Below are positions 1 through 64,000 of a stretch of 64,000 bases of DNA, in pieces. Positions within the stretch are counted from its first letter, which is position 1, and each line of letters starts with the position of its first letter. The translations under genes were made by a program, and so were the position numbers. Source of the stretch: an uncultured Methylophaga sp. (GTDB taxonomy: Bacteria > Pseudomonadota > Gammaproteobacteria > Nitrosococcales > Methylophagaceae); contig NZ_CAMYKO010000006.1 of assembly GCF_947259025.1 (NCBI RefSeq), positions 1-64,000 on the forward strand, in the 5' to 3' direction. The notes beneath the pieces are model-generated. The model did not search any database and was not told the origin of the DNA. It saw only the letters and a program-made list of their open reading frames with translations.

Positions 1-68
1 AAGGGTCAGCCACAGGGATGTGGCTGATAAAGTAGGTCACCTTAAATGCTGAACCAAGACTTGATACG

Positions 69-102
69 TACCCGGTCCTCATAGAGGCCCGGGTATTTTT
101 TT
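69..102 (+). terminator. Rho-independent terminator in repeat module 1
   Basis: TACCCGG (69-75) pairs with CCGGGTA (89-95), with an inner CCTC/GAGG extension, and a run of seven T follows. It is almost identical to the hairpin at 433-465. Confidence 0.8.
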
Positions 103-242
103 GTCTCAAGGTTTGGGATAGTCCTGTCTTGAGTCGGGAAGATACCCATGTGACATTATCGCCGGGAGCGATAATGGACGCCGGTAGGCGCCCGAAGGGC
201 TGGGCACAGGAAGTGCCCAGTCAAAGTAGGTCGGAGAATAAG

Positions 243-270
243 CCAAGCTTAGTGAGGTTGGCCTTTTTAT
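243..270 (+). terminator. Terminator-like hairpin in repeat module 2
   Basis: GCCAA (243-247) can pair with TTGGC about ten bases downstream, followed by a T-rich stretch and GTCTCA as in the other two modules. The stem is shorter than in modules 1 and 3. Confidence 0.5.
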
Positions 271-432
271 TGTCTCAATGTTTTGCTGTGACCTCACCTG
301 AGCATGGCAACAACTCATGTGACAAAAACGTCAGGAACTTTTTTGGACGCCGATAGGCGCCCGGAGGGCTGGGCACAGGAAGTGCCCAGTCAAAGTAGGT
401 CACCTTAAATGTTAACCCAAGACTTGATACGC

Positions 433-465
433 ACCCGGTCCTCATAGAGGCCCGGGTATTTTTTT
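433..465 (+). terminator. Rho-independent terminator in repeat module 3
   Basis: ACCCGG pairs with CCGGGT around a CCTC/GAGG inner stem, followed by a seven-T run. It is the near copy of the hairpin at 69-102. Confidence 0.8.
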
Positions 466-518
466 GTCTTGAGGTTTCGCATTCCCCAGTCAGACCAGCT
501 CAAAGAAAAAGCCAAATA

Positions 519-557
519 AAAAAAGCCCGCCTGTAATACACACAGACAGGCTTAGTT
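519..557 (-). terminator. Terminator of the cupin gene
   Basis: Read on the minus strand, AAGCCTGT pairs with ACAGGC...CTT and is followed by a seven-T run, about 30 bases past the stop codon of the cupin gene. Confidence 0.7.
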
Positions 558-586
558 AGTCCTCTATGTAAGCAAGCTAAAAAGTA

Positions 587-970
587 TTAAGCCGCAAACG
601 GTGCCTCAACGCCTTCCCCCATACGAATCGCAAAGATCTTGCGTACAGTTTCTTCCGTCTTCCATGTACCGGAGAATCCGGCTTCGACCATAAAGCTATC
701 ACCGCCTTGATAGGTGACACTGTTACCATCGCTGTCAGTCAGCGTCGCTTTACCTTCAAACATATGCACCAGCTCGTCCGCGTTGTAGCTGACCTTGTAG
801 GTGCCTGGTGTCGCTTCCCAGTATCCGGTGAGGAATTTTCCGTCTTCAGGCACATGCTCCAGCCAGGTTTTCATGCTCGGTTTACCTTCTATCGGCGTCC
901 AGCCATCGAGATCTGATGTGACAGGCTCAACATTAGGTGCTGTGAATTGTCCGAAAGAGACAGTTTTCAT
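587..970 (-). CDS. Small cupin-domain protein (cupin_3 / DUF861 type)
   Basis: 127-residue cytosolic protein that looks like a single cupin barrel. The central stretch around residues 50-95 (GYWEATPGTYKV, then ELVHMFEGKATLTD and GGDSFMVEAGFSGTW) matches the layout of the DUF861/ureidoglycine aminohydrolase-like cupins, including the typical Gly-rich turns and a closing beta strand. The classical HxHxxxxE metal set is not complete, which is common in this subgroup, so neither metal nor substrate can be assigned. It stands alone between the repeat region and hpnC, and has its own terminator at 519-557. Small proteins of this class are usually annotated only as cupin; the family call is solid and the function is unknown. 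Confidence 0.75.
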   Translation of the reverse strand: MKTVSFGQFTAPNVEPVTSDLDGWTPIEGKPSMKTWLEHVPEDGKFLTGYWEATPGTYKVSYNADELVHMFEGKATLTDSDGNSVTYQGGDSFMVEAGFSGTWKTEETVRKIFAIRMGEGVEAPFAA

Positions 971-1079
971 CTCGGTTCTCCAGTTAGATTGATAAGAACT
1001 GGACTTTGTCAGTCTCTGACATCAATGGCAATTGGCTAAAGGAGGTAACTGTGTACTTCTTTGGTAGTAAAGTGCTGGG

Positions 1080-1979
1080 TTATTGACCTGTTAACCAGCG
1101 TTGGCAGCTGGCGAGATAGTGCTCTTTATTGAAAGAGGCAAGCATAATTCTGCTGAGCGTGGTTTTGGTCAGCCTCGGGCGCGTCAGTAACTGGTCATCA
1201 CGCTGCTGCATTAAGCGACCCAGGGTGACCACGCCGCCCAATGTCATCGCTCTGATTTCCCAGCCCAGTCGGCCGTGTAGTGTCGTGCCCAGTTCATGGC
1301 CCCGATACATCAATTCAGCTGTTCGTTGATACAGCCTGCGCAAAACGGGGGCTAACTGACTGCTGTCAGGTTTGGTAAGAGACGCCGGGTCTAATCCGTT
1401 TTCAGCCAGCATATCCAGAGGAATATAAACTCTGTCCTGCTCACAGAAATCCTGCTCGATATCCTGATAGAAGTTAATCAACTGCAAGGCACTGCAAATG
1501 GCGTCAGATTGCGCTAATTGTTGTGCCGTGGGGACACCGTCCAGGTGCAGCAACAAACGGCCGACAGGATTGGCTGAAAAGCGGCAGTAATCAAGCACTT
1601 CATCAAAGTCAGTGTATCGAGACTTCAAGACATCCTGTCTGAATGCGATGAGCAAGTCCTCAAAGAGCTGGATGGGTAGATTGAAGCGATCGATCACATC
1701 GGCCAGGGCGATGAAAACCGGATTCTGACCGGTATAAAGGTGTTGTCCGACCTGCCGCAGTGCTGCGCTGTAGTGGTTTAGCTGATCAAGCCGTTGCGCT
1801 GGCGGGGCATTGCCTTCATCGGCAAAGTCATCGGCATTGCGGGCAAAGGCATAGATGACGCTGATTGGCTGACGCAGGCGTTTTGGTAGCAACAGCGAGG
1901 CAACCGGGAAATTTTCGTAGTGTGACTTTGCCAGTTGCCGACAGTAGGCATAAGCCTGATCCAGCGACGGTTCAGTCAT
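1080..1979 (-). CDS. hpnC: Squalene synthase HpnC (hydroxysqualene synthase type)
   Basis: Trans-isoprenyl diphosphate synthase of the squalene/phytoene synthase family, 299 residues from the start chosen here. It carries the two aspartate-rich motifs that bind diphosphate through magnesium: DDFADE at 50-55 and YQDIEQD at 171-177. The N-terminal pattern YENFPVAS and IYAFARNADDFADEG is that of HpnC, which works with HpnD and HpnE to make squalene from farnesyl diphosphate for hopanoids or C30 carotenoids. The start at 1979 overlaps the rmuC stop by eight bases (ATGACTGA); a longer frame extends upstream inside rmuC but its extra residues do not look like the family. No hpnD, hpnE or shc is visible in this window, so the pathway end product is open. 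Confidence 0.85.
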   Translation of the reverse strand: MTEPSLDQAYAYCRQLAKSHYENFPVASLLLPKRLRQPISVIYAFARNADDFADEGNAPPAQRLDQLNHYSAALRQVGQHLYTGQNPVFIALADVIDRFNLPIQLFEDLLIAFRQDVLKSRYTDFDEVLDYCRFSANPVGRLLLHLDGVPTAQQLAQSDAICSALQLINFYQDIEQDFCEQDRVYIPLDMLAENGLDPASLTKPDSSQLAPVLRRLYQRTAELMYRGHELGTTLHGRLGWEIRAMTLGGVVTLGRLMQQRDDQLLTRPRLTKTTLSRIMLASFNKEHYLASCQRWLTGQ

Positions 1980-3243
1980 CGTCACTGGTTTGCTGTACCT
2001 GCCGGGGTTGTTGTTCGACCGGTGGCAGTTCAGTGATTTCATTCTTGCTGCTGATCCCCATCTCAGTGAACTTGCGGGCACCGGGAATGACCTGACGTTC
2101 CAGCGAGCCCACTGCGCTGTTGAAATGATTCACGGTACTGCCCAGGCTGTTGCCCAGTTTGCTGAGGTGATTGCCGAATGTCGACAGGCGCTTGTATAGG
2201 GTCTCGCCCAGTTCGCGAATCTGTTCGGCGTTTTCGGCGAGGGCTTGTTGTTTCCAGCCATAAGAGACGGCGCGGAGCAGGGCAATAAAATTGGTGGGTG
2301 TAGCTAGAATGATATTCTGACTCATGCTGTCTTCGAGCAGCGCCGGATCGACTTCCAGTGCTGATGCCAGAAACTGCTCGCCGGGAATAAACAGCACGAC
2401 AAACTCCGGTGAGTTGCTGTATTCGGCCCAGTAGTTTTTGCGTGATAATTCCCGGACCCGGCTGCGGATGACCTGGGCGTGACGTTTGAGCTCCCGTTGC
2501 CGGTCTTTATCTTCCTTGGCCTGCACGGCTGACAGATAGGCATCAAGCGGGGTTTTGGCATCGACAATGATTTCCCGCTTTTCCGGCAGGCGCACAATCA
2601 TATCGGGACGGATGCTTCCAGTTTCAGTATTGGTGTGAGTCTGCTCAAAGAAGTCACAATGCGCCACCATGCCGCTGAGCTCTGCCAGTCGCCGAAGCGT
2701 CATCTCACCCCATTGGCCACGAACTTCAGGGCGACGCAGGGCCTGCACCAGATTCTGTGTTTCCAGTTGCAGTTGCTGCTGGCTTTTGGTCATCTGGTCG
2801 ATGGTAGTGCGCAGACTGCCGTAGCTTTCTTTACGCTCTTTTTCAATGTCGTGGATTTGCTTGGTGGTCTGTTTCAGCGCTTCATCAATAGGTTTGACCA
2901 GTTGCTCTATCGCTTTTTCTCTGCTGCTCAGATCAGCTTTGGCCTCGCTCTGAAAGCGTTTCAGGTTTTCCTCGGCCAGTTTCAGGAAGCTGTTGTTATT
3001 ACGGCTAAGGGCTTCATTGGAAAGTTGATTAAAAGTATTGGCGAGCTGGGCCTGGGTTTGCTCAAGCATTTCATTGAGCTTGTTCTGATTTTTCTGTTCC
3101 ATGTCCAGCGACAGCTGTAACTCGGTGTTTTTTGACTCCAGCGTCCGGATACGTTTTTCGCGCAGGAAATACACGCTTATCGCTCCCAGCAAAGCAGCAG
3201 CCAGTAATAACAGGATCAGGGTTGCCGTTGAGCTTACAGCCAT
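1972..3243 (-). CDS. rmuC: DNA recombination protein RmuC
   Basis: 423-residue RmuC-family protein, thought to limit recombination at inverted repeats and to have a nuclease-like fold. One transmembrane segment (about 7-26) is followed by a long coiled coil (about 30-170). The conserved core then begins with RGQWGE (175-180) and contains VDAKTPLDAY (228-237), the motif that resembles a PD-(D/E)XK nuclease site. The C-terminal tail is Pro/Gln rich. The start overlaps the end of the upstream phosphatase gene by ten bases and the stop overlaps the hpnC start by eight, so the three genes are probably cotranscribed. Length and motif order are normal for the family. Confidence 0.92.
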   Translation of the reverse strand: MAVSSTATLILLLLAAALLGAISVYFLREKRIRTLESKNTELQLSLDMEQKNQNKLNEMLEQTQAQLANTFNQLSNEALSRNNNSFLKLAEENLKRFQSEAKADLSSREKAIEQLVKPIDEALKQTTKQIHDIEKERKESYGSLRTTIDQMTKSQQQLQLETQNLVQALRRPEVRGQWGEMTLRRLAELSGMVAHCDFFEQTHTNTETGSIRPDMIVRLPEKREIIVDAKTPLDAYLSAVQAKEDKDRQRELKRHAQVIRSRVRELSRKNYWAEYSNSPEFVVLFIPGEQFLASALEVDPALLEDSMSQNIILATPTNFIALLRAVSYGWKQQALAENAEQIRELGETLYKRLSTFGNHLSKLGNSLGSTVNHFNSAVGSLERQVIPGARKFTEMGISSKNEITELPPVEQQPRQVQQTSDDD

Positions 3244-3887
3244 TGTTGCAGTTCTTCCGGGTGTTGGATCATGGCATCAGCCTGCCAGTTTTCAGGTTCA
3301 TCGTCATCTCCGATATAGCCATAGCAGGCTACGATGGTGTGCATATTGGCATTGCGGCCAGCCTCAATATCTCGCTCTGCGTCACCAATGTAGAGGCATC
3401 TCGCTGGCTCGGCAGCGGTCAGTTTGCAGGCATGCAGCATCGGTTCAGGGTGCGGCTTGCTGTTGGCGGTGGTATCGCCGCTGACAATGCAGGCTGCCCG
3501 TGAACTCAGGCTCAGCGCCTGCATTAGCGGCTTGGTCAAAAAGGCCGGTTTGTTAGTAATCACTCCCCACTTTTTACCGATGTCATCGAGATGATCAATG
3601 ATACTGGCCATACCATCGAACAAACCGGACTGGCGAGTCAGGTTGTCCTGATAAATCTCTACAAAGCGTTGCTGCAGCGCTTTGAAAGCATCACTGTCAG
3701 GCGCGTGGTCAAAGCCCAGTCCCAGCAGGCCAGCACTGCCATGACTGGCGACAGGACGTATGGTTTGGTAGGGAAGTGGGTGCTTACCCTGTTCCTCTAA
3801 TACCTGGTTCAGCGCATAGGCCAGATCCGGAGCGGTGTCGACCAGCGTGCCATCAAGGTCGAAAAAGACAACATCAAAATCAGCCAT
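3234..3887 (-). CDS. mupP: HAD phosphatase, MupP/Gph type
   Basis: 217-residue haloacid dehalogenase phosphatase. The nucleophile motif is FFDLDGTL with Asp10 and Asp12; the second motif is around VITNKPAF, and the acidic motif is YIGDAERDIEAG near residue 165. Such proteins are usually labelled phosphoglycolate phosphatase. The middle and C-terminal sequence (SGLFDGMA, WGVITNKP, NSKPHPEPML, CYGYI) and the position next to ubiG resemble Pseudomonas MupP, the N-acetylmuramate-6-phosphate phosphatase of peptidoglycan recycling. AmgK and MurU, its usual partners, are not in this window. I favour MupP from synteny and sequence memory; Gph remains the alternative. Confidence 0.7.
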   Translation of the reverse strand: MADFDVVFFDLDGTLVDTAPDLAYALNQVLEEQGKHPLPYQTIRPVASHGSAGLLGLGFDHAPDSDAFKALQQRFVEIYQDNLTRQSGLFDGMASIIDHLDDIGKKWGVITNKPAFLTKPLMQALSLSSRAACIVSGDTTANSKPHPEPMLHACKLTAAEPARCLYIGDAERDIEAGRNANMHTIVACYGYIGDDDEPENWQADAMIQHPEELQQWL

Positions 3888-3888
3888 A

Positions 3889-4596
3889 TCAGTCCTTACG
3901 GCAGTGAACGAGGTAGTTCACCTTGACGTCTTTGCCCAGGCTGAACTGGCGGCTCAGCGGGTTATACGTCATGCCACTGATATTTTTGACGCCAAGCCCG
4001 GCCTGGCGACACCAGCTGGCCAGTTCGGCAGGTCGGATAAAGCGTTGATAGTCATGCGTGCCTTTTGGCAGCATATTCATCACATATTCAGCGCCCAGCA
4101 CTGCCAGCAGATAGGCTTTGGGGTGACGGTTGAGGGTGGAGAAAAACACATCGCCACCGGGTTTGACCAGATCCGCGCAGGCCTGAATGATAGCGGCCGG
4201 GTCGGGCACGTGCTCCAGCATTTCCAGACAAGTCACCACATCAAATTCGGCAGCATGCTGCTGCGCCATGGCTTCAGCGGTGCTTTGTTGATAATGAATA
4301 TCAAGCCCGCCTTCCATAGCATGCAGCTTGGCTATATCCAGAGGCATTTCACCCATATCAATACCCGTCACATGGGCACCGCTCTTCGCCAGCGCTTCAG
4401 ATAAAATACCGCCACCACAACCGACATCGATAACAGCGGCCTGGTCCAACTGGCATCGCTCGGCAATATAGCCCAGCCTTAGCGGATTAATTTCATGCAA
4501 TGGTTTGGAGTCGCCCTCCAGATCCCACCAACTGGCGGCCAGGGCTTCAAACTTAGCGACCTCATTAGGGTCGACATTCTGATGGATTTCACTCAT
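3889..4596 (-). CDS. ubiG: Ubiquinone biosynthesis O-methyltransferase UbiG
   Basis: 235-residue SAM-dependent methyltransferase that does both O-methylations in ubiquinone synthesis. The N terminus ([21 protein letters not shown]) is diagnostic of UbiG. The SAM-binding motif I is DVGCGGG at 57-63, followed by [15 protein letters not shown] and by EMLEHVPDP, and the C-terminal block has [11 protein letters not shown]. The gene lies one base upstream of the mupP-like start and overlaps the deaminase stop by four bases, so it sits in a compact minus-strand operon. Length equals that of known UbiG proteins. Confidence 0.95.
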
Positions 4597-5915
4597 TTCT
4601 CAGCCTGTTGTATTTTCCGACTCCATTGCTGACTGTCGGCAATAACTTTACGTTCATCGAGGGTGGTTAACTGGCGTTGCTTGAGTAACTGCTTACCGCT
4701 TACCCAGACATCAGTTACTTTATCACGGCCAGTGGCATACACCAGTTGGGAAACCACATCATAAAAAGGCTGAGTCTCGACCGAGTCCATGCTGACTGCG
4801 ATAAGATCGGCATATTTCCCCACTTCCAGCGAGCCGATATCTTTCTCCAGCCCCAGTGAGCGGGCAGCATTGATGGTCGCCATCTCCAGTGCTTGATGAG
4901 CGGGGACGCTGCCTGGATCTTGTGCCACAGCTTTGGCCAGCAACGCCGTCTGGCGCATTTCGGCAAACATATCCAAATCATTATTGGAAGCCGCGCCATC
5001 AGTACCGATGCTGACGTTGATATCGTGGCGGCTCAGTTCGGCAACCGGGCAAAAGCCGCTGGCGAGTTTCAGGTTAGACTCGGGACAGTGAATGATGTGA
5101 GTACCCGCTTCGCTGCACCATCCGATTTCTTCTGGCGTTAACTGTGTCATATGCACTGCCTGCAGGCGGGGTGAGAGTAGGCCCAGTTGCTTCAATCTTT
5201 CCAGTGGTCTGACCCCGAACTCCTCAACACTTTGTGATACCTCAGCCGCAGTCTCGTGGATATGCATGTGGATGGAGACATCCATTTCCTCGGCATTGAC
5301 GGCCAGTCGCTCAAAGGTCTTATCGGCCACGGTATACGGGGCGTGGGGGGCGTAGCTGGTACTGATGCGGGGGTGATGCCGGTAGTGATCGTGAAGCTGA
5401 TGCCCTTTGTGCAGGTACTCATCAACACTAGCGGCCCAGTTGCTGGGAAACTCAATCACCAGCATGCCCAGGCTGGCACGCATACCGCTTTTATCAATAA
5501 CGCGCGCCGTGGCTTCCGGGAAGAAATACATATCATTGACACAGGTAGTGCCGCCGCGAAGCATTTCCGCGACAGCCAGTGCACTGCCCGCCTCGACAAA
5601 ACGGTCACCGACGAAACGTCCTTCCGCTGGCCAGATATGTTCATTGAGCCAGGTCATCAACGGTAAATCATCTGCCAGACCACGAAACAGGCTCATGGCA
5701 GAGTGGGCGTGGTTGTTGATGAGCCCCGGTAGCAGGCAATGCTGGTTCAGATCATGAACCGTGTCGGCCTGGTACTGCTGCTTTGCCTCCAGACGCGGCA
5801 TAAGCGCTACAATACGACTATCTTTGATAACAATGGCATGGTCTTCCAGCACCTGCTGCGAGGGCATGACCGGCACCAGCCAGCGAGCATTAATAATCAG
5901 ATCGACGGTTTGCAT
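4593..5915 (-). CDS. mtaD: 5-methylthioadenosine/S-adenosylhomocysteine deaminase (TRZ/ATZ amidohydrolase)
   Basis: 440-residue metal-dependent amidohydrolase. It shows the HxH motif (HAH, 69-71), the metal ligand region HMHIHET near 230, [12 protein letters not shown], and the catalytic Asp in [12 protein letters not shown]. The two-domain layout with short beta strands at both ends is normal for MTA/SAH deaminases. It is divergent from mtnA with about 100 bases between them, which supports a role in methylthioadenosine salvage: MTA to methylthioinosine, then a phosphorylase elsewhere, then MtnA. The start at 5915 is preferred over an ATG 54 bases further out, because the protein then begins directly with the family's [12 protein letters not shown] strand. 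Substrate specificity within the TRZ family is inferred from context. Confidence 0.82.
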
Positions 5916-6013
5916 GCCGCTGATTATACCGTTGGCGTTGACGAAAAACCTAGCAACGGACAACTGCAAGCGTCATGTTTTCAGAAGCTGTCCGCACTAT
6001 GAAGGAGCTAAAT

Positions 6014-7069
6014 TTGACCACCGCAGCGGACACTATCGAACCGATAAGCTGGCGTGATGACCGCCTTTATCTGCTGGATCAGCGACAATTGCCGCATCAA
6101 CAAAAGTGGCTGGATTATCAGCATCCGGATGAAGTCGCGCTGGCGATTCAGCAAATGGTGGTGCGTGGTGCGCCGGCCATCGGCGTCTGCGCAGCCTATG
6201 CGGTAGTGCTGGCAGGGCGTCAGGCCTGGCAGCTGGCAGGCGTGACTTGGAAACAGGCGATGACTGCGCCCCTCGCAACTCTGGATCAAGCCCGGCCTAC
6301 AGCCGTTAACCTGGCCTGGGCGGTTGAACGTATGACAAAGTTCTATCATAGCCTTCCTGATGATGAAGATCCTGAAGCGGCGCTGCTCACAGAAGCCAGA
6401 AAACTGCATCAACAGGATGTAGCAGCGAATCAGGCAATGGGCAGACTGGGTGCCGCCTTGCTGGACAAAAACAGCACGGTGCTGACCCACTGTAATGCCG
6501 GTGCGCTGGCCACAGCCGGCTTTGGTACCGCGCTGGGCGTTATTCGTCAGGGCTATCGTGATGGCAGGATCAAACAGGTTTATGTTGATGAAACCCGCCC
6601 CTGGCTGCAGGGCAGCCGGCTCACTGCCTGGGAGCTGATTCAGGAGGGTATTCCAACCACTTTGCAGGCAGACGTCGCTGCCGGTTTACTGATGGCCTCG
6701 GGTGAGCTTGACTGGATTATTGTCGGGGCTGACCGTATTGCCGCAAACGGAGATGCAGCGAATAAAATCGGTACCTATGCACTGGCAGTGCTGGCTAAGT
6801 ATCATCAGGTGAAAATGATGGTGGTAGCACCGACAGCGACCATTGACTGGGACTTGCCCGATGGCAGTCTGATACCGATAGAACAGCGCGACAGCAGTGA
6901 GGTTACGCACTTTAACGGCGAACCGGTGGCACCGGCCGGTGTCAATGCTGTTAATCCGGCTTTTGATGTGACACCGGCAGGGTTAATTGACGGCATTGTC
7001 ACCGAGTCGGGTGTTATCCTGTCGCCGACGACTGAAAAAATGCTCAGACACAGGAGGAGTTATGACTGA
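6014..7069 (+). CDS. mtnA: S-methyl-5-thioribose-1-phosphate isomerase MtnA
   Basis: Isomerase of the methionine salvage pathway that converts methylthioribose-1-phosphate to methylthioribulose-1-phosphate. Family motifs are VVRGAPAIG near residue 50, the catalytic Cys in THCNAGALAT, and the catalytic Asp in VGADRIAANGD followed by NKIGTY. I place the start at TTG 6014 (351 residues), which has AAGGAG eight bases upstream; ATG codons at 5999 and 5975 are in frame but lack a ribosome-binding site. The stop overlaps the SDR start by eight bases. Later steps of methionine salvage (mtnB, mtnC, mtnD) are not in this window. Confidence 0.92.
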   Translation: MTTAADTIEPISWRDDRLYLLDQRQLPHQQKWLDYQHPDEVALAIQQMVVRGAPAIGVCAAYAVVLAGRQAWQLAGVTWKQAMTAPLATLDQARPTAVNLAWAVERMTKFYHSLPDDEDPEAALLTEARKLHQQDVAANQAMGRLGAALLDKNSTVLTHCNAGALATAGFGTALGVIRQGYRDGRIKQVYVDETRPWLQGSRLTAWELIQEGIPTTLQADVAAGLLMASGELDWIIVGADRIAANGDAANKIGTYALAVLAKYHQVKMMVVAPTATIDWDLPDGSLIPIEQRDSSEVTHFNGEPVAPAGVNAVNPAFDVTPAGLIDGIVTESGVILSPTTEKMLRHRRSYD

Positions 7070-7736
7070 AACTGCACTGATAACCGGCGCCAACCGTGGC
7101 ATCGGTCTGGAATTATGCCGACAGCTTTCGGCAAAAGGCATGCATGTGATTGCCGCCTGCCGCAAAGCTTCAAGCGGGCTGAAGTCACTGAACGTCGATA
7201 TTATCGAAGACGTTGAGGTCAGTAACCCGGACAGCCTGGCAAAGCTCGCTGACAAGTTGAACGGCCGTGAAATTGACTGGTTGATTAATAACGCAGGCAT
7301 TGCCGGCGGTATTGGTCTGGGCGATATTGATCAATCAGCGATCGACAGTTTCAAACGCATGTATGAAGTGAATAGTCTGGGACCATTGCTGGTCACCCAG
7401 GCATTGTTGCCCAACCTGCATGAGGGTAGCAAAGTCGGCATCATCACCAGCCGCATGGGCTCCATTGATGATAATGATTCCGGTGGCAGTTACGCCTACC
7501 GGATGTCCAAAGCCGCGGTCAATGCAGCGGGTAAATCGCTGTCCATTGATCTCAAACCCCGTGGTATCGCTGTTGCTATTTTGCACCCGGGCTGGGTCCG
7601 TACCGATATGACCGGGCATGGTGGCCTGATTGACCCGGACGAATCCGCCTCTGGACTGATCCAGCGCATGGAAGAGCTCAGCCTGGATAACAGTGGTGGC
7701 TTCTGGCATACCAACGGTGAACGTCTACCTTGGTAA
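7062..7736 (+). CDS. Short-chain dehydrogenase/reductase
   Basis: 224-residue SDR oxidoreductase. The start at 7062 has AGGAGG immediately upstream and overlaps mtnA by eight bases. It carries the nucleotide-binding TGANRGIG near the N terminus, NNAG in the middle, and the catalytic Ser...YAYRMSK block, followed by HPGWVRTDM. The sequence resembles the C-factor/YciK-like or carbonyl reductase SDR branch that often accompanies mtnA neighbourhoods. The substrate cannot be read from sequence. Translational coupling with mtnA suggests co-expression, not necessarily the same pathway. Confidence 0.85.
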   Translation: MTETALITGANRGIGLELCRQLSAKGMHVIAACRKASSGLKSLNVDIIEDVEVSNPDSLAKLADKLNGREIDWLINNAGIAGGIGLGDIDQSAIDSFKRMYEVNSLGPLLVTQALLPNLHEGSKVGIITSRMGSIDDNDSGGSYAYRMSKAAVNAAGKSLSIDLKPRGIAVAILHPGWVRTDMTGHGGLIDPDESASGLIQRMEELSLDNSGGFWHTNGERLPW

Positions 7737-8653
7737 CGCCCGCCGTTCAAAACAGCAGCAGGGATGCGGCTGTGCCAGAGTATCTGTTTGCCGCCAACAG
7801 GCACTGGCCCGCGCTTATTGATGCAGCATTGATGCCTGCCATGTTTGACGACAGTACCCATGAGTTATGGCACTGTCAGACAGCGGACGGGTCATTCATC
7901 CTGAAAGTCTGTGAGTCGGACAGGCTGATGTCGTCAGCGACTTGGCAGGTAATGCAGAGTCTGTTTGATTTTTCCCTGGCCGATGAACTGGGCAGCACAC
8001 AACAGGTTCGTCACCTCATTAACCAGCATGGTCTGCTGGCTATTCCAGATGTGATTGATGCTGCAGCACCGAGCGGGGAAGCGCCGGGCTTTATTCTCAG
8101 CCGCTTTGCTGATGGTGAGAGCCTTAACGCAGAGGTTCTGTCGATGTCGATGGTGGAGGATTTTGCCCGTCATATCGCCAAGTTGCATCAGCAAGCCAAA
8201 GCAGACTGGGGGCTTTTGACTGTTGCTGACAAGTCCGCGCAGCAGTGGCCGGAACAGCTGATAAAAACTTTTTTGCGTTTCAGCAGCCAGTTAAAAATTG
8301 GTGAGCCCTGGTTATACAGGGTGATGTCAGATATTGAACAAATCACGCCCTCATGGTTTTGTCCTGTCATGCTGGATAACCGCTGGGATCAGTATCTGCA
8401 CTCATCCGGCAGACTCACCACTCTGGTTGATATTGATGCTTTTGTGATGGCGCCGCCTGAGTTGGAACTGGTGCTACTCGAGTATCAACTGAGCGAGGCG
8501 CAGGCTGCCTGCTTCGCCCAGGTCTATCAACAGTATCAGCCTATGCCCGAACTGAGCGCAGTCAGAAGCAGTTACCGTTTGTTGCTGTTTTTAATGAATG
8601 CGCTGGGAGAAACTGATCTGGATAAATGGATGCGATCAGCGACCAAGTGGTGA
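7730..8653 (+). CDS. APH-fold (aminoglycoside phosphotransferase-like) protein with degenerate catalytic loop
   Basis: 307-residue protein. The segments FILSRFADGESL (121-132) and FARHIAKLHQ (145-154) are typical of the APH/choline kinase superfamily, and a candidate beta-3 Lys is at 59. The catalytic loop normally reads HxDxxxxN; here the aligned stretch is MLDNRWDQ (214-221), so His is Met and Asn is Gln, while the metal-binding motif is represented by VDIDAF (233-238). It could be an unusual small-molecule kinase or a non-catalytic relative. The TTG start at 7730 overlaps the SDR gene; GTG 7772 is an alternative. It is convergent with the thiamin operon, and thiamin kinase ThiK is also an APH-fold enzyme, but nothing here proves a link. 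Confidence 0.6.
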   Translation: MVTPAVQNSSRDAAVPEYLFAANRHWPALIDAALMPAMFDDSTHELWHCQTADGSFILKVCESDRLMSSATWQVMQSLFDFSLADELGSTQQVRHLINQHGLLAIPDVIDAAAPSGEAPGFILSRFADGESLNAEVLSMSMVEDFARHIAKLHQQAKADWGLLTVADKSAQQWPEQLIKTFLRFSSQLKIGEPWLYRVMSDIEQITPSWFCPVMLDNRWDQYLHSSGRLTTLVDIDAFVMAPPELELVLLEYQLSEAQAACFAQVYQQYQPMPELSAVRSSYRLLLFLMNALGETDLDKWMRSATKW

Positions 8654-8676
8654 CAGTGAAAACTTGAAGAACTCGC

Positions 8677-9333
8677 TCAGGCGCTGCACAGCGAATAAAA
8701 GTGTGATTCAGTGAATTCTGTCAGGCTATCAAGGCACAAGCTGGCCTGTTGACACGGGTCAGAGAGTTTCAATGCCGAGGGCACCGCTACGGTTTTGATG
8801 CCTGCTTGATGAGCCGCCGTCACCCCGGTCATGGAATCTTCAAACACAATGGCCTCAGTCGCTGTGATCTCTAATTGAGCCAAGCTGTGCAGGTAGATGT
8901 CGGGGCTGGGCTTACCATGATCTACCTGATCGGCAGAGACGAGCAGGTCAAAATAGGATTCGATATCCAGCTGTTTCAGCACCACCGGGATCAAGCGATA
9001 GGGTGAGTTGGTCGCCAGACCAATTCTGCAATCCTGTCGACGGAATAACTCCAGCACCTGCCGAACGCCCGGCATGGGCTGACCTTGTGCCTGTATGATC
9101 TTGGCGACGGTATCAATCACTGCGTTTTCTGCCTGCAGTGGATCCTGGCCTTCCCAGGGCGATTGCTTAAACCAGAACTCGGTGACTTCCCGGGTCGTCA
9201 TCGCCGCGGTCAATGCACTGAGCTCATCATTAACATCAACGCCCAGTTCGCTGAATACCTGCTTTTCCGCAGCCTGCCACATTGGCTCACTGTCAATCAG
9301 CAGGCCATCCATATCAAAAATCACGCCTTTCAT
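8677..9333 (-). CDS. hxpB: HAD phosphatase, YniC/HxpB-like
   Basis: 218-residue HAD-superfamily phosphatase with nucleophile motif FDMDGLLIDSEP, where Asp7 and Asp9 are catalytic. A helical cap contains WFKQSPWEG, motif II is GLATNSP, the Lys motif is HGKPSPDIYL, and the acidic motif is FEDSMTGVTAA. The FDMDGLLIDSEP start and the cap pattern match E. coli YniC/HxpB, a broad hexose-phosphate phosphatase. It is the last gene of the TPP-riboswitch operon, 28 bases after the PnuT-like gene. A role on thiamin phosphates is therefore conceivable, though that is inference from position only. Confidence 0.78.
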   Translation of the reverse strand: MKGVIFDMDGLLIDSEPMWQAAEKQVFSELGVDVNDELSALTAAMTTREVTEFWFKQSPWEGQDPLQAENAVIDTVAKIIQAQGQPMPGVRQVLELFRRQDCRIGLATNSPYRLIPVVLKQLDIESYFDLLVSADQVDHGKPSPDIYLHSLAQLEITATEAIVFEDSMTGVTAAHQAGIKTVAVPSALKLSDPCQQASLCLDSLTEFTESHFYSLCSA

Positions 9334-9361
9334 TGCAGGTCAGTGCCTAGTTGAGCGCATT

Positions 9362-9961
9362 TCAGGCAGACTGCAGGCGGTGCAGTCGTGTCCAGTTGAG
9401 AAAGCCGGCCAGTGCCAGCACTGTGTAAAGCGAGAACAGGGCTACCGTCGCGTAAAAGCCGGTTTCCAGATAAAGCACTATGGCAGCGGCATCAATAAAT
9501 ACCCAGTACAGCCAGTTTTGCAGGACTTTCCGGGCCATCAGCCAGGTGTTGAGCACAGAAAACACCGTGATCCCGGCATCCAGATAGGGCATTTGAGAGG
9601 TTTGACTTGTCGCCAGATAAAAACCGATGATGGCAGTCAACACGCCACCAGTAAGCAGAAATGCCAGGTTATAACTCAGTGGCCAGTTGTGAATGGCAAT
9701 ATTGTTGTCAGCCTGCTGGTGCTGACGCCATAACATAAAGCCATACACCGCCATGCCCATGTAATAGAAATTCAGCAGCGCCTGCATCGGCAATTGCCCG
9801 TCCCAGAACAGCAGGGTGTAAATCAGCGTACTGACAAACGCCATCGGCCAGCACCACTGAGACTCTCGGGCCGCGAAAACGATATAGCCCACCCCTAGCA
9901 GGGCGGCAAACACCTCCCAGCCTGATAAGGCCATCAGGCCCTGTAATATCGCATCCCACAT
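9362..9961 (-). CDS. pnuT: PnuT/PnuC-family vitamin transporter, probably thiamin
   Basis: 199-residue inner-membrane protein of the PnuC family with about seven predicted membrane helices. The conserved aromatic motif NWLYWVFID occurs around residues 148-156. PnuC takes up nicotinamide riboside, whereas PnuT homologues import thiamin by facilitated diffusion driven by intracellular phosphorylation. The gene lies behind a TPP riboswitch, a TonB receptor and a YkoF-like thiamin-binding protein, which points to thiamin. Specificity is assigned by context, not by a discriminating residue. Confidence 0.82.
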   Translation of the reverse strand: MWDAILQGLMALSGWEVFAALLGVGYIVFAARESQWCWPMAFVSTLIYTLLFWDGQLPMQALLNFYYMGMAVYGFMLWRQHQQADNNIAIHNWPLSYNLAFLLTGGVLTAIIGFYLATSQTSQMPYLDAGITVFSVLNTWLMARKVLQNWLYWVFIDAAAIVLYLETGFYATVALFSLYTVLALAGFLNWTRLHRLQSA

Positions 9962-9967
9962 AACAGT

Positions 9968-10225
9968 CTAGTCTTCGACCTGATAGCGGTCAGTGCCAAT
10001 CATTTTCAGCACAAACACGCTGTGCGGCAGCTGTTCAAATACCGCCTCGATTTCGCTGTCCATGGCGTGCATCACATCCCGGTATTCACCAAATATCTGG
10101 GTGCTGAGGTTATTTCGGGAGACATTGAGTTTGGGGTTAGTCTCCAGCTTGTCGATAAAGGCCAGGATTGGCTCCACATATTGCTCAGTTAAAGGATACA
10201 AGCTGATATCTACAGAAATTCTCAT
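9968..10225 (-). CDS. YkoF/MTH1187-like thiamin-binding protein
   Basis: 85-residue small alpha/beta protein of the thiamin-binding DUF77/YkoF superfamily, beginning MRISVDISLYPL, a family hallmark, and carrying the central NVSRNNLSTQIFGEY. Members form dimers of ferredoxin-like folds and bind thiamin or its pyrimidine moiety. The start at 10225 has AAAGG upstream on the minus strand; the longer frame to 10267 runs into the terminator hairpin and is unlikely. It lies seven bases before the PnuT-like gene. Its job is probably to bind thiamin or HMP in the cytosol after uptake, or to assist transport. Confidence 0.8.
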   Translation of the reverse strand: MRISVDISLYPLTEQYVEPILAFIDKLETNPKLNVSRNNLSTQIFGEYRDVMHAMDSEIEAVFEQLPHSVFVLKMIGTDRYQVED

Positions 10226-10240
10226 AACAAACCTTTTGCT

Positions 10241-10265
10241 TAAAAAAGAGGGCGCATGCGCCCTC
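10241..10265 (-). terminator. Intrinsic terminator inside the thiamin operon
   Basis: GAGGGCGCATGCGCCCTC at 10248-10265 is a perfect palindrome, followed on the minus strand by six T (10247-10242). It lies between the receptor stop codon and the YkoF-like start, so it would cut transcription of the three downstream genes unless read through. Confidence 0.8.
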
Positions 10266-10276
10266 AAGCCGTGAAA

Positions 10277-12346
10277 TCAATAATCGTAGCTGACGGTGAG
10301 GCCGACGACACGGGGTTCCCCGAATTGCTTATAGCTCCGCTCAGCATAAGTAATAGCCGGGTCATTACCAAAGAAGAAGCCACGGGTGTAATAGTCTTTA
10401 TCAAACAGGTTGCGCCCCCATAAGGTGAACTTCCAGTTGTCCTGGCGGTATTCCAGGCTGGCGTTGTAAATCACATAAGAACCTGATTTGGCGTTGTGGC
10501 TGTTGGAAAAGTAAAAGTCATCCTTGCCTTCCATATTAGCCTTGAATGTCCAGTCTCTGTTGAGATACACCTCACCACCCAGACTGAACTGATAAGCCGG
10601 GGAGTGAGCGACTCGACGACCACTGCCCACTGGTGGATTGCTGTAATCATCGAACTCGGCATCGAGCAGACCGACAGAGCCGAGCAAGCGCACTTGTTCA
10701 TTCAGCAACCAGTCCATATCCGCCTCAAGCCCCAGGTGAGTCGCTTCCGCGGCGTTATCATTGAAGTCAATAAACTGTACGCCGACGGCAGTTGAATTCT
10801 TAACCTGTGCGTCCTTGCGCTTCATGTAAAAGGCAGACACATTAGTCACCAGATCGCCCTGCAACCAGGTCGACTTCAAACCGGCCTCAAGACTCCAGAC
10901 ATATTCTGTTTCAATCTCACGCTGGTTGGGCGACAGTGAGGCGTTGTTGTTAACACCCCCCGATTTGTAGCCGCGTGAGAAAGAGGTGTAGGCCAATTGA
11001 TCCTCATTAATCTGGTAATTCAGGCCCAGCTTACCACCGAATAACCACTCATCCGGATTGATTTCCAGATTGTTGGAGTCATTATAGTCTCCATCAAAGT
11101 ATTCCACCCTCAGACCGCTTATCAGGGTCAGTTTATCTGTCAGGTAGGTGTCCAGTTGCCCGAAAACAGCGGTATTCTGGGTGTCGTAATCACCTTCAAG
11201 ATAGGTGGCACCGAAAATGCCAAAGTCAGAGTCCTGCTCAAAACCTTCACGCTGATCCAGGTGATAGAAACCGATTGTCCAGTCCGTAGAGCCGTTAAAG
11301 ATTCGACCGTCTTCATTGGATAAAGCGCGCATCTCTACAGAATAATTTTCCCGCTGACGTTTGAACTCTTCATAACCGATATATGGATCAAGAGCCGGAT
11401 CGAATTGCCCGGTAAAACCCCAGTCGGCATCGTAACCATAGACCAGGTTGGAATTGCTGTAAGTCAGCTTTGATTGCAGCTGCAAGGCATCACTGACGCG
11501 CCAGTCGGTCTTAAGAGCAAAGGCATTGGTATGCTGTTTATCTTCGCCAGGGTTGTCAGCCAGACTATTGCGGCTGTTATCAAAGGTGAAGGCATCGTAG
11601 CCGTTATCAATGTTCAGGTGGAGTAGGTTCAGATCAACAGTCAGATCATTACTCACCAGCCATTTTAAATGGCCACGGGTTGTCAGCTCATCGTGGTTTT
11701 GCGTGTTGTCGCGCCCCACAAAATCATTGTCCATGTAGCCATCAGAGAGATGCTGATGAACAGCAATCCGGCCCAGCAACTTGTCCTCAATGATCGGGCC
11801 ACCTACAGCAAGACCGACAGCTCGGGTGTTGTAGTCTGCGAGGGTCGACTCGAAGTTGATGTCGAGCTCTTCTGTTGCCTGTTTGCTCTGCAGGCTGATG
11901 GTGCCTGCCAGGCCGTTGGTGCCGAAACGCGTACCCTGCGGGCCGCGAAGCACTTCAACCTGCTCAATATCAAACAAAGTGGCTGCACCGGCGCTGCGAC
12001 TGAAGTCTATACCATCAATAATAAGGCCGACTGAGGGATTGAGGGGGGCAGCGAACTGACTGCGTTCACCAATCCCCCGAATCTGGAAAAACTGGCCGCG
12101 CGAAGCGCCGCTGGAGAGATTAACGTTAGGGGTGAGGTTTAACAGCTCTTCGATATGCTGCGCGCCCCTGGATTCGATCTTTTCTTCATCAAGGCTGGTC
12201 AGACTCACAGGTGTATCCTGCGCTTCCCCGGGACGAAAGTCGGCGCTAACGATCATAGATGGCAGATCGGCCGGGGTCACTTCAGCGTTGAGCGGCGGCG
12301 CAATGATCGCCGTTAATACGGCGGTGGTGAGATAAGCGTGTTTCAT
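10277..12346 (-). CDS. TonB-dependent outer-membrane receptor, probably for thiamin
   Basis: 689-residue TonB-dependent receptor. A signal peptide (about 1-21) precedes a plug domain with QIRGIGERSQF and EVLRGPQGTRFGTNGLAGTISL, then a 22-strand-type beta barrel ending in an aromatic-terminated strand (VVGLTVSYDY). The translation start has AAGGA upstream, and a TPP riboswitch lies 80 bases further upstream, so the receptor is predicted to be repressed by thiamin pyrophosphate. It probably carries thiamin or a precursor across the outer membrane, like the receptors described as OmrT/Omr1 in comparative work on thiamin regulons. Substrate choice rests on the riboswitch. Confidence 0.88.
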   Translation of the reverse strand: MKHAYLTTAVLTAIIAPPLNAEVTPADLPSMIVSADFRPGEAQDTPVSLTSLDEEKIESRGAQHIEELLNLTPNVNLSSGASRGQFFQIRGIGERSQFAAPLNPSVGLIIDGIDFSRSAGAATLFDIEQVEVLRGPQGTRFGTNGLAGTISLQSKQATEELDINFESTLADYNTRAVGLAVGGPIIEDKLLGRIAVHQHLSDGYMDNDFVGRDNTQNHDELTTRGHLKWLVSNDLTVDLNLLHLNIDNGYDAFTFDNSRNSLADNPGEDKQHTNAFALKTDWRVSDALQLQSKLTYSNSNLVYGYDADWGFTGQFDPALDPYIGYEEFKRQRENYSVEMRALSNEDGRIFNGSTDWTIGFYHLDQREGFEQDSDFGIFGATYLEGDYDTQNTAVFGQLDTYLTDKLTLISGLRVEYFDGDYNDSNNLEINPDEWLFGGKLGLNYQINEDQLAYTSFSRGYKSGGVNNNASLSPNQREIETEYVWSLEAGLKSTWLQGDLVTNVSAFYMKRKDAQVKNSTAVGVQFIDFNDNAAEATHLGLEADMDWLLNEQVRLLGSVGLLDAEFDDYSNPPVGSGRRVAHSPAYQFSLGGEVYLNRDWTFKANMEGKDDFYFSNSHNAKSGSYVIYNASLEYRQDNWKFTLWGRNLFDKDYYTRGFFFGNDPAITYAERSYKQFGEPRVVGLTVSYDY

Positions 12347-12426
12347 AACTATCCTTACTGAGCATGCAGCGCAAAAGGACAGTGACGCATCAACAATAAA
12401 TTTATCTGGAAGCGTGATTCAGCCTG

Positions 12427-12506
12427 TCCCTACGCCAGTGTTATCTGGATCAGGTTCATCGGGTTCTCTCTTGGCAGAGGTATCTCAGGCGCTTGGCCAC
12501 CCCGAG
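12427..12506 (-). ncRNA. TPP riboswitch (THI element)
   Basis: On the minus strand the sequence carries the closing stem CTCGGGG, the pyrimidine-sensing core with CTGAGA, and the pyrophosphate-sensing part ACCCGATGAACCTGAT, then CCAGATAACACTGGCGTAGGGA. All are hallmark segments of the thi-box in the right order. It ends about 80 bases before the receptor start, leaving room for a stem that either terminates transcription or covers the ribosome-binding site. Confidence 0.95.
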
Positions 12507-12597
12507 GCAAAATTCCATTGGGAAAAATGAAGACAAATCCGTGTGTAGTGTGGGTAATTCTAATTTATCACTGATTTTTTTACCAGTGGCTGGGCAC

Positions 12598-12909
12598 TTA
12601 CAGCGGCCTGAGGCTGGAGCGACATTGCGGGCAGACGCGCAATTTGCGATTAAGGCGCTGGGTAGTGATTTTTTGTTGTAGCTGGTCAAAACAGTGAGGG
12701 CAATAATAGCTGGGATCATCGCCAAATAGATAACAGCCTGATTCGGTATCCAGCCTGGCAGTGAGTGGGCCTTTAGCTGTTTCGGAGTGGGCAGCATGTT
12801 GCGAGGCCAGGGCTTCTCTCAGTGCGGTGATCAGGTGCTGGTCTTCTGTGGCCAGTCGTGAAGCAATCTGGTCAATAAGGGTATTCAATGAAGTTTGATC
12901 TTGAGACAT
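12598..12909 (-). CDS. Small zinc-ribbon protein, unknown function
   Basis: 103-residue hydrophilic protein. The N-terminal half (about 5-45) is a probable helix rich in Gln, Ala and His. The C-terminal part holds CPHC (70-73) and CPQC (93-96), spaced as in a zinc ribbon, with a basic stretch RLNRKLRV between the knuckles. Such ribbons bind nucleic acid or protein. I do not recognise the family. The stop codon lies about 90 bases upstream of the TPP riboswitch on the same strand, and no terminator was seen between them, so readthrough into the thiamin operon is possible. Confidence 0.55.
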   Translation of the reverse strand: MSQDQTSLNTLIDQIASRLATEDQHLITALREALASQHAAHSETAKGPLTARLDTESGCYLFGDDPSYYCPHCFDQLQQKITTQRLNRKLRVCPQCRSSLRPL

Positions 12910-12957
12910 GGCGATGAAACCCTTTGGGTCTAGTTCTTAATTATATAAAGCGGCAAT

Positions 12958-12987
12958 AAAAAAGGCACCCGCAGGTGCCTTTTTTCT
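12958..12987 (-). terminator. Terminator after the MxaD-like gene
   Basis: GGCACC/GGTGCC stem with a four-base loop, flanked by six A on one side and six T on the other. It sits 15 bases past the MxaD-like stop codon and can act in both directions. Confidence 0.85.
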
Positions 12988-13001
12988 GAATAGCGCCGGG
13001 T

Positions 13002-13571
13002 TTATTTTTCCAGGCTGGCTTTCAGGCTTTCCAGTGTGCTGGTGTAAAGACCGCTGACGGCATTCTTAGCCGCATCGTCATCCAGCTCTTTGGGTGGGTG
13101 ATGGCTACCGTGGTAAGCGCGGAAGAACTTACCTTTCCAGCTCACTTTACTGCCGCCATCAACGGCTTTCACGCTGACCCATGACTTATAGTTGCTGACC
13201 GGGAAGGCAGGGACTTCATGCATTTCACCGTGATCATCCACTTCACCGGCTTTGCTGATCTCGGTGATTTCATACTTGTAAGTCATTCTCTCTTCGTCGA
13301 ACTTGTCCAGTTCTTCAGAGATGGTGGCACCGTTTTCCAGGGTCAGGGTACGGGTTGCGCCTTTTTCATTGCCGCCTTCGGCTTCAGTCGCGCTGACTAC
13401 CGGGATCCAGCTGTGGGCGCTGTCAAAGTTTTTAACGGCATTCCAGACAGTGGCAGGGTCGGCATTGATCACAATGCTTTCTTCAAGCGTGATACGGGGA
13501 GCGCCATGGGCTAGTACCAGCGCAGGCAGGAAGGCGAGGCCGAGGATCAGCCCTTTGAATAATTGCTTCAT
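13002..13571 (-). CDS. Secreted SRPBCC protein, MxaD-like
   Basis: 189 residues. A signal peptide with hydrophobic core (about 8-20) ends near ALVLAHG, and the mature protein has the START/Bet v1 pattern: a first strand with VINADPATVWNAVKNFD, a central beta sheet, and a closing helix ALESLKASLEK-like at the C terminus. The VWNAVKNFDSAHSWIP signature and export signal recall MxaD, a periplasmic protein of the methanol-oxidation system that stimulates electron transfer from methanol dehydrogenase to cytochrome cL. No other mxa or xox gene is present here, so the function is not established; it may be a paralogue. Confidence 0.72.
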   Translation of the reverse strand: MKQLFKGLILGLAFLPALVLAHGAPRITLEESIVINADPATVWNAVKNFDSAHSWIPVVSATEAEGGNEKGATRTLTLENGATISEELDKFDEERMTYKYEITEISKAGEVDDHGEMHEVPAFPVSNYKSWVSVKAVDGGSKVSWKGKFFRAYHGSHHPPKELDDDAAKNAVSGLYTSTLESLKASLEK

Positions 13572-13667
13572 GGTAAGTCCTAATATTTCAAAATTTTATT
13601 ATGTTGCTGCAACACAGCAGCCCAAAAAATTAGCAGCTTTTTGCCCACGCCACAATGTGAATATGTC

Positions 13668-14588
13668 CTATAGCTTGATCGCCTCCTCTACTGTGGCCTT
13701 ATCCAGGTGTGAGGCAAAAAACTCGATAAAGGCATACATATAGCCGCGTAAATAGCTGCCTTTACGGATCCCCATATGGGTGGTGCTGGGGTTAAAAAGA
13801 TGGCTGGCATCAATCGCTTTGAGCGGCGCATCTTTGTCGGCATCAAAAGCCATGCTGGCGATAATGCCGATACCCAGCTCCAATTCGACATAAGTTTTAA
13901 TCACGTCGGCATCAGTGGCGGTGAACACGACATTTGGATGCAGTCCCCGTTCTATAAAAGATTGGTCCTGTTGAGCACGGCCGGTAAAACCCATCACATA
14001 GGTTAAAATCGGATAGTCAGCGACAGCTTCCAGGGTTAATGTCTGCTGTGACAGCAGCGGATGGCCGGGCGGCACGACGATGCTCCGGTTCCAATGGTAA
14101 CAGGGCAGAATCGCCAGTTGGTCAAAGCGCGACAATCCCTCGGTGGCAATGGCAATATCCACCTTACCTGTAGCCGCCATCTCAGCGACTTCCGGCGGGG
14201 TGCCCTGCACCATATTCAGATGCACATTGGGATATTGCTCAGAGAATTTTTTTATCGCCGGTGGCAGCGCGTAACGGGCCTGGGTGTGGGTGGTACCGAT
14301 AGATAAGGTACCGGTCTGATCACTGCGGCTGTCGGCGGCAAGCTGGCGGATGTTATCCACATCCTGCAAGACCCGTTCAGCCATGGCCAGGACTGACTCG
14401 CCAACAGCGGTAATCGCAGTCAGCCGTTTACCGTGACGCTCGAAAATCTGCAGACCGAGTTCTTCCTCCAGTTGCTGCACCTGATTACTGACCCCTGGCT
14501 GGGAAGCATGCAGCGCATTGGCGGCAGCGGAAATACTCAAGCCGCGGCGCGCTATCTCACGCACATATTTGAGTTGTTGTATCTTCAT
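13668..14588 (-). CDS. cysB: CysB-type LysR transcriptional regulator
   Basis: 306-residue LysR-family regulator: N-terminal winged helix (about 1-60, with SISAAANALHASQPGVSNQVQQLEEEL-type helix-turn-helix) and an effector domain whose TTHTQARYALPP and VMGFTGRAQQD match CysB/Cbl, which sense O-acetylserine or N-acetylserine and sulfur metabolites. It is divergently arranged with the sulfate-assimilation operon at 14695. The intergenic stretch between them contains a dyad, consistent with autorepression and activation of the neighbouring operon. CysB versus Cbl cannot be separated here, though only one copy is visible. Confidence 0.87.
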   Translation of the reverse strand: MKIQQLKYVREIARRGLSISAAANALHASQPGVSNQVQQLEEELGLQIFERHGKRLTAITAVGESVLAMAERVLQDVDNIRQLAADSRSDQTGTLSIGTTHTQARYALPPAIKKFSEQYPNVHLNMVQGTPPEVAEMAATGKVDIAIATEGLSRFDQLAILPCYHWNRSIVVPPGHPLLSQQTLTLEAVADYPILTYVMGFTGRAQQDQSFIERGLHPNVVFTATDADVIKTYVELELGIGIIASMAFDADKDAPLKAIDASHLFNPSTTHMGIRKGSYLRGYMYAFIEFFASHLDKATVEEAIKL

Positions 14589-14601
14589 GGTTTATATCTT
14601 T

Positions 14602-14613
14602 TCGTTATAACGA
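14602..14613. promoter_or_regulatory. Palindrome in the cysB-TSUP intergenic region
   Basis: TCGTTATAACGA is a perfect 12-base palindrome, flanked by TATCT and AGATA arms that extend the dyad. It lies 14 bases upstream of the cysB start and about 80 bases before the divergent operon, a good place for a LysR-type operator. The binding protein is inferred. Confidence 0.5.
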
Positions 14614-14694
14614 TAGTAGATAATATTCATTGATAGAATATTACGCTTTGGTAAACTTGTCAGCTTTCTAAGACAAGCAAGGCGTTACACCTGC

Positions 14695-15495
14695 ATGGAA
14701 TGGGGCTTTTTACTGGCTGGATTATTTGTCGGCATTATGGTCGGCATGACCGGTGTGGGCGGTGGTTCACTGATGACACCGATCCTGATCTTCGGCTTTT
14801 CGATCCAGCCTGCTATTGCCGTTGGTACTGATCTGCTGTTCGCGGCCATTACCAAGGCTGGCGGTATCTGGGCCTACTGGCGTCATGGTGTGGTCAAGTG
14901 GCGGGTGGTCTGGACTCTGGCGGCGGGCAGTGTGCCGGCAACATTATTGACGCTGTGGATGATGAATGTCACCGGCATGCATGAAGGCGAGCACAGCGAC
15001 ATCATCACCAGGGTGCTGGGAGTGGCATTGATTCTGACCTCCAGTGCGCTGTTATTAAAAGGCTGGCTTGGGCGCCTGCTACGGGCACAGGAAGGCCACC
15101 CGGTGGTGAATGCCCTGTATACACTGCGCACTGATGAGCGGCATAAAGCGGTCTTTACCGTGGTGACCGGGGCAGGGCTGGGCGTGATGGTGACCATGTC
15201 ATCGGTTGGCGCTGGCGCATTGGGAGCGGTGATCCTGCTGTTTTTGTACCCCCGTATGAAAGGTGTCGAGATTGTCGCTACCGATATTGCCCATGCGGTG
15301 CCGCTGACCTTTGTTGCGGGGCTGGGGCACTCTGCCGTGGGCACGGTGGACTGGTCGTTGTTATTATATCTGCTGGCTGGCTCTTTGCCGGGCATCCTCA
15401 TCGGCAGCCATCTGGGTGTGCGGATTTCAGATCAGATCATGCGTCCGCTACTGGCGGTCATTCTGGTACTGGTAGGCATAAAATGTCTGATTTAA
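14695..15495 (+). CDS. TSUP (TauE/SafE) family permease
   Basis: 266-residue polytopic membrane protein of the TauE/SafE (TSUP) family, about eight membrane helices. The N-terminal repeat has GLFVGIMVGMTGVGGGSLMTP and the second half repeats GAGLGVMVTMSSVGAGALG, the internal duplication typical of the family. TSUP proteins move organosulfonates, sulfite or other sulfur-containing anions. It opens the cysH-cysD-cysN operon and overlaps the TusA-like gene by 13 bases, so import of sulfate or export of sulfite are the two sensible roles; direction is not shown by sequence. Confidence 0.82.
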   Translation: MEWGFLLAGLFVGIMVGMTGVGGGSLMTPILIFGFSIQPAIAVGTDLLFAAITKAGGIWAYWRHGVVKWRVVWTLAAGSVPATLLTLWMMNVTGMHEGEHSDIITRVLGVALILTSSALLLKGWLGRLLRAQEGHPVVNALYTLRTDERHKAVFTVVTGAGLGVMVTMSSVGAGALGAVILLFLYPRMKGVEIVATDIAHAVPLTFVAGLGHSAVGTVDWSLLLYLLAGSLPGILIGSHLGVRISDQIMRPLLAVILVLVGIKCLI

Positions 15496-15716
15496 GTAGT
15501 CCAATAGACTTGACCCTGTATGGTTGCCCCATGCATTACCTCAAAGCCCGCGAGGCGATAAAGAAGATCGCGCTCGAGCAGGAAATTGAATTACTGGTGA
15601 ACCAGGGAGAGGCGGTCACCGAAGTATTAAAAAGTCTGCGCCTGGACGGCCAGCATTGTGAGATGACAGCCGAAGACGGGCTGACCACAACCATCCGTGT
15701 GAGAAGACAAAAATGA
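15483..15716 (+). CDS. TusA-like sulfur-carrier protein with variant active site
   Basis: 77-residue protein with the TusA/SirA two-layer alpha/beta layout: strand IDLTLYGCPMHYLKAREAIKKIA, helix, and a strand-rich C terminus. The family motif CPxP reads CPMH here (Cys15-Pro-Met-His18): the sulfur-accepting Cys is kept and the second Pro is lost. It overlaps the TSUP gene upstream (13 bases) and cysH downstream (four bases), so it is translationally coupled to sulfate reduction. It could shuttle sulfane sulfur or regulate the transporter; function unproven. Confidence 0.75.
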   Translation: MSDLSSPIDLTLYGCPMHYLKAREAIKKIALEQEIELLVNQGEAVTEVLKSLRLDGQHCEMTAEDGLTTTIRVRRQK

Positions 15717-16411
15717 CTGATATCAAACCAGCACTCGCTGCCAAAATTGACGCCGTGATTGCGGTGCTCAAAGAAATTGAACAGGACTATAGTCCGGCCA
15801 TCCTGGCTTCAAGTTTCGGGGCCGAGGATATGGTGTTAATGGACCTGATCTGCAAGCACGCGCCCGGTATTGAGATTTTCACGCTGGATACCGGCCGTCT
15901 GCCCAAAGAGACTTATGAGCTGATGCAAGAGCTCAAGACCCACTATGATAAGGATGTGCAGGTGTTTTTCCCGGATGCCGGTAGCATTCAGAAATTTGTG
16001 ACCAGTAATGGCCCCAACGCCTTTTACGACAGCGTGGACATGCGTAAACAATGCTGTGGCATCCGCAAGGTCGAACCGCTTAACCGTGCATTAGCAGGCA
16101 AAAAAGCCTGGCTCACCGGCATGCGCCGTTCACAGTCAGTGACCCGCGCCGAACTGCCTGTATCGGAATGGGATGACGATCATGGCCTGCAGAAATTCAG
16201 CCCGTTGACCGACTGGTCAAACGGCAATGTCTGGGCTTATATCCGCGCCTTTGAAGTGCCTTACAACAAGCTGCACGATGAAGGTTATGCCAGCATTGGC
16301 TGCGCGCCATGTACCCGGGCGATCACCGCTGGGGAAGACATCCGTGCCGGCCGCTGGTGGTGGGAAGATCCTGAAAGCAAAGAATGTGGCTTACACGTCA
16401 AATCGAAATAA
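15713..16411 (+). CDS. cysH: Adenylyl-sulfate (APS) reductase, thioredoxin-dependent
   Basis: 232-residue CysH-family reductase. Two cysteine pairs mark the [4Fe-4S] APS-reductase class: CC within [11 protein letters not shown] and CxxC within [10 protein letters not shown], and the catalytic Cys is in the C-terminal ECGLH. The PP-loop region shows [14 protein letters not shown]. It therefore converts APS, not PAPS, to sulfite, which fits the absence of a CysC fusion in CysN and of a separate cysC in this operon. It overlaps the TusA-like gene by four bases and precedes cysD by 13. Confidence 0.94.
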
Positions 16412-16424
16412 CAGAGAAACGATA

Positions 16425-17326
16425 ATGACTGAAAAACAACTAACACACCTGAAACAGCTGGAGGCGGAGAGCATCCACATCATTCGTGAAGTGGCTGCCG
16501 AGTTCGAAAATCCAGTGATGCTGTACTCCATCGGTAAGGACTCGGCGGTGATGCTGCACCTGGCGATGAAAGCGTTTGCGCCGGGCAAACTGCCATTCCC
16601 GCTGATGCATATCGACACCACCTGGAAGTTCAAGGACATGATCAAGTTCCGCGACAATATGGCCAAAGAACATGGCCTGGAGCTGATTGTTCACACCAAC
16701 CAGGAAGGCAAGGAAGCGGGCATCAACCCGTTTGATCATCCACGTTACACCGACATCATGAAAACCGATGCGCTGAAAGAAGCCTTGAGCAAATACGGCT
16801 TTGATGCGGCTTTCGGTGGTGCCCGTCGCGACGAGGAAAAATCCCGCGCCAAGGAACGGGTCTACTCCTTCCGCGACAAGAATCATCGCTGGGATCCGAA
16901 AGCTCAGCGCCCGGAACTGTGGAATATCTATAACAGCAAGGTCAACAAGGGTGAAAGCATCCGCGTATTTCCGCTGTCCAACTGGACCGAACTGGATATC
17001 TGGCAGTACATCTACCTGGAACAGATCCCGATTGTCCCGCTGTACTATGCGGCGGAGCGTCCGGTGGTGAACTACAACGGACTGACCATTATGGTCGACG
17101 ACGATCGTATGCGTATCCCCGAAGGCGAAGAAGTCAGAATGGAAAAAGTCCGCTTCAGAACGCTGGGCTGCTACCCGCTGACCGGCGCCGTCAAATCCGA
17201 CGCCGATACGCTGCCGGAAATCATTCAGGAAATGTTATTAACCACGACCTCGGAACGTCAGGGCCGTGCCATTGACCACGACGAAGCCGGTTCAATGGAG
17301 AAGAAAAAACAAGAGGGCTATTTCTA

Positions 17327-17327
<1 letters not shown>
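16425..17327 (+). CDS. cysD: Sulfate adenylyltransferase subunit 2, CysD
   Basis: 300-residue small subunit of ATP sulfurylase, forming APS from sulfate and ATP. The PP-loop is [15 protein letters not shown] near residue 30; the adenine-binding region [14 protein letters not shown] and the C-terminal [11 protein letters not shown] are all standard. The start chosen (16425) lies 13 bases after cysH; a longer frame from 16227 lies inside cysH. The stop TAG shares one base with the GTG start of cysN. Confidence 0.97.
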
Positions 17328-18769
<1,442 letters not shown>

Positions 18770-18782
18770 TCGAGACTGTCTT

Positions 18783-18806
18783 ACCAGCCCTGTTTTCAGG
18801 GCTGGT
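18783..18806 (+). terminator. Hairpin after cysN
   Basis: CCAGCCCTG and CAGGGCTGG pair around a short loop, but the T-run that follows is weak, so termination efficiency is uncertain. Confidence 0.5.
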
Positions 18807-18926
18807 GAGCTTGTTTCCGACCATCCTTTACAAGCGGCTCCCCGCCGTTTTCACCCAAGCTTCATCTTCTCCTGATAACTTCCCCCAGAAAAGCATTCAT
18901 AAGGCAACTTGGCTAAGATCTTCATA

Positions 18927-18943
18927 AATCGTTTAAAACGATT
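18927..18943. promoter_or_regulatory. Perfect inverted repeat upstream of katG
   Basis: AATCGTTTAAAACGATT is an eight-base inverted repeat with one central base, about 120 bases upstream of the katG start. Its half-site shares TCGTT/AACGA with the dyad at 14602-14613. A regulator binding here would most plausibly be a peroxide or sulfur regulator; the site is predicted only. Confidence 0.5.
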
Positions 18944-19019
18944 GATCGAAGTGGAATTTAGCGTCAATGCGATTATTAGCCTGTGTTAACTTTACATTTG
19001 TAACGAGGAATATTCATAA

Positions 19020-21239
<2,220 letters not shown>

Positions 21240-21250
21240 CGGCACCTGTT

Positions 21251-21322
21251 TTCACCCGGCGAGATAGCACCGCCGGGTGAAAGTCAGAAATAAAGGCAGA
21301 GGATTTTCCTCTGCCTTTTTTC
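21251..21322 (+). terminator. Tandem hairpins after katG
   Basis: CACCCGGC/GCCGGGTG (21251-21279) is followed by GGCAGAGGA/TCCTCTGCC with a six-T run (21297-21322). The second is a convincing intrinsic terminator for katG. Confidence 0.8.
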
Positions 21323-21375
21323 TTTATGTGCTAAACACATACTGCCCAGCAACATAGCGCGATGGTGTCGCAGAC

Positions 21376-21888
21376 TCAGCAAAAATCTCTGATGATTTGC
21401 CAGGCAGCCTGTTTTTGCGCCAGTCGTAGTGACGCATGGGCAGGGCTGGTGGAGGGCAGCTTCTTCAGGGTAAGACTGGCCGTTAAATCCGGCAGCACAT
21501 GTCGGCGGAAAACGTGCTCGGCTTTTGCACCGTTGAAAAATATCGCTTCAACCTGCTGATGCCTGGCTAAAAAGCCGGCAAAATCATTGGCCTCAATCGT
21601 GTCCGGATCGATATGCTGATCCAGGCTGCCCGGTCGGTGGCAGGCTTTTAATACATCCCAGACAGCGACCCCGGCTATAGCCAGTGCCTCACAGCGCTGT
21701 GGGTAGGCAAGCGCAAGGTCAAACTCAAACAGCCCGGCCATGATTGGCCAGAAAGCATTGCGCGGGTGGGCGTAATATTGCTGCGCCTGCAGTGAGGCAA
21801 CCCCGGGCATGGAGCCCAGAATCAGAATTTTAGGTTCATTACCGACAATCGGCGGAAAGCTGTAGCTGAGCGGTTTGACCTGGCTCAT
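21376..21888 (-). CDS. Hypoxanthine-DNA glycosylase (UDG family 6, HDG)
   Basis: 170-residue protein of the uracil-DNA-glycosylase superfamily, family 6: PKILILGSMPGVASLQAQQYYAHPRNAFWPIM near residue 20 is the HDG signature, and the closing motif is LKKLPSTSPAHA. HDG removes hypoxanthine from deaminated DNA. Its start shares one base with the stop of the DUF3465 gene (TAATG), so the two are a coupled pair on the minus strand, convergent with katG. Confidence 0.85.
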   Translation of the reverse strand: MSQVKPLSYSFPPIVGNEPKILILGSMPGVASLQAQQYYAHPRNAFWPIMAGLFEFDLALAYPQRCEALAIAGVAVWDVLKACHRPGSLDQHIDPDTIEANDFAGFLARHQQVEAIFFNGAKAEHVFRRHVLPDLTASLTLKKLPSTSPAHASLRLAQKQAAWQIIRDFC

Positions 21889-22331
21889 TACTGGTAAAGC
21901 TGGCCCTGATGACGAACCCAGCCATGCGGGTGACGATTATCCGGATCATGATGGGTCCAGTGTATGACGCCGCCCTTGGCATTCCATTCATATTCACCGT
22001 ATAGGCCGACCTCATCACCCACGGCCAGACCGTCAATGCGCGGGGCAAGGTCAATATTGTGTGCGACCAACAGCGTATGACCATCAGCCATTTCCACAAT
22101 AAATCGTTGATGACGGCTGCCTTCATTATCATCGTTGAGCAGGCGAGTGACGGTCGCTTCAAGTTCAACCTGCACATCGCTTTTTTGCTGCTGGAATAAA
22201 GCAGCAATCTGGGTTTCGGCCGGTTGCAGCGGACCTGTTTGCTGAGGCTGATACTGACTGGCACCGTAAATCAGAATGATAAAAGCGATAATCAACCAGA
22301 GGCGATGTTGCTGACGTTTGTTCAGGGCCAT
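21888..22331 (-). CDS. DUF3465 membrane-anchored protein
   Basis: 147 residues: one N-terminal membrane segment (about 11-24, WLIIAFIILIYGA) and a soluble part with the DUF3465 pattern, including HNIDLAPRIDGLAVGD and the C-terminal GGVIHWTHHDPDNRHPHGWVRHQG. Short His/Asp-rich ending and OB-like strand pattern suggest a periplasmic binding domain. Members are often found beside DNA glycosylases or as single genes; function unknown. Confidence 0.75.
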   Translation of the reverse strand: MALNKRQQHRLWLIIAFIILIYGASQYQPQQTGPLQPAETQIAALFQQQKSDVQVELEATVTRLLNDDNEGSRHQRFIVEMADGHTLLVAHNIDLAPRIDGLAVGDEVGLYGEYEWNAKGGVIHWTHHDPDNRHPHGWVRHQGQLYQ

Positions 22332-22648
22332 GATTTACTGTCTCGACTTCAGATGAGTTGAACGACTTATGCTTTGCAGTTTATGCCCCGTGGCACGAAT
22401 TGAACAATATTGGCTGTGTGCTGGGACGATGATTTTGCTGCAAAAAACCCTCGCTTAGCACCGCACAGCGACTGTTGTAACAGACGGATAAGCAGATTTT
22501 AGATGCTTGCGGTTTTTGTGGCTAAGCCCAGTGCTGGCGCCTAATATAGCGCTTCTTCCTATATCGATATAGCTATTTATAATTTCCTGTTATATACCAG
22601 CCGGTTTATAATAGCGGGTCCGGTATTTAGCGTTTTTAGAGAGCTTAG
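22332..22648. other. Intergenic region before cysI
   Basis: 317 bases with no gene that I can support. The right half is AT-rich and contains the palindrome CTATATCGATATAG at 22559-22572, about 77 bases before the cysI start, with further ATATAGC copies around it. It is probably the cysI promoter and operator region, and the left part would hold the promoter of the minus-strand DUF3465 pair. Confidence 0.6.
22559..22572. promoter_or_regulatory. Palindrome upstream of cysI
   Basis: CTATATCGATATAG is a perfect 14-base palindrome in the cysI promoter region. Being next to a sulfite-reductase gene, it could be a site for CysB or another sulfur regulator; that is inference. Confidence 0.45.
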
Positions 22649-24301
22649 ATGTATCAATACGACAAGTATGATCAGATGATGGTTGATCAGCGGGTCGCCC
22701 AATTCCGCGATCAAACCCGCCGCTACCTGGCAGGTGAACTGACTGAAGATCAATTCCGCCCGCTGCGGCTGGCTAACGGTCTGTATATTCAGATCCATGC
22801 GCCGATGCTGCGCATCGCCGTGCCTTACGGCATGATGTCTTCCACCCAGGTACGCAAAATTGCTGACATTGCCCGTCGCTATGACAAGGGCTTTGTGCAC
22901 TTCACTACCCGTACCAATTTCCAGATGAACTGGCCCAAGCTGGAAGATGTGCCGGAAATCCTGGCGGAACTGGCGACCGTCCAGATGCACGCGATTCAGA
23001 CCAGTGGTAATGATATCCGTAACACCACCACCGACCAGTTTGCCGGCATCAATGCTGAAGAAATTGAAGATCCGCGCCCTTGGGCCGAGATCATTCGTCA
23101 GTGGTCCACTTTCCACCCGGAATTTGCCTACCTGCCACGGAAATTCAAGATTGCCATTATCGGCAGCGAGACTGACCGGGCTGCGACTAAACTGCATGAT
23201 ATCGGCCTGAAGCTGGTTAAAAATCATGATGGTGATGTTGGTTTTGAAGTCATGGTCGGCGGCGGTCTGGGCCGTACCCCGATTATTGGTGAGCAGATCC
23301 GTCCATTTTTGGAAAAAGAAGATCTGCTGTCGTACCTGGAAGCGATTCTGCGCGTCTATAACCGTTTGGGTCGCCGTGATAATAAATACAAAGCCCGCAT
23401 CAAGATCACCGTACGCGAGCATGGCATCAATCATATCCGCGAGCTGGTAGAAGCCGAGTGGGTTCAGATCCGTGAGCAGCTGCGTCTGGATGAGAAAGAA
23501 ATTGATCGGGTTAAAGCCTTCTTTACCGAGCCGGATTATGATGCGTCAGCGGCACAGGATAAAAGCTTCGAGCAGCAACTGGCCGACGATGAGCAGTTTG
23601 CACATTGGGTCAGACAAAACACCTTTGACCACAAGGTGTCGGGTTATCGCGCCGCCTATGTGTCATTGAAAAAACATGGTCAACCGCCGGGTGATATCAC
23701 CTCCGAGCAACTGGAAATCGTCGCCGATCTGGCCGATGAGTTCAGCCTGGGCGAAATCCGCGCCACGCATACTCAGAACCTGGTATTGGCCGACGTTAAA
23801 CAGGCAGAACTGTATGCCCTGTGGCAGCGTCTGCGCGACCATGATCTGGCGACAGCTAACGTCAATACCCTGACCGACATTATCTGCTGTCCGGGCCTGG
23901 ACTATTGCGGTCTGGCCAATGCCACCTCGATTCCGCTGTCCAAGCAGATTACCGAGCGTTTCGATGATATGGATTATCTCTATGACCTGGGCGATATCAA
24001 GATCAAGTTCTCCGGCTGCATGAATGGCTGTGCTCACCAGAGTGTGGGTCATATCGGCATTCTCGGCGTCGATAAGAAAGGCGAGGAGTGGTACCAGTTC
24101 ACTTTGGGCGGCAGTTCGGAAGCGGATGCCTCCATCGGTCAGCGTCTGGGTAAAGCGATACCCAAAGATGAGGTCGTGGATACCGTTTCGCATCTGATTG
24201 ATGCCTATGTCGAACTGCGTCATGAAGACGAGTCTTTCCTGGCGACTGTTCGCCGTCTTGGTGTGGATCCCTTCAAGGAGCGTGTTTATGCAGATCATTA
24301 A
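22649..24301 (+). CDS. cysI: Sulfite reductase hemoprotein CysI (nitrite/sulfite reductase)
   Basis: 550-residue siroheme and [4Fe-4S] enzyme that reduces sulfite to sulfide. The iron-sulfur/siroheme cysteines are in ICCPGLDYCGLANA and FSGCMNGCAHQS (CxxxC), and the siroheme-binding basic region includes FTTRTNFQMNW near residue 90. Length and layout match the Pseudomonas-type CysI, which works with a DUF934 partner rather than with CysJ. The next gene starts inside it (14-base overlap), supporting joint function. The ATG start at 22649 has no strong ribosome site but the N terminus is family-like. Confidence 0.93.
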   Translation: MYQYDKYDQMMVDQRVAQFRDQTRRYLAGELTEDQFRPLRLANGLYIQIHAPMLRIAVPYGMMSSTQVRKIADIARRYDKGFVHFTTRTNFQMNWPKLEDVPEILAELATVQMHAIQTSGNDIRNTTTDQFAGINAEEIEDPRPWAEIIRQWSTFHPEFAYLPRKFKIAIIGSETDRAATKLHDIGLKLVKNHDGDVGFEVMVGGGLGRTPIIGEQIRPFLEKEDLLSYLEAILRVYNRLGRRDNKYKARIKITVREHGINHIRELVEAEWVQIREQLRLDEKEIDRVKAFFTEPDYDASAAQDKSFEQQLADDEQFAHWVRQNTFDHKVSGYRAAYVSLKKHGQPPGDITSEQLEIVADLADEFSLGEIRATHTQNLVLADVKQAELYALWQRLRDHDLATANVNTLTDIICCPGLDYCGLANATSIPLSKQITERFDDMDYLYDLGDIKIKFSGCMNGCAHQSVGHIGILGVDKKGEEWYQFTLGGSSEADASIGQRLGKAIPKDEVVDTVSHLIDAYVELRHEDESFLATVRRLGVDPFKERVYADH

Positions 24302-24767
24302 AGATCGTGAGATTGTCGAAGATAACTGGCAGCATCTCGATGATGACGCTGAACTGGTTGCGGGCAATGTCACTGTCTCATTGACACGCTGGCAGGAACA
24401 GCATGAAATCCTTGAACAGCATCAAGGTGGTTTGGGCCTGCGTCTGAGTGGTGATGATCCGCTGGAAGAAGTGGTGCCGGATCTGGCGCGTTTCTCTTTG
24501 ATTGTGCTGATTTTCCCGCAGTTTACTGATGGCCGTTGTTATTCCTTCGCCCGTCTGCTGCGTGACCGCTATGACTTTAAAGGCGAAATCCGTGCCCAGG
24601 GTGATGTGCTGCAGGATCAGCTGTTTTATATGTCGCAGTGCGGCATCAACAGTTTTGAACTGGCCAACCCTAACCGGCTGACCAGTGCTTTGTCGGCATT
24701 TGATGACTTCACCGAGAGTTACCAGTCGACCGTACTCAGACCTGAACCTTTGTACCGCCGCCGCTGA
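24288..24767 (+). CDS. DUF934 protein, sulfite-reductase partner
   Basis: 159-residue protein of the DUF934 family, overlapping the cysI end by 14 bases, with AAGGAG upstream of its ATG. The signature PQFTDGRCYSFARLLRDRY (about 80-98) and SQCGINSFEL near the C terminus are visible. Relatives sit next to cysI throughout Proteobacteria and are thought to be needed for sulfite reductase activity in lineages lacking CysJ, possibly in electron supply. Catalytic residues are unknown. Confidence 0.87.
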   Translation: MQIIKDREIVEDNWQHLDDDAELVAGNVTVSLTRWQEQHEILEQHQGGLGLRLSGDDPLEEVVPDLARFSLIVLIFPQFTDGRCYSFARLLRDRYDFKGEIRAQGDVLQDQLFYMSQCGINSFELANPNRLTSALSAFDDFTESYQSTVLRPEPLYRRR

Positions 24768-24779
24768 GTTTTCGCTGTC

Positions 24780-25652
24780 ATGGCTGTCTACGCGATTGGC
24801 GACGTCCAGGGATGTTATGACGAGTTGATCAAAATGCTGGATCAAATTCATTTTGATCCGGCATCCGATCAAATCTGGCTGGCCGGTGATCTGGTCAACC
24901 GGGGCCCCAGATCACTGGAAGTGCTGAGGCTGGCGCAAAGTCTCGGTGACAATTGCATTAGCGTGCTGGGTAACCACGACCTGCACCTGCTTGCCAACGC
25001 TGCCGGTGTTGTCGAATACCAGCATCATATGGACACTATTCAGCCCGTGTTGGATGCACCAGACAGCGGTGAATTGATGCATTGGCTGCGTCATCAGCCC
25101 CTGTTCCATCACGATGTCTCACTGAGTTTCAGTATGGTTCATGCGGGCTTACCGCCGGAGTGGACCATAGCCGAGGCCTGTGAAAGGGCTGAAGAGGTGC
25201 ATGCCGTATTGCAGAGTGATAACTGGCGCGACTTTTTTGCCAATATGTATGGCAACAAGCCCAAGCGCTGGTCGCCGGAACTGCAGGGCTGGGATCGACT
25301 TCGTTTTATCGTCAATTGTTTTACCCGGCTGCGCTATTTTCACGAAGATGGCCGGCTGGCGTTGAAATACAAGGGCGCACCGGAAGATAAACCGCTGCAT
25401 CAAAAGCCCTGGTTTGAAATCGCTGGCCGCGCCAGTCAGGACGATAAGATTGTGTTTGGCCACTGGTCAACGCTGGGTGTCGGCCAGTATGGCAATGTGT
25501 TCTCGCTTGACAGTGGCGCCGTGTGGGGTGAGACGCTGACTGCGGTTCGGATTGATGCGATGCCATATGAATGGATTACCGTTCAGGCTGATCCCAACGG
25601 TCTGCCCCATGCCAGAAATAAAACCAAGCCCAGAGCCCGCCGCTGGCTTTAG
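24780..25652 (+). CDS. apaH: Symmetrical bis(5'-nucleosyl)-tetraphosphatase ApaH
   Basis: 290-residue calcineurin-type phosphoesterase that splits Ap4A into two ADP. Metal-binding motifs are IGDVQGCYDEL (6-16), LAGDLVNRGP and VLGNHDLHLLA, and the late FGHWSTLG. It starts 12 bases after the DUF934 gene, so it may be expressed with the cysteine genes. Length is normal. Confidence 0.95.
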   Translation: MAVYAIGDVQGCYDELIKMLDQIHFDPASDQIWLAGDLVNRGPRSLEVLRLAQSLGDNCISVLGNHDLHLLANAAGVVEYQHHMDTIQPVLDAPDSGELMHWLRHQPLFHHDVSLSFSMVHAGLPPEWTIAEACERAEEVHAVLQSDNWRDFFANMYGNKPKRWSPELQGWDRLRFIVNCFTRLRYFHEDGRLALKYKGAPEDKPLHQKPWFEIAGRASQDDKIVFGHWSTLGVGQYGNVFSLDSGAVWGETLTAVRIDAMPYEWITVQADPNGLPHARNKTKPRARRWL

Positions 25653-25722
25653 TCTGGTTTGGGCAGGGTCTGCTTAAAATGAGTACAATAAACGTTATTT
25701 TTCAATTCTTGGATCTTTCAAA

Positions 25723-26205
25723 ATGAGCAACGTCACGACATATTCCGGTGATTTTTCAGCCAAAGATTTGCGGATCGGTATTGTTGCCGGCCGTTTTAAT
25801 GACTTTGTGGTCGATAATCTGATCGCCGGTGCGATCGATTGCCTGGTGCGTCATGGCGCCAGCGAGAAAGATATCGAACTGGCCCGGGTGCCGGGCGCAG
25901 TGGAGATTCCTCTGGCAGTGCAGCGCATGGGCCGCACGGGCAAATATGACGCTATTATCGCACTGGGCGCCGTGATTCGTGGCGGCACACCGCATTTTGA
26001 ATATGTCGCCGGTGAATGCTCAAAAGGGCTGGGCCAACTGGCTTTGCAACTGGATATGCCGGTGTCTTTTGGCGTACTGACTGTCGATACCATCGAACAG
26101 GCCATTGAGCGTGCCGGCACCAAGGCCGGTAATAAAGGCGCCGAAGCGGCGATGGGTGTGATTGAAACCGTCAACGTGTTGCGTCAGATCGAGGCCGGCA
26201 AATAA
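25723..26205 (+). CDS. ribH: 6,7-dimethyl-8-ribityllumazine synthase RibH
   Basis: 160-residue lumazine synthase, penultimate step of riboflavin synthesis. The [23 protein letters not shown] region, the catalytic block [19 protein letters not shown], and [28 protein letters not shown] are diagnostic. The stop codon directly abuts the nusB start, as in many gammaproteobacteria (ribH-nusB-thiL-pgpA). No FMN riboswitch was seen upstream. Confidence 0.97.
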
Positions 26206-26658
26206 ATGGCAGCCGGATTACCCCGTAGTAAAGCTCGTCGGGCCGCGGTTCAGGCCTTGTATCAGGCGCTGGTGAACAATGAGGCACCACAGAAAGCGAC
26301 CCTGGATTTTGTCACCGCCGAGTATGCCGACAAAATCGACAGCAAATATTTCACTACCCTGATCGAAGGCACGATTAAACATCAGCAGGCGATTGATGCT
26401 GAATTGTCTCAGGCAGTCGATCGTGATCTCAGCGCCGTGGATCCGGTGGAAATCTCGGTACTGCGGATGGCGACATTCGAGTTTATGCAGTTGCCGGAAA
26501 TTCCTTACCGGGTCGTGCTGAATGAAGCGGTGGAACTGGCCAAATCCTTTGGCGGTGAGCAGGGCCATAAGTACGTCAATGGCGTGCTGGATAAAATCGG
26601 TGCCAGCCTGCGTCCGCACGAGCACCAGGCCGCCAAGGCGGCGCGGTCCAGGAAGTAA
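26206..26658 (+). CDS. nusB: Transcription antitermination factor NusB
   Basis: 150-residue all-helical NusB; the N-terminal KARRAAVQALYQALVNN binds boxA RNA, and the C-terminal LNEAVELAKSFGGEQGHKYVNGVLDKIG is the family signature. It works with NusE (S10) on rRNA operons. It begins immediately after the ribH stop and ends in a short basic tail (AAKAARSRK). Confidence 0.96.
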   Translation: MAAGLPRSKARRAAVQALYQALVNNEAPQKATLDFVTAEYADKIDSKYFTTLIEGTIKHQQAIDAELSQAVDRDLSAVDPVEISVLRMATFEFMQLPEIPYRVVLNEAVELAKSFGGEQGHKYVNGVLDKIGASLRPHEHQAAKAARSRK

Positions 26659-26718
26659 TTTCCCTGCTTGTTCGCCCCGGGCTGATGTCCTTCTTACCGC
26701 TGGCAACAGGATAAGTCT

Positions 26719-27687
26719 GTGGCGTTATCTGAATTTTCCCTGATTGAACGCTATTTTTCCCGTCTGACCGGGCATCGTGATGATGTCACGCTGGGCATCG
26801 GTGATGACTGCGCCTTGCTGCAGTGTCCCCCGGGCAAGGAGATCGCGGTGTCGATGGACACACTGGTGGAGGGCGTGCATTTCTTTGCCGATGTCAGTCC
26901 TGAAGCGCTGGGCTTTAAGAGCCTGGCGGTCAACCTCAGCGATCTGGCGTCGATGGGCGCCGAACCGGCCTGGTTCACGCTGGCCCTGACCTTGCCGGAC
27001 AGCGACGATAACTGGTTGCAGGGCTTTGCGAGCGGTCTTGCCAGGGCCGCGGCAGAACACAATATTCAGCTGGTTGGAGGCGACACCACCCGAGGCCCGC
27101 GCACTATCAGCATTCAGGTGCATGGTCTGGTCGAACAGGGCCATGCCTTACGCCGTGATGCAGCAAAAGTCGGCGATAAGATTTATGTCACTGGCAGCCT
27201 CGGTGATGCCGGCGCGGCCCTGAAACAGCGGCTGGAGAACTGGACGCCGCCGGAGCTGAACGCACAGGACAGGCAGTATTTACAAGAAAGGTTGGAATAC
27301 CCCGCACCGCGAAATCATCTGATCAATATCATCGGCCAGTATGTTAATGCGGCCATTGATATCTCCGACGGGCTGCTGGCAGATCTGGGGCATATTCTCG
27401 AGCGAAGTGGCAAGGGCGCTGAGATTCAGACCGCGCTTCTACCATTATCGCCCAGTCTCAAAAAACTGCCAGCCGAACTGGCGAGAGAACTGGCTTTAAC
27501 GGCAGGCGATGATTACGAATTATGTTTTACCGTGCCGGCCGGTTTGGCTCCGGCGTTGGAACAGGATTGTAAGCTTGTCACCTGTATTGGTGAAATTACT
27601 GACACTAACTCACTGATCCTCAAGGATCAGTCTGGAAAAGATATTACATTAAATGCAAAACAAGGCTACGACCACTTCAGCGCCTGA
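26719..27687 (+). CDS. thiL: Thiamine-monophosphate kinase ThiL
   Basis: 322-residue ATP-dependent kinase making thiamin pyrophosphate. The GTG start at 26719 has CAGGA upstream. ThiL signatures are IGDDCALLQ (about 29-37), VEGVHFF, NLSDLASMGAEP, VGGDTTRGP, and AIDISDGLLADLGHI. It has a functional link with the riboswitch-controlled thiamin uptake operon at 8677-12506. Its end overlaps pgpA by 35 bases. Confidence 0.95.
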   Translation: MALSEFSLIERYFSRLTGHRDDVTLGIGDDCALLQCPPGKEIAVSMDTLVEGVHFFADVSPEALGFKSLAVNLSDLASMGAEPAWFTLALTLPDSDDNWLQGFASGLARAAAEHNIQLVGGDTTRGPRTISIQVHGLVEQGHALRRDAAKVGDKIYVTGSLGDAGAALKQRLENWTPPELNAQDRQYLQERLEYPAPRNHLINIIGQYVNAAIDISDGLLADLGHILERSGKGAEIQTALLPLSPSLKKLPAELARELALTAGDDYELCFTVPAGLAPALEQDCKLVTCIGEITDTNSLILKDQSGKDITLNAKQGYDHFSA

Positions 27688-28159
27688 AGTGAACTTGAAA
27701 ACGCTCATCCGGCGGCCCGACTGCTTTATTGCTTATGGCTTTGGCAGTGGTCTGGCACCAAAAGCGCCGGGCACCTTTGGCACGTTGGTGGCCTTGCCGA
27801 TTTACTGGCTGATCCAGGACTGGTCTTTACTGGCCTATCTGAGCTTTGTGCTGGTCGCCTTTATCGCCGGGATCTGGCTCTGTCAGCGCACGGTTGACTG
27901 GCTACAGCAGGATGATCCTTCTGGCGTGGTCTGGGATGAAGTGGTCGGCTATCTGGTTGCGATGATGTTTGCGCCCGGAGGCTGGCAATGGATGCTGGCT
28001 GGCTTTGTGTTATTCAGAGTGTTTGATATTGCCAAGCCCTGGCCGGTGAGTGTGGCGGATAAAAAAGTCCACGGTGGCTTCGGGGTGATGCTCGACGATG
28101 TCATTGCCGGGCTGATGGCCGCCGCCAGTCTGGGTTTGATTCAGTTTTACTGGCCCTGA
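27653..28159 (+). CDS. pgpA: Phosphatidylglycerophosphatase A PgpA
   Basis: 168-residue inner-membrane phosphatase that makes phosphatidylglycerol from phosphatidylglycerophosphate. The N-terminal FGSGLAPKAPGTFGTL, DDPSGVVWDEVVGYLV and FDIAKPWPVSVADKKVHGGFGVMLDDVIAG are standard, and three or four membrane helices follow. It overlaps thiL by 35 bases, so translation is coupled. It is convergent with the PfkB kinase gene, with only 19 bases between them. Confidence 0.94.
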   Translation: MQNKATTTSAPEVNLKTLIRRPDCFIAYGFGSGLAPKAPGTFGTLVALPIYWLIQDWSLLAYLSFVLVAFIAGIWLCQRTVDWLQQDDPSGVVWDEVVGYLVAMMFAPGGWQWMLAGFVLFRVFDIAKPWPVSVADKKVHGGFGVMLDDVIAGLMAAASLGLIQFYWP

Positions 28160-28178
28160 CCGGCGACGGGGTTCCAAG

Positions 28179-29060
28179 TTAGAGCTTGTGGTTCTGCGTG
28201 CCGTGCTGGGCAATTTTGATTGCGCCCAGACGCGCTGCAATGCGACCGGTTTCTTCCCAGTCTTTACCATGCATGATGCCGTGCAGCAGGCCGGCCCGGT
28301 AAGCATCGCCACAACCGGTGGGGTCCACCACCGCGGCTGCCTGTTCACAGGGGATGTCAATTTTCCTGCCTTCGGTATAAATATGTGAGCCCTGCGAGCC
28401 ACGGGTAATAATCAGCGCCTCAACATGGCGCGCAATTTCTTCTTCTGGCAGGCCGGTGCGGTCCATGAACAGCTGTGCTTCATAGTCGTTCAAAGCGATG
28501 TAGGAAGCCTGCTGAGCAAACTGCATTAACTCGTCACCGTTAAACATCGGCAGACCCTGGCCCGGATCGAAAATAAATGGAATCCCTGCCTGTTTCAGCT
28601 CCCGGGCATGCTGCACCATGCCGTCACGACCATCAGGCGCGACGATAGCTAAAGAGATATCTTCAGCCTCACTGATAGACGTTTCATGGGCCAGGTTCAT
28701 GGCACCGGGGTGGAATGCAGTGATCTGGTTATCATCCATATCGGTGGTGATAAAGGCCTGGGCGGTGTAATGGCCTGCTTTTTCATGAACGTGCTTACGA
28801 CTGATGCCTTGCTGATCCATCCAGTCGGCATAAGGGCCAAAGTCAGTACCGACCGTGCCCATGGGTACGGGGTCATCCCCCAGCAACTTGAGGTTGTAGG
28901 CAATATTGCCGGCACAACCACCGAATTCCTTACGCAATTCCGGCACCAGGAAGGCGACATTCAGCATGTGTACCTTGTCGGGCAGAATATGGTTTTTGAA
29001 GTGGTCGGGAAAAACCATAATGCTGTCGTAGGCGAATGAGCCGCAAATCAGAGCTGACAT
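28179..29060 (-). CDS. PfkB-family sugar/nucleoside kinase
   Basis: 293-residue ribokinase-fold kinase. It starts MSALICGSFAYDS and has the N-terminal GG motif FGGCAGNIAYNLKLLG. The active-site motif near residue 250, VDPTGCGDAYRAG, holds the catalytic Asp. In this subgroup, common in methylotrophs and ammonia oxidisers, the proteins are often labelled adenosine kinase; the CG in place of the usual GAG pair is notable. The start at 29060 has AAAGG upstream and leaves four bases after the rnd stop codon. Substrate not determinable. Confidence 0.75.
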   Translation of the reverse strand: MSALICGSFAYDSIMVFPDHFKNHILPDKVHMLNVAFLVPELRKEFGGCAGNIAYNLKLLGDDPVPMGTVGTDFGPYADWMDQQGISRKHVHEKAGHYTAQAFITTDMDDNQITAFHPGAMNLAHETSISEAEDISLAIVAPDGRDGMVQHARELKQAGIPFIFDPGQGLPMFNGDELMQFAQQASYIALNDYEAQLFMDRTGLPEEEIARHVEALIITRGSQGSHIYTEGRKIDIPCEQAAAVVDPTGCGDAYRAGLLHGIMHGKDWEETGRIAARLGAIKIAQHGTQNHKL

Positions 29061-29064
29061 AAAA

Positions 29065-30210
29065 TTACCTTTGTTGAACTTCCAGTTTGTCGGGGCTGGC
29101 ACTAAGACTCAGCTCGCCGTCTAAAAACTTTTCCAGTTGATGACCGATGATTTCATGACGCCAGCCCTGCAGCACGCTGGAGGACTCGCCGCGGATCAGG
29201 GCTTCAATATCCTTGCGGGTGGCAACGGCTGCCGGGGTGATATTCTGCTCATCACAGCTTTTACGCAGCAGCGCCATTAAGGCATCGGTCACCGCTTCCT
29301 GTTGATTGGATAACGGGGTCGGACGCTTGATAACCGGCCAGTCGTTCTTATCGGTGGCCTTACCGGCTTCAATCGCCTGCAAAAGCGCTTTGCCATGGCG
29401 GTCAACATCACGCTGATCGAGGCCACGGATTTTCTTTAAAGCCTGGGGCGAGGTCGGAGCCAGTTTGGCCAGATCCAGCATGACATCGTCTTTCAGCACC
29501 CAGCGTCTGGGCAGGTTGTGGCTGATGGCGCGTTGTTCACGCCAGGCACCCAGCTTTTGCAGAATAGCCAGTTGCTTGCCCTTGAGGCGGCCCGAACCTT
29601 TGATCCGCTGCCAGCTGCTGTCGGGCGCTTCCTGATAGGTAGCCGGTGAAGAAAGGGCGGCAAAGTCTTCCTTAAGCCAGTCGCTGCGGCCGCTTTGTTG
29701 CAGTTTGTCGGTGAGTAAATGATAAAGCTGGCGCAGATAGCGCACGTCATCGGCGGCATAATCGATCTGTTCCGGTGACAATGGTCGCTGGCGCCAGTCG
29801 GTGCGTGCATGGGCTTTATCCAGTTCGACGCTGAGGCACTGACGGACCAGGTTGCCATAGCCTATCTGATCACCGTAGCCGAGCACGGTGGCGGCCAGCT
29901 GGGTATCGAATACATGGGGCGGGAGGCTGTCGCGGAGCAGGAAAAATAATTCCAGATCCTGACGCGCGGCATGAAACACCAGCGTCGTGTCATCACGGTA
30001 GAACAAGTCCAGCAAAGGCGTCAGATCATCAATGGCAAGCGGATCCACGCATGCAATGACATCATCGTTGGCGATTTGAATCAGGCACAGTTCAGGGTAA
30101 TAGGTCTTTTCGCGATGGAATTCGGTGTCAATCGCCAGCCATTTACTGCCGGCCAGTTGCCGACACAAATCTGCAAGGTCCTGAGCGCTGTCTACGTACT
30201 GGATGCTCAT
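29065..30210 (-). CDS. rnd: Ribonuclease D
   Basis: 381-residue 3'-5' exoribonuclease involved in tRNA 3' maturation. The DEDD exonuclease domain shows WLAIDTEFHREKTYYPELCLIQI (Exo I), FHAARQDLE (Exo II), and YAADDVRYLRQLY (Exo III), and is followed by a helical HRDC domain from about 215. It starts 44 bases after the upstream hydrolase stop on the minus strand and is likely cotranscribed with the PfkB gene. Confidence 0.95.
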   Translation of the reverse strand: MSIQYVDSAQDLADLCRQLAGSKWLAIDTEFHREKTYYPELCLIQIANDDVIACVDPLAIDDLTPLLDLFYRDDTTLVFHAARQDLELFFLLRDSLPPHVFDTQLAATVLGYGDQIGYGNLVRQCLSVELDKAHARTDWRQRPLSPEQIDYAADDVRYLRQLYHLLTDKLQQSGRSDWLKEDFAALSSPATYQEAPDSSWQRIKGSGRLKGKQLAILQKLGAWREQRAISHNLPRRWVLKDDVMLDLAKLAPTSPQALKKIRGLDQRDVDRHGKALLQAIEAGKATDKNDWPVIKRPTPLSNQQEAVTDALMALLRKSCDEQNITPAAVATRKDIEALIRGESSSVLQGWRHEIIGHQLEKFLDGELSLSASPDKLEVQQR

Positions 30211-30254
30211 CTACTGTGCTCTGCAAAAGGGACACAGTATAGCCAGTTTGCGGC

Positions 30255-31139
30255 TTAATGCATAACCCGGCTCATGCTGACAATGTCGTTGATAGCACTG
30301 ACAACCAAGTCCGGCTGGTGCAGGTGGATATCATGACCACTGCGCTTGGCAAAGATCTGCTGGCTAATGGGAGACAGTCGCCATAAATCCTGTTGCAGCT
30401 GATGCCAGATCCGCTCGCGGGATTCTCCATCTCGGTTGCCACGCCATTCGGCCAGGCCGCGGCTAATCACGATGAGCGGTACTCTGGGCAGGTCGTTATA
30501 ACGCTGTACCTGCAGTGCGCTCTGATGCAGCGAGGAAATTTCGGCACGGGCGGCGTTAAAAGCACGTTCCCGCAACAGGCTGTTTTTGTTACTGACCGTG
30601 CCACTGGCCTTGGGTAAAACCAGGATGTTGCGTTGACGCTCGTAGTGTCGGGGCAGCTTGATATTCAGCCGTTCGTACTGATCCTCATGAGAGGCGTCGA
30701 CCAGCACCATACCTGCGATTTTTTGCGGGTGCTGGGAGGCAAACACGCGGATGTTATAGCCACCAAAAGAATGACCAACCAATACAAAGGGTCCGTCAAT
30801 ACCGGCTTTGTGTACCAGCTTTTCTATTTCGTTGGAAATTCGCAGGCTGTTTCTTGGCTGGGGACCTGCATCGCTCCAGCCATAACCGGGCCGATCAAAA
30901 ACACAGACCTGAGTCTGGGCGGCACTGCGGTTCTGGATATTGAACCAGTCGCTGGAATCATCCCCCAGGCCGGCATCGATAATCACGGTAGGAGTGCCCT
31001 GACCCTTGCACAACATATGTATGCTGTAACCGCCCACATCATAGCGTTTGCCGGGAACCGGCGGGAACTTGCCCGCATGAGCACTGGCTATTGTCAGTAG
31101 CAATAAAAAGGGTAAAAAACGCAGGGTTTTAACGGGCAT
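30255..31139 (-). CDS. Secreted alpha/beta hydrolase
   Basis: 294 residues: signal peptide (about 1-22, ending ASAHAG) and an alpha/beta hydrolase fold. The nucleophile elbow is GHSFGG (Ser of the triad), an Asp is in DASHED, and a C-terminal RSGHDIHLH supplies the His. FDRPGYGWSD and ILVLPKASG are usual family landmarks. Esterase or lipase activity in the periplasm or outside is likely; the substrate is not known. Confidence 0.82.
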   Translation of the reverse strand: MPVKTLRFLPFLLLLTIASAHAGKFPPVPGKRYDVGGYSIHMLCKGQGTPTVIIDAGLGDDSSDWFNIQNRSAAQTQVCVFDRPGYGWSDAGPQPRNSLRISNEIEKLVHKAGIDGPFVLVGHSFGGYNIRVFASQHPQKIAGMVLVDASHEDQYERLNIKLPRHYERQRNILVLPKASGTVSNKNSLLRERAFNAARAEISSLHQSALQVQRYNDLPRVPLIVISRGLAEWRGNRDGESRERIWHQLQQDLWRLSPISQQIFAKRSGHDIHLHQPDLVVSAINDIVSMSRVMH

Positions 31140-31219
31140 TCGGACACTCCAGAACAGTTACTCTGGTAAGAGTCTACGGCGGCGAGTGAAGTTCCTGTGA
31201 ATAGCCCTTAATGATTGAT

Positions 31220-31453
31220 TTAGCTGGTAATTATCCGTTCAATATCCGTTTCACTGAATGGCCAGTCCAGTTCCTGGTCATCGGGGAATTGGACCACCGG
31301 AATGCGGATACCATAGCGTGCCACCAGTTGTTCATCATCGCCGATTTCTTGCAGACAAACCTGAAGTGGATAAGCATCTGCAACGTTCAGCAGCAACTCA
31401 TGCGCCTCCTCACACAGGTGGCAGCCTTCTGTTGTGAACAGTGTCAGACGCAT
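31220..31453 (-). CDS. Glutaredoxin-like (GrxC/YfcG-type) protein
   Basis: 77-residue thioredoxin-fold protein (MRLTLFTTEGCHLCEEAHELL) with the redox motif CHLC at 11-14 and a cis-Pro in RIPVVQF. It is a glutaredoxin-family member of DUF836 type. Its start shares one base with the moaB stop (TAATG). Confidence 0.85.
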   Translation of the reverse strand: MRLTLFTTEGCHLCEEAHELLLNVADAYPLQVCLQEIGDDEQLVARYGIRIPVVQFPDDQELDWPFSETDIERIITS

Positions 31454-31968
31454 TAAGTCTCCTTCAGTCGTGGCATGAGTTCGACAAAGTTGCAGGGCTT
31501 GTGACGGTTATCCAGTTGCTCGTGCAAAATTTCATCCCAGCCGGTTCTGCAGGCGCCGGAGGAGCCTGGCAGTGAGAAAATAAAAGTGCCGTTGGCGACG
31601 CCGGCTACGGCGCGCGATTGTACGGTCGAGGTTTTAATGACCTGGTAAGACAATGAGCGGAACAGTTCGCCAAAGCCTTCAATTTCCTTATCGAACAGTA
31701 CCTTGACTGCTTCCGGGGTCCCATCACGGCCGGTCAGGCCAGTGCCGCCGGTGGTCACAATGGCATTCACCGCCGGGTCAGCAATCCACGCCGATACAAT
31801 AGCCCGGATCTGGTAAATATCATCAGCCACAATCTGACGATCAATCACCTGATGCCCATCGGCATTCGCCTTGTCTTCAAGCACTTTACCCGAGGTATCG
31901 TTGTCGAATTGACGGCTATCGGATATTGTCAGTACTGCAATATTAATAGGGATAAATTCCGGATTCAT
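31453..31968 (-). CDS. moaB: Molybdenum cofactor biosynthesis protein MoaB
   Basis: 171-residue MoaB/MogA-fold protein of molybdenum cofactor synthesis. The conserved block VTTGGTGLTGRDGTPEA, then FGELFRSLSYQ and SRAVAGVANGTFIFSLPGSSGACRTGWDEI is complete. The ATG at 31968 gives the family's normal N terminus (FIPINIAVLTISDSR); a longer frame to 32040 is not conserved. It is divergent from the OmpA lipoprotein gene with about 90 bases between them. No other mo genes are seen. Confidence 0.9.
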   Translation of the reverse strand: MNPEFIPINIAVLTISDSRQFDNDTSGKVLEDKANADGHQVIDRQIVADDIYQIRAIVSAWIADPAVNAIVTTGGTGLTGRDGTPEAVKVLFDKEIEGFGELFRSLSYQVIKTSTVQSRAVAGVANGTFIFSLPGSSGACRTGWDEILHEQLDNRHKPCNFVELMPRLKET

Positions 31969-32059
31969 CTGTCTGCGTCTCAGTTTTTTTCTGGCAAGGC
32001 CAGTATAGTCAGCATCCGGACAAGGGTCTAGAATGCTCACTTTAAGGAGGAGTCACTTA

Positions 32060-32734
32060 ATGAAGAAACTGGTATTAGTCACTTTGCTGGCAACCGCGCT
32101 CAGTGGTTGCGCTGCAGACGATCCCAACAAAAAAACCAAAAGCGGTGCGGCGATTGGTGCTGCTGCTGGTGCCCTGCTGGGCTACGCAGTTGATGACGGC
32201 ACCGGTGGTGTGGTTGCGGGGGCTGCTGTCGGTGCACTGGCCGGTGCCGGTGTCGGGCGTTACATGGATAATCAGCAACGCGAGTTTGAACAGGCACTGG
32301 CGGATGAACAGGCCCGAAATGAACTCAAGATTCAGCAACTGGAAAATGAAACGCTGAAAATTGATATCGCCAGTGAAGTGTCCTTTGACTTTGACAGTGC
32401 TTCGCTGAAATCAGCTTTCACACCGACCCTGAATAAAGTGGCCGATGTCTTGCAGCGTTATCCGAAAACGGTCATCCACGTGGTCGGTCACACCGACAGC
32501 GTAGGTTCAGAAATCTATAACCAACGCCTGTCAGAACAGCGTGCACAATCGGTGGTGGACTTCTTCGGCTCACGTGGTATTGATCCCAACCGTCTTTATG
32601 CTTTTGGTCGTGGTGAACTGGAACCGCGTGCTACCAACGAAACCGAGGCCGGTCGACAATTGAACCGTCGGGTCGAACTGTTTGTGAAACCGATTGTAGA
32701 AGGACAGGAAGCTGAAGCCTACCAAGCACCGTAA
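32060..32734 (+). CDS. OmpA-family lipoprotein (YiaD-like)
   Basis: 224 residues. A lipoprotein signal (MKKLVLVTLLATALSGC, lipobox LSGC, lipidated Cys about 17) leads into a glycine-zipper region (AAIGAAAGALLGYAVDD...GAAVGALAGAGVG). A coiled linker and a C-terminal OmpA domain follow, with the peptidoglycan-binding pattern VVGHTDSVGSEIYNQRLSEQRAQSV and the NRRVELF end. It has AAGGAGG 11 bases before the ATG. It anchors the outer membrane to the cell wall. It precedes rlmB by a few bases. Confidence 0.9.
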   Translation: MKKLVLVTLLATALSGCAADDPNKKTKSGAAIGAAAGALLGYAVDDGTGGVVAGAAVGALAGAGVGRYMDNQQREFEQALADEQARNELKIQQLENETLKIDIASEVSFDFDSASLKSAFTPTLNKVADVLQRYPKTVIHVVGHTDSVGSEIYNQRLSEQRAQSVVDFFGSRGIDPNRLYAFGRGELEPRATNETEAGRQLNRRVELFVKPIVEGQEAEAYQAP

Positions 32735-32795
32735 ACAAAACCGATCCGACTCGCGGGCAGCGATTGCGCCCGATATCATTTTCGGCCTGCATGCT

Positions 32796-33503
32796 GTGCA
32801 GGCCGCTTTGGATGTGCCGGTCAGCCGGGTCAAAGAAATCTGGCTGAGCGCTGAGCGCCAGGATCAGCGAGTCGAACAAGTGTTGGCTGCCGCTCGTGCA
32901 CAGGGCGTTGTTGTGCATCAGGTTGAGCGCGATACCGTGGATAAATTCGCTCCGGGCGTGCAGCATCAAGGGTGCGCAGCACGCTGTAAGCCACTGGAAA
33001 GCCTGGATGAGAAAGGCCTGCTTAATCTGATCGAGAATCTGAATGAACCGGCTTTTCTGCTCATGCTTGATGGCGTGCAGGATCCGCATAATCTGGGCGC
33101 CTGCCTGCGAACAGCGGAAGCGGCCGGTGTGCATGCTGTGGTCGCGCCCAAGGACCGGGCATCAGGCTTAACTGCGACAGCAGTCAAGATTTCCAGCGGT
33201 GCTGCTGAACGGGTGCCCTTTGCGCAAGTGACCAATATTGCCCGGCTAATGAAAGACCTGCAGCAAATGGGCGTGTGGCTGGTTGGCACTTCAGGCGAAG
33301 CAGACACGACTTTGTTCGAGGCTGATCTGAAGGGGCCGCTGGCGATTATTCTCGGGGCCGAAGGCAAGGGAATACGGCGCTTGACCCGTGATAATTGCGA
33401 TCAGGTTATGCTGATCCCGATGCAGGGCGAAACCGAAAGTCTCAACGTCTCGGTCGCCGCCGGTGTCTGCCTGTTTGAAGCCTATCGTCAACGCCACTTG
33501 TGA
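32796..33503 (+). CDS. rlmB: 23S rRNA 2'-O-methyltransferase RlmB (start uncertain)
   Basis: SpoU-family methyltransferase that modifies G2251 of 23S rRNA. The frame shows N-terminal RNA-binding sequence and the knotted catalytic domain with LLMLDGVQDPHNLGACLRTAEAAG, ILGAEGKGIRRLTR and IPMQGETESLNVSVAAG. The nearest ordinary start is GTG 32796, but the conserved family start (IFGLHAVQAAL) lies upstream and continues in frame back to CTG 32712, with no ATG, GTG or TTG between. The true product is probably longer: a CTG start at 32712 (preceded by AAGGA) would overlap the OmpA gene by 23 bases, and a rare ATC/ATT start is the other option. Confidence 0.85.
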   Translation: MQAALDVPVSRVKEIWLSAERQDQRVEQVLAAARAQGVVVHQVERDTVDKFAPGVQHQGCAARCKPLESLDEKGLLNLIENLNEPAFLLMLDGVQDPHNLGACLRTAEAAGVHAVVAPKDRASGLTATAVKISSGAAERVPFAQVTNIARLMKDLQQMGVWLVGTSGEADTTLFEADLKGPLAIILGAEGKGIRRLTRDNCDQVMLIPMQGETESLNVSVAAGVCLFEAYRQRHL

Positions 33504-33612
33504 GGCGTAACTAAAATCTTATAAAATACTAGATTGCCTTTGAATTTTTCAGGCAAAAACTCCTTGCTTTATGGCATGAGTCATAAAGCTGTTTAAACCG
33601 TGAGGAGCTCTA

Positions 33613-33951
33613 ATGAGACATTACGAAATCGTGTTTCTGGTCCACCCTGACCAGAGCGAGCAAGTGCCGGGCATGATCGAGCGTTATGCACAAACGCTGA
33701 CCAGCCAGGGCGGTAAAATTCACCGTCAGGAAGACTGGGGTCGCCGTCAACTGGCTTATCCCATCAACAAAGTGCACAAAGCGCACTACGTCCTGATGAA
33801 TGCTGAATGTGACGTTGAACAACTCAACGAAGTCACCACTGCATTCCGTTTTAACGACGCTGTTATCCGTCATTTGGTTGTCACCATGGACGAAGCGGTC
33901 ACCGAACCGTCACCCATGATGCAAAAAGATGAAGACAAGAAATCAGCTTAA
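33613..33951 (+). CDS. rpsF: 30S ribosomal protein S6
   Basis: 112-residue S6 ([25 protein letters not shown]), with the central [21 protein letters not shown] and an acidic/Lys-rich tail. S6 pairs with S18, encoded 28 bases downstream. The GAGGAG site precedes the start. Gammaproteobacterial rpsF leaders can carry an S6:S18 binding hairpin; a candidate CCG near 33598 is visible but not proven. Confidence 0.98.
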
Positions 33952-33979
33952 GGCTGCTTGAGAATTTAGGAGAATCACA

Positions 33980-34207
33980 ATGGCTCGTTTTTTTAGACGT
34001 AGAAAATTTTGTCGCTTTACCGCTGAAGGCATCAAACACATCGATTATAAAGATGTGAACTTGCTGAAAAATTACATCACCGAAACCGGGAAAATCGTCC
34101 CCAGCCGTATCACAGGCACTAAAGCACGCTACCAGCGTCAGCTGTCTACCTGTGTGAAGCGTGCACGTTTCCTGGCGCTGTTGCCTTACTGCGACATGCA
34201 CAAGTAA
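33980..34207 (+). CDS. rpsR: 30S ribosomal protein S18
   Basis: 75-residue S18 ([17 protein letters not shown], then [34 protein letters not shown]). Basic and complete. Preceded by AGGAG. Forms a dimer with S6 on the 30S platform. Confidence 0.98.
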
Positions 34208-34246
34208 TTTTTGATTAAAACACCGAAACAACGTTAGTTAGTCATC

Positions 34247-35158
34247 ATGCTGCGAGGAATTGCAGATTTTGCCATGCAGGGCCGGTGGCAGGCAGCCGTC
34301 GCAACAGCGCTTCTGTCTGCAGCAGCCATGATGTTACCGCCGCTGAACTATCTGGCCAGCGGTGTGATTGCCCTGGCAACCCTGAGAATGGGGCCCAGAG
34401 AAGGCGCCAGAGTGGTGACTGCCACCCTGATCGTTTTTGTGCTGGTGGCCTGGTTGCTGCTGGGGCAGATGTGGATTGCAGGCCTGGTGCTTTTATCCAG
34501 CTGGTTGCCGGTCTTTGTGGCAACGCTGGCTCTGGGGTATAGCCGTTCACTGGCGACTGCCCTGCTGGCAGCAAGTGGACTGGGCCTGGTGGTCGTGCTG
34601 TTAATGCACCTGCTGGTGCCTGAGCTGACCGGCTGGTGGCGAGGCATGATCGAACCGTTTATGGCCTCACTAAGTGAGCAGCCTGGCTGGCAGTTGGGCG
34701 TCGATGAAACGGCGCGACTGACAGACAACCTGGCAGCAATGATGACCGGCCTGATTGCTGCCGGCGTCAGCTTTAATGCTGTGGTGGGGCTGCTTATTGG
34801 CCGAGCCTGGCAGGCGCAGTTGTTCAACCCCGGCGCCTTTGGTGAAGAGTTTCGCCAACTGCGTTTGGGTAAACCGGCTGCAATGCTGACGGCCATTTTG
34901 ATGGTCGTGGCTTTGACACCGATGGCGGATGCATTGCGTCTGCTGGCGGATTGTCTGCCGGTAATGCTGGTGGCCTTTGGCATTCAGGGCTTGGCGATAG
35001 TGCATGCCATCGTCAATCTCAGGCAGAAAGGCAAAGGCTGGCTGGTGACGATGTATGTGTTGCTGGTGCTGATGATGCCGCAAATGGTGATGATGCTGGC
35101 GACGTTAGGTGTTTTGGATCAGTGGTTTGATTTTCGCAAACGCTCCCAGGTGGAGTGA
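34247..35158 (+). CDS. DUF2232 integral membrane protein
   Basis: 303 residues, eight or so membrane helices, in the usual place between rpsR and rplI where DUF2232 proteins occur in many gammaproteobacteria. Visible features: hydrophobic N-terminal repeat LNYLASGVIALATLRMG, then VVGLLIGRAWQAQLFNPGAFGEEFRQLRLGK, and a C-terminal LVTMYVLLVLMMPQMVMMLATLGVLDQWFDFRKR. Function unknown; the fixed location suggests a membrane role tied to the ribosomal operon. Start at 34247 lacks a strong ribosome-binding site. Confidence 0.8.
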   Translation: MLRGIADFAMQGRWQAAVATALLSAAAMMLPPLNYLASGVIALATLRMGPREGARVVTATLIVFVLVAWLLLGQMWIAGLVLLSSWLPVFVATLALGYSRSLATALLAASGLGLVVVLLMHLLVPELTGWWRGMIEPFMASLSEQPGWQLGVDETARLTDNLAAMMTGLIAAGVSFNAVVGLLIGRAWQAQLFNPGAFGEEFRQLRLGKPAAMLTAILMVVALTPMADALRLLADCLPVMLVAFGIQGLAIVHAIVNLRQKGKGWLVTMYVLLVLMMPQMVMMLATLGVLDQWFDFRKRSQVE

Positions 35159-35206
35159 TGCGAGGTTTTGATTAAGCAGTAAGACACTGCGAATGAGGGT
35201 AGAACG

Positions 35207-35758
35207 ATGCAAGTTATTTTGCTAGAAAAAGTTCAAAAGCTTGGTAGCCTGGGCGACGAAGTAACTGTTAAATCCGGTTACGGTCGTAACTTCCTGGTGC
35301 CAACAGGTAAAGCTTTGCCTGCCACCAAGCTTAACAGAGAAAAGTTTGAAGCACGCCGTGCTGAGCTGGAAGCCGCTGCCGCCAAAGTGCTGGCTGAAGC
35401 TGAAAGCCGTAAGGCGAAACTGGTTGCCGCCGGTGACCTCGACATCATGGCTAACGCCGGTGTTGAAGGTAAACTGTTTGGCTCCATCACAGCTGCGGAT
35501 ATCGCTGATGCGTTGAACGCTGCCGGTGCTGATGTCGATCGCAACGAAGTGCGTCTGCCAACCGGCCCACTGCGTCACACAGGTGAATACAACATCGATA
35601 TTCAACTGCATGCTGACGTGCTGGTCACCGTTAAGGTGAACGTGTCTTCCGAAGCGGAACTGCAGGCGCGTGCCGAAGCAGAAGAAGCTAAAAAAGCCCG
35701 TGATGCGGCGCGTGAAGAAGCCGAAGCGATTGCTAAAGCACAGGAAGAAGACGCGTAA
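35207..35758 (+). CDS. rplI: 50S ribosomal protein L9 with extended C terminus
   Basis: 183-residue L9. The N-terminal domain ([36 protein letters not shown]) and the C-terminal domain ending in VKVNVS are standard. The family is about 149 residues, so about 35 residues are extra: a highly charged Ala/Glu/Lys helix from roughly 150 on. The tail is rich in [19 protein letters not shown]9 stabilises the ribosome and supports frame maintenance; the role of the extension is unknown. It lies 48 bases after the DUF2232 gene. Confidence 0.95.
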
Positions 35759-35778
35759 CACATCGTCTTTGATGCCAG

Positions 35779-35818
35779 TGTGTGCCGGGCGATAACCCGG
35801 CACACATCGGCGTTTTTT
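35779..35818 (+). terminator. Terminator after rplI
   Basis: TGTGTGCCGGG (35779-35789) pairs perfectly with CCCGGCACACA (35796-35806), followed seven bases later by TTTTTT. Intrinsic terminator for the rpsF-rplI unit. Confidence 0.85.
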
Positions 35819-35923
35819 ATTCGCAATATGCTTTAGGGAGAGGCCTTCGCTTGTTCCCTTTTTCTGCTAAACTCACATTCTCATTGTGAGTGAAACATTG
35901 TCTCTGTCTGAATAGGTGGACCT

Positions 35924-37333
35924 GTGGAAGAAATCAGTTATCCAGAATCGTTTACGGATACCGCCACAGAGGCTCTGAAAGTCCCGCCCCACTCGGTGGA
36001 AGCCGAGCAGTCCGTGTTGGGTGGGCTGATGCTCGACAACGGCGCCTGGGAACAGGTCGCTGATGTTCTGGTCGAGCAGGATTTCTATCGCCACGATCAC
36101 CAGCTGATTTTTCGTGCTATTGCCCAACTCATGGAGCAATCGCAGCCGGTTGATGTCATTACCCTGGCGGAATGGCATGACAAGCGCGGCGAACTGGATC
36201 AGGTCGGTGAACTCGCCTATCTGGGCATGCTGGCACGTAATACTCCCAGTGCTGCCAACATCAGCGCCTATGCGGAAATCGTCCGTGAACGGGCGATTTT
36301 GCGGCAGTTAATCCAGGTCGGTAACAGCATTTCCAATATGGCCTTCAAACCGGAAGGCATGACCAAAGAAGAAATGCTCGACATGGCCGAGCGCTATGTA
36401 TTCGAGATTGCCGAAAAGGGCGCCAATCGCGGTGGTGGCTTTGTTCAAGTCAAAGATGTGCTGAGCAAGGTTGTGGATCGCATTGATACCCTGTTTGAGC
36501 AGGACAGTTCAATCACCGGCCTGCCTACCGGCTTTATGGATTTCGATGAGCAGACCTCGGGTCTGCAGCCTGCGGATTTGATTATCGTCGCCGGCCGGCC
36601 TTCGATGGGTAAAACCACATTCGCCATGAACCTGGCCGAAAATGGTGCGATTCACAGCAAAAAACCGGTCGCGGTATTCAGTATGGAAATGCCCGCCGAT
36701 GCGCTGGCGATGCGGATGCTGTCTTCGCTGGGGCGGATTGATCAGCACCGCCTGCGTACCGGTAAACTCAATGATGATGACTGGCCGCGTCTGACGTCGG
36801 CGATTGCGCTGCTCAACGAAGCGCCGTTGTTTATCGATGACACGCCGGCTTTAACGCCGACCGAATTACGGGCGCGGGCACGCCGTCTCAAGCGTGAACA
36901 TGGCCTCAGCATGATCGTTATCGATTATCTGCAGTTGATGCAGGGCAATGCTGGCCGCGCCAGTGAAAATCGTGCCACCGAGATCTCCGAAATTTCCCGC
37001 TCGCTGAAAGCGCTGGCCAAGGAGCTGGAAGTGCCATTAATCGCACTGTCCCAGCTGAACCGCAGTCTGGAACAACGGCCCAATAAACGGCCGGTGATGT
37101 CGGATCTGCGTGAGTCGGGCGCGATCGAGCAGGATGCCGATTTGATTGTGTTTATCTACCGTGATGAAGTCTATAACGAAGACTCACCGGATAAAGGCAA
37201 AGCCGAGATCATTATCGGCAAACAGCGTAATGGTCCGATTGGCACTGTAGCGCTGACTTTCCAGGGTAAATACACCCGTTTCGAAAATTTTGCGCCTGCC
37301 TACTACGATGATTACGGTGATGACGGCCCGTGA
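35924..37333 (+). CDS. dnaB: Replicative DNA helicase DnaB
   Basis: 469-residue hexameric helicase of the replication fork, starting GTG with AGGTGG upstream. N-terminal helical domain (PPHSVEAEQSVLGGLMLDNGAWEQV), linker, and RecA-like domain with Walker A AGRPSMGKTTFAMNL, the Walker B region MIVIDYLQLM, and ALSQLNRSLEQRPNKRPVMSDLRESG. No intein interrupts it. Its end overlaps the alr start by four bases. Confidence 0.97.
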   Translation: MEEISYPESFTDTATEALKVPPHSVEAEQSVLGGLMLDNGAWEQVADVLVEQDFYRHDHQLIFRAIAQLMEQSQPVDVITLAEWHDKRGELDQVGELAYLGMLARNTPSAANISAYAEIVRERAILRQLIQVGNSISNMAFKPEGMTKEEMLDMAERYVFEIAEKGANRGGGFVQVKDVLSKVVDRIDTLFEQDSSITGLPTGFMDFDEQTSGLQPADLIIVAGRPSMGKTTFAMNLAENGAIHSKKPVAVFSMEMPADALAMRMLSSLGRIDQHRLRTGKLNDDDWPRLTSAIALLNEAPLFIDDTPALTPTELRARARRLKREHGLSMIVIDYLQLMQGNAGRASENRATEISEISRSLKALAKELEVPLIALSQLNRSLEQRPNKRPVMSDLRESGAIEQDADLIVFIYRDEVYNEDSPDKGKAEIIIGKQRNGPIGTVALTFQGKYTRFENFAPAYYDDYGDDGP

Positions 37334-38418
37334 AGCAGTTTCCCGTTGCCACGATCAATCCGGCCGCACTGCGTCATAATCTTTCCCGCGTCAGGCAATT
37401 GGCCCCCGACAGCCGGGTGATGTCGGTGATCAAAGCCGATGCCTACGGGCATGGTGTTTTGACCGTAGCAGAATCTTTGCGTGACAGTGACGCTTTTGCC
37501 GTTGCCCGCCTCAACGAAGGGGTATTTCTCAGAGAACATGGCATAGAAAAACCGATTGTGCTGCTGGAAGGCGTCAACAGCGAAGCAGATTTCATCACCG
37601 CCGCCCGCTATGATTTATCGCCGCTGATTCATTTACATACCCAGATACAACTGCTGCAGCGCATCAAGTTGCCCAAGCCGCTGCAGTTTAACTGGCTGAT
37701 GGTAGACAGTGGCATGCATCGTTTGGGGATCAGCCCCGAACAGGCAACGTCTGCTTTATCCCTGCTGCAGGCCTGCCAGAATATCCACGGTGAAATCGGC
37801 CTGATGAGTCATTTTGCCAATTCTGATTTGGTGGGCGATCCGCGTAATGAGGCCCAGCTTGAAACCATGCTGGCATTAAAGCAACAGACCGATGTGCCGC
37901 TGTGTATGGCGAATTCGGCTGCCGTGCTGTCTTATCCACAATCGCATAAAGACTGGGTACGTCCGGGACTGATGCTGTATGGGATCGCGCCATTTGATGA
38001 TAAGTCTGGGGGCGCATTTGATTTGCAGCCGGCGATGCAACTCAAAACCCGGCTGATTGCGGTTTATGATATTGAAGCCGGCGGCCAGGTCGGTTACGGC
38101 GGTGACTGGACGGCTGACAAGCCTACCCGGGTGGGCGTGGCCAGTATCGGTTATGGTGATGGCTATAGCCGTCACCTATCCAACAAGGCCGAAGTGTTAT
38201 TGCGCGATCAGAAAGTAGCGGTGATCGGCCGGGTATCGATGGATACTATCTGTTTGAATCTCAATGATATGGAACACGCGCAGGTCGGCGATGAGGTGGT
38301 TTTATGGGGACAGCCGGACTTACCGGTAGAGCAACTGGCGACGCTGGCCGGCACGATTCCCTATGAACTGGTGACCGTGATCTGTCAGCGTGTGGCAAGG
38401 GAGTTGTCTGATGGCTAA
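37330..38418 (+). CDS. alr: Alanine racemase
   Basis: 362-residue PLP enzyme making D-alanine for peptidoglycan. The PLP lysine is in VIKADAYGHG (about 33-42), and the second catalytic residue (Tyr) is in GVASIGYGDGYSR. The overlap with dnaB (four bases) and with radA (eight bases) implies one transcript. The C terminus ends in the usual beta domain. Confidence 0.95.
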   Translation: MKQFPVATINPAALRHNLSRVRQLAPDSRVMSVIKADAYGHGVLTVAESLRDSDAFAVARLNEGVFLREHGIEKPIVLLEGVNSEADFITAARYDLSPLIHLHTQIQLLQRIKLPKPLQFNWLMVDSGMHRLGISPEQATSALSLLQACQNIHGEIGLMSHFANSDLVGDPRNEAQLETMLALKQQTDVPLCMANSAAVLSYPQSHKDWVRPGLMLYGIAPFDDKSGGAFDLQPAMQLKTRLIAVYDIEAGGQVGYGGDWTADKPTRVGVASIGYGDGYSRHLSNKAEVLLRDQKVAVIGRVSMDTICLNLNDMEHAQVGDEVVLWGQPDLPVEQLATLAGTIPYELVTVICQRVARELSDG

Positions 38419-39802
38419 AGCCAAGCGGGTTTATGTCTGCAAGGAATGCGGTGCACAGACACCGCAGTGGGCAGGCCGTTGTAATGATTGCGGCGCCTGG
38501 AACAGCCTGCAGGAAGAGGTGCAGGCCGGGGCTTCATCAACGGCGCAGGCGACCATCAACCGCCACAGTGGTTATGCCGCCGAACAGAAAAGGGAAGTCC
38601 ACGCCCTGTCCGAAGTCAAGGCTGAGCAGGCAGTACGCTGGACCACCGGCCTGCCGGAACTGGATCGGGTTTTGGGCGGCGGCCTGGTCACCGGCTCAGT
38701 GGTGCTGATTGGCGGCGATCCCGGTATCGGCAAATCCACCTTGCTGTTGCAGGCCATGGCCACCATGGCCGATAGCAGTCAAATCAAGCCACTCTACATC
38801 AGCGGTGAGGAATCACTGCAGCAAATCCGGCTGAGGGCGGAGCGACTGCAACTGGAGCAGGCACCACTGGAACTCTTGGCTGAGACCCATGCCGAGCAGA
38901 TGGTCACAACGGCTGAGCAGAGAAAACCCCAGGTGATGGTGATCGATTCGATTCAGACCGTGTTTACCGAGCAACTGCAGTCAGCACCCGGCACCGTGGC
39001 CCAGGTGCGTGAGAGCGCCGCGCAACTGGTACGTTATGCCAAGGCCAGCGGCACTACCATGATCCTGGTCGGCCATGTCACCAAGCAGGGGTCTCTGGCC
39101 GGGCCGCGGGTGCTGGAGCATATGGTCGATACCGTGCTTTATTTTGAGGGGGATACCTCGACCCGGTTTCGTATTCTGCGGGCGGTGAAAAATCGCTTTG
39201 GTGCGGTCAATGAGCTGGGCGTGTTCGGCATGACCGAGCTGGGGCTGAAAGAAGTCAGTAACCCTTCAGCGATATTCCTGTCCCGTAGCGAGGATGCAGT
39301 ACCCGGCAGCGTGGTGACCGTCATCCGGGAAGGCAGTCGGCCGATGCTGGTGGAAGTGCAGGCTTTGGTGGACAGCAGTCCACTGGGGAATCCGCGGCGG
39401 GTGACCGTCGGGCTGGAACAGAATCGGCTGGCAATGTTGCTGGCAATCTTACATCGTCACGGCGGGATTACCTGTCATGATCAGGATGTGTTTATCAATG
39501 TAGTCGGTGGCGTCAAACTGAGTGAGACCGGCGCGGATCTGGCGGTATTGGCTGCCATCATTTCCAGCCTCAGAAACCGCGCTTTGCCCCGCGACTGGGT
39601 GTTGTTCGGTGAAGTGGGACTGACTGGGGAAATCCGGCCAGTTCAGGCGGGTGAAGAGCGTATCCGCGATGCCAGCAAGCATGGTTTTTCCCATGCCATC
39701 GTGCCGGCGGCCAATGCCCCGCGCAAAGCGATGAAAGAAATGAAAGTCACCCCGGTCAGGCATTTATCAGAAGTGATCAGTGCCCTGCAGGAAGCCAGCT
39801 AA
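38411..39802 (+). CDS. radA: DNA repair protein RadA
   Basis: 463-residue RecA-like protein for branch migration in recombination. N-terminal zinc finger CKECGAQTPQWAGRCNDCGAW, Walker A GGDPGIGKSTLLLQA near 100, the RadA signature KNRFGAVNELGVF, and a Lon-like C-terminal domain. The start (38411) overlaps alr; upstream ATG is inside alr. Confidence 0.97.
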   Translation: MAKAKRVYVCKECGAQTPQWAGRCNDCGAWNSLQEEVQAGASSTAQATINRHSGYAAEQKREVHALSEVKAEQAVRWTTGLPELDRVLGGGLVTGSVVLIGGDPGIGKSTLLLQAMATMADSSQIKPLYISGEESLQQIRLRAERLQLEQAPLELLAETHAEQMVTTAEQRKPQVMVIDSIQTVFTEQLQSAPGTVAQVRESAAQLVRYAKASGTTMILVGHVTKQGSLAGPRVLEHMVDTVLYFEGDTSTRFRILRAVKNRFGAVNELGVFGMTELGLKEVSNPSAIFLSRSEDAVPGSVVTVIREGSRPMLVEVQALVDSSPLGNPRRVTVGLEQNRLAMLLAILHRHGGITCHDQDVFINVVGGVKLSETGADLAVLAAIISSLRNRALPRDWVLFGEVGLTGEIRPVQAGEERIRDASKHGFSHAIVPAANAPRKAMKEMKVTPVRHLSEVISALQEAS

Positions 39803-39809
39803 GTCAGAC

Positions 39810-40193
39810 TCAGGCCTGCTCCAGCAGGGTTGATAGTTCTCGATGCAGCAGGGCTTCGTCACCCAGATTCAGTTCAACCAGGCGCTTGAGATGGGTCATG
39901 CTGTCCAGATCGATTTCCCGGCATTCAAAGCCGATATAAGCCGCATCAATATTGGCCACCGTCGCCTGCATTTCTATCACTATCTGACCTTCCTCCAGCA
40001 ACAGATCGACCCGGCAGGGCTGGTGCAGATCTGCCTGCCACTGTCCGGGCCTTTCGATCAAAAGGCCATGCAGTGAGACGTCGAGCACCTGGCAGTTAAG
40101 AAATTCGTCGCCGTCTTCGGTATTAATGTGTGCCACGGCATTAAACGGAATGCGGCTGAAGCGGCGTTTTTGCTGTGCGGATGAATCGGCCAT
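39810..40193 (-). CDS. PilZ domain protein
   Basis: 127-residue cytosolic protein with a PilZ domain: the c-di-GMP-binding RxxxR-type N-terminal RRFSRIPF (about 10-17) and the downstream DVSLHG, then VANIDAAYIGFEC. Likely a c-di-GMP receptor. The start 40193 has a GGAG upstream on the minus strand; the extra eight residues of the longer frame are unlikely. It is divergent from hemJ. Confidence 0.85.
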   Translation of the reverse strand: MADSSAQQKRRFSRIPFNAVAHINTEDGDEFLNCQVLDVSLHGLLIERPGQWQADLHQPCRVDLLLEEGQIVIEMQATVANIDAAYIGFECREIDLDSMTHLKRLVELNLGDEALLHRELSTLLEQA

Positions 40194-40253
40194 ATTTCCA
40201 CTCCCCGAAAGCGTCATTTGATACTATCACTGTTTTGTCAGCAGGAGTACAGC

Positions 40254-40679
40254 ATGCTTTGGGTTAAGGCCTTTCACCTGATTTTTATCGTGACCTGGTT
40301 TTCAGCGATGTTCTACCTGCCGCGGCTGTATGTTTACCATGCTATGTGTGAGGATGAAGCTGGCAATGAGCGTTTTAAAATCATGGAGCGCAAGCTATAC
40401 CGGGGCATCATGACCCCCAGTGCGCTGCTGACACTGGTATTCGGCATCTGGCTGCTCAGCTTTTACTCGCTGGAACAACTGGCTGCAATGGGCTGGCTGC
40501 ATGCCAAACTCACCCTGGTCGTTTTGTTGTTCGCCTATCATGGCATGTGCGGTCGCATGCTCAAGCAGTTTGCTGCTGACAACAACCAGCGCAGCCACAA
40601 GTTCTATCGTCTATTCAACGAGATCCCGGTCCTGCTGCTTATCGCTGTCATTATCCTGGCAGTGGTCAAACCTTTCTGA
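40254..40679 (+). CDS. hemJ: Protoporphyrinogen oxidase HemJ
   Basis: 141-residue integral membrane protein with four predicted helices; HemJ oxidises protoporphyrinogen IX in heme synthesis. The conserved N-terminal His is in AFHLIFIVTWFSAMFYLPRLYVYHA, and the second His region is LTLVVLLFAYHGMCGRML. Start 40254 has GCAGGAG upstream. It fits the heme A and cytochrome oxidase genes at 45-53 kb, though not in an operon with them. Confidence 0.9.
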   Translation: MLWVKAFHLIFIVTWFSAMFYLPRLYVYHAMCEDEAGNERFKIMERKLYRGIMTPSALLTLVFGIWLLSFYSLEQLAAMGWLHAKLTLVVLLFAYHGMCGRMLKQFAADNNQRSHKFYRLFNEIPVLLLIAVIILAVVKPF

Positions 40680-40687
40680 ATGCAAAT

Positions 40688-40714
40688 AAAAAAGGCGCCT
40701 TGGGCGCCTTTTTT
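40688..40714. terminator. Bidirectional terminator between hemJ and dolP
   Basis: AAAAAAGGCGCC and GGCGCCTTTTTT form a stem between convergent genes, able to stop both hemJ (plus) and dolP (minus) transcripts. Confidence 0.85.
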
Positions 40715-40734
40715 GTGTGTAAGCTCAACCGATA

Positions 40735-41310
40735 TTAGTCGGTGTATTCAAAAATCTTCACCACTCGCTGAACACCGGCCGTGCTTTTCACCAGTGATAC
40801 CGCTTGATCGGCTTCAGTACGGCTGACCAGTCCCATCAGGTAAACAATGCCTCTTTCGGTCACCACCTTGATGCGGAAGGGATCGATTTGCTTGTCAGTG
40901 GTCATCTTGGTTTTGATTTTGGAAGTGATCCAGGCATCGCTGCTGCGTGACGGCAGGGCGCTGGGCGCTGCAATCGCCAGCTCGTTATAAATGCGGCGAA
41001 CCTTGGGCAGCGCTTTAATTTCAGCGGTCACTTTCTGTTTTAGTGATTCGCTCGGTGTTTCACCGGTCAGCAGGACGATGCCGTTGTAACTGGTGACGTT
41101 GATGTGACTCTGATCGTGAATTTCCTTGTTGTTAAACAGCGCATAAGCACCTTTGAATTCTATGCCCTGGTCATCAATCACGGTGCCGGTTGTGCGCCGA
41201 TCATAGGCAACACCGGCACCAGTCGCCGCACCACCGACGACGGCAGGAGCACAGCCCTGAATCAGCATTACCGGGACTATCAGCCAAGCAAGATTTTTCA
41301 ACTTAAGCAT
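40735..41310 (-). CDS. dolP: BON-domain lipoprotein (DolP/YraP)
   Basis: 191-residue outer-membrane lipoprotein: signal ending LIQGC (lipidated Cys near 20), a Gly/Ala turn (AVVGGAATGAGVAYDRRTTG), and two BON domains (HINVTSYNGIVLLTGETPSE and FRIKVVTERGIVYLMGLVS). Same neighbourhood as E. coli yraP: rsmI, lpoA, yraN, dolP (diaA missing). It supports outer-membrane integrity. Confidence 0.9.
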   Translation of the reverse strand: MLKLKNLAWLIVPVMLIQGCAPAVVGGAATGAGVAYDRRTTGTVIDDQGIEFKGAYALFNNKEIHDQSHINVTSYNGIVLLTGETPSESLKQKVTAEIKALPKVRRIYNELAIAAPSALPSRSSDAWITSKIKTKMTTDKQIDPFRIKVVTERGIVYLMGLVSRTEADQAVSLVKSTAGVQRVVKIFEYTD

Positions 41311-41377
41311 GTGTGCAATCCTCGAAATTAATTAAGGTTTATTATGACTGGTATGGCTTGTCATTGACCAGCCTGTT

Positions 41378-41740
41378 TCAGCTTTGTTCAAAAGCATTCT
41401 GAATCCATTCGAACTGGTAGCCTTTATCCGCCGGGGCAACACCCACCACATCAAAACGGCAACTGTCGTGTTTGCCCGGGTGTTGCTGCAGGTAATGCCG
41501 GGCGGTGAGAATAATACGTGATTGTTTGCGCTTGTTCACGGTCTCTACCGCGCTGCCAAAACGGCTGTTCTTGCGAAAACGAACTTCAACAAACACCAGC
41601 ACCGATTTGTCCTGCATCACCAGATCAATTTCCCCGCCCCGACAATGGTAATTACGGGTCAGTAAGGTCAGCCCCTGCTTTTTCAGAAAGCGGCTGACGG
41701 CGTCTTCAACTTGTGTTCCCCGATCTCTGGAAAACAACAT
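41378..41740 (-). CDS. yraN: YraN/UPF0102 family protein
   Basis: 120-residue endonuclease-like protein: GTQVEDAVSRFLKKQGLTLLTRNYHCRGGEIDLVMQDKSVLVFVEVRFR contains the E...D...ExK-type site of the PD-(D/E)XK fold. Members are universal next to lpoA and dolP; function unproven. It lies one base after the lpoA stop. Confidence 0.9.
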   Translation of the reverse strand: MLFSRDRGTQVEDAVSRFLKKQGLTLLTRNYHCRGGEIDLVMQDKSVLVFVEVRFRKNSRFGSAVETVNKRKQSRIILTARHYLQQHPGKHDSCRFDVVGVAPADKGYQFEWIQNAFEQS

Positions 41741-41741
41741 A

Positions 41742-43598
41742 TCAAGGCAACGCTTCGAGATACCCCTGCTGGAATTGACCCCAGCCCATTTCCCGTTTCA
41801 CCTGGCCCTCGGTATTGACCGAGAGATTGCCGGTGGCGCCCTGATAGCGTTGTTCGGGATCCTGGCTCAACGTGTTCAATTCCTGCAGCAGCCGGTAGGC
41901 ATCGACCCCCATGGCATAAAGCCTGAGCAGGCTACCGGAAGGATTTTGTGACTGTTGTTGATAGGTTTCAAAAGCCGGGTCATTCACGGTATCCATTGCC
42001 AGCATCCAGGGAATATCGGTCACAATCAAATCATTCAGATCAATGTCCTGCTGAGGATCCGGCTGACCGCTGTATGCGTGGGAGGTAGCCATCAGCGGCA
42101 GCTTGCCACTGCGGTGGAATTTGAGTTGTGGCACCAGTTGCCGCGCCTTGAGCGGACGGGCCACCAGGAAAAGGAAATCAATATCCTGACGTCGGCGCGG
42201 CTCAAAGTCGAGTGAGCGGCCCAGTGTGCTTTTCAGCGTCTGGTAGCGGCTTTCACTGACATCCAGTCCCATCAGCGGGATCAAAGTATCGCGAAAGTCA
42301 TTCACGCTTTCATCGTAGCTGGACTGATAAAGCACATTGCCGCCTTGTTGCTGCCAGGCATTGTTAAAGGCCGAGGCAACCCGGTCGCCCCAGTCACCGC
42401 GCGGTGATAACACCACGGCATGCTGGTAGCCCTGACGACGCGCATAGTCAGCAATCGCTGCGGCATCATCTTCCGGTGCCAACCCGAACTGAAACAGATT
42501 GGGACGGCTGTTGCGCTCATCCACCCGGTTCAGCGCCAGTACCGGTACCGGCAGTTCTGATTGGGCGGCCAGGCTTTCCACCGAGGCTTTCTGCAAGGGG
42601 CCGATCACGACATCTGCGCCCAGACTCAGTGCTTGCTGGTACTGCTGAGTGACATTGCCCAGGCCGCTGACAGGGTCGGTATCAACATCGAGAAAATGCA
42701 GCTGTGCTGGGGAGCCGCTGGCGTAATGTGCGGCGATAATGCCCTGTTTGATGCTGGCGGCCACTTCGGCAAAAGGCCCGCTGGCGGGCAGCAGCACGGC
42801 AATGTCCTGCACTTGCCGGGGTAGCTGACTGGCCCCGGTTTGTATCGCCTGCTGGAATAAATCCGGATCGGCGGGGTGGTTGGGGTAACTGCGACGCCAG
42901 TCCTCCAGCGCCACAGCTTGTGCTTCGGGGTTGTCCTGATAGGCCTTGATCGCATAAGCCAGCGCAAACCAGCCACTATCATCAGCCGGTGGATAACCCG
43001 GATTGTATAAATCCAGTGCCTGTGGCGTCATTTGCATCAGGGCCTGCCACAGGGCTTCACGGTTAGCGGCGAGGGCATCCTGTTCAGTCAGCAGCTTTTC
43101 CAGTGCCAGGTGGCTGTTGGCTTTTTCCAGCCAGTTTTCTGTGAGCGTGTAGGCATCACTGCGCAGTCGCAGTAATTGTTGCTGTTCTTCTGCGGACAGG
43201 CTGCCTGCTTCAAAGTCAGTCAGGGCCTGGGATGCGGCTTCACCATCGCTGTTGAACAAGGCAATTTCCGCCTTCAGTGTGGCGGCGCTGAAACGCTTGT
43301 TGTCACTGAGCAGCGATTGATCTACTTGTGACAGCGCCTGAGCTGCCTGTTCGACATCACCGACCTGCCAGAACAACTGCGCAGCACGAAGCTGATACAA
43401 GGCCTGTTTCTCGCCCTGATAGTCGCCGGCGAGTTGCAGATATTCTTGCGCCGCTTGTTGGTACTGGCCCTCGCTCTCAGCCGGCAGGGTTTTGATCTCT
43501 GCAGGCTGAACCCGGCCAGTCGGTCCCTGAATGGGCTGACAGGCACTGAGCAACAGGAGCATGATGGCCGGTAACAGCAGCGAGCGTGTAAGGGTCAT
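41742..43598 (-). CDS. lpoA: Penicillin-binding protein activator LpoA
   Basis: 618-residue outer-membrane lipoprotein that activates PBP1a. The signal (TRSLLLPAIMLLLLSAC) has a lipobox ending LSAC. The N-terminal TPR-like half (about 40-240) is followed by a periplasmic-binding-protein-like half (from IAVLLPASGPFAEVAASIKQGIIAAH). I start at 43598, because the longer frame to 43634 puts 12 residues before the hydrophobic core; no clear ribosome-binding site separates the two. It is divergent from rsmI. Confidence 0.9.
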   Translation of the reverse strand: MTLTRSLLLPAIMLLLLSACQPIQGPTGRVQPAEIKTLPAESEGQYQQAAQEYLQLAGDYQGEKQALYQLRAAQLFWQVGDVEQAAQALSQVDQSLLSDNKRFSAATLKAEIALFNSDGEAASQALTDFEAGSLSAEEQQQLLRLRSDAYTLTENWLEKANSHLALEKLLTEQDALAANREALWQALMQMTPQALDLYNPGYPPADDSGWFALAYAIKAYQDNPEAQAVALEDWRRSYPNHPADPDLFQQAIQTGASQLPRQVQDIAVLLPASGPFAEVAASIKQGIIAAHYASGSPAQLHFLDVDTDPVSGLGNVTQQYQQALSLGADVVIGPLQKASVESLAAQSELPVPVLALNRVDERNSRPNLFQFGLAPEDDAAAIADYARRQGYQHAVVLSPRGDWGDRVASAFNNAWQQQGGNVLYQSSYDESVNDFRDTLIPLMGLDVSESRYQTLKSTLGRSLDFEPRRRQDIDFLFLVARPLKARQLVPQLKFHRSGKLPLMATSHAYSGQPDPQQDIDLNDLIVTDIPWMLAMDTVNDPAFETYQQQSQNPSGSLLRLYAMGVDAYRLLQELNTLSQDPEQRYQGATGNLSVNTEGQVKREMGWGQFQQGYLEALP

Positions 43599-43689
43599 AT
43601 TGGATATCTGTATTGTTATCATTGAAGGCATCATCTTACCCGTTAGCGTATATTACGACCACATTTAGCCGGAGATTTGAGGAAAAACC

Positions 43690-44538
43690 GTGACTGCATC
43701 ACAAAGCGGACAGCTATATATCGTGGCAACACCGATCGGTAACCTGGCGGATTTCTCCAGCCGCGCGGTTGAAACGCTGCAAGCCGTCGATGTGGTGGCC
43801 GCTGAGGATACCCGCCACAGCAAACCGCTATTGCAACACTTCGGTATTCACACGCCCTTATTGTCTCTGCATGAGCATAACGAACAGCAACGCAGTGAAT
43901 TGTTATTGCAACGTTTGCAGGCCGGTGAGTCAGTGGCATTGATCAGTGATGCCGGCACACCGCTTATCAGCGACCCTGGCTATCGCCTGGTATCACTGGT
44001 TCAGAATCATCAGATCCGGGTGGTGCCGATCCCGGGCAGTTGTGCATTGATTGCGGCCTTATCCGCGTCGGGCATCGCTTCAGACAAGTTCAGTTTTGAA
44101 GGTTTTCTGCCGTCGAAACAGACCGCAAGACGCCAGCACCTGGAAACACTCAAACACAGTGAACACAGCCTGATTTTCTATGAGAGTCCCAGAAGGCTGC
44201 AGGATACGCTGACTGAGGCAGTGGCCATATTTGGTGCCGGACGTCGGGCCTGCCTCGCCAGGGAATTGACCAAACTGCACGAGACTATTAAGACTCTACC
44301 GCTGGCGGAGTTACAGGAATGGGTCGCGGCCGATCAGAACCAGCAGCGTGGAGAATGCGTCTTGTTAATAGAAGGGACAGCGACTGCAGTCAAAGCCGAT
44401 GAGCAGGAACTGTCACGGGTGCTGGCTTTGTTGCTGGAAGATTTACCGGTGAAAAAAGCGGCGGCTATTGCAGCGGCGATTACCGGCGGTAAAAAGAACG
44501 AGGCTTACCAACTGGCACTGAAATTACAGCACAAATAA
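43690..44538 (+). CDS. rsmI: 16S rRNA 2'-O-ribose C1402 methyltransferase RsmI
   Basis: 282-residue SAM-dependent methyltransferase, start GTG with GAGG upstream. Family markers are YIVATPIGNLADFSSRAVETL, EDTRHSKPLL, SDAGTPLISDPGYRLV, IPGSCALIAALSASG and FEGFLPSK. The C-terminal ITGGKKNEAYQLALK is also typical. rnpB begins 22 bases after the stop. Confidence 0.97.
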   Translation: MTASQSGQLYIVATPIGNLADFSSRAVETLQAVDVVAAEDTRHSKPLLQHFGIHTPLLSLHEHNEQQRSELLLQRLQAGESVALISDAGTPLISDPGYRLVSLVQNHQIRVVPIPGSCALIAALSASGIASDKFSFEGFLPSKQTARRQHLETLKHSEHSLIFYESPRRLQDTLTEAVAIFGAGRRACLARELTKLHETIKTLPLAELQEWVAADQNQQRGECVLLIEGTATAVKADEQELSRVLALLLEDLPVKKAAAIAAAITGGKKNEAYQLALKLQHK

Positions 44539-44559
44539 AGCCCGTCAGGTAAAATAGAC

Positions 44560-44914
<355 letters not shown>

Positions 44915-44920
44915 ATAAAA

Positions 44921-44965
44921 AAACAGCCGCTCACCTGATAGCTTCAGGGAGCGGCTGTTTTCTTT
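44921..44965 (+). terminator. Terminator of rnpB
   Basis: ACAGCCGCTC and GAGCGGCTGT form the outer stem and CCTGA/TCAGG the inner stem, followed by TTTTC. It lies right after the P1 stem and before the convergent Yip1 gene, so it may serve both strands. Confidence 0.85.
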
Positions 44966-44988
44966 TCCGGGCAGTGAATGTTTGTCGC

Positions 44989-45582
44989 TTAGAACATATT
45001 GAGCCAGACAATCACGGTCAGCACATTAAACACGACCAGCAGGCACAGACCGGCAGAAATTACCCCGGTAGAGACCACATAGCCCTTACCTTCATCGATA
45101 TTCATATAAATCGGGATACCGACATAGAGCAGATACACGCTGTAGCAGACCGCCAGCATCAAGACCGTCATGCACAGCCAGACTATGGGGACAAAACCTA
45201 TCAGGCCTGCCATAAACATCGGCGTTGCCGTGTAGGTCGTAAACAGCAGGCAACGGCCAAAGCTGGCTTCATCGCCATAGGCGCGTTCCATGGCAAAGGT
45301 GAAGTAGGTCATCAGCAGGGTGAACAGGATGATCAGCGCATAAAATGCCCCCGCCATCGGCAGGGCCATGCTGAATGCCACCTGGTTGAATTCAGCGCCG
45401 GACAGGCTCCAGCCAATTTGATTGATGCCTATCAGGAAAGCCACGGCGGGTACCAGCGCCAGTATGAGCATACGCAATATGCCGAATTGAGTGATATCCA
45501 GTTTCTCATCGCTGATGGATTGCCACTCGGCATGTGGAACTGAGAAAAGCCCCCAGAAGTGCTTACGGTGGTGATGATACAT
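44989..45582 (-). CDS. Yip1-family membrane protein
   Basis: 197-residue protein with five or so membrane helices. The N terminus (MYHHHRKHFWGLFSVPHAEWQSI) is cytosolic and carries four His; the membrane part has LMTYFTFAMERAYG and LYVGIPIYMNIDEGKG, features of the bacterial Yip1/DUF1282 group. Function unknown. Located after the cox cluster, separated from it by about 110 bases. Confidence 0.75.
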   Translation of the reverse strand: MYHHHRKHFWGLFSVPHAEWQSISDEKLDITQFGILRMLILALVPAVAFLIGINQIGWSLSGAEFNQVAFSMALPMAGAFYALIILFTLLMTYFTFAMERAYGDEASFGRCLLFTTYTATPMFMAGLIGFVPIVWLCMTVLMLAVCYSVYLLYVGIPIYMNIDEGKGYVVSTGVISAGLCLLVVFNVLTVIVWLNMF

Positions 45583-45696
45583 AGCAGACCTCCTTGTGGT
45601 CGTTAATCGGACGTTAACATCAAGGACCGCTTTGAATTCACTTTATGCCCATTGTTCAGGATCTTCAAGTGATTAACGGGCATCAGCGCCAGCAGC

Positions 45697-46593
45697 CTAA
45701 TTCAACAAAACGTGGTCGGCCAGAAGCAGCAGGAATAACCACATCAGGTATTGAATTGAAAATTTAAATAAACGCCAGGCAGCTTGCGGATCGTGTTCTG
45801 CAAACAACTGTTTGACCAGCCGTAGCTGCCCGACATTGAGCACCAGTATGCCGGCCAGATACAGCCAGCTACTCATGCCGGTGACAAAGGGCAGCAGCGT
45901 GCAGGCAAATAACAGCAGGCTGTAAAGCACAATCTGGATACGGGTGAAATCAACGCCGTGGGTGACCGGAAGCATCGGCACATTGGCCTCGGCGTATTCC
46001 TCTTTTTTATGCAAGGCCAGCGCCCAGAAGTGAGGCGGAGTCCAGGCGAAAATAATCAACACCAGCAGCAGGGCATTGGGATCGATCTGTCCGGTGACTG
46101 CTGTCCAGCCCAGCAGCGGCGGCATGGCACCGGCCAGACCGCCGATAGTAATGTTCTGCGGGGTCGCCCGTTTCAGAAACAGGGTGTAAATCACCGCATA
46201 ACCCAGCAAAGAAAACAGGGTCAGCCACATGGTGACCGGGTTGACCAGAAACCACAGTAGATTGAGCCCGAAAACTGCCAGCGCCAATGCAAAGAACAAG
46301 GCCTGCCATGGCGTTACCTGACCACTGGCCACAGCACGGTGGCGGGTGCGGGCCATCTTGGCATCCAGTTTGTGGTCAATAAGATTATTAATCACTGCGC
46401 CGCTGCCAGCGCACAAGGCAATGCCGGCAATGGCAATCAGCAAGGTACCCGGATCAGGCCACTGTGGTGCCATAAAAGCCCCCACCAAAGCCGTCAGCAG
46501 CATCAATAAAATGACTTTGGGTTTGCACAGAGCCAGGTAATCTTTCCAGTTGGTTCGATGCAGAGTTGGCATGATCGCGCTGTCATTTTGCAT
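45697..46593 (-). CDS. cyoE: Protoheme IX farnesyltransferase (heme O synthase)
   Basis: 298-residue UbiA-family membrane prenyltransferase, making heme O for the oxidase. The aspartate motif NNLIDHKLDAKMARTRHRAV (about 68-87) is complete, and the second conserved loop is in HFWALALHKKEEY. It sits last in the cytochrome oxidase operon, three bases after the heme A synthase gene. Confidence 0.95.
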   Translation of the reverse strand: MQNDSAIMPTLHRTNWKDYLALCKPKVILLMLLTALVGAFMAPQWPDPGTLLIAIAGIALCAGSGAVINNLIDHKLDAKMARTRHRAVASGQVTPWQALFFALALAVFGLNLLWFLVNPVTMWLTLFSLLGYAVIYTLFLKRATPQNITIGGLAGAMPPLLGWTAVTGQIDPNALLLVLIIFAWTPPHFWALALHKKEEYAEANVPMLPVTHGVDFTRIQIVLYSLLLFACTLLPFVTGMSSWLYLAGILVLNVGQLRLVKQLFAEHDPQAAWRLFKFSIQYLMWLFLLLLADHVLLN

Positions 46594-46596
46594 AAC

Positions 46597-47598
46597 TCAC
46601 CCCATTGATTGTCTGAAAGCGTGCTTATCGGAATTTGCAGCCATCGTGGACAGCGACTGCAGGCGGATTAAGGTATCAGTCAGGCACAACAGCAGTAACG
46701 CCGCGCCGGTATTGTGGGCCAGTGCCAAAAACAAAGGTAATTGCAGCAGCACATTGGCTATGCCAATGCCAAGCTGCAGGCCGGTGAAAGCCAGCAACAG
46801 CGCAACCCGGCTGTGTAACAGCGGGTAACGCCACAGCGCTACGCTGAGGCTGAGTACAGCCACCGTTAACAGCAATGCCGTATAGCGATGCACTACCTGA
46901 ATCGACGCGCGGGCATCCAGTGGCAATAATCCGCCCTCGTGATTCGCATCAATAAACTCAGTCAGCTTGAATGCCTGATTGAGTTGCAGATCTGGCAGCC
47001 ATTGTCCCTGGCAGGTGGGAAAATCAGGGCAGGCAAGACCGGCATAGTGGCTGCTGGTCCAGCCACCCAATGCGATCTGCCCGAACAGTAACAGCATCAC
47101 CAGCATGGCGGCTTTGTGCACACCCGCTGCGACACGGACCCGGCTGTGACCGGCGACGGATTGGGATAACAACCACAGCAATGCCAGCAGCAACACACCG
47201 CCCAGCAAGTGGATGGTGACCACCTGCGGTTGCAGTTTGAGGGTGACCGTCCACATGCCGAACAGCGCCTGGGCAATAACCAGCAATAATAAACTGCGCC
47301 CCAGCCAACGGCTTTTCGGCTTGCTGGCGGGATCGGTCTCCAGCCGTATCATCATCACTAAAATCAGCAAGCCAAGCCCACCGGCCGCATAGCGGTGAAT
47401 CATTTCCATCCACGCCTTGCCGTTGTGGGCGATGCCGGCAGCCTGTAACTCAGCGGAGGAGGGCGGCAGGATCTGGCCGTAGCAGCCGGGCCAGTCAGGA
47501 CAGCCCAGACCGGCATCAAGCAGACGGGTCAGGGCGCCCAGCGTCACCACCACAAAGGCGAATAGCAAGGCAAGTCTGGTCAGGGTTTTGATCTGCAT
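46597..47598 (-). CDS. ctaA: Heme A synthase (COX15/CtaA)
   Basis: 333-residue integral membrane protein converting heme O to heme A. Heme-ligand histidines and the cysteine pair are visible: GLGCPDWPGCYGQ and HRYAAGGLG in the first half, and ACPDFPTCQGQ-type sequence plus HRYTALLL in the second. Eight helices. Located between heme O synthase and the CxxxC protein in the oxidase operon. Confidence 0.94.
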   Translation of the reverse strand: MQIKTLTRLALLFAFVVVTLGALTRLLDAGLGCPDWPGCYGQILPPSSAELQAAGIAHNGKAWMEMIHRYAAGGLGLLILVMMIRLETDPASKPKSRWLGRSLLLLVIAQALFGMWTVTLKLQPQVVTIHLLGGVLLLALLWLLSQSVAGHSRVRVAAGVHKAAMLVMLLLFGQIALGGWTSSHYAGLACPDFPTCQGQWLPDLQLNQAFKLTEFIDANHEGGLLPLDARASIQVVHRYTALLLTVAVLSLSVALWRYPLLHSRVALLLAFTGLQLGIGIANVLLQLPLFLALAHNTGAALLLLCLTDTLIRLQSLSTMAANSDKHAFRQSMG

Positions 47599-47601
47599 GC
47601 A

Positions 47602-48135
47602 TTACCCGATATGTGAGGCCTTCAATAACCAGTCAATATCAGCCAGGATGTGCTTTCCCTTGAGCTCCGGTGCAAACCGCATAACCAGCATGCCCTTGGG
47701 ATCAACCAGCCACAGACTCTGATCCTGCCAGTCGAGTTGTTGTTGGTTAAACCAGTCGAGCAGTTGTGGCCGGCTCAGGCTTTTGATTTGCTGAAAATTA
47801 ATATCGGCAGGGCGTTGCGATATCCCGGCGGTGGACAGCCACAAAGGCTGAACCCGTTCCAGATCCCGCCCCATGGCCGTGTGCAGCTGCTGCATCTGAT
47901 ACAGCTGTTGCTGACAGGATTGCCGGCAATCCTGGCTTAATAACAGCAGCCCCCATTTACCATTCAGCTCTGACTTGAGGCTGTCCGGCACCTGGATACC
48001 GGCGGGGAGTAACTGACCGTGGTTTTTGCCCGCAAAACTGTCGGCCTGGCCGAATAAGGCCAGACTCCACGCGATCAGCAGAGGCAGCAGGGCAATCAGC
48101 CAGATGGAACGAAACAGCCATGGATTACGGGTCAT
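47602..48135 (-). CDS. Membrane-anchored CxxxC protein in oxidase assembly cluster
   Basis: 177 residues: N-terminal membrane segment (about 10-28) and a periplasmic domain with thioredoxin-like strand pattern. The CxxxC motif, Cys70-Arg-Gln-Ser-Cys74, resembles the copper site of Sco/SenC proteins. A C-terminal strand LWLVDPKGMLVMRF also fits that fold, but the usual His partner is not clear. It resembles the short hypothetical between SURF1 and COX15 in Pseudomonas. No separate Sco gene is seen in this operon. It overlaps the SURF1 end by 11 bases. Function as a thiol or copper factor is inference. Confidence 0.7.
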   Translation of the reverse strand: MTRNPWLFRSIWLIALLPLLIAWSLALFGQADSFAGKNHGQLLPAGIQVPDSLKSELNGKWGLLLLSQDCRQSCQQQLYQMQQLHTAMGRDLERVQPLWLSTAGISQRPADINFQQIKSLSRPQLLDWFNQQQLDWQDQSLWLVDPKGMLVMRFAPELKGKHILADIDWLLKASHIG

Positions 48136-48832
48136 CTTTCTCTCCTCGGCAGGCAAAGTAAAACACCGTCAGGCAAGCCACCGCTATCAACAGCCATTGC
48201 AGGGCATAGCCGATATGCATCGCGCTTTTATTGTCTGGTGCTGCATGCACGGTGGCGAGTCCGGTACCAGGGGTGTTCACGACAATCATAAAATCAGCCA
48301 GCTTGGCGTCCAGCCGCTGTCTGAGCAGGGGAATATCGATCTGTTGCATGATGCCGGGCCAGGCCGGATCGTCCTCCGCCGGTGCCAGCATCAGGCCAAC
48401 TTCGGGATAGACCGCCAGCCCCGATACCGTCATCACAGAAGGGAAGTTGTTCAGCGAAGGGCGGGGCTCCCGTGCCGATTGCCACCCCAGGTTGAGCAGC
48501 AGCGGGCCATAGTCGGTCGCTAACAGCCCCAGTACATGCCAGCCGACAATACCCTGACGAATCTGGTTGTCGAGTAAAAACAACTGCTGTAACTGGCCGC
48601 TGGCTTTCAGCGCTTTATAGGGCGCCGGCTGGCCCCCATGCCAGTGTGTGGCAGGCTGGGACTGCTGCTGCACAAATTGCTGATAGCGCGCTTCGGCGCT
48701 CCCAGCCCGTTGCCATTGCCAGAACGACAAACACAGACACAGCCCGACCGCAAACAATGCAAACGACAGATAGCCCGGTCTTGCCGCAAACTGCCAGCCT
48801 GAATCGCTGCCCAAAAGTCGTTTTACGATCAC
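48125..48832 (-). CDS. SURF1 family cytochrome oxidase assembly protein
   Basis: 235-residue protein with one membrane helix near each end (about 21-40, and near 215-230). SURF1 markers include FWQWQRAGSAEARYQQF, LDNQIRQGIVGWHVLGLL and LLLNLGWQ. It helps heme a insertion into subunit I. It overlaps the CxxxC gene and is preceded by the subunit III gene (28 bases). Confidence 0.9.
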   Translation of the reverse strand: MIVKRLLGSDSGWQFAARPGYLSFALFAVGLCLCLSFWQWQRAGSAEARYQQFVQQQSQPATHWHGGQPAPYKALKASGQLQQLFLLDNQIRQGIVGWHVLGLLATDYGPLLLNLGWQSAREPRPSLNNFPSVMTVSGLAVYPEVGLMLAPAEDDPAWPGIMQQIDIPLLRQRLDAKLADFMIVVNTPGTGLATVHAAPDNKSAMHIGYALQWLLIAVACLTVFYFACRGEKDDP

Positions 48833-48860
48833 GCTGTCTCCTCTGTGCCTTGGCCCTCGT

Positions 48861-49751
48861 TTAAATCAGATACACCGTAGTGAACAGGAATATCCAGACC
48901 ACATCGACAAAGTGCCAGTACCAGGCACCGGCCTCGAAAGCAAAGTGCTTATCCGGCGTGAAATGGCCACGCATGACCCTCAGCATCAGCACAATCAGGA
49001 TAATGCTGCCGATGGTGACGTGGGCACCGTGAAAACCGGTCAGCATAAAGAAGGTGGCCCCGTAGATCCCCGATGCCAGCGTCAGATCCAACTCGTTATA
49101 AGCCTCGAAATATTCCATGATCTGCAAGGCCAGAAAGCCCAGACCCAGAATGATGGTGATCCCCAGCCACAGCTTGAGGCGGTCGCGGTCGCTGCGTTTC
49201 AGTGCCTTATGCGCCAGCCACAGGGTAAAACTGGAAGTCACCAGTAAAATGGTATTGATGAGCGGCACATGCCAGGGATTGATCACTTCCCTGATGGGCG
49301 GGAACTGTTCAGGGTTAGGTGCTTGCAGTAAGGGCCAGGCAGCATTGAACTGGGGCCAGAGCATGCTGGCCAGCCCTTTGTCGCCTTCTCCACCCAGCCA
49401 GGGCACGGCAAACACGCGGATATAAAACAAGGTGCCGAAGAAGGCGAAAAAGAACATCACTTCGGAAAAAATAAACCACGACATGCCGTAGCGGAATGAT
49501 TTGTCCAGCTTGGGCGAATAGAGTCCCTGCCGGGTCTCGGCAATGACCGAGGCGAACCAGCCGATCATCATGCCGGCCAGAATCAGCAAGCCGGATAACA
49601 GCATAATCTGACCGAATAAACCGCCCGACTCCTGCTGCAAAGCGTGCAATAACACCGCCGTGCCGCCCAGGGTAAAAAACAGCCCGGCCGCGGCAATGAT
49701 CGGCCAGTGACTTTGCGGTGGAACGTAGTAGGCTGGTTGCGACTGTGCCAT
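48861..49751 (-). CDS. ctaE: Cytochrome c oxidase subunit III
   Basis: 296 residues, seven predicted membrane helices. Markers are PQSHWPIIAAAGLFFTLGG, WFIFSEVMFFFAFFGTLFYIRV, and WHFVDVVWIFLFTTVYLI at the C terminus. Subunit III stabilises the oxidase core. It is encoded after ctaG in the operon, with 26 bases between them. Confidence 0.96.
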   Translation of the reverse strand: MAQSQPAYYVPPQSHWPIIAAAGLFFTLGGTAVLLHALQQESGGLFGQIMLLSGLLILAGMMIGWFASVIAETRQGLYSPKLDKSFRYGMSWFIFSEVMFFFAFFGTLFYIRVFAVPWLGGEGDKGLASMLWPQFNAAWPLLQAPNPEQFPPIREVINPWHVPLINTILLVTSSFTLWLAHKALKRSDRDRLKLWLGITIILGLGFLALQIMEYFEAYNELDLTLASGIYGATFFMLTGFHGAHVTIGSIILIVLMLRVMRGHFTPDKHFAFEAGAWYWHFVDVVWIFLFTTVYLI

Positions 49752-49777
49752 AACTGCTCCCTCCCTTAATTGGGGCG

Positions 49778-50323
49778 TTAATACCCTTCTGCTGCTGCCC
49801 TGTCGCTAATATCAAACAGGGTGTAGGACAGCGTCAGCTTGGTGATTTCCTCGGGCAAATCCGGGTCGAGAAAAAATACCAGGGGAAACCCTTTCTGTTC
49901 GCCGGCCTGCAATGGCTGCTGCTGAAAGCAGAAGCATTCGACTTTATTCAGATAGTCCGCCGCCTGTGCCGGTGACACACTGGGAATAGCCTGAGCGACC
50001 ACGGCATGGTCATAGGTATTGCTGACATAAAAGGCGGTTTGTTTGCGCTCACCAATCTGCAGCTTGATCTCCTCCTGCTCGGGGGCAAACTCCCAGGGCA
50101 GATTGGCATTGCGGTTGGCTACAAACTGAACAGTAACCTGGCGTTCATCCACTGCTTCAGTTTGACTGGCTGCCCCCTGGTAGGGGCCACCGGTTTTGCC
50201 GTTGAGGCCGGTGACCTCACAGAACACGTCATAGAGGGGCACCAGCATAAAGCCGAAGCCGAACATCAATACCACGATGGCAATCAGTCCGCCCGGCGTA
50301 GTGGGATTCAGCCAGCGTTTCAT
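49778..50323 (-). CDS. ctaG: Cytochrome c oxidase assembly protein CtaG/Cox11
   Basis: 181-residue copper chaperone for Cu-B insertion. One N-terminal membrane anchor (about 11-28) precedes the Cox11 domain: YDVFCEVTGLNGKTGG, then VECFCFQQQPL with the copper Cys pair, and FFLDPDLPEEI. It overlaps the ctaD end by four bases. Confidence 0.95.
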   Translation of the reverse strand: MKRWLNPTTPGGLIAIVVLMFGFGFMLVPLYDVFCEVTGLNGKTGGPYQGAASQTEAVDERQVTVQFVANRNANLPWEFAPEQEEIKLQIGERKQTAFYVSNTYDHAVVAQAIPSVSPAQAADYLNKVECFCFQQQPLQAGEQKGFPLVFFLDPDLPEEITKLTLSYTLFDISDRAAAEGY

Positions 50324-51897
50324 TTGTCACCGACCACTGGCGGTGTGCTGAAAGTGTGATAGGGGGCCGGTGTCGGCACGCTCCACTCCAGTCCTTGCGC
50401 GCCGTCCCAGGGAAGCTGTTCCGCCGGTTTACCGCTACGCACGGTTTTGATCAGAATGTAAACAAACAACAGCTGAGTGGTGCCGAACAGGAATGCACCG
50501 ATGCTGGTAATCATATTGAAGTCCGCAAACTGCAACGCATAGTCGGGAATACGTCGGGGCATGCCGGCCAGTCCCACAAAATGCATGGGGAAGAAGGTCA
50601 GGTTGACGCCGATAAACGACAGCCAGAAATGCCATTGGCCCAGTTTCTCGTCATACATCTTGCCGCACCATTTGGGCAGCCAGTAATAGACCCCGGCAAT
50701 AATGCCGAATACCGAACCGGGAACCAGAACATAGTGGAAATGGGCGACCACGAAGTAAGTGTCGTGATACTGGAAGTCAGCCGGCGCGATCGCCAGCATC
50801 AGGCCCGACAGACCGCCGATGGTGAACAATACAATAAAGGCGATGGCAAACAGCATCGGCGTCTCAAAGGTCATCGACCCCCGGAACATGGTCGATATCC
50901 AGTTAAACACTTTGACCCCGGTGGGCACCGCGATCAGCATGGTCGTATACATAAAGAACAACTCGCCGGCCAATGGCATGCCCACGGTGAACATATGGTG
51001 AGCCCAGACGATGAAAGACATCACCGCAATCGCCGCGGTGGCATACACCATGGAGTGGTAGCCGAACAGCGGTTTGCGGGCGAAGGTGGGCACGATTTGG
51101 GAAATCACGCCAAAGGCCGGCAACACCATGATGTAAACCTCGGGATGGGCAAAGAACCAGAACACATGCTGGAACAGGACCGGGTCGCCACCACCGGCAG
51201 CATTAAAGAAACTGGTGCCGAAATGCACATCCATCAGCATCATGGTGACCACAGCTGCCAGTACCGGCATCACCGCGATCAGCAGGAAGGCGGTGATTAG
51301 CCAGGTCCAGACAAACAATGGCATATCCATCAGTTTCATGCCCGGTGCCCGCATATTGAAGATAGTGACCACCACATTAATCGCGCCCAGGATCGAAGAG
51401 ATCCCCATCATATGAATGGCAAAGATAAAGAAGGTCACACTGGGTGGGGCATAGGTGGTCGACAACGGCGCGTAAAAGGTCCAGCCGAAATCGGGGGCAC
51501 CGCCCGGCATCAGCAAAGTCGACAGCAACATGGCAAAGGCAAACGGCAGGATCCAGAAGCTCAGGTTATTGAGCCGGGGCAGGGCCATATCCGGGGCGCC
51601 GATCATCAGTGGTATCTGCCAGTTGGCCAGGCCAACAAAGGCCGGCATCACTGCGCCGAACACCATAATCAGGCCATGCATGGTGGTCATCTGGTTAAAG
51701 AACTCGGGCATCACCATCTGCAAGCCGGGCTGGAACAACTCGGCGCGGATAACAAAGGCCATGCTCCCGCCGACAAATAACATCAGCAGGCTGAACACCA
51801 GATACATGGTGCCGATATCTTTATGGTTAGTGGTCAGAATCCAGCGGCTGATCCCGCTGGCCGGTCCGTGGTGGGCAGTCTCGGCATGTGCGCTCAT
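50320..51897 (-). CDS. ctaD: Cytochrome c oxidase subunit I
   Basis: 525-residue heme-copper oxidase core subunit with about 12 membrane helices. The cross-linked His-Tyr motif is in FAHPEVYIMVLPAFGVISQI, Cu-B histidines in WAHHMFTVGM, and the heme ligands in DTYFVVAHFHYVL. The D-channel region near residue 130 (FGWTFYAPLSTTY) also suits the A-type family. It follows the subunit II gene by seven bases and overlaps ctaG by four. Confidence 0.97.
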   Translation of the reverse strand: MSAHAETAHHGPASGISRWILTTNHKDIGTMYLVFSLLMLFVGGSMAFVIRAELFQPGLQMVMPEFFNQMTTMHGLIMVFGAVMPAFVGLANWQIPLMIGAPDMALPRLNNLSFWILPFAFAMLLSTLLMPGGAPDFGWTFYAPLSTTYAPPSVTFFIFAIHMMGISSILGAINVVVTIFNMRAPGMKLMDMPLFVWTWLITAFLLIAVMPVLAAVVTMMLMDVHFGTSFFNAAGGGDPVLFQHVFWFFAHPEVYIMVLPAFGVISQIVPTFARKPLFGYHSMVYATAAIAVMSFIVWAHHMFTVGMPLAGELFFMYTTMLIAVPTGVKVFNWISTMFRGSMTFETPMLFAIAFIVLFTIGGLSGLMLAIAPADFQYHDTYFVVAHFHYVLVPGSVFGIIAGVYYWLPKWCGKMYDEKLGQWHFWLSFIGVNLTFFPMHFVGLAGMPRRIPDYALQFADFNMITSIGAFLFGTTQLLFVYILIKTVRSGKPAEQLPWDGAQGLEWSVPTPAPYHTFSTPPVVGDK

Positions 51898-51904
51898 AAA
51901 GACC

Positions 51905-53020
51905 TCACTGTTTATCCATCAGAGTCTGGACTTCGGCCGGTGATACATGATCACCGGTCTGGTTGTCCCAACTGTTGCGCTCATAGGTAATGACGGCGGC
52001 GATATCAACGGCGGATAACTGTTCACCGAAGGCGGGCATACCCTTGGCAAGCTTGCCATTCACCACGATATCGAGATGACCGGCTTTGTCGCCCTGCACA
52101 ATGGCACTGCCGTTCAGTGCCGGGAAAGCACCAGCGACACCGGAACCATCTGCCTGGTGACAGACCGCACAGTTTTTCTCATAAACGGTGGCACCGGCAG
52201 TCATCAACTGATCCATACTCCAGTCCTGTTCAGCCGAGGCAGCTTCAGCCAGCTTGGCGGCTTTCTGGTCTTCCAGCCAGGCCAGGTATGAGGCTTCCGG
52301 CACCGCTTTGACTTCAATGGGCATGAAGGCATGATGTTTGCCGCACAGCTCTGCACACTGACCGCGGTACAGCCCCGGCTCTTTGATGCGGGTCCATGAT
52401 TCGTTGATAAAGCCGGGAATCGCGTCTTTTTTGATCGCCAGATCGGGCACCCACCAGGCATGGATCACGTCATTGGAGGTGAACAGAAAACGTATTTTCT
52501 TATTGGTCGGCACGACCAGGGCGTTATCGACTTCCAGCAGGTAGTTGGGATTTTTCTTCTTGCGGTTTTCGATTTCTTCCCGCGAGGTGTTCAGGATGCT
52601 GAAAAAATCGACGTCTTCACCAATGTATTTGTAATGCCACTTCCACTGGTGGCCAGTGACCTGGATATCAACATCCGACTCCGAGGCATCATACATATCA
52701 CTGAGCGTGGTGGTGGCGGGGATGGCAATCGCGACCAGAATCAGAAACGGAATGATGGTCCAGATGATTTCAACCACCACGCTGCCATGAAACTGGGCTG
52801 CCTTTGCGCCTCGGGATCGTCGGTGATGGAAAATGGACCAGAACATGACACCGAACACCACCACCGCGATGGCGAGGCAAATATAGAAAATGGTCATGTG
52901 CAGGTTGAATACCGACTGACTGGTGTCTGTCACCCCAGACGGCATATTAAACTCCAGCGCCAGTAGCGGGGCTGGCGTCAGAACAAGAGCGAGACTAAAC
53001 AGATGCAGTAGTCGGCACAT
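51905..53020 (-). CDS. ctaC: Cytochrome c oxidase subunit II with fused cytochrome c
   Basis: 371 residues. Signal peptide (about 1-21), two membrane helices, then the Cu-A domain with the ligand set GQCAELCGKHHAFMP, and a C-terminal cytochrome c domain with CAVCH near residue 285 and Met in AKGMPAFG. The fused heme domain makes this a caa3-type subunit II. It begins the operon; the intergenic region toward mraZ is 53021-53560. Confidence 0.96.
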   Translation of the reverse strand: MCRLLHLFSLALVLTPAPLLALEFNMPSGVTDTSQSVFNLHMTIFYICLAIAVVVFGVMFWSIFHHRRSRGAKAAQFHGSVVVEIIWTIIPFLILVAIAIPATTTLSDMYDASESDVDIQVTGHQWKWHYKYIGEDVDFFSILNTSREEIENRKKKNPNYLLEVDNALVVPTNKKIRFLFTSNDVIHAWWVPDLAIKKDAIPGFINESWTRIKEPGLYRGQCAELCGKHHAFMPIEVKAVPEASYLAWLEDQKAAKLAEAASAEQDWSMDQLMTAGATVYEKNCAVCHQADGSGVAGAFPALNGSAIVQGDKAGHLDIVVNGKLAKGMPAFGEQLSAVDIAAVITYERNSWDNQTGDHVSPAEVQTLMDKQ

Positions 53021-53560
53021 AGCACTCTCCTTGCATCAACGGTGCACCATCGTTGGTGACACGCTGCAAAATTTATTTTGCTCTTAGGAAATCAGTATAG
53101 GCCTTTTTTAGGGATTTACCAGCGAATTTGACAAAAAATGTGGCTAAGGAACTGATATCAATAGGTTAAATCAGCTTTATGTCGCGCCAGGGATAAGTTA
53201 TGGCGGGGCATACAATACTGGAAAATTACGTATAATCGCCGTCCTGTTGAACACGAAAAAACGCTAAATTGAACGATCTGAGTTAGTTAATCCCCGGTGT
53301 CAGCCAGCAAAAAGATTTTATTCAGCCATAACCCTTCTAGAATTTACTTTAACTTTCTATGCCACTTTTTTGATAAAGAAGATGTCCTTGAATATCCCTC
53401 TCGAAACTTTTCTCCCACTTTCACCAAAAGTCGCTAAGTCATTGTCATAAAAAGAGGAATTTGTTGATCCAGATGCTTGACTTCATGCATTTGCAATCCT
53501 ATAGTGTCGCTAAGTGGGGAAAAGTGGATCTTTGTGGATCAGTTTTTTTGAGGATGGCAA
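53021..53560. other. Promoter region between ctaC and mraZ
   Basis: 540 AT-rich bases with no credible gene. The region should hold the ctaC promoter (minus) and the mraZ/dcw promoter (plus). Visible elements are a TATAAT box at 53231-53236 and a TTGACA at 53128-53133 that are not properly spaced to each other. The MraZ operator lies at 53514-53539, just before the mraZ ribosome site. Confidence 0.6.
53514..53539 (+). promoter_or_regulatory. MraZ-binding repeats (MraZ box)
   Basis: Three copies of GTGG (GTGGGG at 53514, GTGGAT at 53524, GTGGAT at 53534) spaced exactly ten bases apart, directly upstream of mraZ. The spacing and TGGG-type core match the known operator of MraZ, which represses its own operon. 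Confidence 0.85.
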
Positions 53561-54013
53561 GTGTTTCGAGGCGTGGCAACATTCAATCTGGATGCCAAAG
53601 GGCGGATGGCGATACCAGCCAAGTTCCGCAAGCATCTTGACGTCTGTTGTGAAGGCCGCCTGGTCATCACCATTGATCACTCAGACCACTGTCTGCAGTT
53701 GTATCCGCTGCCTGAATGGGAGCAAGTGGAAGAAAAGCTCACTGCACTTCCCAGCCTGAATCCTCAAGTCCGTCGCCTCAAAAGAATGCTGCTTGGTTAT
53801 GCCACCGAATGCGAAATGGATGGTAACGGGCGGATTTTGCTGCCGGCCAAACTGCGCGAGTTTGCCGGTCTCGACAAAAGCATGGTGATGATTGGGCAAG
53901 GCAACAAGTTTGAACTCTGGAATGAGCAGACTTGGAACGAACTCATGGATGACTGTCTGGAAGAAGATTTTGATGAGATTTTACCGGCTGAATTAGAAAG
54001 CCTGTCGATATAG
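53561..54013 (+). CDS. mraZ: Transcriptional regulator MraZ
   Basis: 150-residue protein with two AbrB-like half domains (FRGVATFNLDAKGRMAIPAKFR and ECEMDGNGRILLPAKLREF) that form a ring binding the GTGG repeats upstream. GTG start, GAGG upstream. First gene of the dcw cluster; represses the cluster in E. coli. Confidence 0.96.
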   Translation: MFRGVATFNLDAKGRMAIPAKFRKHLDVCCEGRLVITIDHSDHCLQLYPLPEWEQVEEKLTALPSLNPQVRRLKRMLLGYATECEMDGNGRILLPAKLREFAGLDKSMVMIGQGNKFELWNEQTWNELMDDCLEEDFDEILPAELESLSI

Positions 54014-54022
54014 GGCGGAATT

Positions 54023-54961
54023 ATGACAGAGAGCCATTCGCAACATCTGCCAGTCTTGCTAGACGAGACCCTCGCCGCCCTGTCTCTGAAAGCTGACGGT
54101 CATTACCTCGATGCCACCTTTGGTCGTGGCGGACACAGCCGTGCCATTCTGGCGCAACTCTCAGATAAAGGTCGCCTGCTGGGATTGGATCAGGATCCCC
54201 AGGCCGTTGCGATCGGCCGTCAACTGGCTGCTGAAGATCCCCGTTTCGCCATTGAACATTGCGCCTTTTCCGAGCTTGCCAAAACTGTGCATGCGCGTCT
54301 CTGGCAAAATAATATTGATGGCATTCTGATGGATATCGGTGTGTCTTCTCCACAACTGGATGATGCCGAGCGTGGTTTCAGCTTTCTCAGGGATGGCCCG
54401 CTGGATATGCGCATGAACCCTGAAAGCGGGATCAGTGCCGCTGAATGGCTGGCCACAGCAGAAATGCAAGATATCGCCCATGTATTGAAAACCCTGGGCG
54501 AAGAGCGCTATGGCAAACGTATTGCCCGCGCGATTGTTGAAACCCGCGACGAGAACCCGATTACCACCACCAAGCAACTGGCCGATCTGGTGGACAAGGC
54601 CAGTCCGTCAAGGGAAAAACATAAGCATCCCGCGACCCGCACCTTCCAGGCGATACGTATCTATATTAATAATGAGTTGGACGAACTCAAAGCCGCGCTG
54701 GAACAGGCGCTGGATGTATTGGCGGTAGGCGGCAGACTGGTCGTCATCAGCTTCCACTCACTGGAAGACCGCATTGTTAAACGTTATTTCCGCGACCAGG
54801 CCCGCGGCGATGATTTGCCGTCGCACTTTCCGGTCACCGTGGATCAACTCAACCCGCGCCTCAAGCTGATTGGCAAGGCTATTAAAGCCGGTGATAAGGA
54901 ACTGGCTGCCAACCCCAGAGCACGCAGCGCTGTTTTGCGTGTGGCGGAGAAGCTGGCATGA
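54023..54961 (+). CDS. rsmH: 16S rRNA m4C1402 methyltransferase RsmH
   Basis: 312-residue methyltransferase with SAM-binding site [16 protein letters not shown] and [10 protein letters not shown], and the catalytic region [21 protein letters not shown]. It modifies the same nucleotide as RsmI, encoded at 43690. It overlaps ftsL by four bases. Confidence 0.97.
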
Positions 54962-55251
54962 AGCTGAAGCAATACCTGGAACAATTCGATATTAACTGGC
55001 CCCTGCTATTGCTGGCTTTGCTGGTCATCATCTCAGCGGTGTCGGTGATTTATGCCAAACATCTTAACCGCAATGAATTTATTCAATTACAGCAACTGGA
55101 AAAACAGCGCGATCTGCTTAACGAAGAGTGGGGCCGTCTGCTGCTGGAAGAGAGTACCTGGGGTAGTCCCAGTCGTGTCGAACAGCAGGTTCGCAGCCGT
55201 CTGGACATGATCGTGCCCAAGGCCGATATGACCGTGGTGATCAAACGATGA
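54958..55251 (+). CDS. ftsL: Cell division protein FtsL
   Basis: 97-residue bitopic protein: cytosolic tail, a membrane helix (about 15-33) and a periplasmic coiled coil ([28 protein letters not shown]) ending in the [13 protein letters not shown] block that is conserved. Works with FtsB and FtsQ. Overlaps rsmH and ftsI by four bases each. Confidence 0.93.
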
Positions 55252-56954
55252 ACGCAGCTCGGGTCAGTCACAATCAAGTCGGACGCTGGCGTCTGGAACT
55301 GGTACGGATTCTGTTCGTGTTGTTTGTCGCCGTGTTGTGCTGGCGGCTGGCTGATTTACAGATCCTGAACCCCGAGTTTTTACGTAATGAGGGGGATGCG
55401 CGTCATCTGCGTCAGGTGCCGGTAGCGGCACATCGCGGCATGCTGCTGGATCGCCAGGGTGAACCGCTGGCGATCAGTACACCGGTCAATTCGGTCTGGC
55501 TCAACCCGCAGGATGTGCCTGCCAATCATCCCAAACTGGGACAACTGGCAGAGAAACTCGATATTCCGCTCAGCCTTATCCAGGACAGGATCAAGGCGAA
55601 TCCGTCACGTGAGTTTGCCTATCTTAAGCGGCGGGTCACACCGGAACTGGCCCAGTCGGTGAAAGCGCTGGAAATCCATGGTGTTTACCTGCAGCGTGAA
55701 TACAAACGTTACTATCCGGCCGCTGAAGTGACCTCCCATTTGTTGGGCTTTACCAATATTGATGATATCGGTCAGGAAGGACTGGAGCTGACCTATGATG
55801 CCGTTTTGACCGGTCGTAGCGGCCTTAAACGCATGGTACGCGACAGCCGCGGTAATTTCGTGGAAGGTGGTGAACTGATTCAACCGGCCAAAGCCGGTGA
55901 AAATATCCAACTCAGCATCGATTTACGTTTGCAACACCTGAGCTATCAGGCGCTGAAGAATGCCGTCAAGGAACATAATGCCAAGGCCGGTACGGCGGTG
56001 GTACTGGATATCCAAACCGGTGAAGTGCTGGCGATGGTCAATCAGCCGGCCTTCAACCCCAATAACCGCAGCCGCCTCAAAGCCAGCGATTTTCGTAACC
56101 GTGCGGTGACGGATCTGTTTGAGCCCGGCTCCACGGTCAAACCGTTTACCGTAGCCAGCGCCATCAAGTCAGGTAAGTATGACCTGGAATCGATTATCAA
56201 TACCCATCCGGGCGTATACCGGGTCAGCGGCCATCCAATCCGGGATTTCCGTGACTACGGTGAAATTGATCTTGCGACGCTGATCCAAAAGTCGAGCAAT
56301 ATCGCAGCCAGTAAAATCGCTTTGGAACTGGACCCGCAGGCGATGTGGCAGGACTTTGCCCGTTTTGGTCTGGGCGAAGCCACCGGGGCTTATTTCCCAG
56401 GTGAAGCGATGGGCACCATGCCGGATCCCCAATCCTGGCGTCGGCTGGATATTGCCACCATGGGCTTTGGTTATGGACTGTCTACTTCTGCATTACAACT
56501 GGCCCGTGCCTATTCGGTGCTGGCCAGTGGCGGCATATTAAAACCCGTCACTTTTGTCAAAAGCAATGAGACGCCCAAAGGGCGCCGTGTCTTTTCCGCC
56601 GATATCATGCAGCAGGTGCTGGCGATGATGGAAACCGTCGTTGAACCCGGTGGCACGGCCACCCGTGCTGCGGTCGCCAACTACCGTGTCGCCGGTAAAA
56701 CCGGTACCGCCAAAAAAGCGACCAGTGGCGGTTACGCCGATAAACGTTATCAATCTGTCTTTGCCGGCATTATCCCGGCCAGCGCGCCGCGCCTGGCCAT
56801 GGTGGTGATGGTGGATGAGCCGCGTGGCGAGGAATACTACGGCGGCGCAGTGGCTGCACCGGTATTTTCAGAAGTCATGACCGGCGCCATGCGACTGCTC
56901 AATATCGCACCGGATGCATTACCGATGACGCAGATGCAGGTGGCCCACAAATGA
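55248..56954 (+). CDS. ftsI: Peptidoglycan transpeptidase FtsI (PBP3)
   Basis: 568-residue class B penicillin-binding protein for septal wall synthesis. N-terminal membrane anchor (about 20-38), the pedestal domain, then the transpeptidase. The SxxK serine is in FEPGSTVKPFTVAS, SxN in QKSSNIAASKIA, and KTG in GKTGTAKKA. Overlap with ftsL and murE is four bases each. Confidence 0.97.
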   Translation: MNAARVSHNQVGRWRLELVRILFVLFVAVLCWRLADLQILNPEFLRNEGDARHLRQVPVAAHRGMLLDRQGEPLAISTPVNSVWLNPQDVPANHPKLGQLAEKLDIPLSLIQDRIKANPSREFAYLKRRVTPELAQSVKALEIHGVYLQREYKRYYPAAEVTSHLLGFTNIDDIGQEGLELTYDAVLTGRSGLKRMVRDSRGNFVEGGELIQPAKAGENIQLSIDLRLQHLSYQALKNAVKEHNAKAGTAVVLDIQTGEVLAMVNQPAFNPNNRSRLKASDFRNRAVTDLFEPGSTVKPFTVASAIKSGKYDLESIINTHPGVYRVSGHPIRDFRDYGEIDLATLIQKSSNIAASKIALELDPQAMWQDFARFGLGEATGAYFPGEAMGTMPDPQSWRRLDIATMGFGYGLSTSALQLARAYSVLASGGILKPVTFVKSNETPKGRRVFSADIMQQVLAMMETVVEPGGTATRAAVANYRVAGKTGTAKKATSGGYADKRYQSVFAGIIPASAPRLAMVVMVDEPRGEEYYGGAVAAPVFSEVMTGAMRLLNIAPDALPMTQMQVAHK

Positions 56955-58492
56955 TGACATCGATCGTGAAAAAGCAATCTCTGACTTGGCTGCTGCAGGA
57001 TTGGGTGGCTGAGCATGTCGAACTGCAGGAATGCATGCTTAGTGACATCAGCATGGACAGCCGGCGGGTGACAGCCGGCTGCCTGTTCCTGGCTTTGGCC
57101 AAACAGCCCGCCGATCGAGAGAAACATTTACACCAGGCGCTGGATAAAGGGGCCTTTGCCGTATTGATTGATACTGCCAATCCGCTCAGCGACAGTGAGC
57201 AGACGCTGCTGGATGAGTCCGTGGTGACGGCCTACCCGATCAGTCAACTGGACCAGCAGGCCGGCTTTATTGCGGCCCGTTTTTATGAAGATCCTTCACA
57301 GCATATGACCGTGATTGCGGTTACCGGCACCAATGGAAAAACGTCGGTCAGCCAGTTCCTGGCACAGGCCCTGGAAGGCAGTGGCCAGCCCTGCGGCGTA
57401 ATCGGCACCATGGGCGCCGGCCGTATCAGTGATCTGGAACTGACCGGTATGACCACCCCGGATCCGGTTTCAATGCAACGTTTGCTGGCCGGTTTTGAAC
57501 TGGAAGGCTGCCGTTATGTCGCGCTGGAAGCGTCGTCTCATGCCCTGGTGCAGGGACGGCTGAACAGCGTTGATGTCAATGTGGCGGTGTTTACCAACCT
57601 GAGCCGTGATCACCTGGATTATCACCAGACCATGGAAGAATACGCTGCCGCCAAGCAGAAGCTGTTTGAGATGGACTCGGTCAGCCAGGCCGTGATCAAT
57701 ATTGATGATGAGTTCGGGCCCACAATGCAATCGGCATTGGGCGATGATGTGCGTGTGCTCAGCTATAGCAGTTTGGGGCAGGCAGATATTCATGCTTCAG
57801 CGATTCGCTGTGAACGTGACGGCGTTGCTTTTGACCTAACACTGCAGGGACAGACCCAGCCGATACAACTGCCACTGATGGGGCGTTTTAATGTCGATAA
57901 CCTGCTCGCTACGGCGGTGGTACTGACCATGATCGGTTTTAGCGGTGATCAGGCCCGTCAAGCCTTGACCCACTGCCACGCAGTGTCAGGCCGTATGGAA
58001 GGGCATGGCCAGCAGGATCAACCCTGCATCGTGATTGACTATGCTCACACACCGGATGCACTGGAGCAGGCTTTGACCACTTTGCGCAGTCATCTGCCGG
58101 AGAGCGGTCAGCTGTGGTGTGTATTCGGCTGTGGTGGTGACCGTGACAAAGGTAAACGGCCATTGATGGGGCAGATCGCAGAAAACCGCGCTGACAAGGT
58201 GATTATCACTGACGACAATCCGCGGAGTGAAGATCACGCGGTGATTGTTGACGAGATTCTGGCCGGTTGCCGTCAGCCGGAAAACATCCGCGTCGAACTG
58301 GATCGCAAAGCCGCGATTGTTTATGCGGTGTCCCATGCCGGTCCGGCCGATATCGTGCTGGTGGCAGGGAAGGGGCATGAGGCCTATCAGGAAATTAACC
58401 AAATCAAATATCCGTTCAGCGACACGCTGGTGGTCAGCGAGTCACTGGGAGAAGTAAGCAATGGCGTTTATAACGTAATGGGGGGCCATTAA
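56951..58492 (+). CDS. murE: UDP-MurNAc-tripeptide synthetase MurE
   Basis: 513-residue Mur ligase that adds meso-diaminopimelate. ATP-binding P-loop ITVTGTNGKTSVSQFLAQAL-type sequence near 115-130, the Lys-carbamate region, and the C-terminal DDNPRSEDHAVIVDEIL; the DNPR motif indicates meso-DAP specificity. The stop shares one base with the murF start. Confidence 0.97.
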   Translation: MMTSIVKKQSLTWLLQDWVAEHVELQECMLSDISMDSRRVTAGCLFLALAKQPADREKHLHQALDKGAFAVLIDTANPLSDSEQTLLDESVVTAYPISQLDQQAGFIAARFYEDPSQHMTVIAVTGTNGKTSVSQFLAQALEGSGQPCGVIGTMGAGRISDLELTGMTTPDPVSMQRLLAGFELEGCRYVALEASSHALVQGRLNSVDVNVAVFTNLSRDHLDYHQTMEEYAAAKQKLFEMDSVSQAVINIDDEFGPTMQSALGDDVRVLSYSSLGQADIHASAIRCERDGVAFDLTLQGQTQPIQLPLMGRFNVDNLLATAVVLTMIGFSGDQARQALTHCHAVSGRMEGHGQQDQPCIVIDYAHTPDALEQALTTLRSHLPESGQLWCVFGCGGDRDKGKRPLMGQIAENRADKVIITDDNPRSEDHAVIVDEILAGCRQPENIRVELDRKAAIVYAVSHAGPADIVLVAGKGHEAYQEINQIKYPFSDTLVVSESLGEVSNGVYNVMGGH

Positions 58493-59847
58493 TGAGTCTG
58501 ACTTTGTCCCTCAGTCAACTGGCGAAAATTGTCGGTATCGAAGCTGGTTTTGCAGATATCACGGTCAGCGGTGCTGTGATCGATACCCGCAAGATCATGC
58601 CCGGCAACCTGTTTGTTGCTTTAAAAGGTGAGCGGGTCGATGGCCATGATTTTCTGGCCCAGGCACGTGAAGCCGGCGCCAGTGCGGCACTGGTCAGTGA
58701 AACCCGTGATGATCCGCTGCCGCAGTTGCAGGTTGAGGATGTCAGGAAAGCCTTTGCCGCGATTGCCCGTGCCTGGTTGCAGCGAAGCCGCGCTAAAGTG
58801 GTGGCGATCACCGGCAGTAACGGCAAAACCAGCGTTAAGGAAATGATCAGTGCCATCCTGCGCCAAGCAGGACCGGTGCTGGCAACTGAAGGCAATCTCA
58901 ACAATGATCTGGGCGTGCCGCTGACGCTCTGCCGGCTGGATGCGGAAGATAAATTTGCCGTGATTGAAATGGGTACCAACCATCCCGGTGAAATTGCTGA
59001 ACTGGTCAAGATTGCCGCGCCCGATGTGGCCCTTATCAATAATATTGCCCCGGCGCATCTGGAAGGCTTTGGTAGTGAAGCCGGCGTGGCCGAGGAAAAA
59101 GGCGCGATTTATCAGGGGCTGATGGCTAGTGGTATCGCCGTGGTCAATGTCGAGATGCCTTATCAGGATATATGGGCGCCGATGATCGCTGAGCGCAAGA
59201 CCATGAGCTTTGCGCTGGAGAAAGAGGCTGATGTGAAAGCCGACTACATTCAGCCAGAGGCCAGTGGCAGCCATTTCATGGTCAATATTGAAGGCGTGAA
59301 TCACCATTTCAGTCTGCCTTTGCCAGGTCTTCACAATGTCAATAACGCGCTGGCCGCGATAGCCGTCTGCCGGGCACTGGATATTCCGGTTGATGCCATG
59401 GTGCGTGGCCTGGCGAGTATCAAGGCGGTGCCACACAGGCTGCAACTGCGTGCCGGGATCAATGCTTCGAAACTGATTGATGATACCTACAACGCCAACC
59501 CCGGTTCCTACCAGCAGGCACTGATGACCCTCGCCGGTTTCAGCGGCGAACACTGGCTGGTACTGGGCGACTTCGGTGAACTAGGCGCTGACAGCGACAA
59601 TATCCACACTGAAATGGGTAAGCAGGCCTCAGCGTCTGGAGTCAGCCGCTTATTCACGGTAGGCGACAGCAGCCGCATGGCAGCACAGAAATTCGGTTGT
59701 GGTGCCCAGCATTTTGAAGATATCGACAGCTTGCAGCAGCACCTGCAGCAGGCTCTTAACCAGAAAGTGGTCTGTCTCATCAAAGGGTCACGATTTATGC
59801 AACTGGATAAGCTGGCCGATCAGCTGGCACAAGAGGGAGAAAGCTGA
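58492..59847 (+). CDS. murF: UDP-MurNAc-tripeptide:D-Ala-D-Ala ligase MurF
   Basis: 451-residue Mur ligase adding D-Ala-D-Ala. P-loop [21 protein letters not shown] near 105, [15 protein letters not shown], and [14 protein letters not shown] are diagnostic; the C-terminal domain has [15 protein letters not shown]. It shares one base with both murE and mraY. Confidence 0.97.
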
Positions 59848-60929
59848 TGCTGCTGCTATTGAGTGAATACCTGGCGGAATTTTACAGTGGATTCAGTGTG
59901 TTCCAGTACCTCACTCTGCGGGCGATTCTGGGCACCATGACCGCACTTGGTATTGCCCTGATTATCGGGCCCAGCATGATCCGCCAGTTGAGCTTCAAGC
60001 AGATTGGTCAGGTTGTGCGTCAGGATGGACCGGAGTCACATTTCAGCAAGAGCGGCACACCCACTATGGGTGGTTCGTTGATTCTCGTTGCCATTGCAGT
60101 CAGTACCCTGCTGTGGGCCGATTTAAGCAACCGCTATGTCTGGGTGGTGTTGATTGTCACACTGGCTTTCGGCGTGATTGGCTTTATTGATGATTACATC
60201 AAGCTGGTGCGTCAGGATCCGCGTGGTTTGTTGAGTCGCTATAAATATTTCTGGCAGTCAGTGTTTGGTGCCGGGGCTGCGGTATTCCTCTATTACACCG
60301 CCTCGGTGCCTGCAGAAACAGCGCTGATTGTGCCGTTTTTCAAGGAAGTCGTGATTCCGCTGGGCGGTTGGTACATGTTGCTGACCTATCTGGTGATTGT
60401 GGGCAGTAGTAATGCGGTCAATCTGACCGATGGTCTGGACGGACTGGCGATTATGCCAACGGTGATGGTGGCCAGTGCATTGGGTCTGTTCAGCTATGTC
60501 GGCGGCCACTCTGAATTTGCCAGTTACCTGCAGATCCCCTTCATACCCAGTGCCGGTGAATTGACAGTGTTCTGCGCAGCGATGGTCGGGGCTGGTCTCG
60601 GCTTTCTCTGGTTTAACACTTATCCGGCCCAGATCTTTATGGGCGATGTCGGCGCGCTGGCTCTCGGGGCAGCGTTGGGCACCGTCGCGGTATTAGTGCG
60701 ACAGGAACTGGTACTGCTGATCATGGGCGGGGTCTTCGTGATTGAGACTTTGTCGGTGATGATTCAGGTCGCTTCCTACAAGTTGCGTGGTAAACGCGTA
60801 TTCCTGATGGCACCGATTCATCACCACTACGAGCTTAAAGGTTGGCCGGAGCCACGCATTATCGTGCGCTTCTGGATTGTGACGGTATTTCTGGTTCTGA
60901 TTGGGTTGGCGACGCTGAAAATACGATGA
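59847..60929 (+). CDS. mraY: Phospho-MurNAc-pentapeptide translocase MraY
   Basis: 360-residue ten-helix enzyme making lipid I. Conserved cytoplasmic motifs are [17 protein letters not shown] (about 52-68), [13 protein letters not shown] (DDD-type acidic site), [13 protein letters not shown], and [12 protein letters not shown]. It overlaps murD by four bases. Confidence 0.97.
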
Positions 60930-62281
60930 CACAGGGCATGAACACACTTTCACATAAAAACTGCCTGATCGTCGGTCTGGGGCAGACCGGGCTGTCCTGC
61001 GCACAGTTTCTGGCTGAGCGTGCACTCAGTGTGGCGGTCATGGATACCCGTGAACAGCCACCGGCGCTAAGCACCTTGCAGCAGGATTACCCGCAAGTGC
61101 TGATTAAAACCGGCGGTCTGGATCAGGACTGGTTAATGCAGGCCGATATGATCGTGCTCAGCCCCGGCGTTGATCCACGTTTGCCGGAAATTCAAGCCGC
61201 CGCTGCGGCCGGCATTGAAATAGTCGGTGATATCGAATTATTTGCCCGCTATGCGCAGGCACCGGTAGTGGCAGTGACAGGCTCTAACGGAAAAAGCACC
61301 GTCACCACGCTAGTCGCGCTGATGGCGCAACTGGCCGGTAAAGAGGTGCTGACAGGTGGCAATCTGGGAACCCCGGCACTGGATTTGCTCAGCGACTTGG
61401 TGCCAGATTTTTACATTCTCGAACTGTCCAGTTTCCAGCTCGAGACCGTGAAATCGCTGAATGCTTTTGCTTCGGTCGTGCTTAATGTCAGCCCCGACCA
61501 TATGGACCGCTACGATTCGGTTGAGCAATACCAGCAGGCCAAACGCAAAGTGTTTGCCGGTGACGGGGTGATGGTGATCAATCGTGATGATCCAGTGGTG
61601 AGTGAAATGGCTGAACCCGGACGAATCCAGATCGGCTTCAGCATGCAGCAGAGCGAAGGTGTGGATTTCGGTCTGCTGCAGCATCAGGGGGAAACCTGGC
61701 TGGCAGAAGGCAGTGAACCTTTACTGGCCGTCAATCAGCTCAAGATTGCCGGCAATCATAACCTGGCCAATGATCTGGCAGCACTGGCGCTGGGCTCGGC
61801 CATGGCATTGCCGATGACGGCTATGCTGTCAGCACTGCAGGAATTCAAAGGTCTGCCGCATCGTTGCCGGCTGGTGCGGGTACTGAACGATGTGCGTTGG
61901 TTTAATGATTCCAAGGCCACCAATGTGGGGGCTTGCGTTGCCGCGATTGCGGGGCTTGCCGATAGTGGCCCTATCGTGTTGATTGCCGGCGGTGTGGGTA
62001 AGGATCAGGACTTTTCCGAGCTCAGTGACAGCCTGAAACAGGCGGTCCGCGCCGTAGTGCTGATCGGTGAAGATGCTGAACAGATTGCCGCCGTGGTGCC
62101 GGCAGCAGTGTCACAGGCCCGGGCAGAAAGTATGACTGACGCGGTCAGACAGGCCCAGCAACTGGCGCAAGCAGGGGATAATGTTTTGCTGTCGCCGGCC
62201 TGTGCCAGTTTTGACATGTTCAGCGGTTATGCCGAACGCGGTGAAAAGTTCGAACAGGCAGTAAGGGGGTTGGCGGCATGA
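60926..62281 (+). CDS. murD: UDP-MurNAc-L-alanine:D-glutamate ligase MurD
   Basis: 451-residue ligase adding D-Glu. N-terminal [18 protein letters not shown]-loop [44 protein letters not shown] and the C-terminal [12 protein letters not shown] are diagnostic. Start 60926 (ATGA overlap with mraY stop) is favoured; ATG 60938 is an alternative. Confidence 0.97.
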
Positions 62282-63417
62282 GCGAATCCAATCTGCAATT
62301 TGACCGCAGCCTGCTGTTTGCTACCGGGGCGCTGTTGTTTATCGGCCTGATCATGGTGTGTTCGGCATCCATCACTATCGCCGACAGCAATACCGGTCAG
62401 CCTTTGTTTTATTTTATCCGCCAACTGATGTTTGCCATGGCAGGACTGGGCCTGGCCTGGGCTGTTATTTCGATCAGATTGGCGCTCTGGCAGCGCTTTG
62501 CACCGCAGTTACTGATGTTTGGCGTCATGCTGCTGGTGATGGTGCTCATTCCGGGGATCGGCCGCGAAGTTAACGGCTCCAGCCGCTGGCTGCCACTCGG
62601 GCCGGTCAACCTTCAGGTCGCCGAACTTATCAAGCTATTTGCCATTATTTATATTGCCGACTACCTGCAGCGCCATCATGGCCAACTGCATACTTCTTTT
62701 CTGAAAGTGTTGGCACCTTTGATGCTGCTCGGAGTGGCTGCATTCTTGTTGTTGTTACAGCCAGATATGGGCTCGATGGTGGTGATTATGTCCACCGTGC
62801 TGGCGATGCTGTTCCTGGGTGGTGCTCGCCTCGATGTTTTTGCTGCCCTGCTGGCAGTGATGGGCGGATTATTCACCATGCTGGTATGGGTAGCACCATA
62901 TCGGCTGGAGCGTCTGCAAAGCTTTATGGATCCCTGGGCTGATCCCTGGGGCAGTGGCTTCCAATTGACACAGGCCTTGATCGCGTTTGGTCGAGGTGAC
63001 TGGCTGGGTGTCGGGCTGGGCAGCAGCATGCAGAAACTGTTCTATCTGCCCGAAGCTCATACCGACTTTCTCTATTCAATTCTGGCCGAAGAGCTGGGAT
63101 TGGTCGGGGCCTTGGCGGTGATTGTGCTGTTTTTCATCTTTATCTGGCGGGCGTTGGCTATTGGCCGTGCTGCAGAAGATGCGGGCCAGGTGTTTGGTGC
63201 CCAGGTTGCCTATGGCATTGGCATCTGGCTGGGGCTGCAGGCCTGCGTCAATATCGGCGTCAATATGGGCGCTTTGCCTACCAAAGGTTTGACCTTGCCC
63301 TTAATGAGCTACGGTGGCAGTAGCCTTGTGATTGTCTGCATCGCAGTGGCCCTGTTACTGCGTGTTGATATGGAAACCCGTTTGCCCGAGAAAGCCTCGG
63401 CGAGGATCAGACGATGA
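62278..63417 (+). CDS. ftsW: Septal peptidoglycan glycosyltransferase FtsW
   Basis: 379-residue SEDS polymerase with ten membrane helices. Conserved PG polymerase motifs: NGSSRWLPLGPVNLQVAELIKL near 105-125, LLLQPDMGSMVVI, FWP-type loop AHTDFLYSILAEELG, and MGALPTKGLTLPLMSYGGSS. Partner of FtsI. Overlaps murD and murG by four bases. Confidence 0.97.
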   Translation: MSESNLQFDRSLLFATGALLFIGLIMVCSASITIADSNTGQPLFYFIRQLMFAMAGLGLAWAVISIRLALWQRFAPQLLMFGVMLLVMVLIPGIGREVNGSSRWLPLGPVNLQVAELIKLFAIIYIADYLQRHHGQLHTSFLKVLAPLMLLGVAAFLLLLQPDMGSMVVIMSTVLAMLFLGGARLDVFAALLAVMGGLFTMLVWVAPYRLERLQSFMDPWADPWGSGFQLTQALIAFGRGDWLGVGLGSSMQKLFYLPEAHTDFLYSILAEELGLVGALAVIVLFFIFIWRALAIGRAAEDAGQVFGAQVAYGIGIWLGLQACVNIGVNMGALPTKGLTLPLMSYGGSSLVIVCIAVALLLRVDMETRLPEKASARIRR

Positions 63418-64000
63418 AGCGGGTCATGATTATGGCAGGCGGCACCGGCGGGCATGTATTCCCGGCGCTGGCAGTGGCTGATGAGCTTAAGCAGCGCGGC
63501 GTTGAAGTGAACTGGCTGGGTACGCAAAGAGGTATCGAAGCACGCTTGGTGCCGGAAGCCGGTTACTCACTGTCGTTTATTAGCGTCTCCGGTTTGCGAG
63601 GTAATGGCGCTCTGGGCTGGCTAATGGCCCCGTTTCGTATTATGAAAGCTATCAGTCAGGCCTGGTCAGTGATAGAGGACAGCCAGCCTGATGTGGTGTT
63701 GGGCTTTGGTGGCTTTGCGTCAGGTCCTGGTGGCGTAGCAGCGTGGCTGAAAAAAACGCCGCTGCTGATCCATGAGCAAAACGCGATCCCAGGGCTGACC
63801 AACCGCCTGCTGGCAAAACTGGCAGCGAATGTGATGACCGGTTTCCCTGACAGCTTTGCCGAAAAAGAGAAGGCACTGTGGGTGGGCAACCCGGTTCGCA
63901 AGCAGATTGAGGATATGGCGATGCCGCACCTGCGCCAGAGCGAGACCGGACAGCGACTCAAGCTGCTGGTACTGGGCGGCAGTCTCGGTGCCCGTTCGCT
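63414..64000 (+). CDS. murG: Lipid II synthase MurG (N-terminal part, cut by window edge)
   Basis: The frame stays open from ATG 63414 (ATGA overlap with ftsW) to the window end, about 195 codons of an expected 355-360. MIMAGGTGGHVFPALAVADEL near the N terminus and HEQNAIPGLTNRLLAKLA around residue 125 are the family's UDP-GlcNAc transferase signatures, and GFGGFASGPGGVAAWL lies between. Transfers GlcNAc to lipid I. Only the N-terminal domain is visible. Confidence 0.95.
   Translation, partial: MKRVMIMAGGTGGHVFPALAVADELKQRGVEVNWLGTQRGIEARLVPEAGYSLSFISVSGLRGNGALGWLMAPFRIMKAISQAWSVIEDSQPDVVLGFGGFASGPGGVAAWLKKTPLLIHEQNAIPGLTNRLLAKLAANVMTGFPDSFAEKEKALWVGNPVRKQIEDMAMPHLRQSETGQRLKLLVLGGSLGARS

What the first reader, a model, noticed from the sequence alone, without database searches (positions are those of the whole stretch)
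1..480. Array of GGA-loop hairpins with terminators: possible CsrA-sequestering RNA or repeat family
Seen: hairpins with loops GGGA (6-27), CGGGA (155-175) and AGGAA (200-220, 369-389), plus GCCC/GGGC around GGA near 361-369. Stem-loop 6-27 contains ACAGGGATGT, which fits the core of the CsrA SELEX consensus (ACARGGAUGU). The modules end in near-identical intrinsic terminators. Known: CsrB, CsrC, RsmY and RsmZ RNAs present GGA in loops to titrate CsrA. Inference: one or more small RNAs of this kind lie here. The alternative is an intergenic repeat family of marine gammaproteobacteria with no regulatory role.
Basis: partly seen in the sequence, partly recalled or inferred. Interest (0 to 1): 0.65.

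Follow-up and report, generated by a model that had tools for sequence, protein, structure and literature searches.

The report
RrB-type hairpin repeats tailing rRNA operons
The hairpin array is most likely the tail of a ribosomal RNA operon, made of tandem copies of a module also found behind E. coli rRNA operons, where its RNA binds the regulator CsrA in vitro; the same module is scattered through many bacterial genomes, so part of its spread may be selfish.

Summary
In detail: four GGA-loop hairpins with stems of at least 8 bp lie in 480 bases, against 0.003 on average in shuffles. The window begins at a contig end. The two other copies of the array in this (probably Methylophaga) genome begin 87-96 bases behind 5S rRNA genes. 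Units end in the 3' part of 5S rRNA (AAAGTAGGTC). So this is most likely an rRNA-operon tail, not a stand-alone sRNA locus. A covariance model built without E. coli finds the E. coli rrnB T1-T2 spacer (RrB; 42 bits, E 7.5e-8), published as a CsrA- and Hfq-binding RNA. CsrA binding here is plausible but untested. Against a purely regulatory reading, the module is also a dispersed repeat: 6 non-rrn sites in this genome, 133 of 370 sampled genomes of the class, and behind tRNA genes with the tRNA 3' end repeated after it. GGA loops are as well kept there as in rrn tails. Stems covary strongly; G-U pairs are scarce. I call it a tandem variant of the known rrn-linked repeat (TLR/RrB) class: rrn identity about 0.9, the whole CsrA reading about even.

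The parts
1..40 (+). 3' part of a first unit cut off by the contig end: hairpin D 6-27 (loop GGGA) and 5S-tail copy AAAGTAGGTCAC 29-40
   Evidence: R1 match 47.4 bits, cut off at its 5' end; contig start
60..102 (+). intrinsic terminator (stem 68-96, then T run)
   Evidence: fold -19.2 kcal/mol; also found by the hairpin-plus-T-run check
104..153 (+). 5' part of unit 1, ending in CATGTGA (147-153) as in the 5S rRNA
154..234 (+). module 1: hairpin A 154-176 (loop CGGGA, GGA 165-167), CCCGAAGGG 191-199, hairpin D 200-220 (loop AGGAA, GGA 209-211), 5S-tail copy AAAGTAGGTC 223-232
   Evidence: R1 61.2 bits, R2 79.4 bits E 7e-15 (R2 was trained on a set that includes it)
236..270 (+). weaker terminator-like hairpin with T run
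   Evidence: fold -9.6 kcal/mol
272..322 (+). 5' part of unit 2, ending in CATGTGA (316-322)
323..403 (+). module 2: hairpin A 323-345 (loop CAGGA, 8 of 9 pairs, GGA 334-336), CCCGGAGGG 360-368, hairpin D 369-389 (loop AGGAA, GGA 378-380), 5S-tail copy AAAGTAGGTCAC 392-403
   Evidence: R1 59.6 bits, R2 77.9 bits E 1.4e-14 (R2 was trained on a set that includes it)
423..465 (+). intrinsic terminator (stem 433-457, T run 459-465), near-copy of 60-102
   Evidence: fold -16.7 kcal/mol; 58/64 identity of 46-109 and 409-472

Best explanation
The array is the 3' tail of a third rRNA operon whose rRNA genes lie beyond the contig end. It consists of tandem units: a degenerate stretch, a module of two GGA-loop hairpins and a copy of the 5S rRNA 3' part, with intrinsic terminators between many of them. 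The module is the one that forms E. coli RrA/RrB/RrF. Most likely mode of action: RNA polymerase leaving the rRNA operon sometimes reads through the first terminator; the read-through RNA is cut at the 5S-like 3' part (RNase E in the model proposed for E. coli); the short product presents two GGA loops 44 nt apart, which can hold a CsrA dimer, so CsrA buffering rises with rRNA synthesis. Shown here: sequence, 5S context of two of the three arrays, relation to RrB, conservation of loops and pairing. Inferred: rrn context of the window's own copy, read-through, processing, CsrA binding and its effect. Identity as an rrn-tail RrB-type array: about 0.9. CsrA binding of a transcript: about 0.6. A physiological effect on CsrA: about 0.3.
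For: Own genome: BLAST places at C6 1-480, the end of C1 and the start of C5. 5S genes (99.3 bits each) lie at C1:225720-225834 and C5:9-123, 96 and 87 bases before the first module. Eight units examined (of ten, one of them cut) share 10-15 exact nt with the 5S 3' part. In two single-contig congeners 6 of 6 detected 5S genes are followed by at least one module; 9 of their 25 listed modules (30 in all) are so placed. In an exact-pattern scan 20 stretches matched and 6 of them (5 genomes: Methylophaga thiooxydans, Idiomarina zobellii, Aliikangiella marina twice, two MAGs) lie right behind a 5S gene. Model R1, built from 6 units without E. coli, scores rrnB T1-T2 at 42.2 bits, E 7.5e-8. Covariation score 0.587 against 0.176 in shuffles and 0.591 against 0.172. 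Intact 5-nt hairpin A loops carry GGA in 31/32 rrn-linked and 53/54 other modules; hairpin D loops in 38/38 and 52/55. Three csrA matches over cut-off. PMC8144298 (sections read) reports RrB-CsrA binding with KD about 100 nM, not seen after changing three GGA motifs.
Against: No transcript data; no promoter-like site found. GGA loops are kept as well in dispersed modules as in rrn tails, so the conservation does not point to an rrn-specific role. G-U pairs are rare in the stems (27 of 1713 standard pairs against 24 of 484 in 22 tRNAs, p 1e-4), which hints at DNA-level rather than RNA-level constraint. 8 of 47 genomes without detected CsrA still carry the module, one (95% complete, about 470 contigs) with 11 matches. 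Both models were trained on GGA-loop units and favour them, and the alignments were fitted to the structure. Only 4 of 10 units are followed by a strong terminator, 3 by a weak one, 3 by none found. In E. coli the in vivo effects are modest and contradictory (PMC8144298). One two-contig congener (G007, two 5S genes) has no module at E <= 0.01.
Confidence: 0.45

Rival explanations
1. The module is a selfish or neutral dispersed hairpin element. It has inserted after an A in many places, among them a partial 5S copy, and tandem duplication made the rrn arrays. GGA loops are kept because the mobilising machinery needs them, and there is no regulatory role.
For: 6 dispersed sites in this genome and up to 22 matches in a congener; 133/370 class and 57/299 phylum-sample genomes. 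Interrupted and uninterrupted copies of one host repeat lie side by side at C5:739904, read by eye. In L112 one module sits in the hairpin A loop of another. The base before the module is A in 54 of 55 non-5S and 31 of 37 5S modules. Few G-U pairs.
Against: No mobilising gene was sought or found; flanks do not fold better than controls. 6 of 6 5S genes in two single-contig congeners have a module behind them, and E. coli RrB is conserved behind 5S and binds CsrA (PMC8144298).
Confidence: 0.35
2. The units are decaying 5S rRNA pseudogenes with insertions, without function, as Stepanov and Fox proposed for Pseudoalteromonas.
For: Location behind 5S, lost termini and large insertions match their description (passages of PMC7812874); 5S-tail copies are short, 10-15 exact nt.
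Against: Covarying stems with conserved loops are not expected of decay; the same module follows tRNA genes and lies elsewhere.
Confidence: 0.1
3. The array serves as a reinforced, multi-step terminator or RNA-processing buffer at the end of a very active operon; the GGA loops are incidental.
For: 4 of 10 units are followed by a strong and 3 by a weak terminator-like hairpin.
Against: 3 of 10 units have no terminator found within 75 bases; it does not explain loop conservation or dispersed copies.
Confidence: 0.07
4. A stand-alone sRNA locus of the CsrB/RsmX type with its own promoter.
For: Weak rsmX-like match, 19.8 bits.
Against: Below the cut-off of 56 bits; no promoter-like site; placed behind 5S in the two other copies.
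Confidence: 0.03

Closest known systems
E. coli RrA/RrB/RrF sRNAs (rrn-linked TLRs between rrn terminators T1 and T2; PMC8144298)
   Same: Position behind 5S and a terminator; 9-bp hairpin with CGGGA loop, CCCGGAGGG, 8-bp hairpin with AGGAC loop, then the 5S 3' part; found by a model trained without it
   Different: Tandem units (five on C1, two on C5, two full and one cut here) instead of one; junction with the 5S sequence is GTGA^AAGTAGG here and GTAGGA^AACTGCC in E. coli; 5S repeat 10-15 nt instead of 18; stem sequences differ
tRNA-linked repeats (TLR) of E. coli, e.g. rttR behind tyrT-tyrV
   Same: Repeat of the 3' end of the upstream stable RNA gene; in other genera the module itself sits in such repeats behind tRNA genes
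   Different: The E. coli rttR repeats give only 10.6-11.3 bits with R2, not significant; other E. coli tRNA-linked repeats were not examined
5S rRNA pseudogenes with insertions in Pseudoalteromonas and Peptococcaceae (PMC7812874)
   Different: Described there as likely untranscribed pseudogenes; their sequences were not compared here
CsrB/CsrC/RsmX/Y/Z
   Same: GGA motifs in hairpin loops
   Different: No family member by Rfam; no promoter-like site; two GGA-loop hairpins per unit
BRE repeat of Bordetella and other Betaproteobacteria (PMC3110155)
   Same: About 90 bp, dispersed and tandem, partly transcribed, mobile-like (abstract and one section read)
   Different: Sequence not compared here; relation unknown

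Membership tests
RrA/B/F (rrn-linked TLR sRNA) | lies behind a 5S rRNA gene and its terminator | tested here: inconclusive
   Met for the C1 and C5 arrays; the window copy starts at a contig end, so inferred from 96% identity to the C1 array over 294 nt
RrA/B/F (rrn-linked TLR sRNA) | 3' part repeats the 5S 3' end (18 bp in E. coli) | tested here: met
   10 and 12 exact nt in the two full window units, up to 15 on C1; shorter than in E. coli
RrA/B/F (rrn-linked TLR sRNA) | homologous hairpin module with GGA in two loops | tested here: met
   R1 to E. coli rrB 42.2 bits, E 7.5e-8, E. coli not in the model
RrA/B/F (rrn-linked TLR sRNA) | transcribed by read-through and processed | not testable with these tools
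   no transcript data
RrA/B/F (rrn-linked TLR sRNA) | binds CsrA and Hfq | not testable with these tools
   needs gel shift; three csrA matches in the genome; hfq not searched
CsrB/RsmX/RsmY/RsmZ families | match to the Rfam model over its cut-off | tested here: not met
   none at gathering threshold; rsmX 19.8 of 56 bits, RsmV 14.3 of 100
5S pseudogene with insertion (Stepanov and Fox) | truncated 5S with insertion at the distal end of an rRNA operon | tested here: met
   CATGTGA (5 of 8 units checked) and AAAGTAGGTC (8 of 8) of the 5S flank the module; arrays behind 5S on C1 and C5
5S pseudogene with insertion (Stepanov and Fox) | decay without constraint | tested here: not met
   covariation and loop conservation of the inserted module
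Dispersed mobile repeat | several unrelated genomic sites, filled and empty | tested here: met
   6 non-rrn sites; one filled/empty pair at C5:739904 read by eye
Dispersed mobile repeat | known mobilising enzyme or terminal signals | tested here: inconclusive
   only an A before the module is common; no hairpin at the joined flanks; no enzyme sought

The most novel reading that the evidence does not exclude
The module is a mobile element about 75 nt long that carries two CsrA sites. It inserts after an A into tRNA T-loop copies, 5S tails and other repeats across Pseudomonadota, and is the common origin of the rrn- and tRNA-linked repeats with GGA hairpins. In rRNA tails it has been multiplied into arrays that tie CsrA activity to ribosome synthesis.
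Probability: 0.25. Interest if true: 0.75.

Novelty: new variant of a known kind. Interest (0 to 1): 0.5.

Why it matters
RrA/B/F were reported from a BLAST search as conserved in Enterobacteriales, and the paper, from a prediction program, calls them unique among E. coli TLRs in CsrA affinity. Here a module with the same two GGA-loop hairpins is found in 133 of 370 sampled genomes of the class, in tandem behind 5S genes and also behind tRNA genes. That links three separately described things: rrn T1-T2 sRNAs, tRNA-linked repeats and (by description only) 5S pseudogenes with insertions. It gives a testable idea of how CsrA activity could follow rRNA synthesis, and opens the question of what spreads a hairpin element whose loops look like CsrA sites.

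Tried and rejected
CsrB/RsmX/Y/Z membership: Rfam search, no match over cut-off; RsmZ model over the whole genome, nothing over cut-off; the other Csr/Rsm families were not searched genome-wide.

Insertion into host hairpins: from a few sites I suspected that the module goes into hairpin loops. Joined flanks of 91 modules do not fold better than 772 control stretches (mean stem 5.4 vs 5.6 pairs, p 0.74; MFE p 0.37), so this is dropped. It remains only as single cases (L112, tRNA T-loop copies).

CsrA dependence: module in 125 of 323 CsrA-positive and 8 of 47 CsrA-negative genomes, Fisher p 0.003. 27 of the 47 negatives are not listed by the tool; I read them from gaps in the handle numbers, assuming both calls drew the same 370 genomes.

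rrn-specific selection on GGA loops: no difference between rrn-linked and other modules. E. coli rttR as a carrier of the module: not significant. Window array on plasmids: no match. Two GTAGGTC matches near 45.2-45.3 kb carry no module. Alcanivorax sRNA paper PMC9788540 (passages only): its two CsrA-related sRNAs are not described as rrn-linked.

Rows dropped: 103 model matches in alignments A5 and A6 reduced to 93 distinct modules and 91 complete ones with enough flank. L087 and L018 have the same coordinates and are taken as one locus reached twice. One weak opposite-strand match in L006 (E 0.054) taken as chance. Of the 20 pattern stretches, 9 were scanned by cmscan (6 behind 5S, 3 without 5S); the other 11 were not examined and are taken as chance from their organisms. 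Of the 28 class loci, 9 tRNA-linked and 1 5S-linked were read in detail. Match lists are cut by the tool.

Full report
Observation. Four with a stem of at least 8 bp and GGA in the loop fall in 480 bases; shuffles give 0.003 on average, and the other 132 tiles of the window hold two in all. The region is built of repeats: 96-232 and 265-401 (77%), and 2-128 and 365-491 (80%). Two terminators are near-copies; the one ending near 270 is different and weaker.

Context. Position 1 of the window is position 1 of contig C6. The array recurs at the end of contig C1 (read on the minus strand; 96% over 294 nt) and at the start of contig C5 (69% in its best stretch). Both of those contig ends start in the same 5S rRNA sequence, a full 5S gene by Rfam (99.3 bits), 96 and 87 bases before the first module. 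No 16S gene was found in the assembly, so the contigs probably break at the rRNA operons. The window array continues into different genes from the C1 array, so it is most likely the tail of a third operon; this step is inferred. The genus is most likely Methylophaga: the genome with the M. thiooxydans DMS010 locus has the same match coordinates as a genome listed as same genus.

Anatomy of a unit. Order: a degenerate stretch often ending CATGTGA; hairpin A (9 bp, loop CNGGA as a rule); a variable hairpin; CCCGAAGGG as a rule; hairpin D (8 bp, loop ANGGA as a rule); then AAAGTAGGTC(AC), the 3' part of 5S. In the 5S gene CATGTGA and AAGTAGGTCAC are contiguous, so the module interrupts a partial 5S copy. 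C1 carries five units, C5 two, the window two and a cut one. Of these ten, four are followed within 75 bases by a strong terminator hairpin (-15.9 to -18.6 kcal/mol), three by a weak one (-4.4 to -8.6) and three by none found. The two GGA of one module are 44 nt apart in both window modules; that this suits a CsrA dimer, and the CsrA SELEX consensus, are recalled knowledge.

Relatives. A pattern scan of 84,980 species gave 20 stretches. Six, from five gammaproteobacterial genomes, lie directly behind a 5S gene. The E. coli rrnB T1-T2 spacer has the same order of parts. A covariance model from six units without E. coli finds it at 42.2 bits, E 7.5e-8, in 120,732 bases. The E. coli stretch itself recurs in 3950 of 5426 E. 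coli genomes. Stenum et al. 2021 (PMC8144298; abstract, introduction, two results sections and part 1 of 2 of the discussion read) report this spacer as sRNAs RrA/B/F that bind CsrA (KD about 100 nM, GGA-dependent) and Hfq, with modest in vivo effects, and suggest RNase E recognition of the 5S-like 3' end. Their BLAST search found homologs in Enterobacteriales. Stepanov and Fox 2021 (PMC7812874; abstract and passages read) describe 5S pseudogenes with insertions at the same place in Pseudoalteromonas, each preceded by a terminator and 'likely not transcribed'.

Conservation. Over 59 distinct aligned modules, 91.9% of cells pair and the covariation score is 0.587, against 0.176 in shuffles and 0.05-0.11 for slid partners. 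A second set of 35 gives 95.2% and 0.591, against 0.172 in shuffles and 0.04-0.13 for slid partners. These alignments were fitted to the structure and lean towards it. Among 93 distinct modules, intact 5-nt A loops carry GGA in 31/32 (rrn-linked) and 53/54 (others), and D loops in 38/38 and 52/55; in 6 rrn-linked modules and 1 other the A loop is interrupted, truncated or lost. Both models were built from GGA units, so some bias is expected. G-U pairs are 27 of 1713 standard pairs, against 24 of 484 in 22 tRNAs from loci of the same set (p 1e-4). This is a hint, not proof, that stems are kept as DNA palindromes.

Not only rRNA tails. In this genome 15 matches reach E <= 2.1e-4: nine in rrn-type arrays and six elsewhere. 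One of the six interrupts a repeat whose uninterrupted copy lies beside it (C5:739904; read by eye). None of the six loci has a tRNA gene within the 1.8-2.3 kb fetched. In the genus 21 of 24 genomes, this one included, have matches. In two single-contig congeners 6 of 6 5S genes are followed by at least one module, and 9 of their 25 listed modules (30 in all) are so placed; a two-contig congener with two 5S genes has no match. In the class 133 of 370 genomes match, with at most 12 candidates scored per genome, so copy numbers are lower bounds. In a phylum sample 57 of 299 match, 30 of them outside the class; these were not inspected. Of 28 top-scoring class loci, two follow a 5S gene and nine follow a tRNA gene on the same strand. 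In eight of these nine, 11-19 nt of the tRNA 3' part follow hairpin D directly, the architecture of tRNA-linked repeats. In the ninth a module sits inside the hairpin A loop of another. The base before the module is A in 54 of 55 non-5S modules and 31 of 37 5S ones.

Mechanism. The E. coli precedent, the loops and the rrn position make read-through RNAs that bind CsrA the best functional reading. The dispersed copies with equally kept loops, the scarcity of G-U and the modules in some genomes without detected CsrA (8 of 47) favour an element with a life of its own. Both may be true: a spreading hairpin element whose rrn copies happen to bind, or are used to bind, CsrA. No RsmZ-family match reaches its cut-off in this genome; the other Csr/Rsm families were not searched genome-wide.

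Novelty. In the literature searches made (listings, with four papers opened in part) I saw no report that links the rrn sRNAs, tRNA-linked repeats and 5S pseudogenes through one module, nor tandem arrays of it in Methylophaga. The library holds open-licence papers only, so this is a weak negative. The array is a tandem variant of a known kind.

Noticed in passing
L006:2742-3716 (contig C1, about 120 bases beyond the last unit there): A KwaB-like gene (Kiwa defence, PF16162, E 1.5e-44) with a neighbouring 195-aa ORF without Pfam match, right beside the rRNA-operon tail on C1.
   Followed up: partly
L006 unit 3 (minus strand, about 4224-4290), L027, L019:5825-5890, L056: A second hairpin type, with CTCCTGCA or similar and CATCCATGGA-ATAA, interrupts 5S copies or the loop of hairpin A in several arrays.
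   Followed up: no
L080, L082, L081, L083, L086: Two further dispersed repeat families (GTCATTGCGAGGCCGAAGGCC... and TTCATTTATTTTG...GCCCAAAATAAA...) in this genome, some copies carrying the module.
   Followed up: partly
L093:1627-1743 (-): A TwoAYGGAY RNA (Rfam RF01731, 43.3 bits, just over cut-off, same clan as rsmX) lies beside two modules.
   Followed up: no
L118 418-490, 596-668, 774-846 (-): The E. coli rttR repeats give three evenly spaced sub-threshold matches (10.6-11.3 bits) to R2, perhaps a distant relation.
   Followed up: no
L108, L096, L097 upstream of the module: The stretch before the module resembles the reverse complement of the tRNA 3' half, so these units may hold an inverted and a direct tRNA copy (read by eye).
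   Followed up: no
window 12409-12514 (-) and 44564-44914 (+): TPP riboswitch and RNase P RNA.
   Followed up: no
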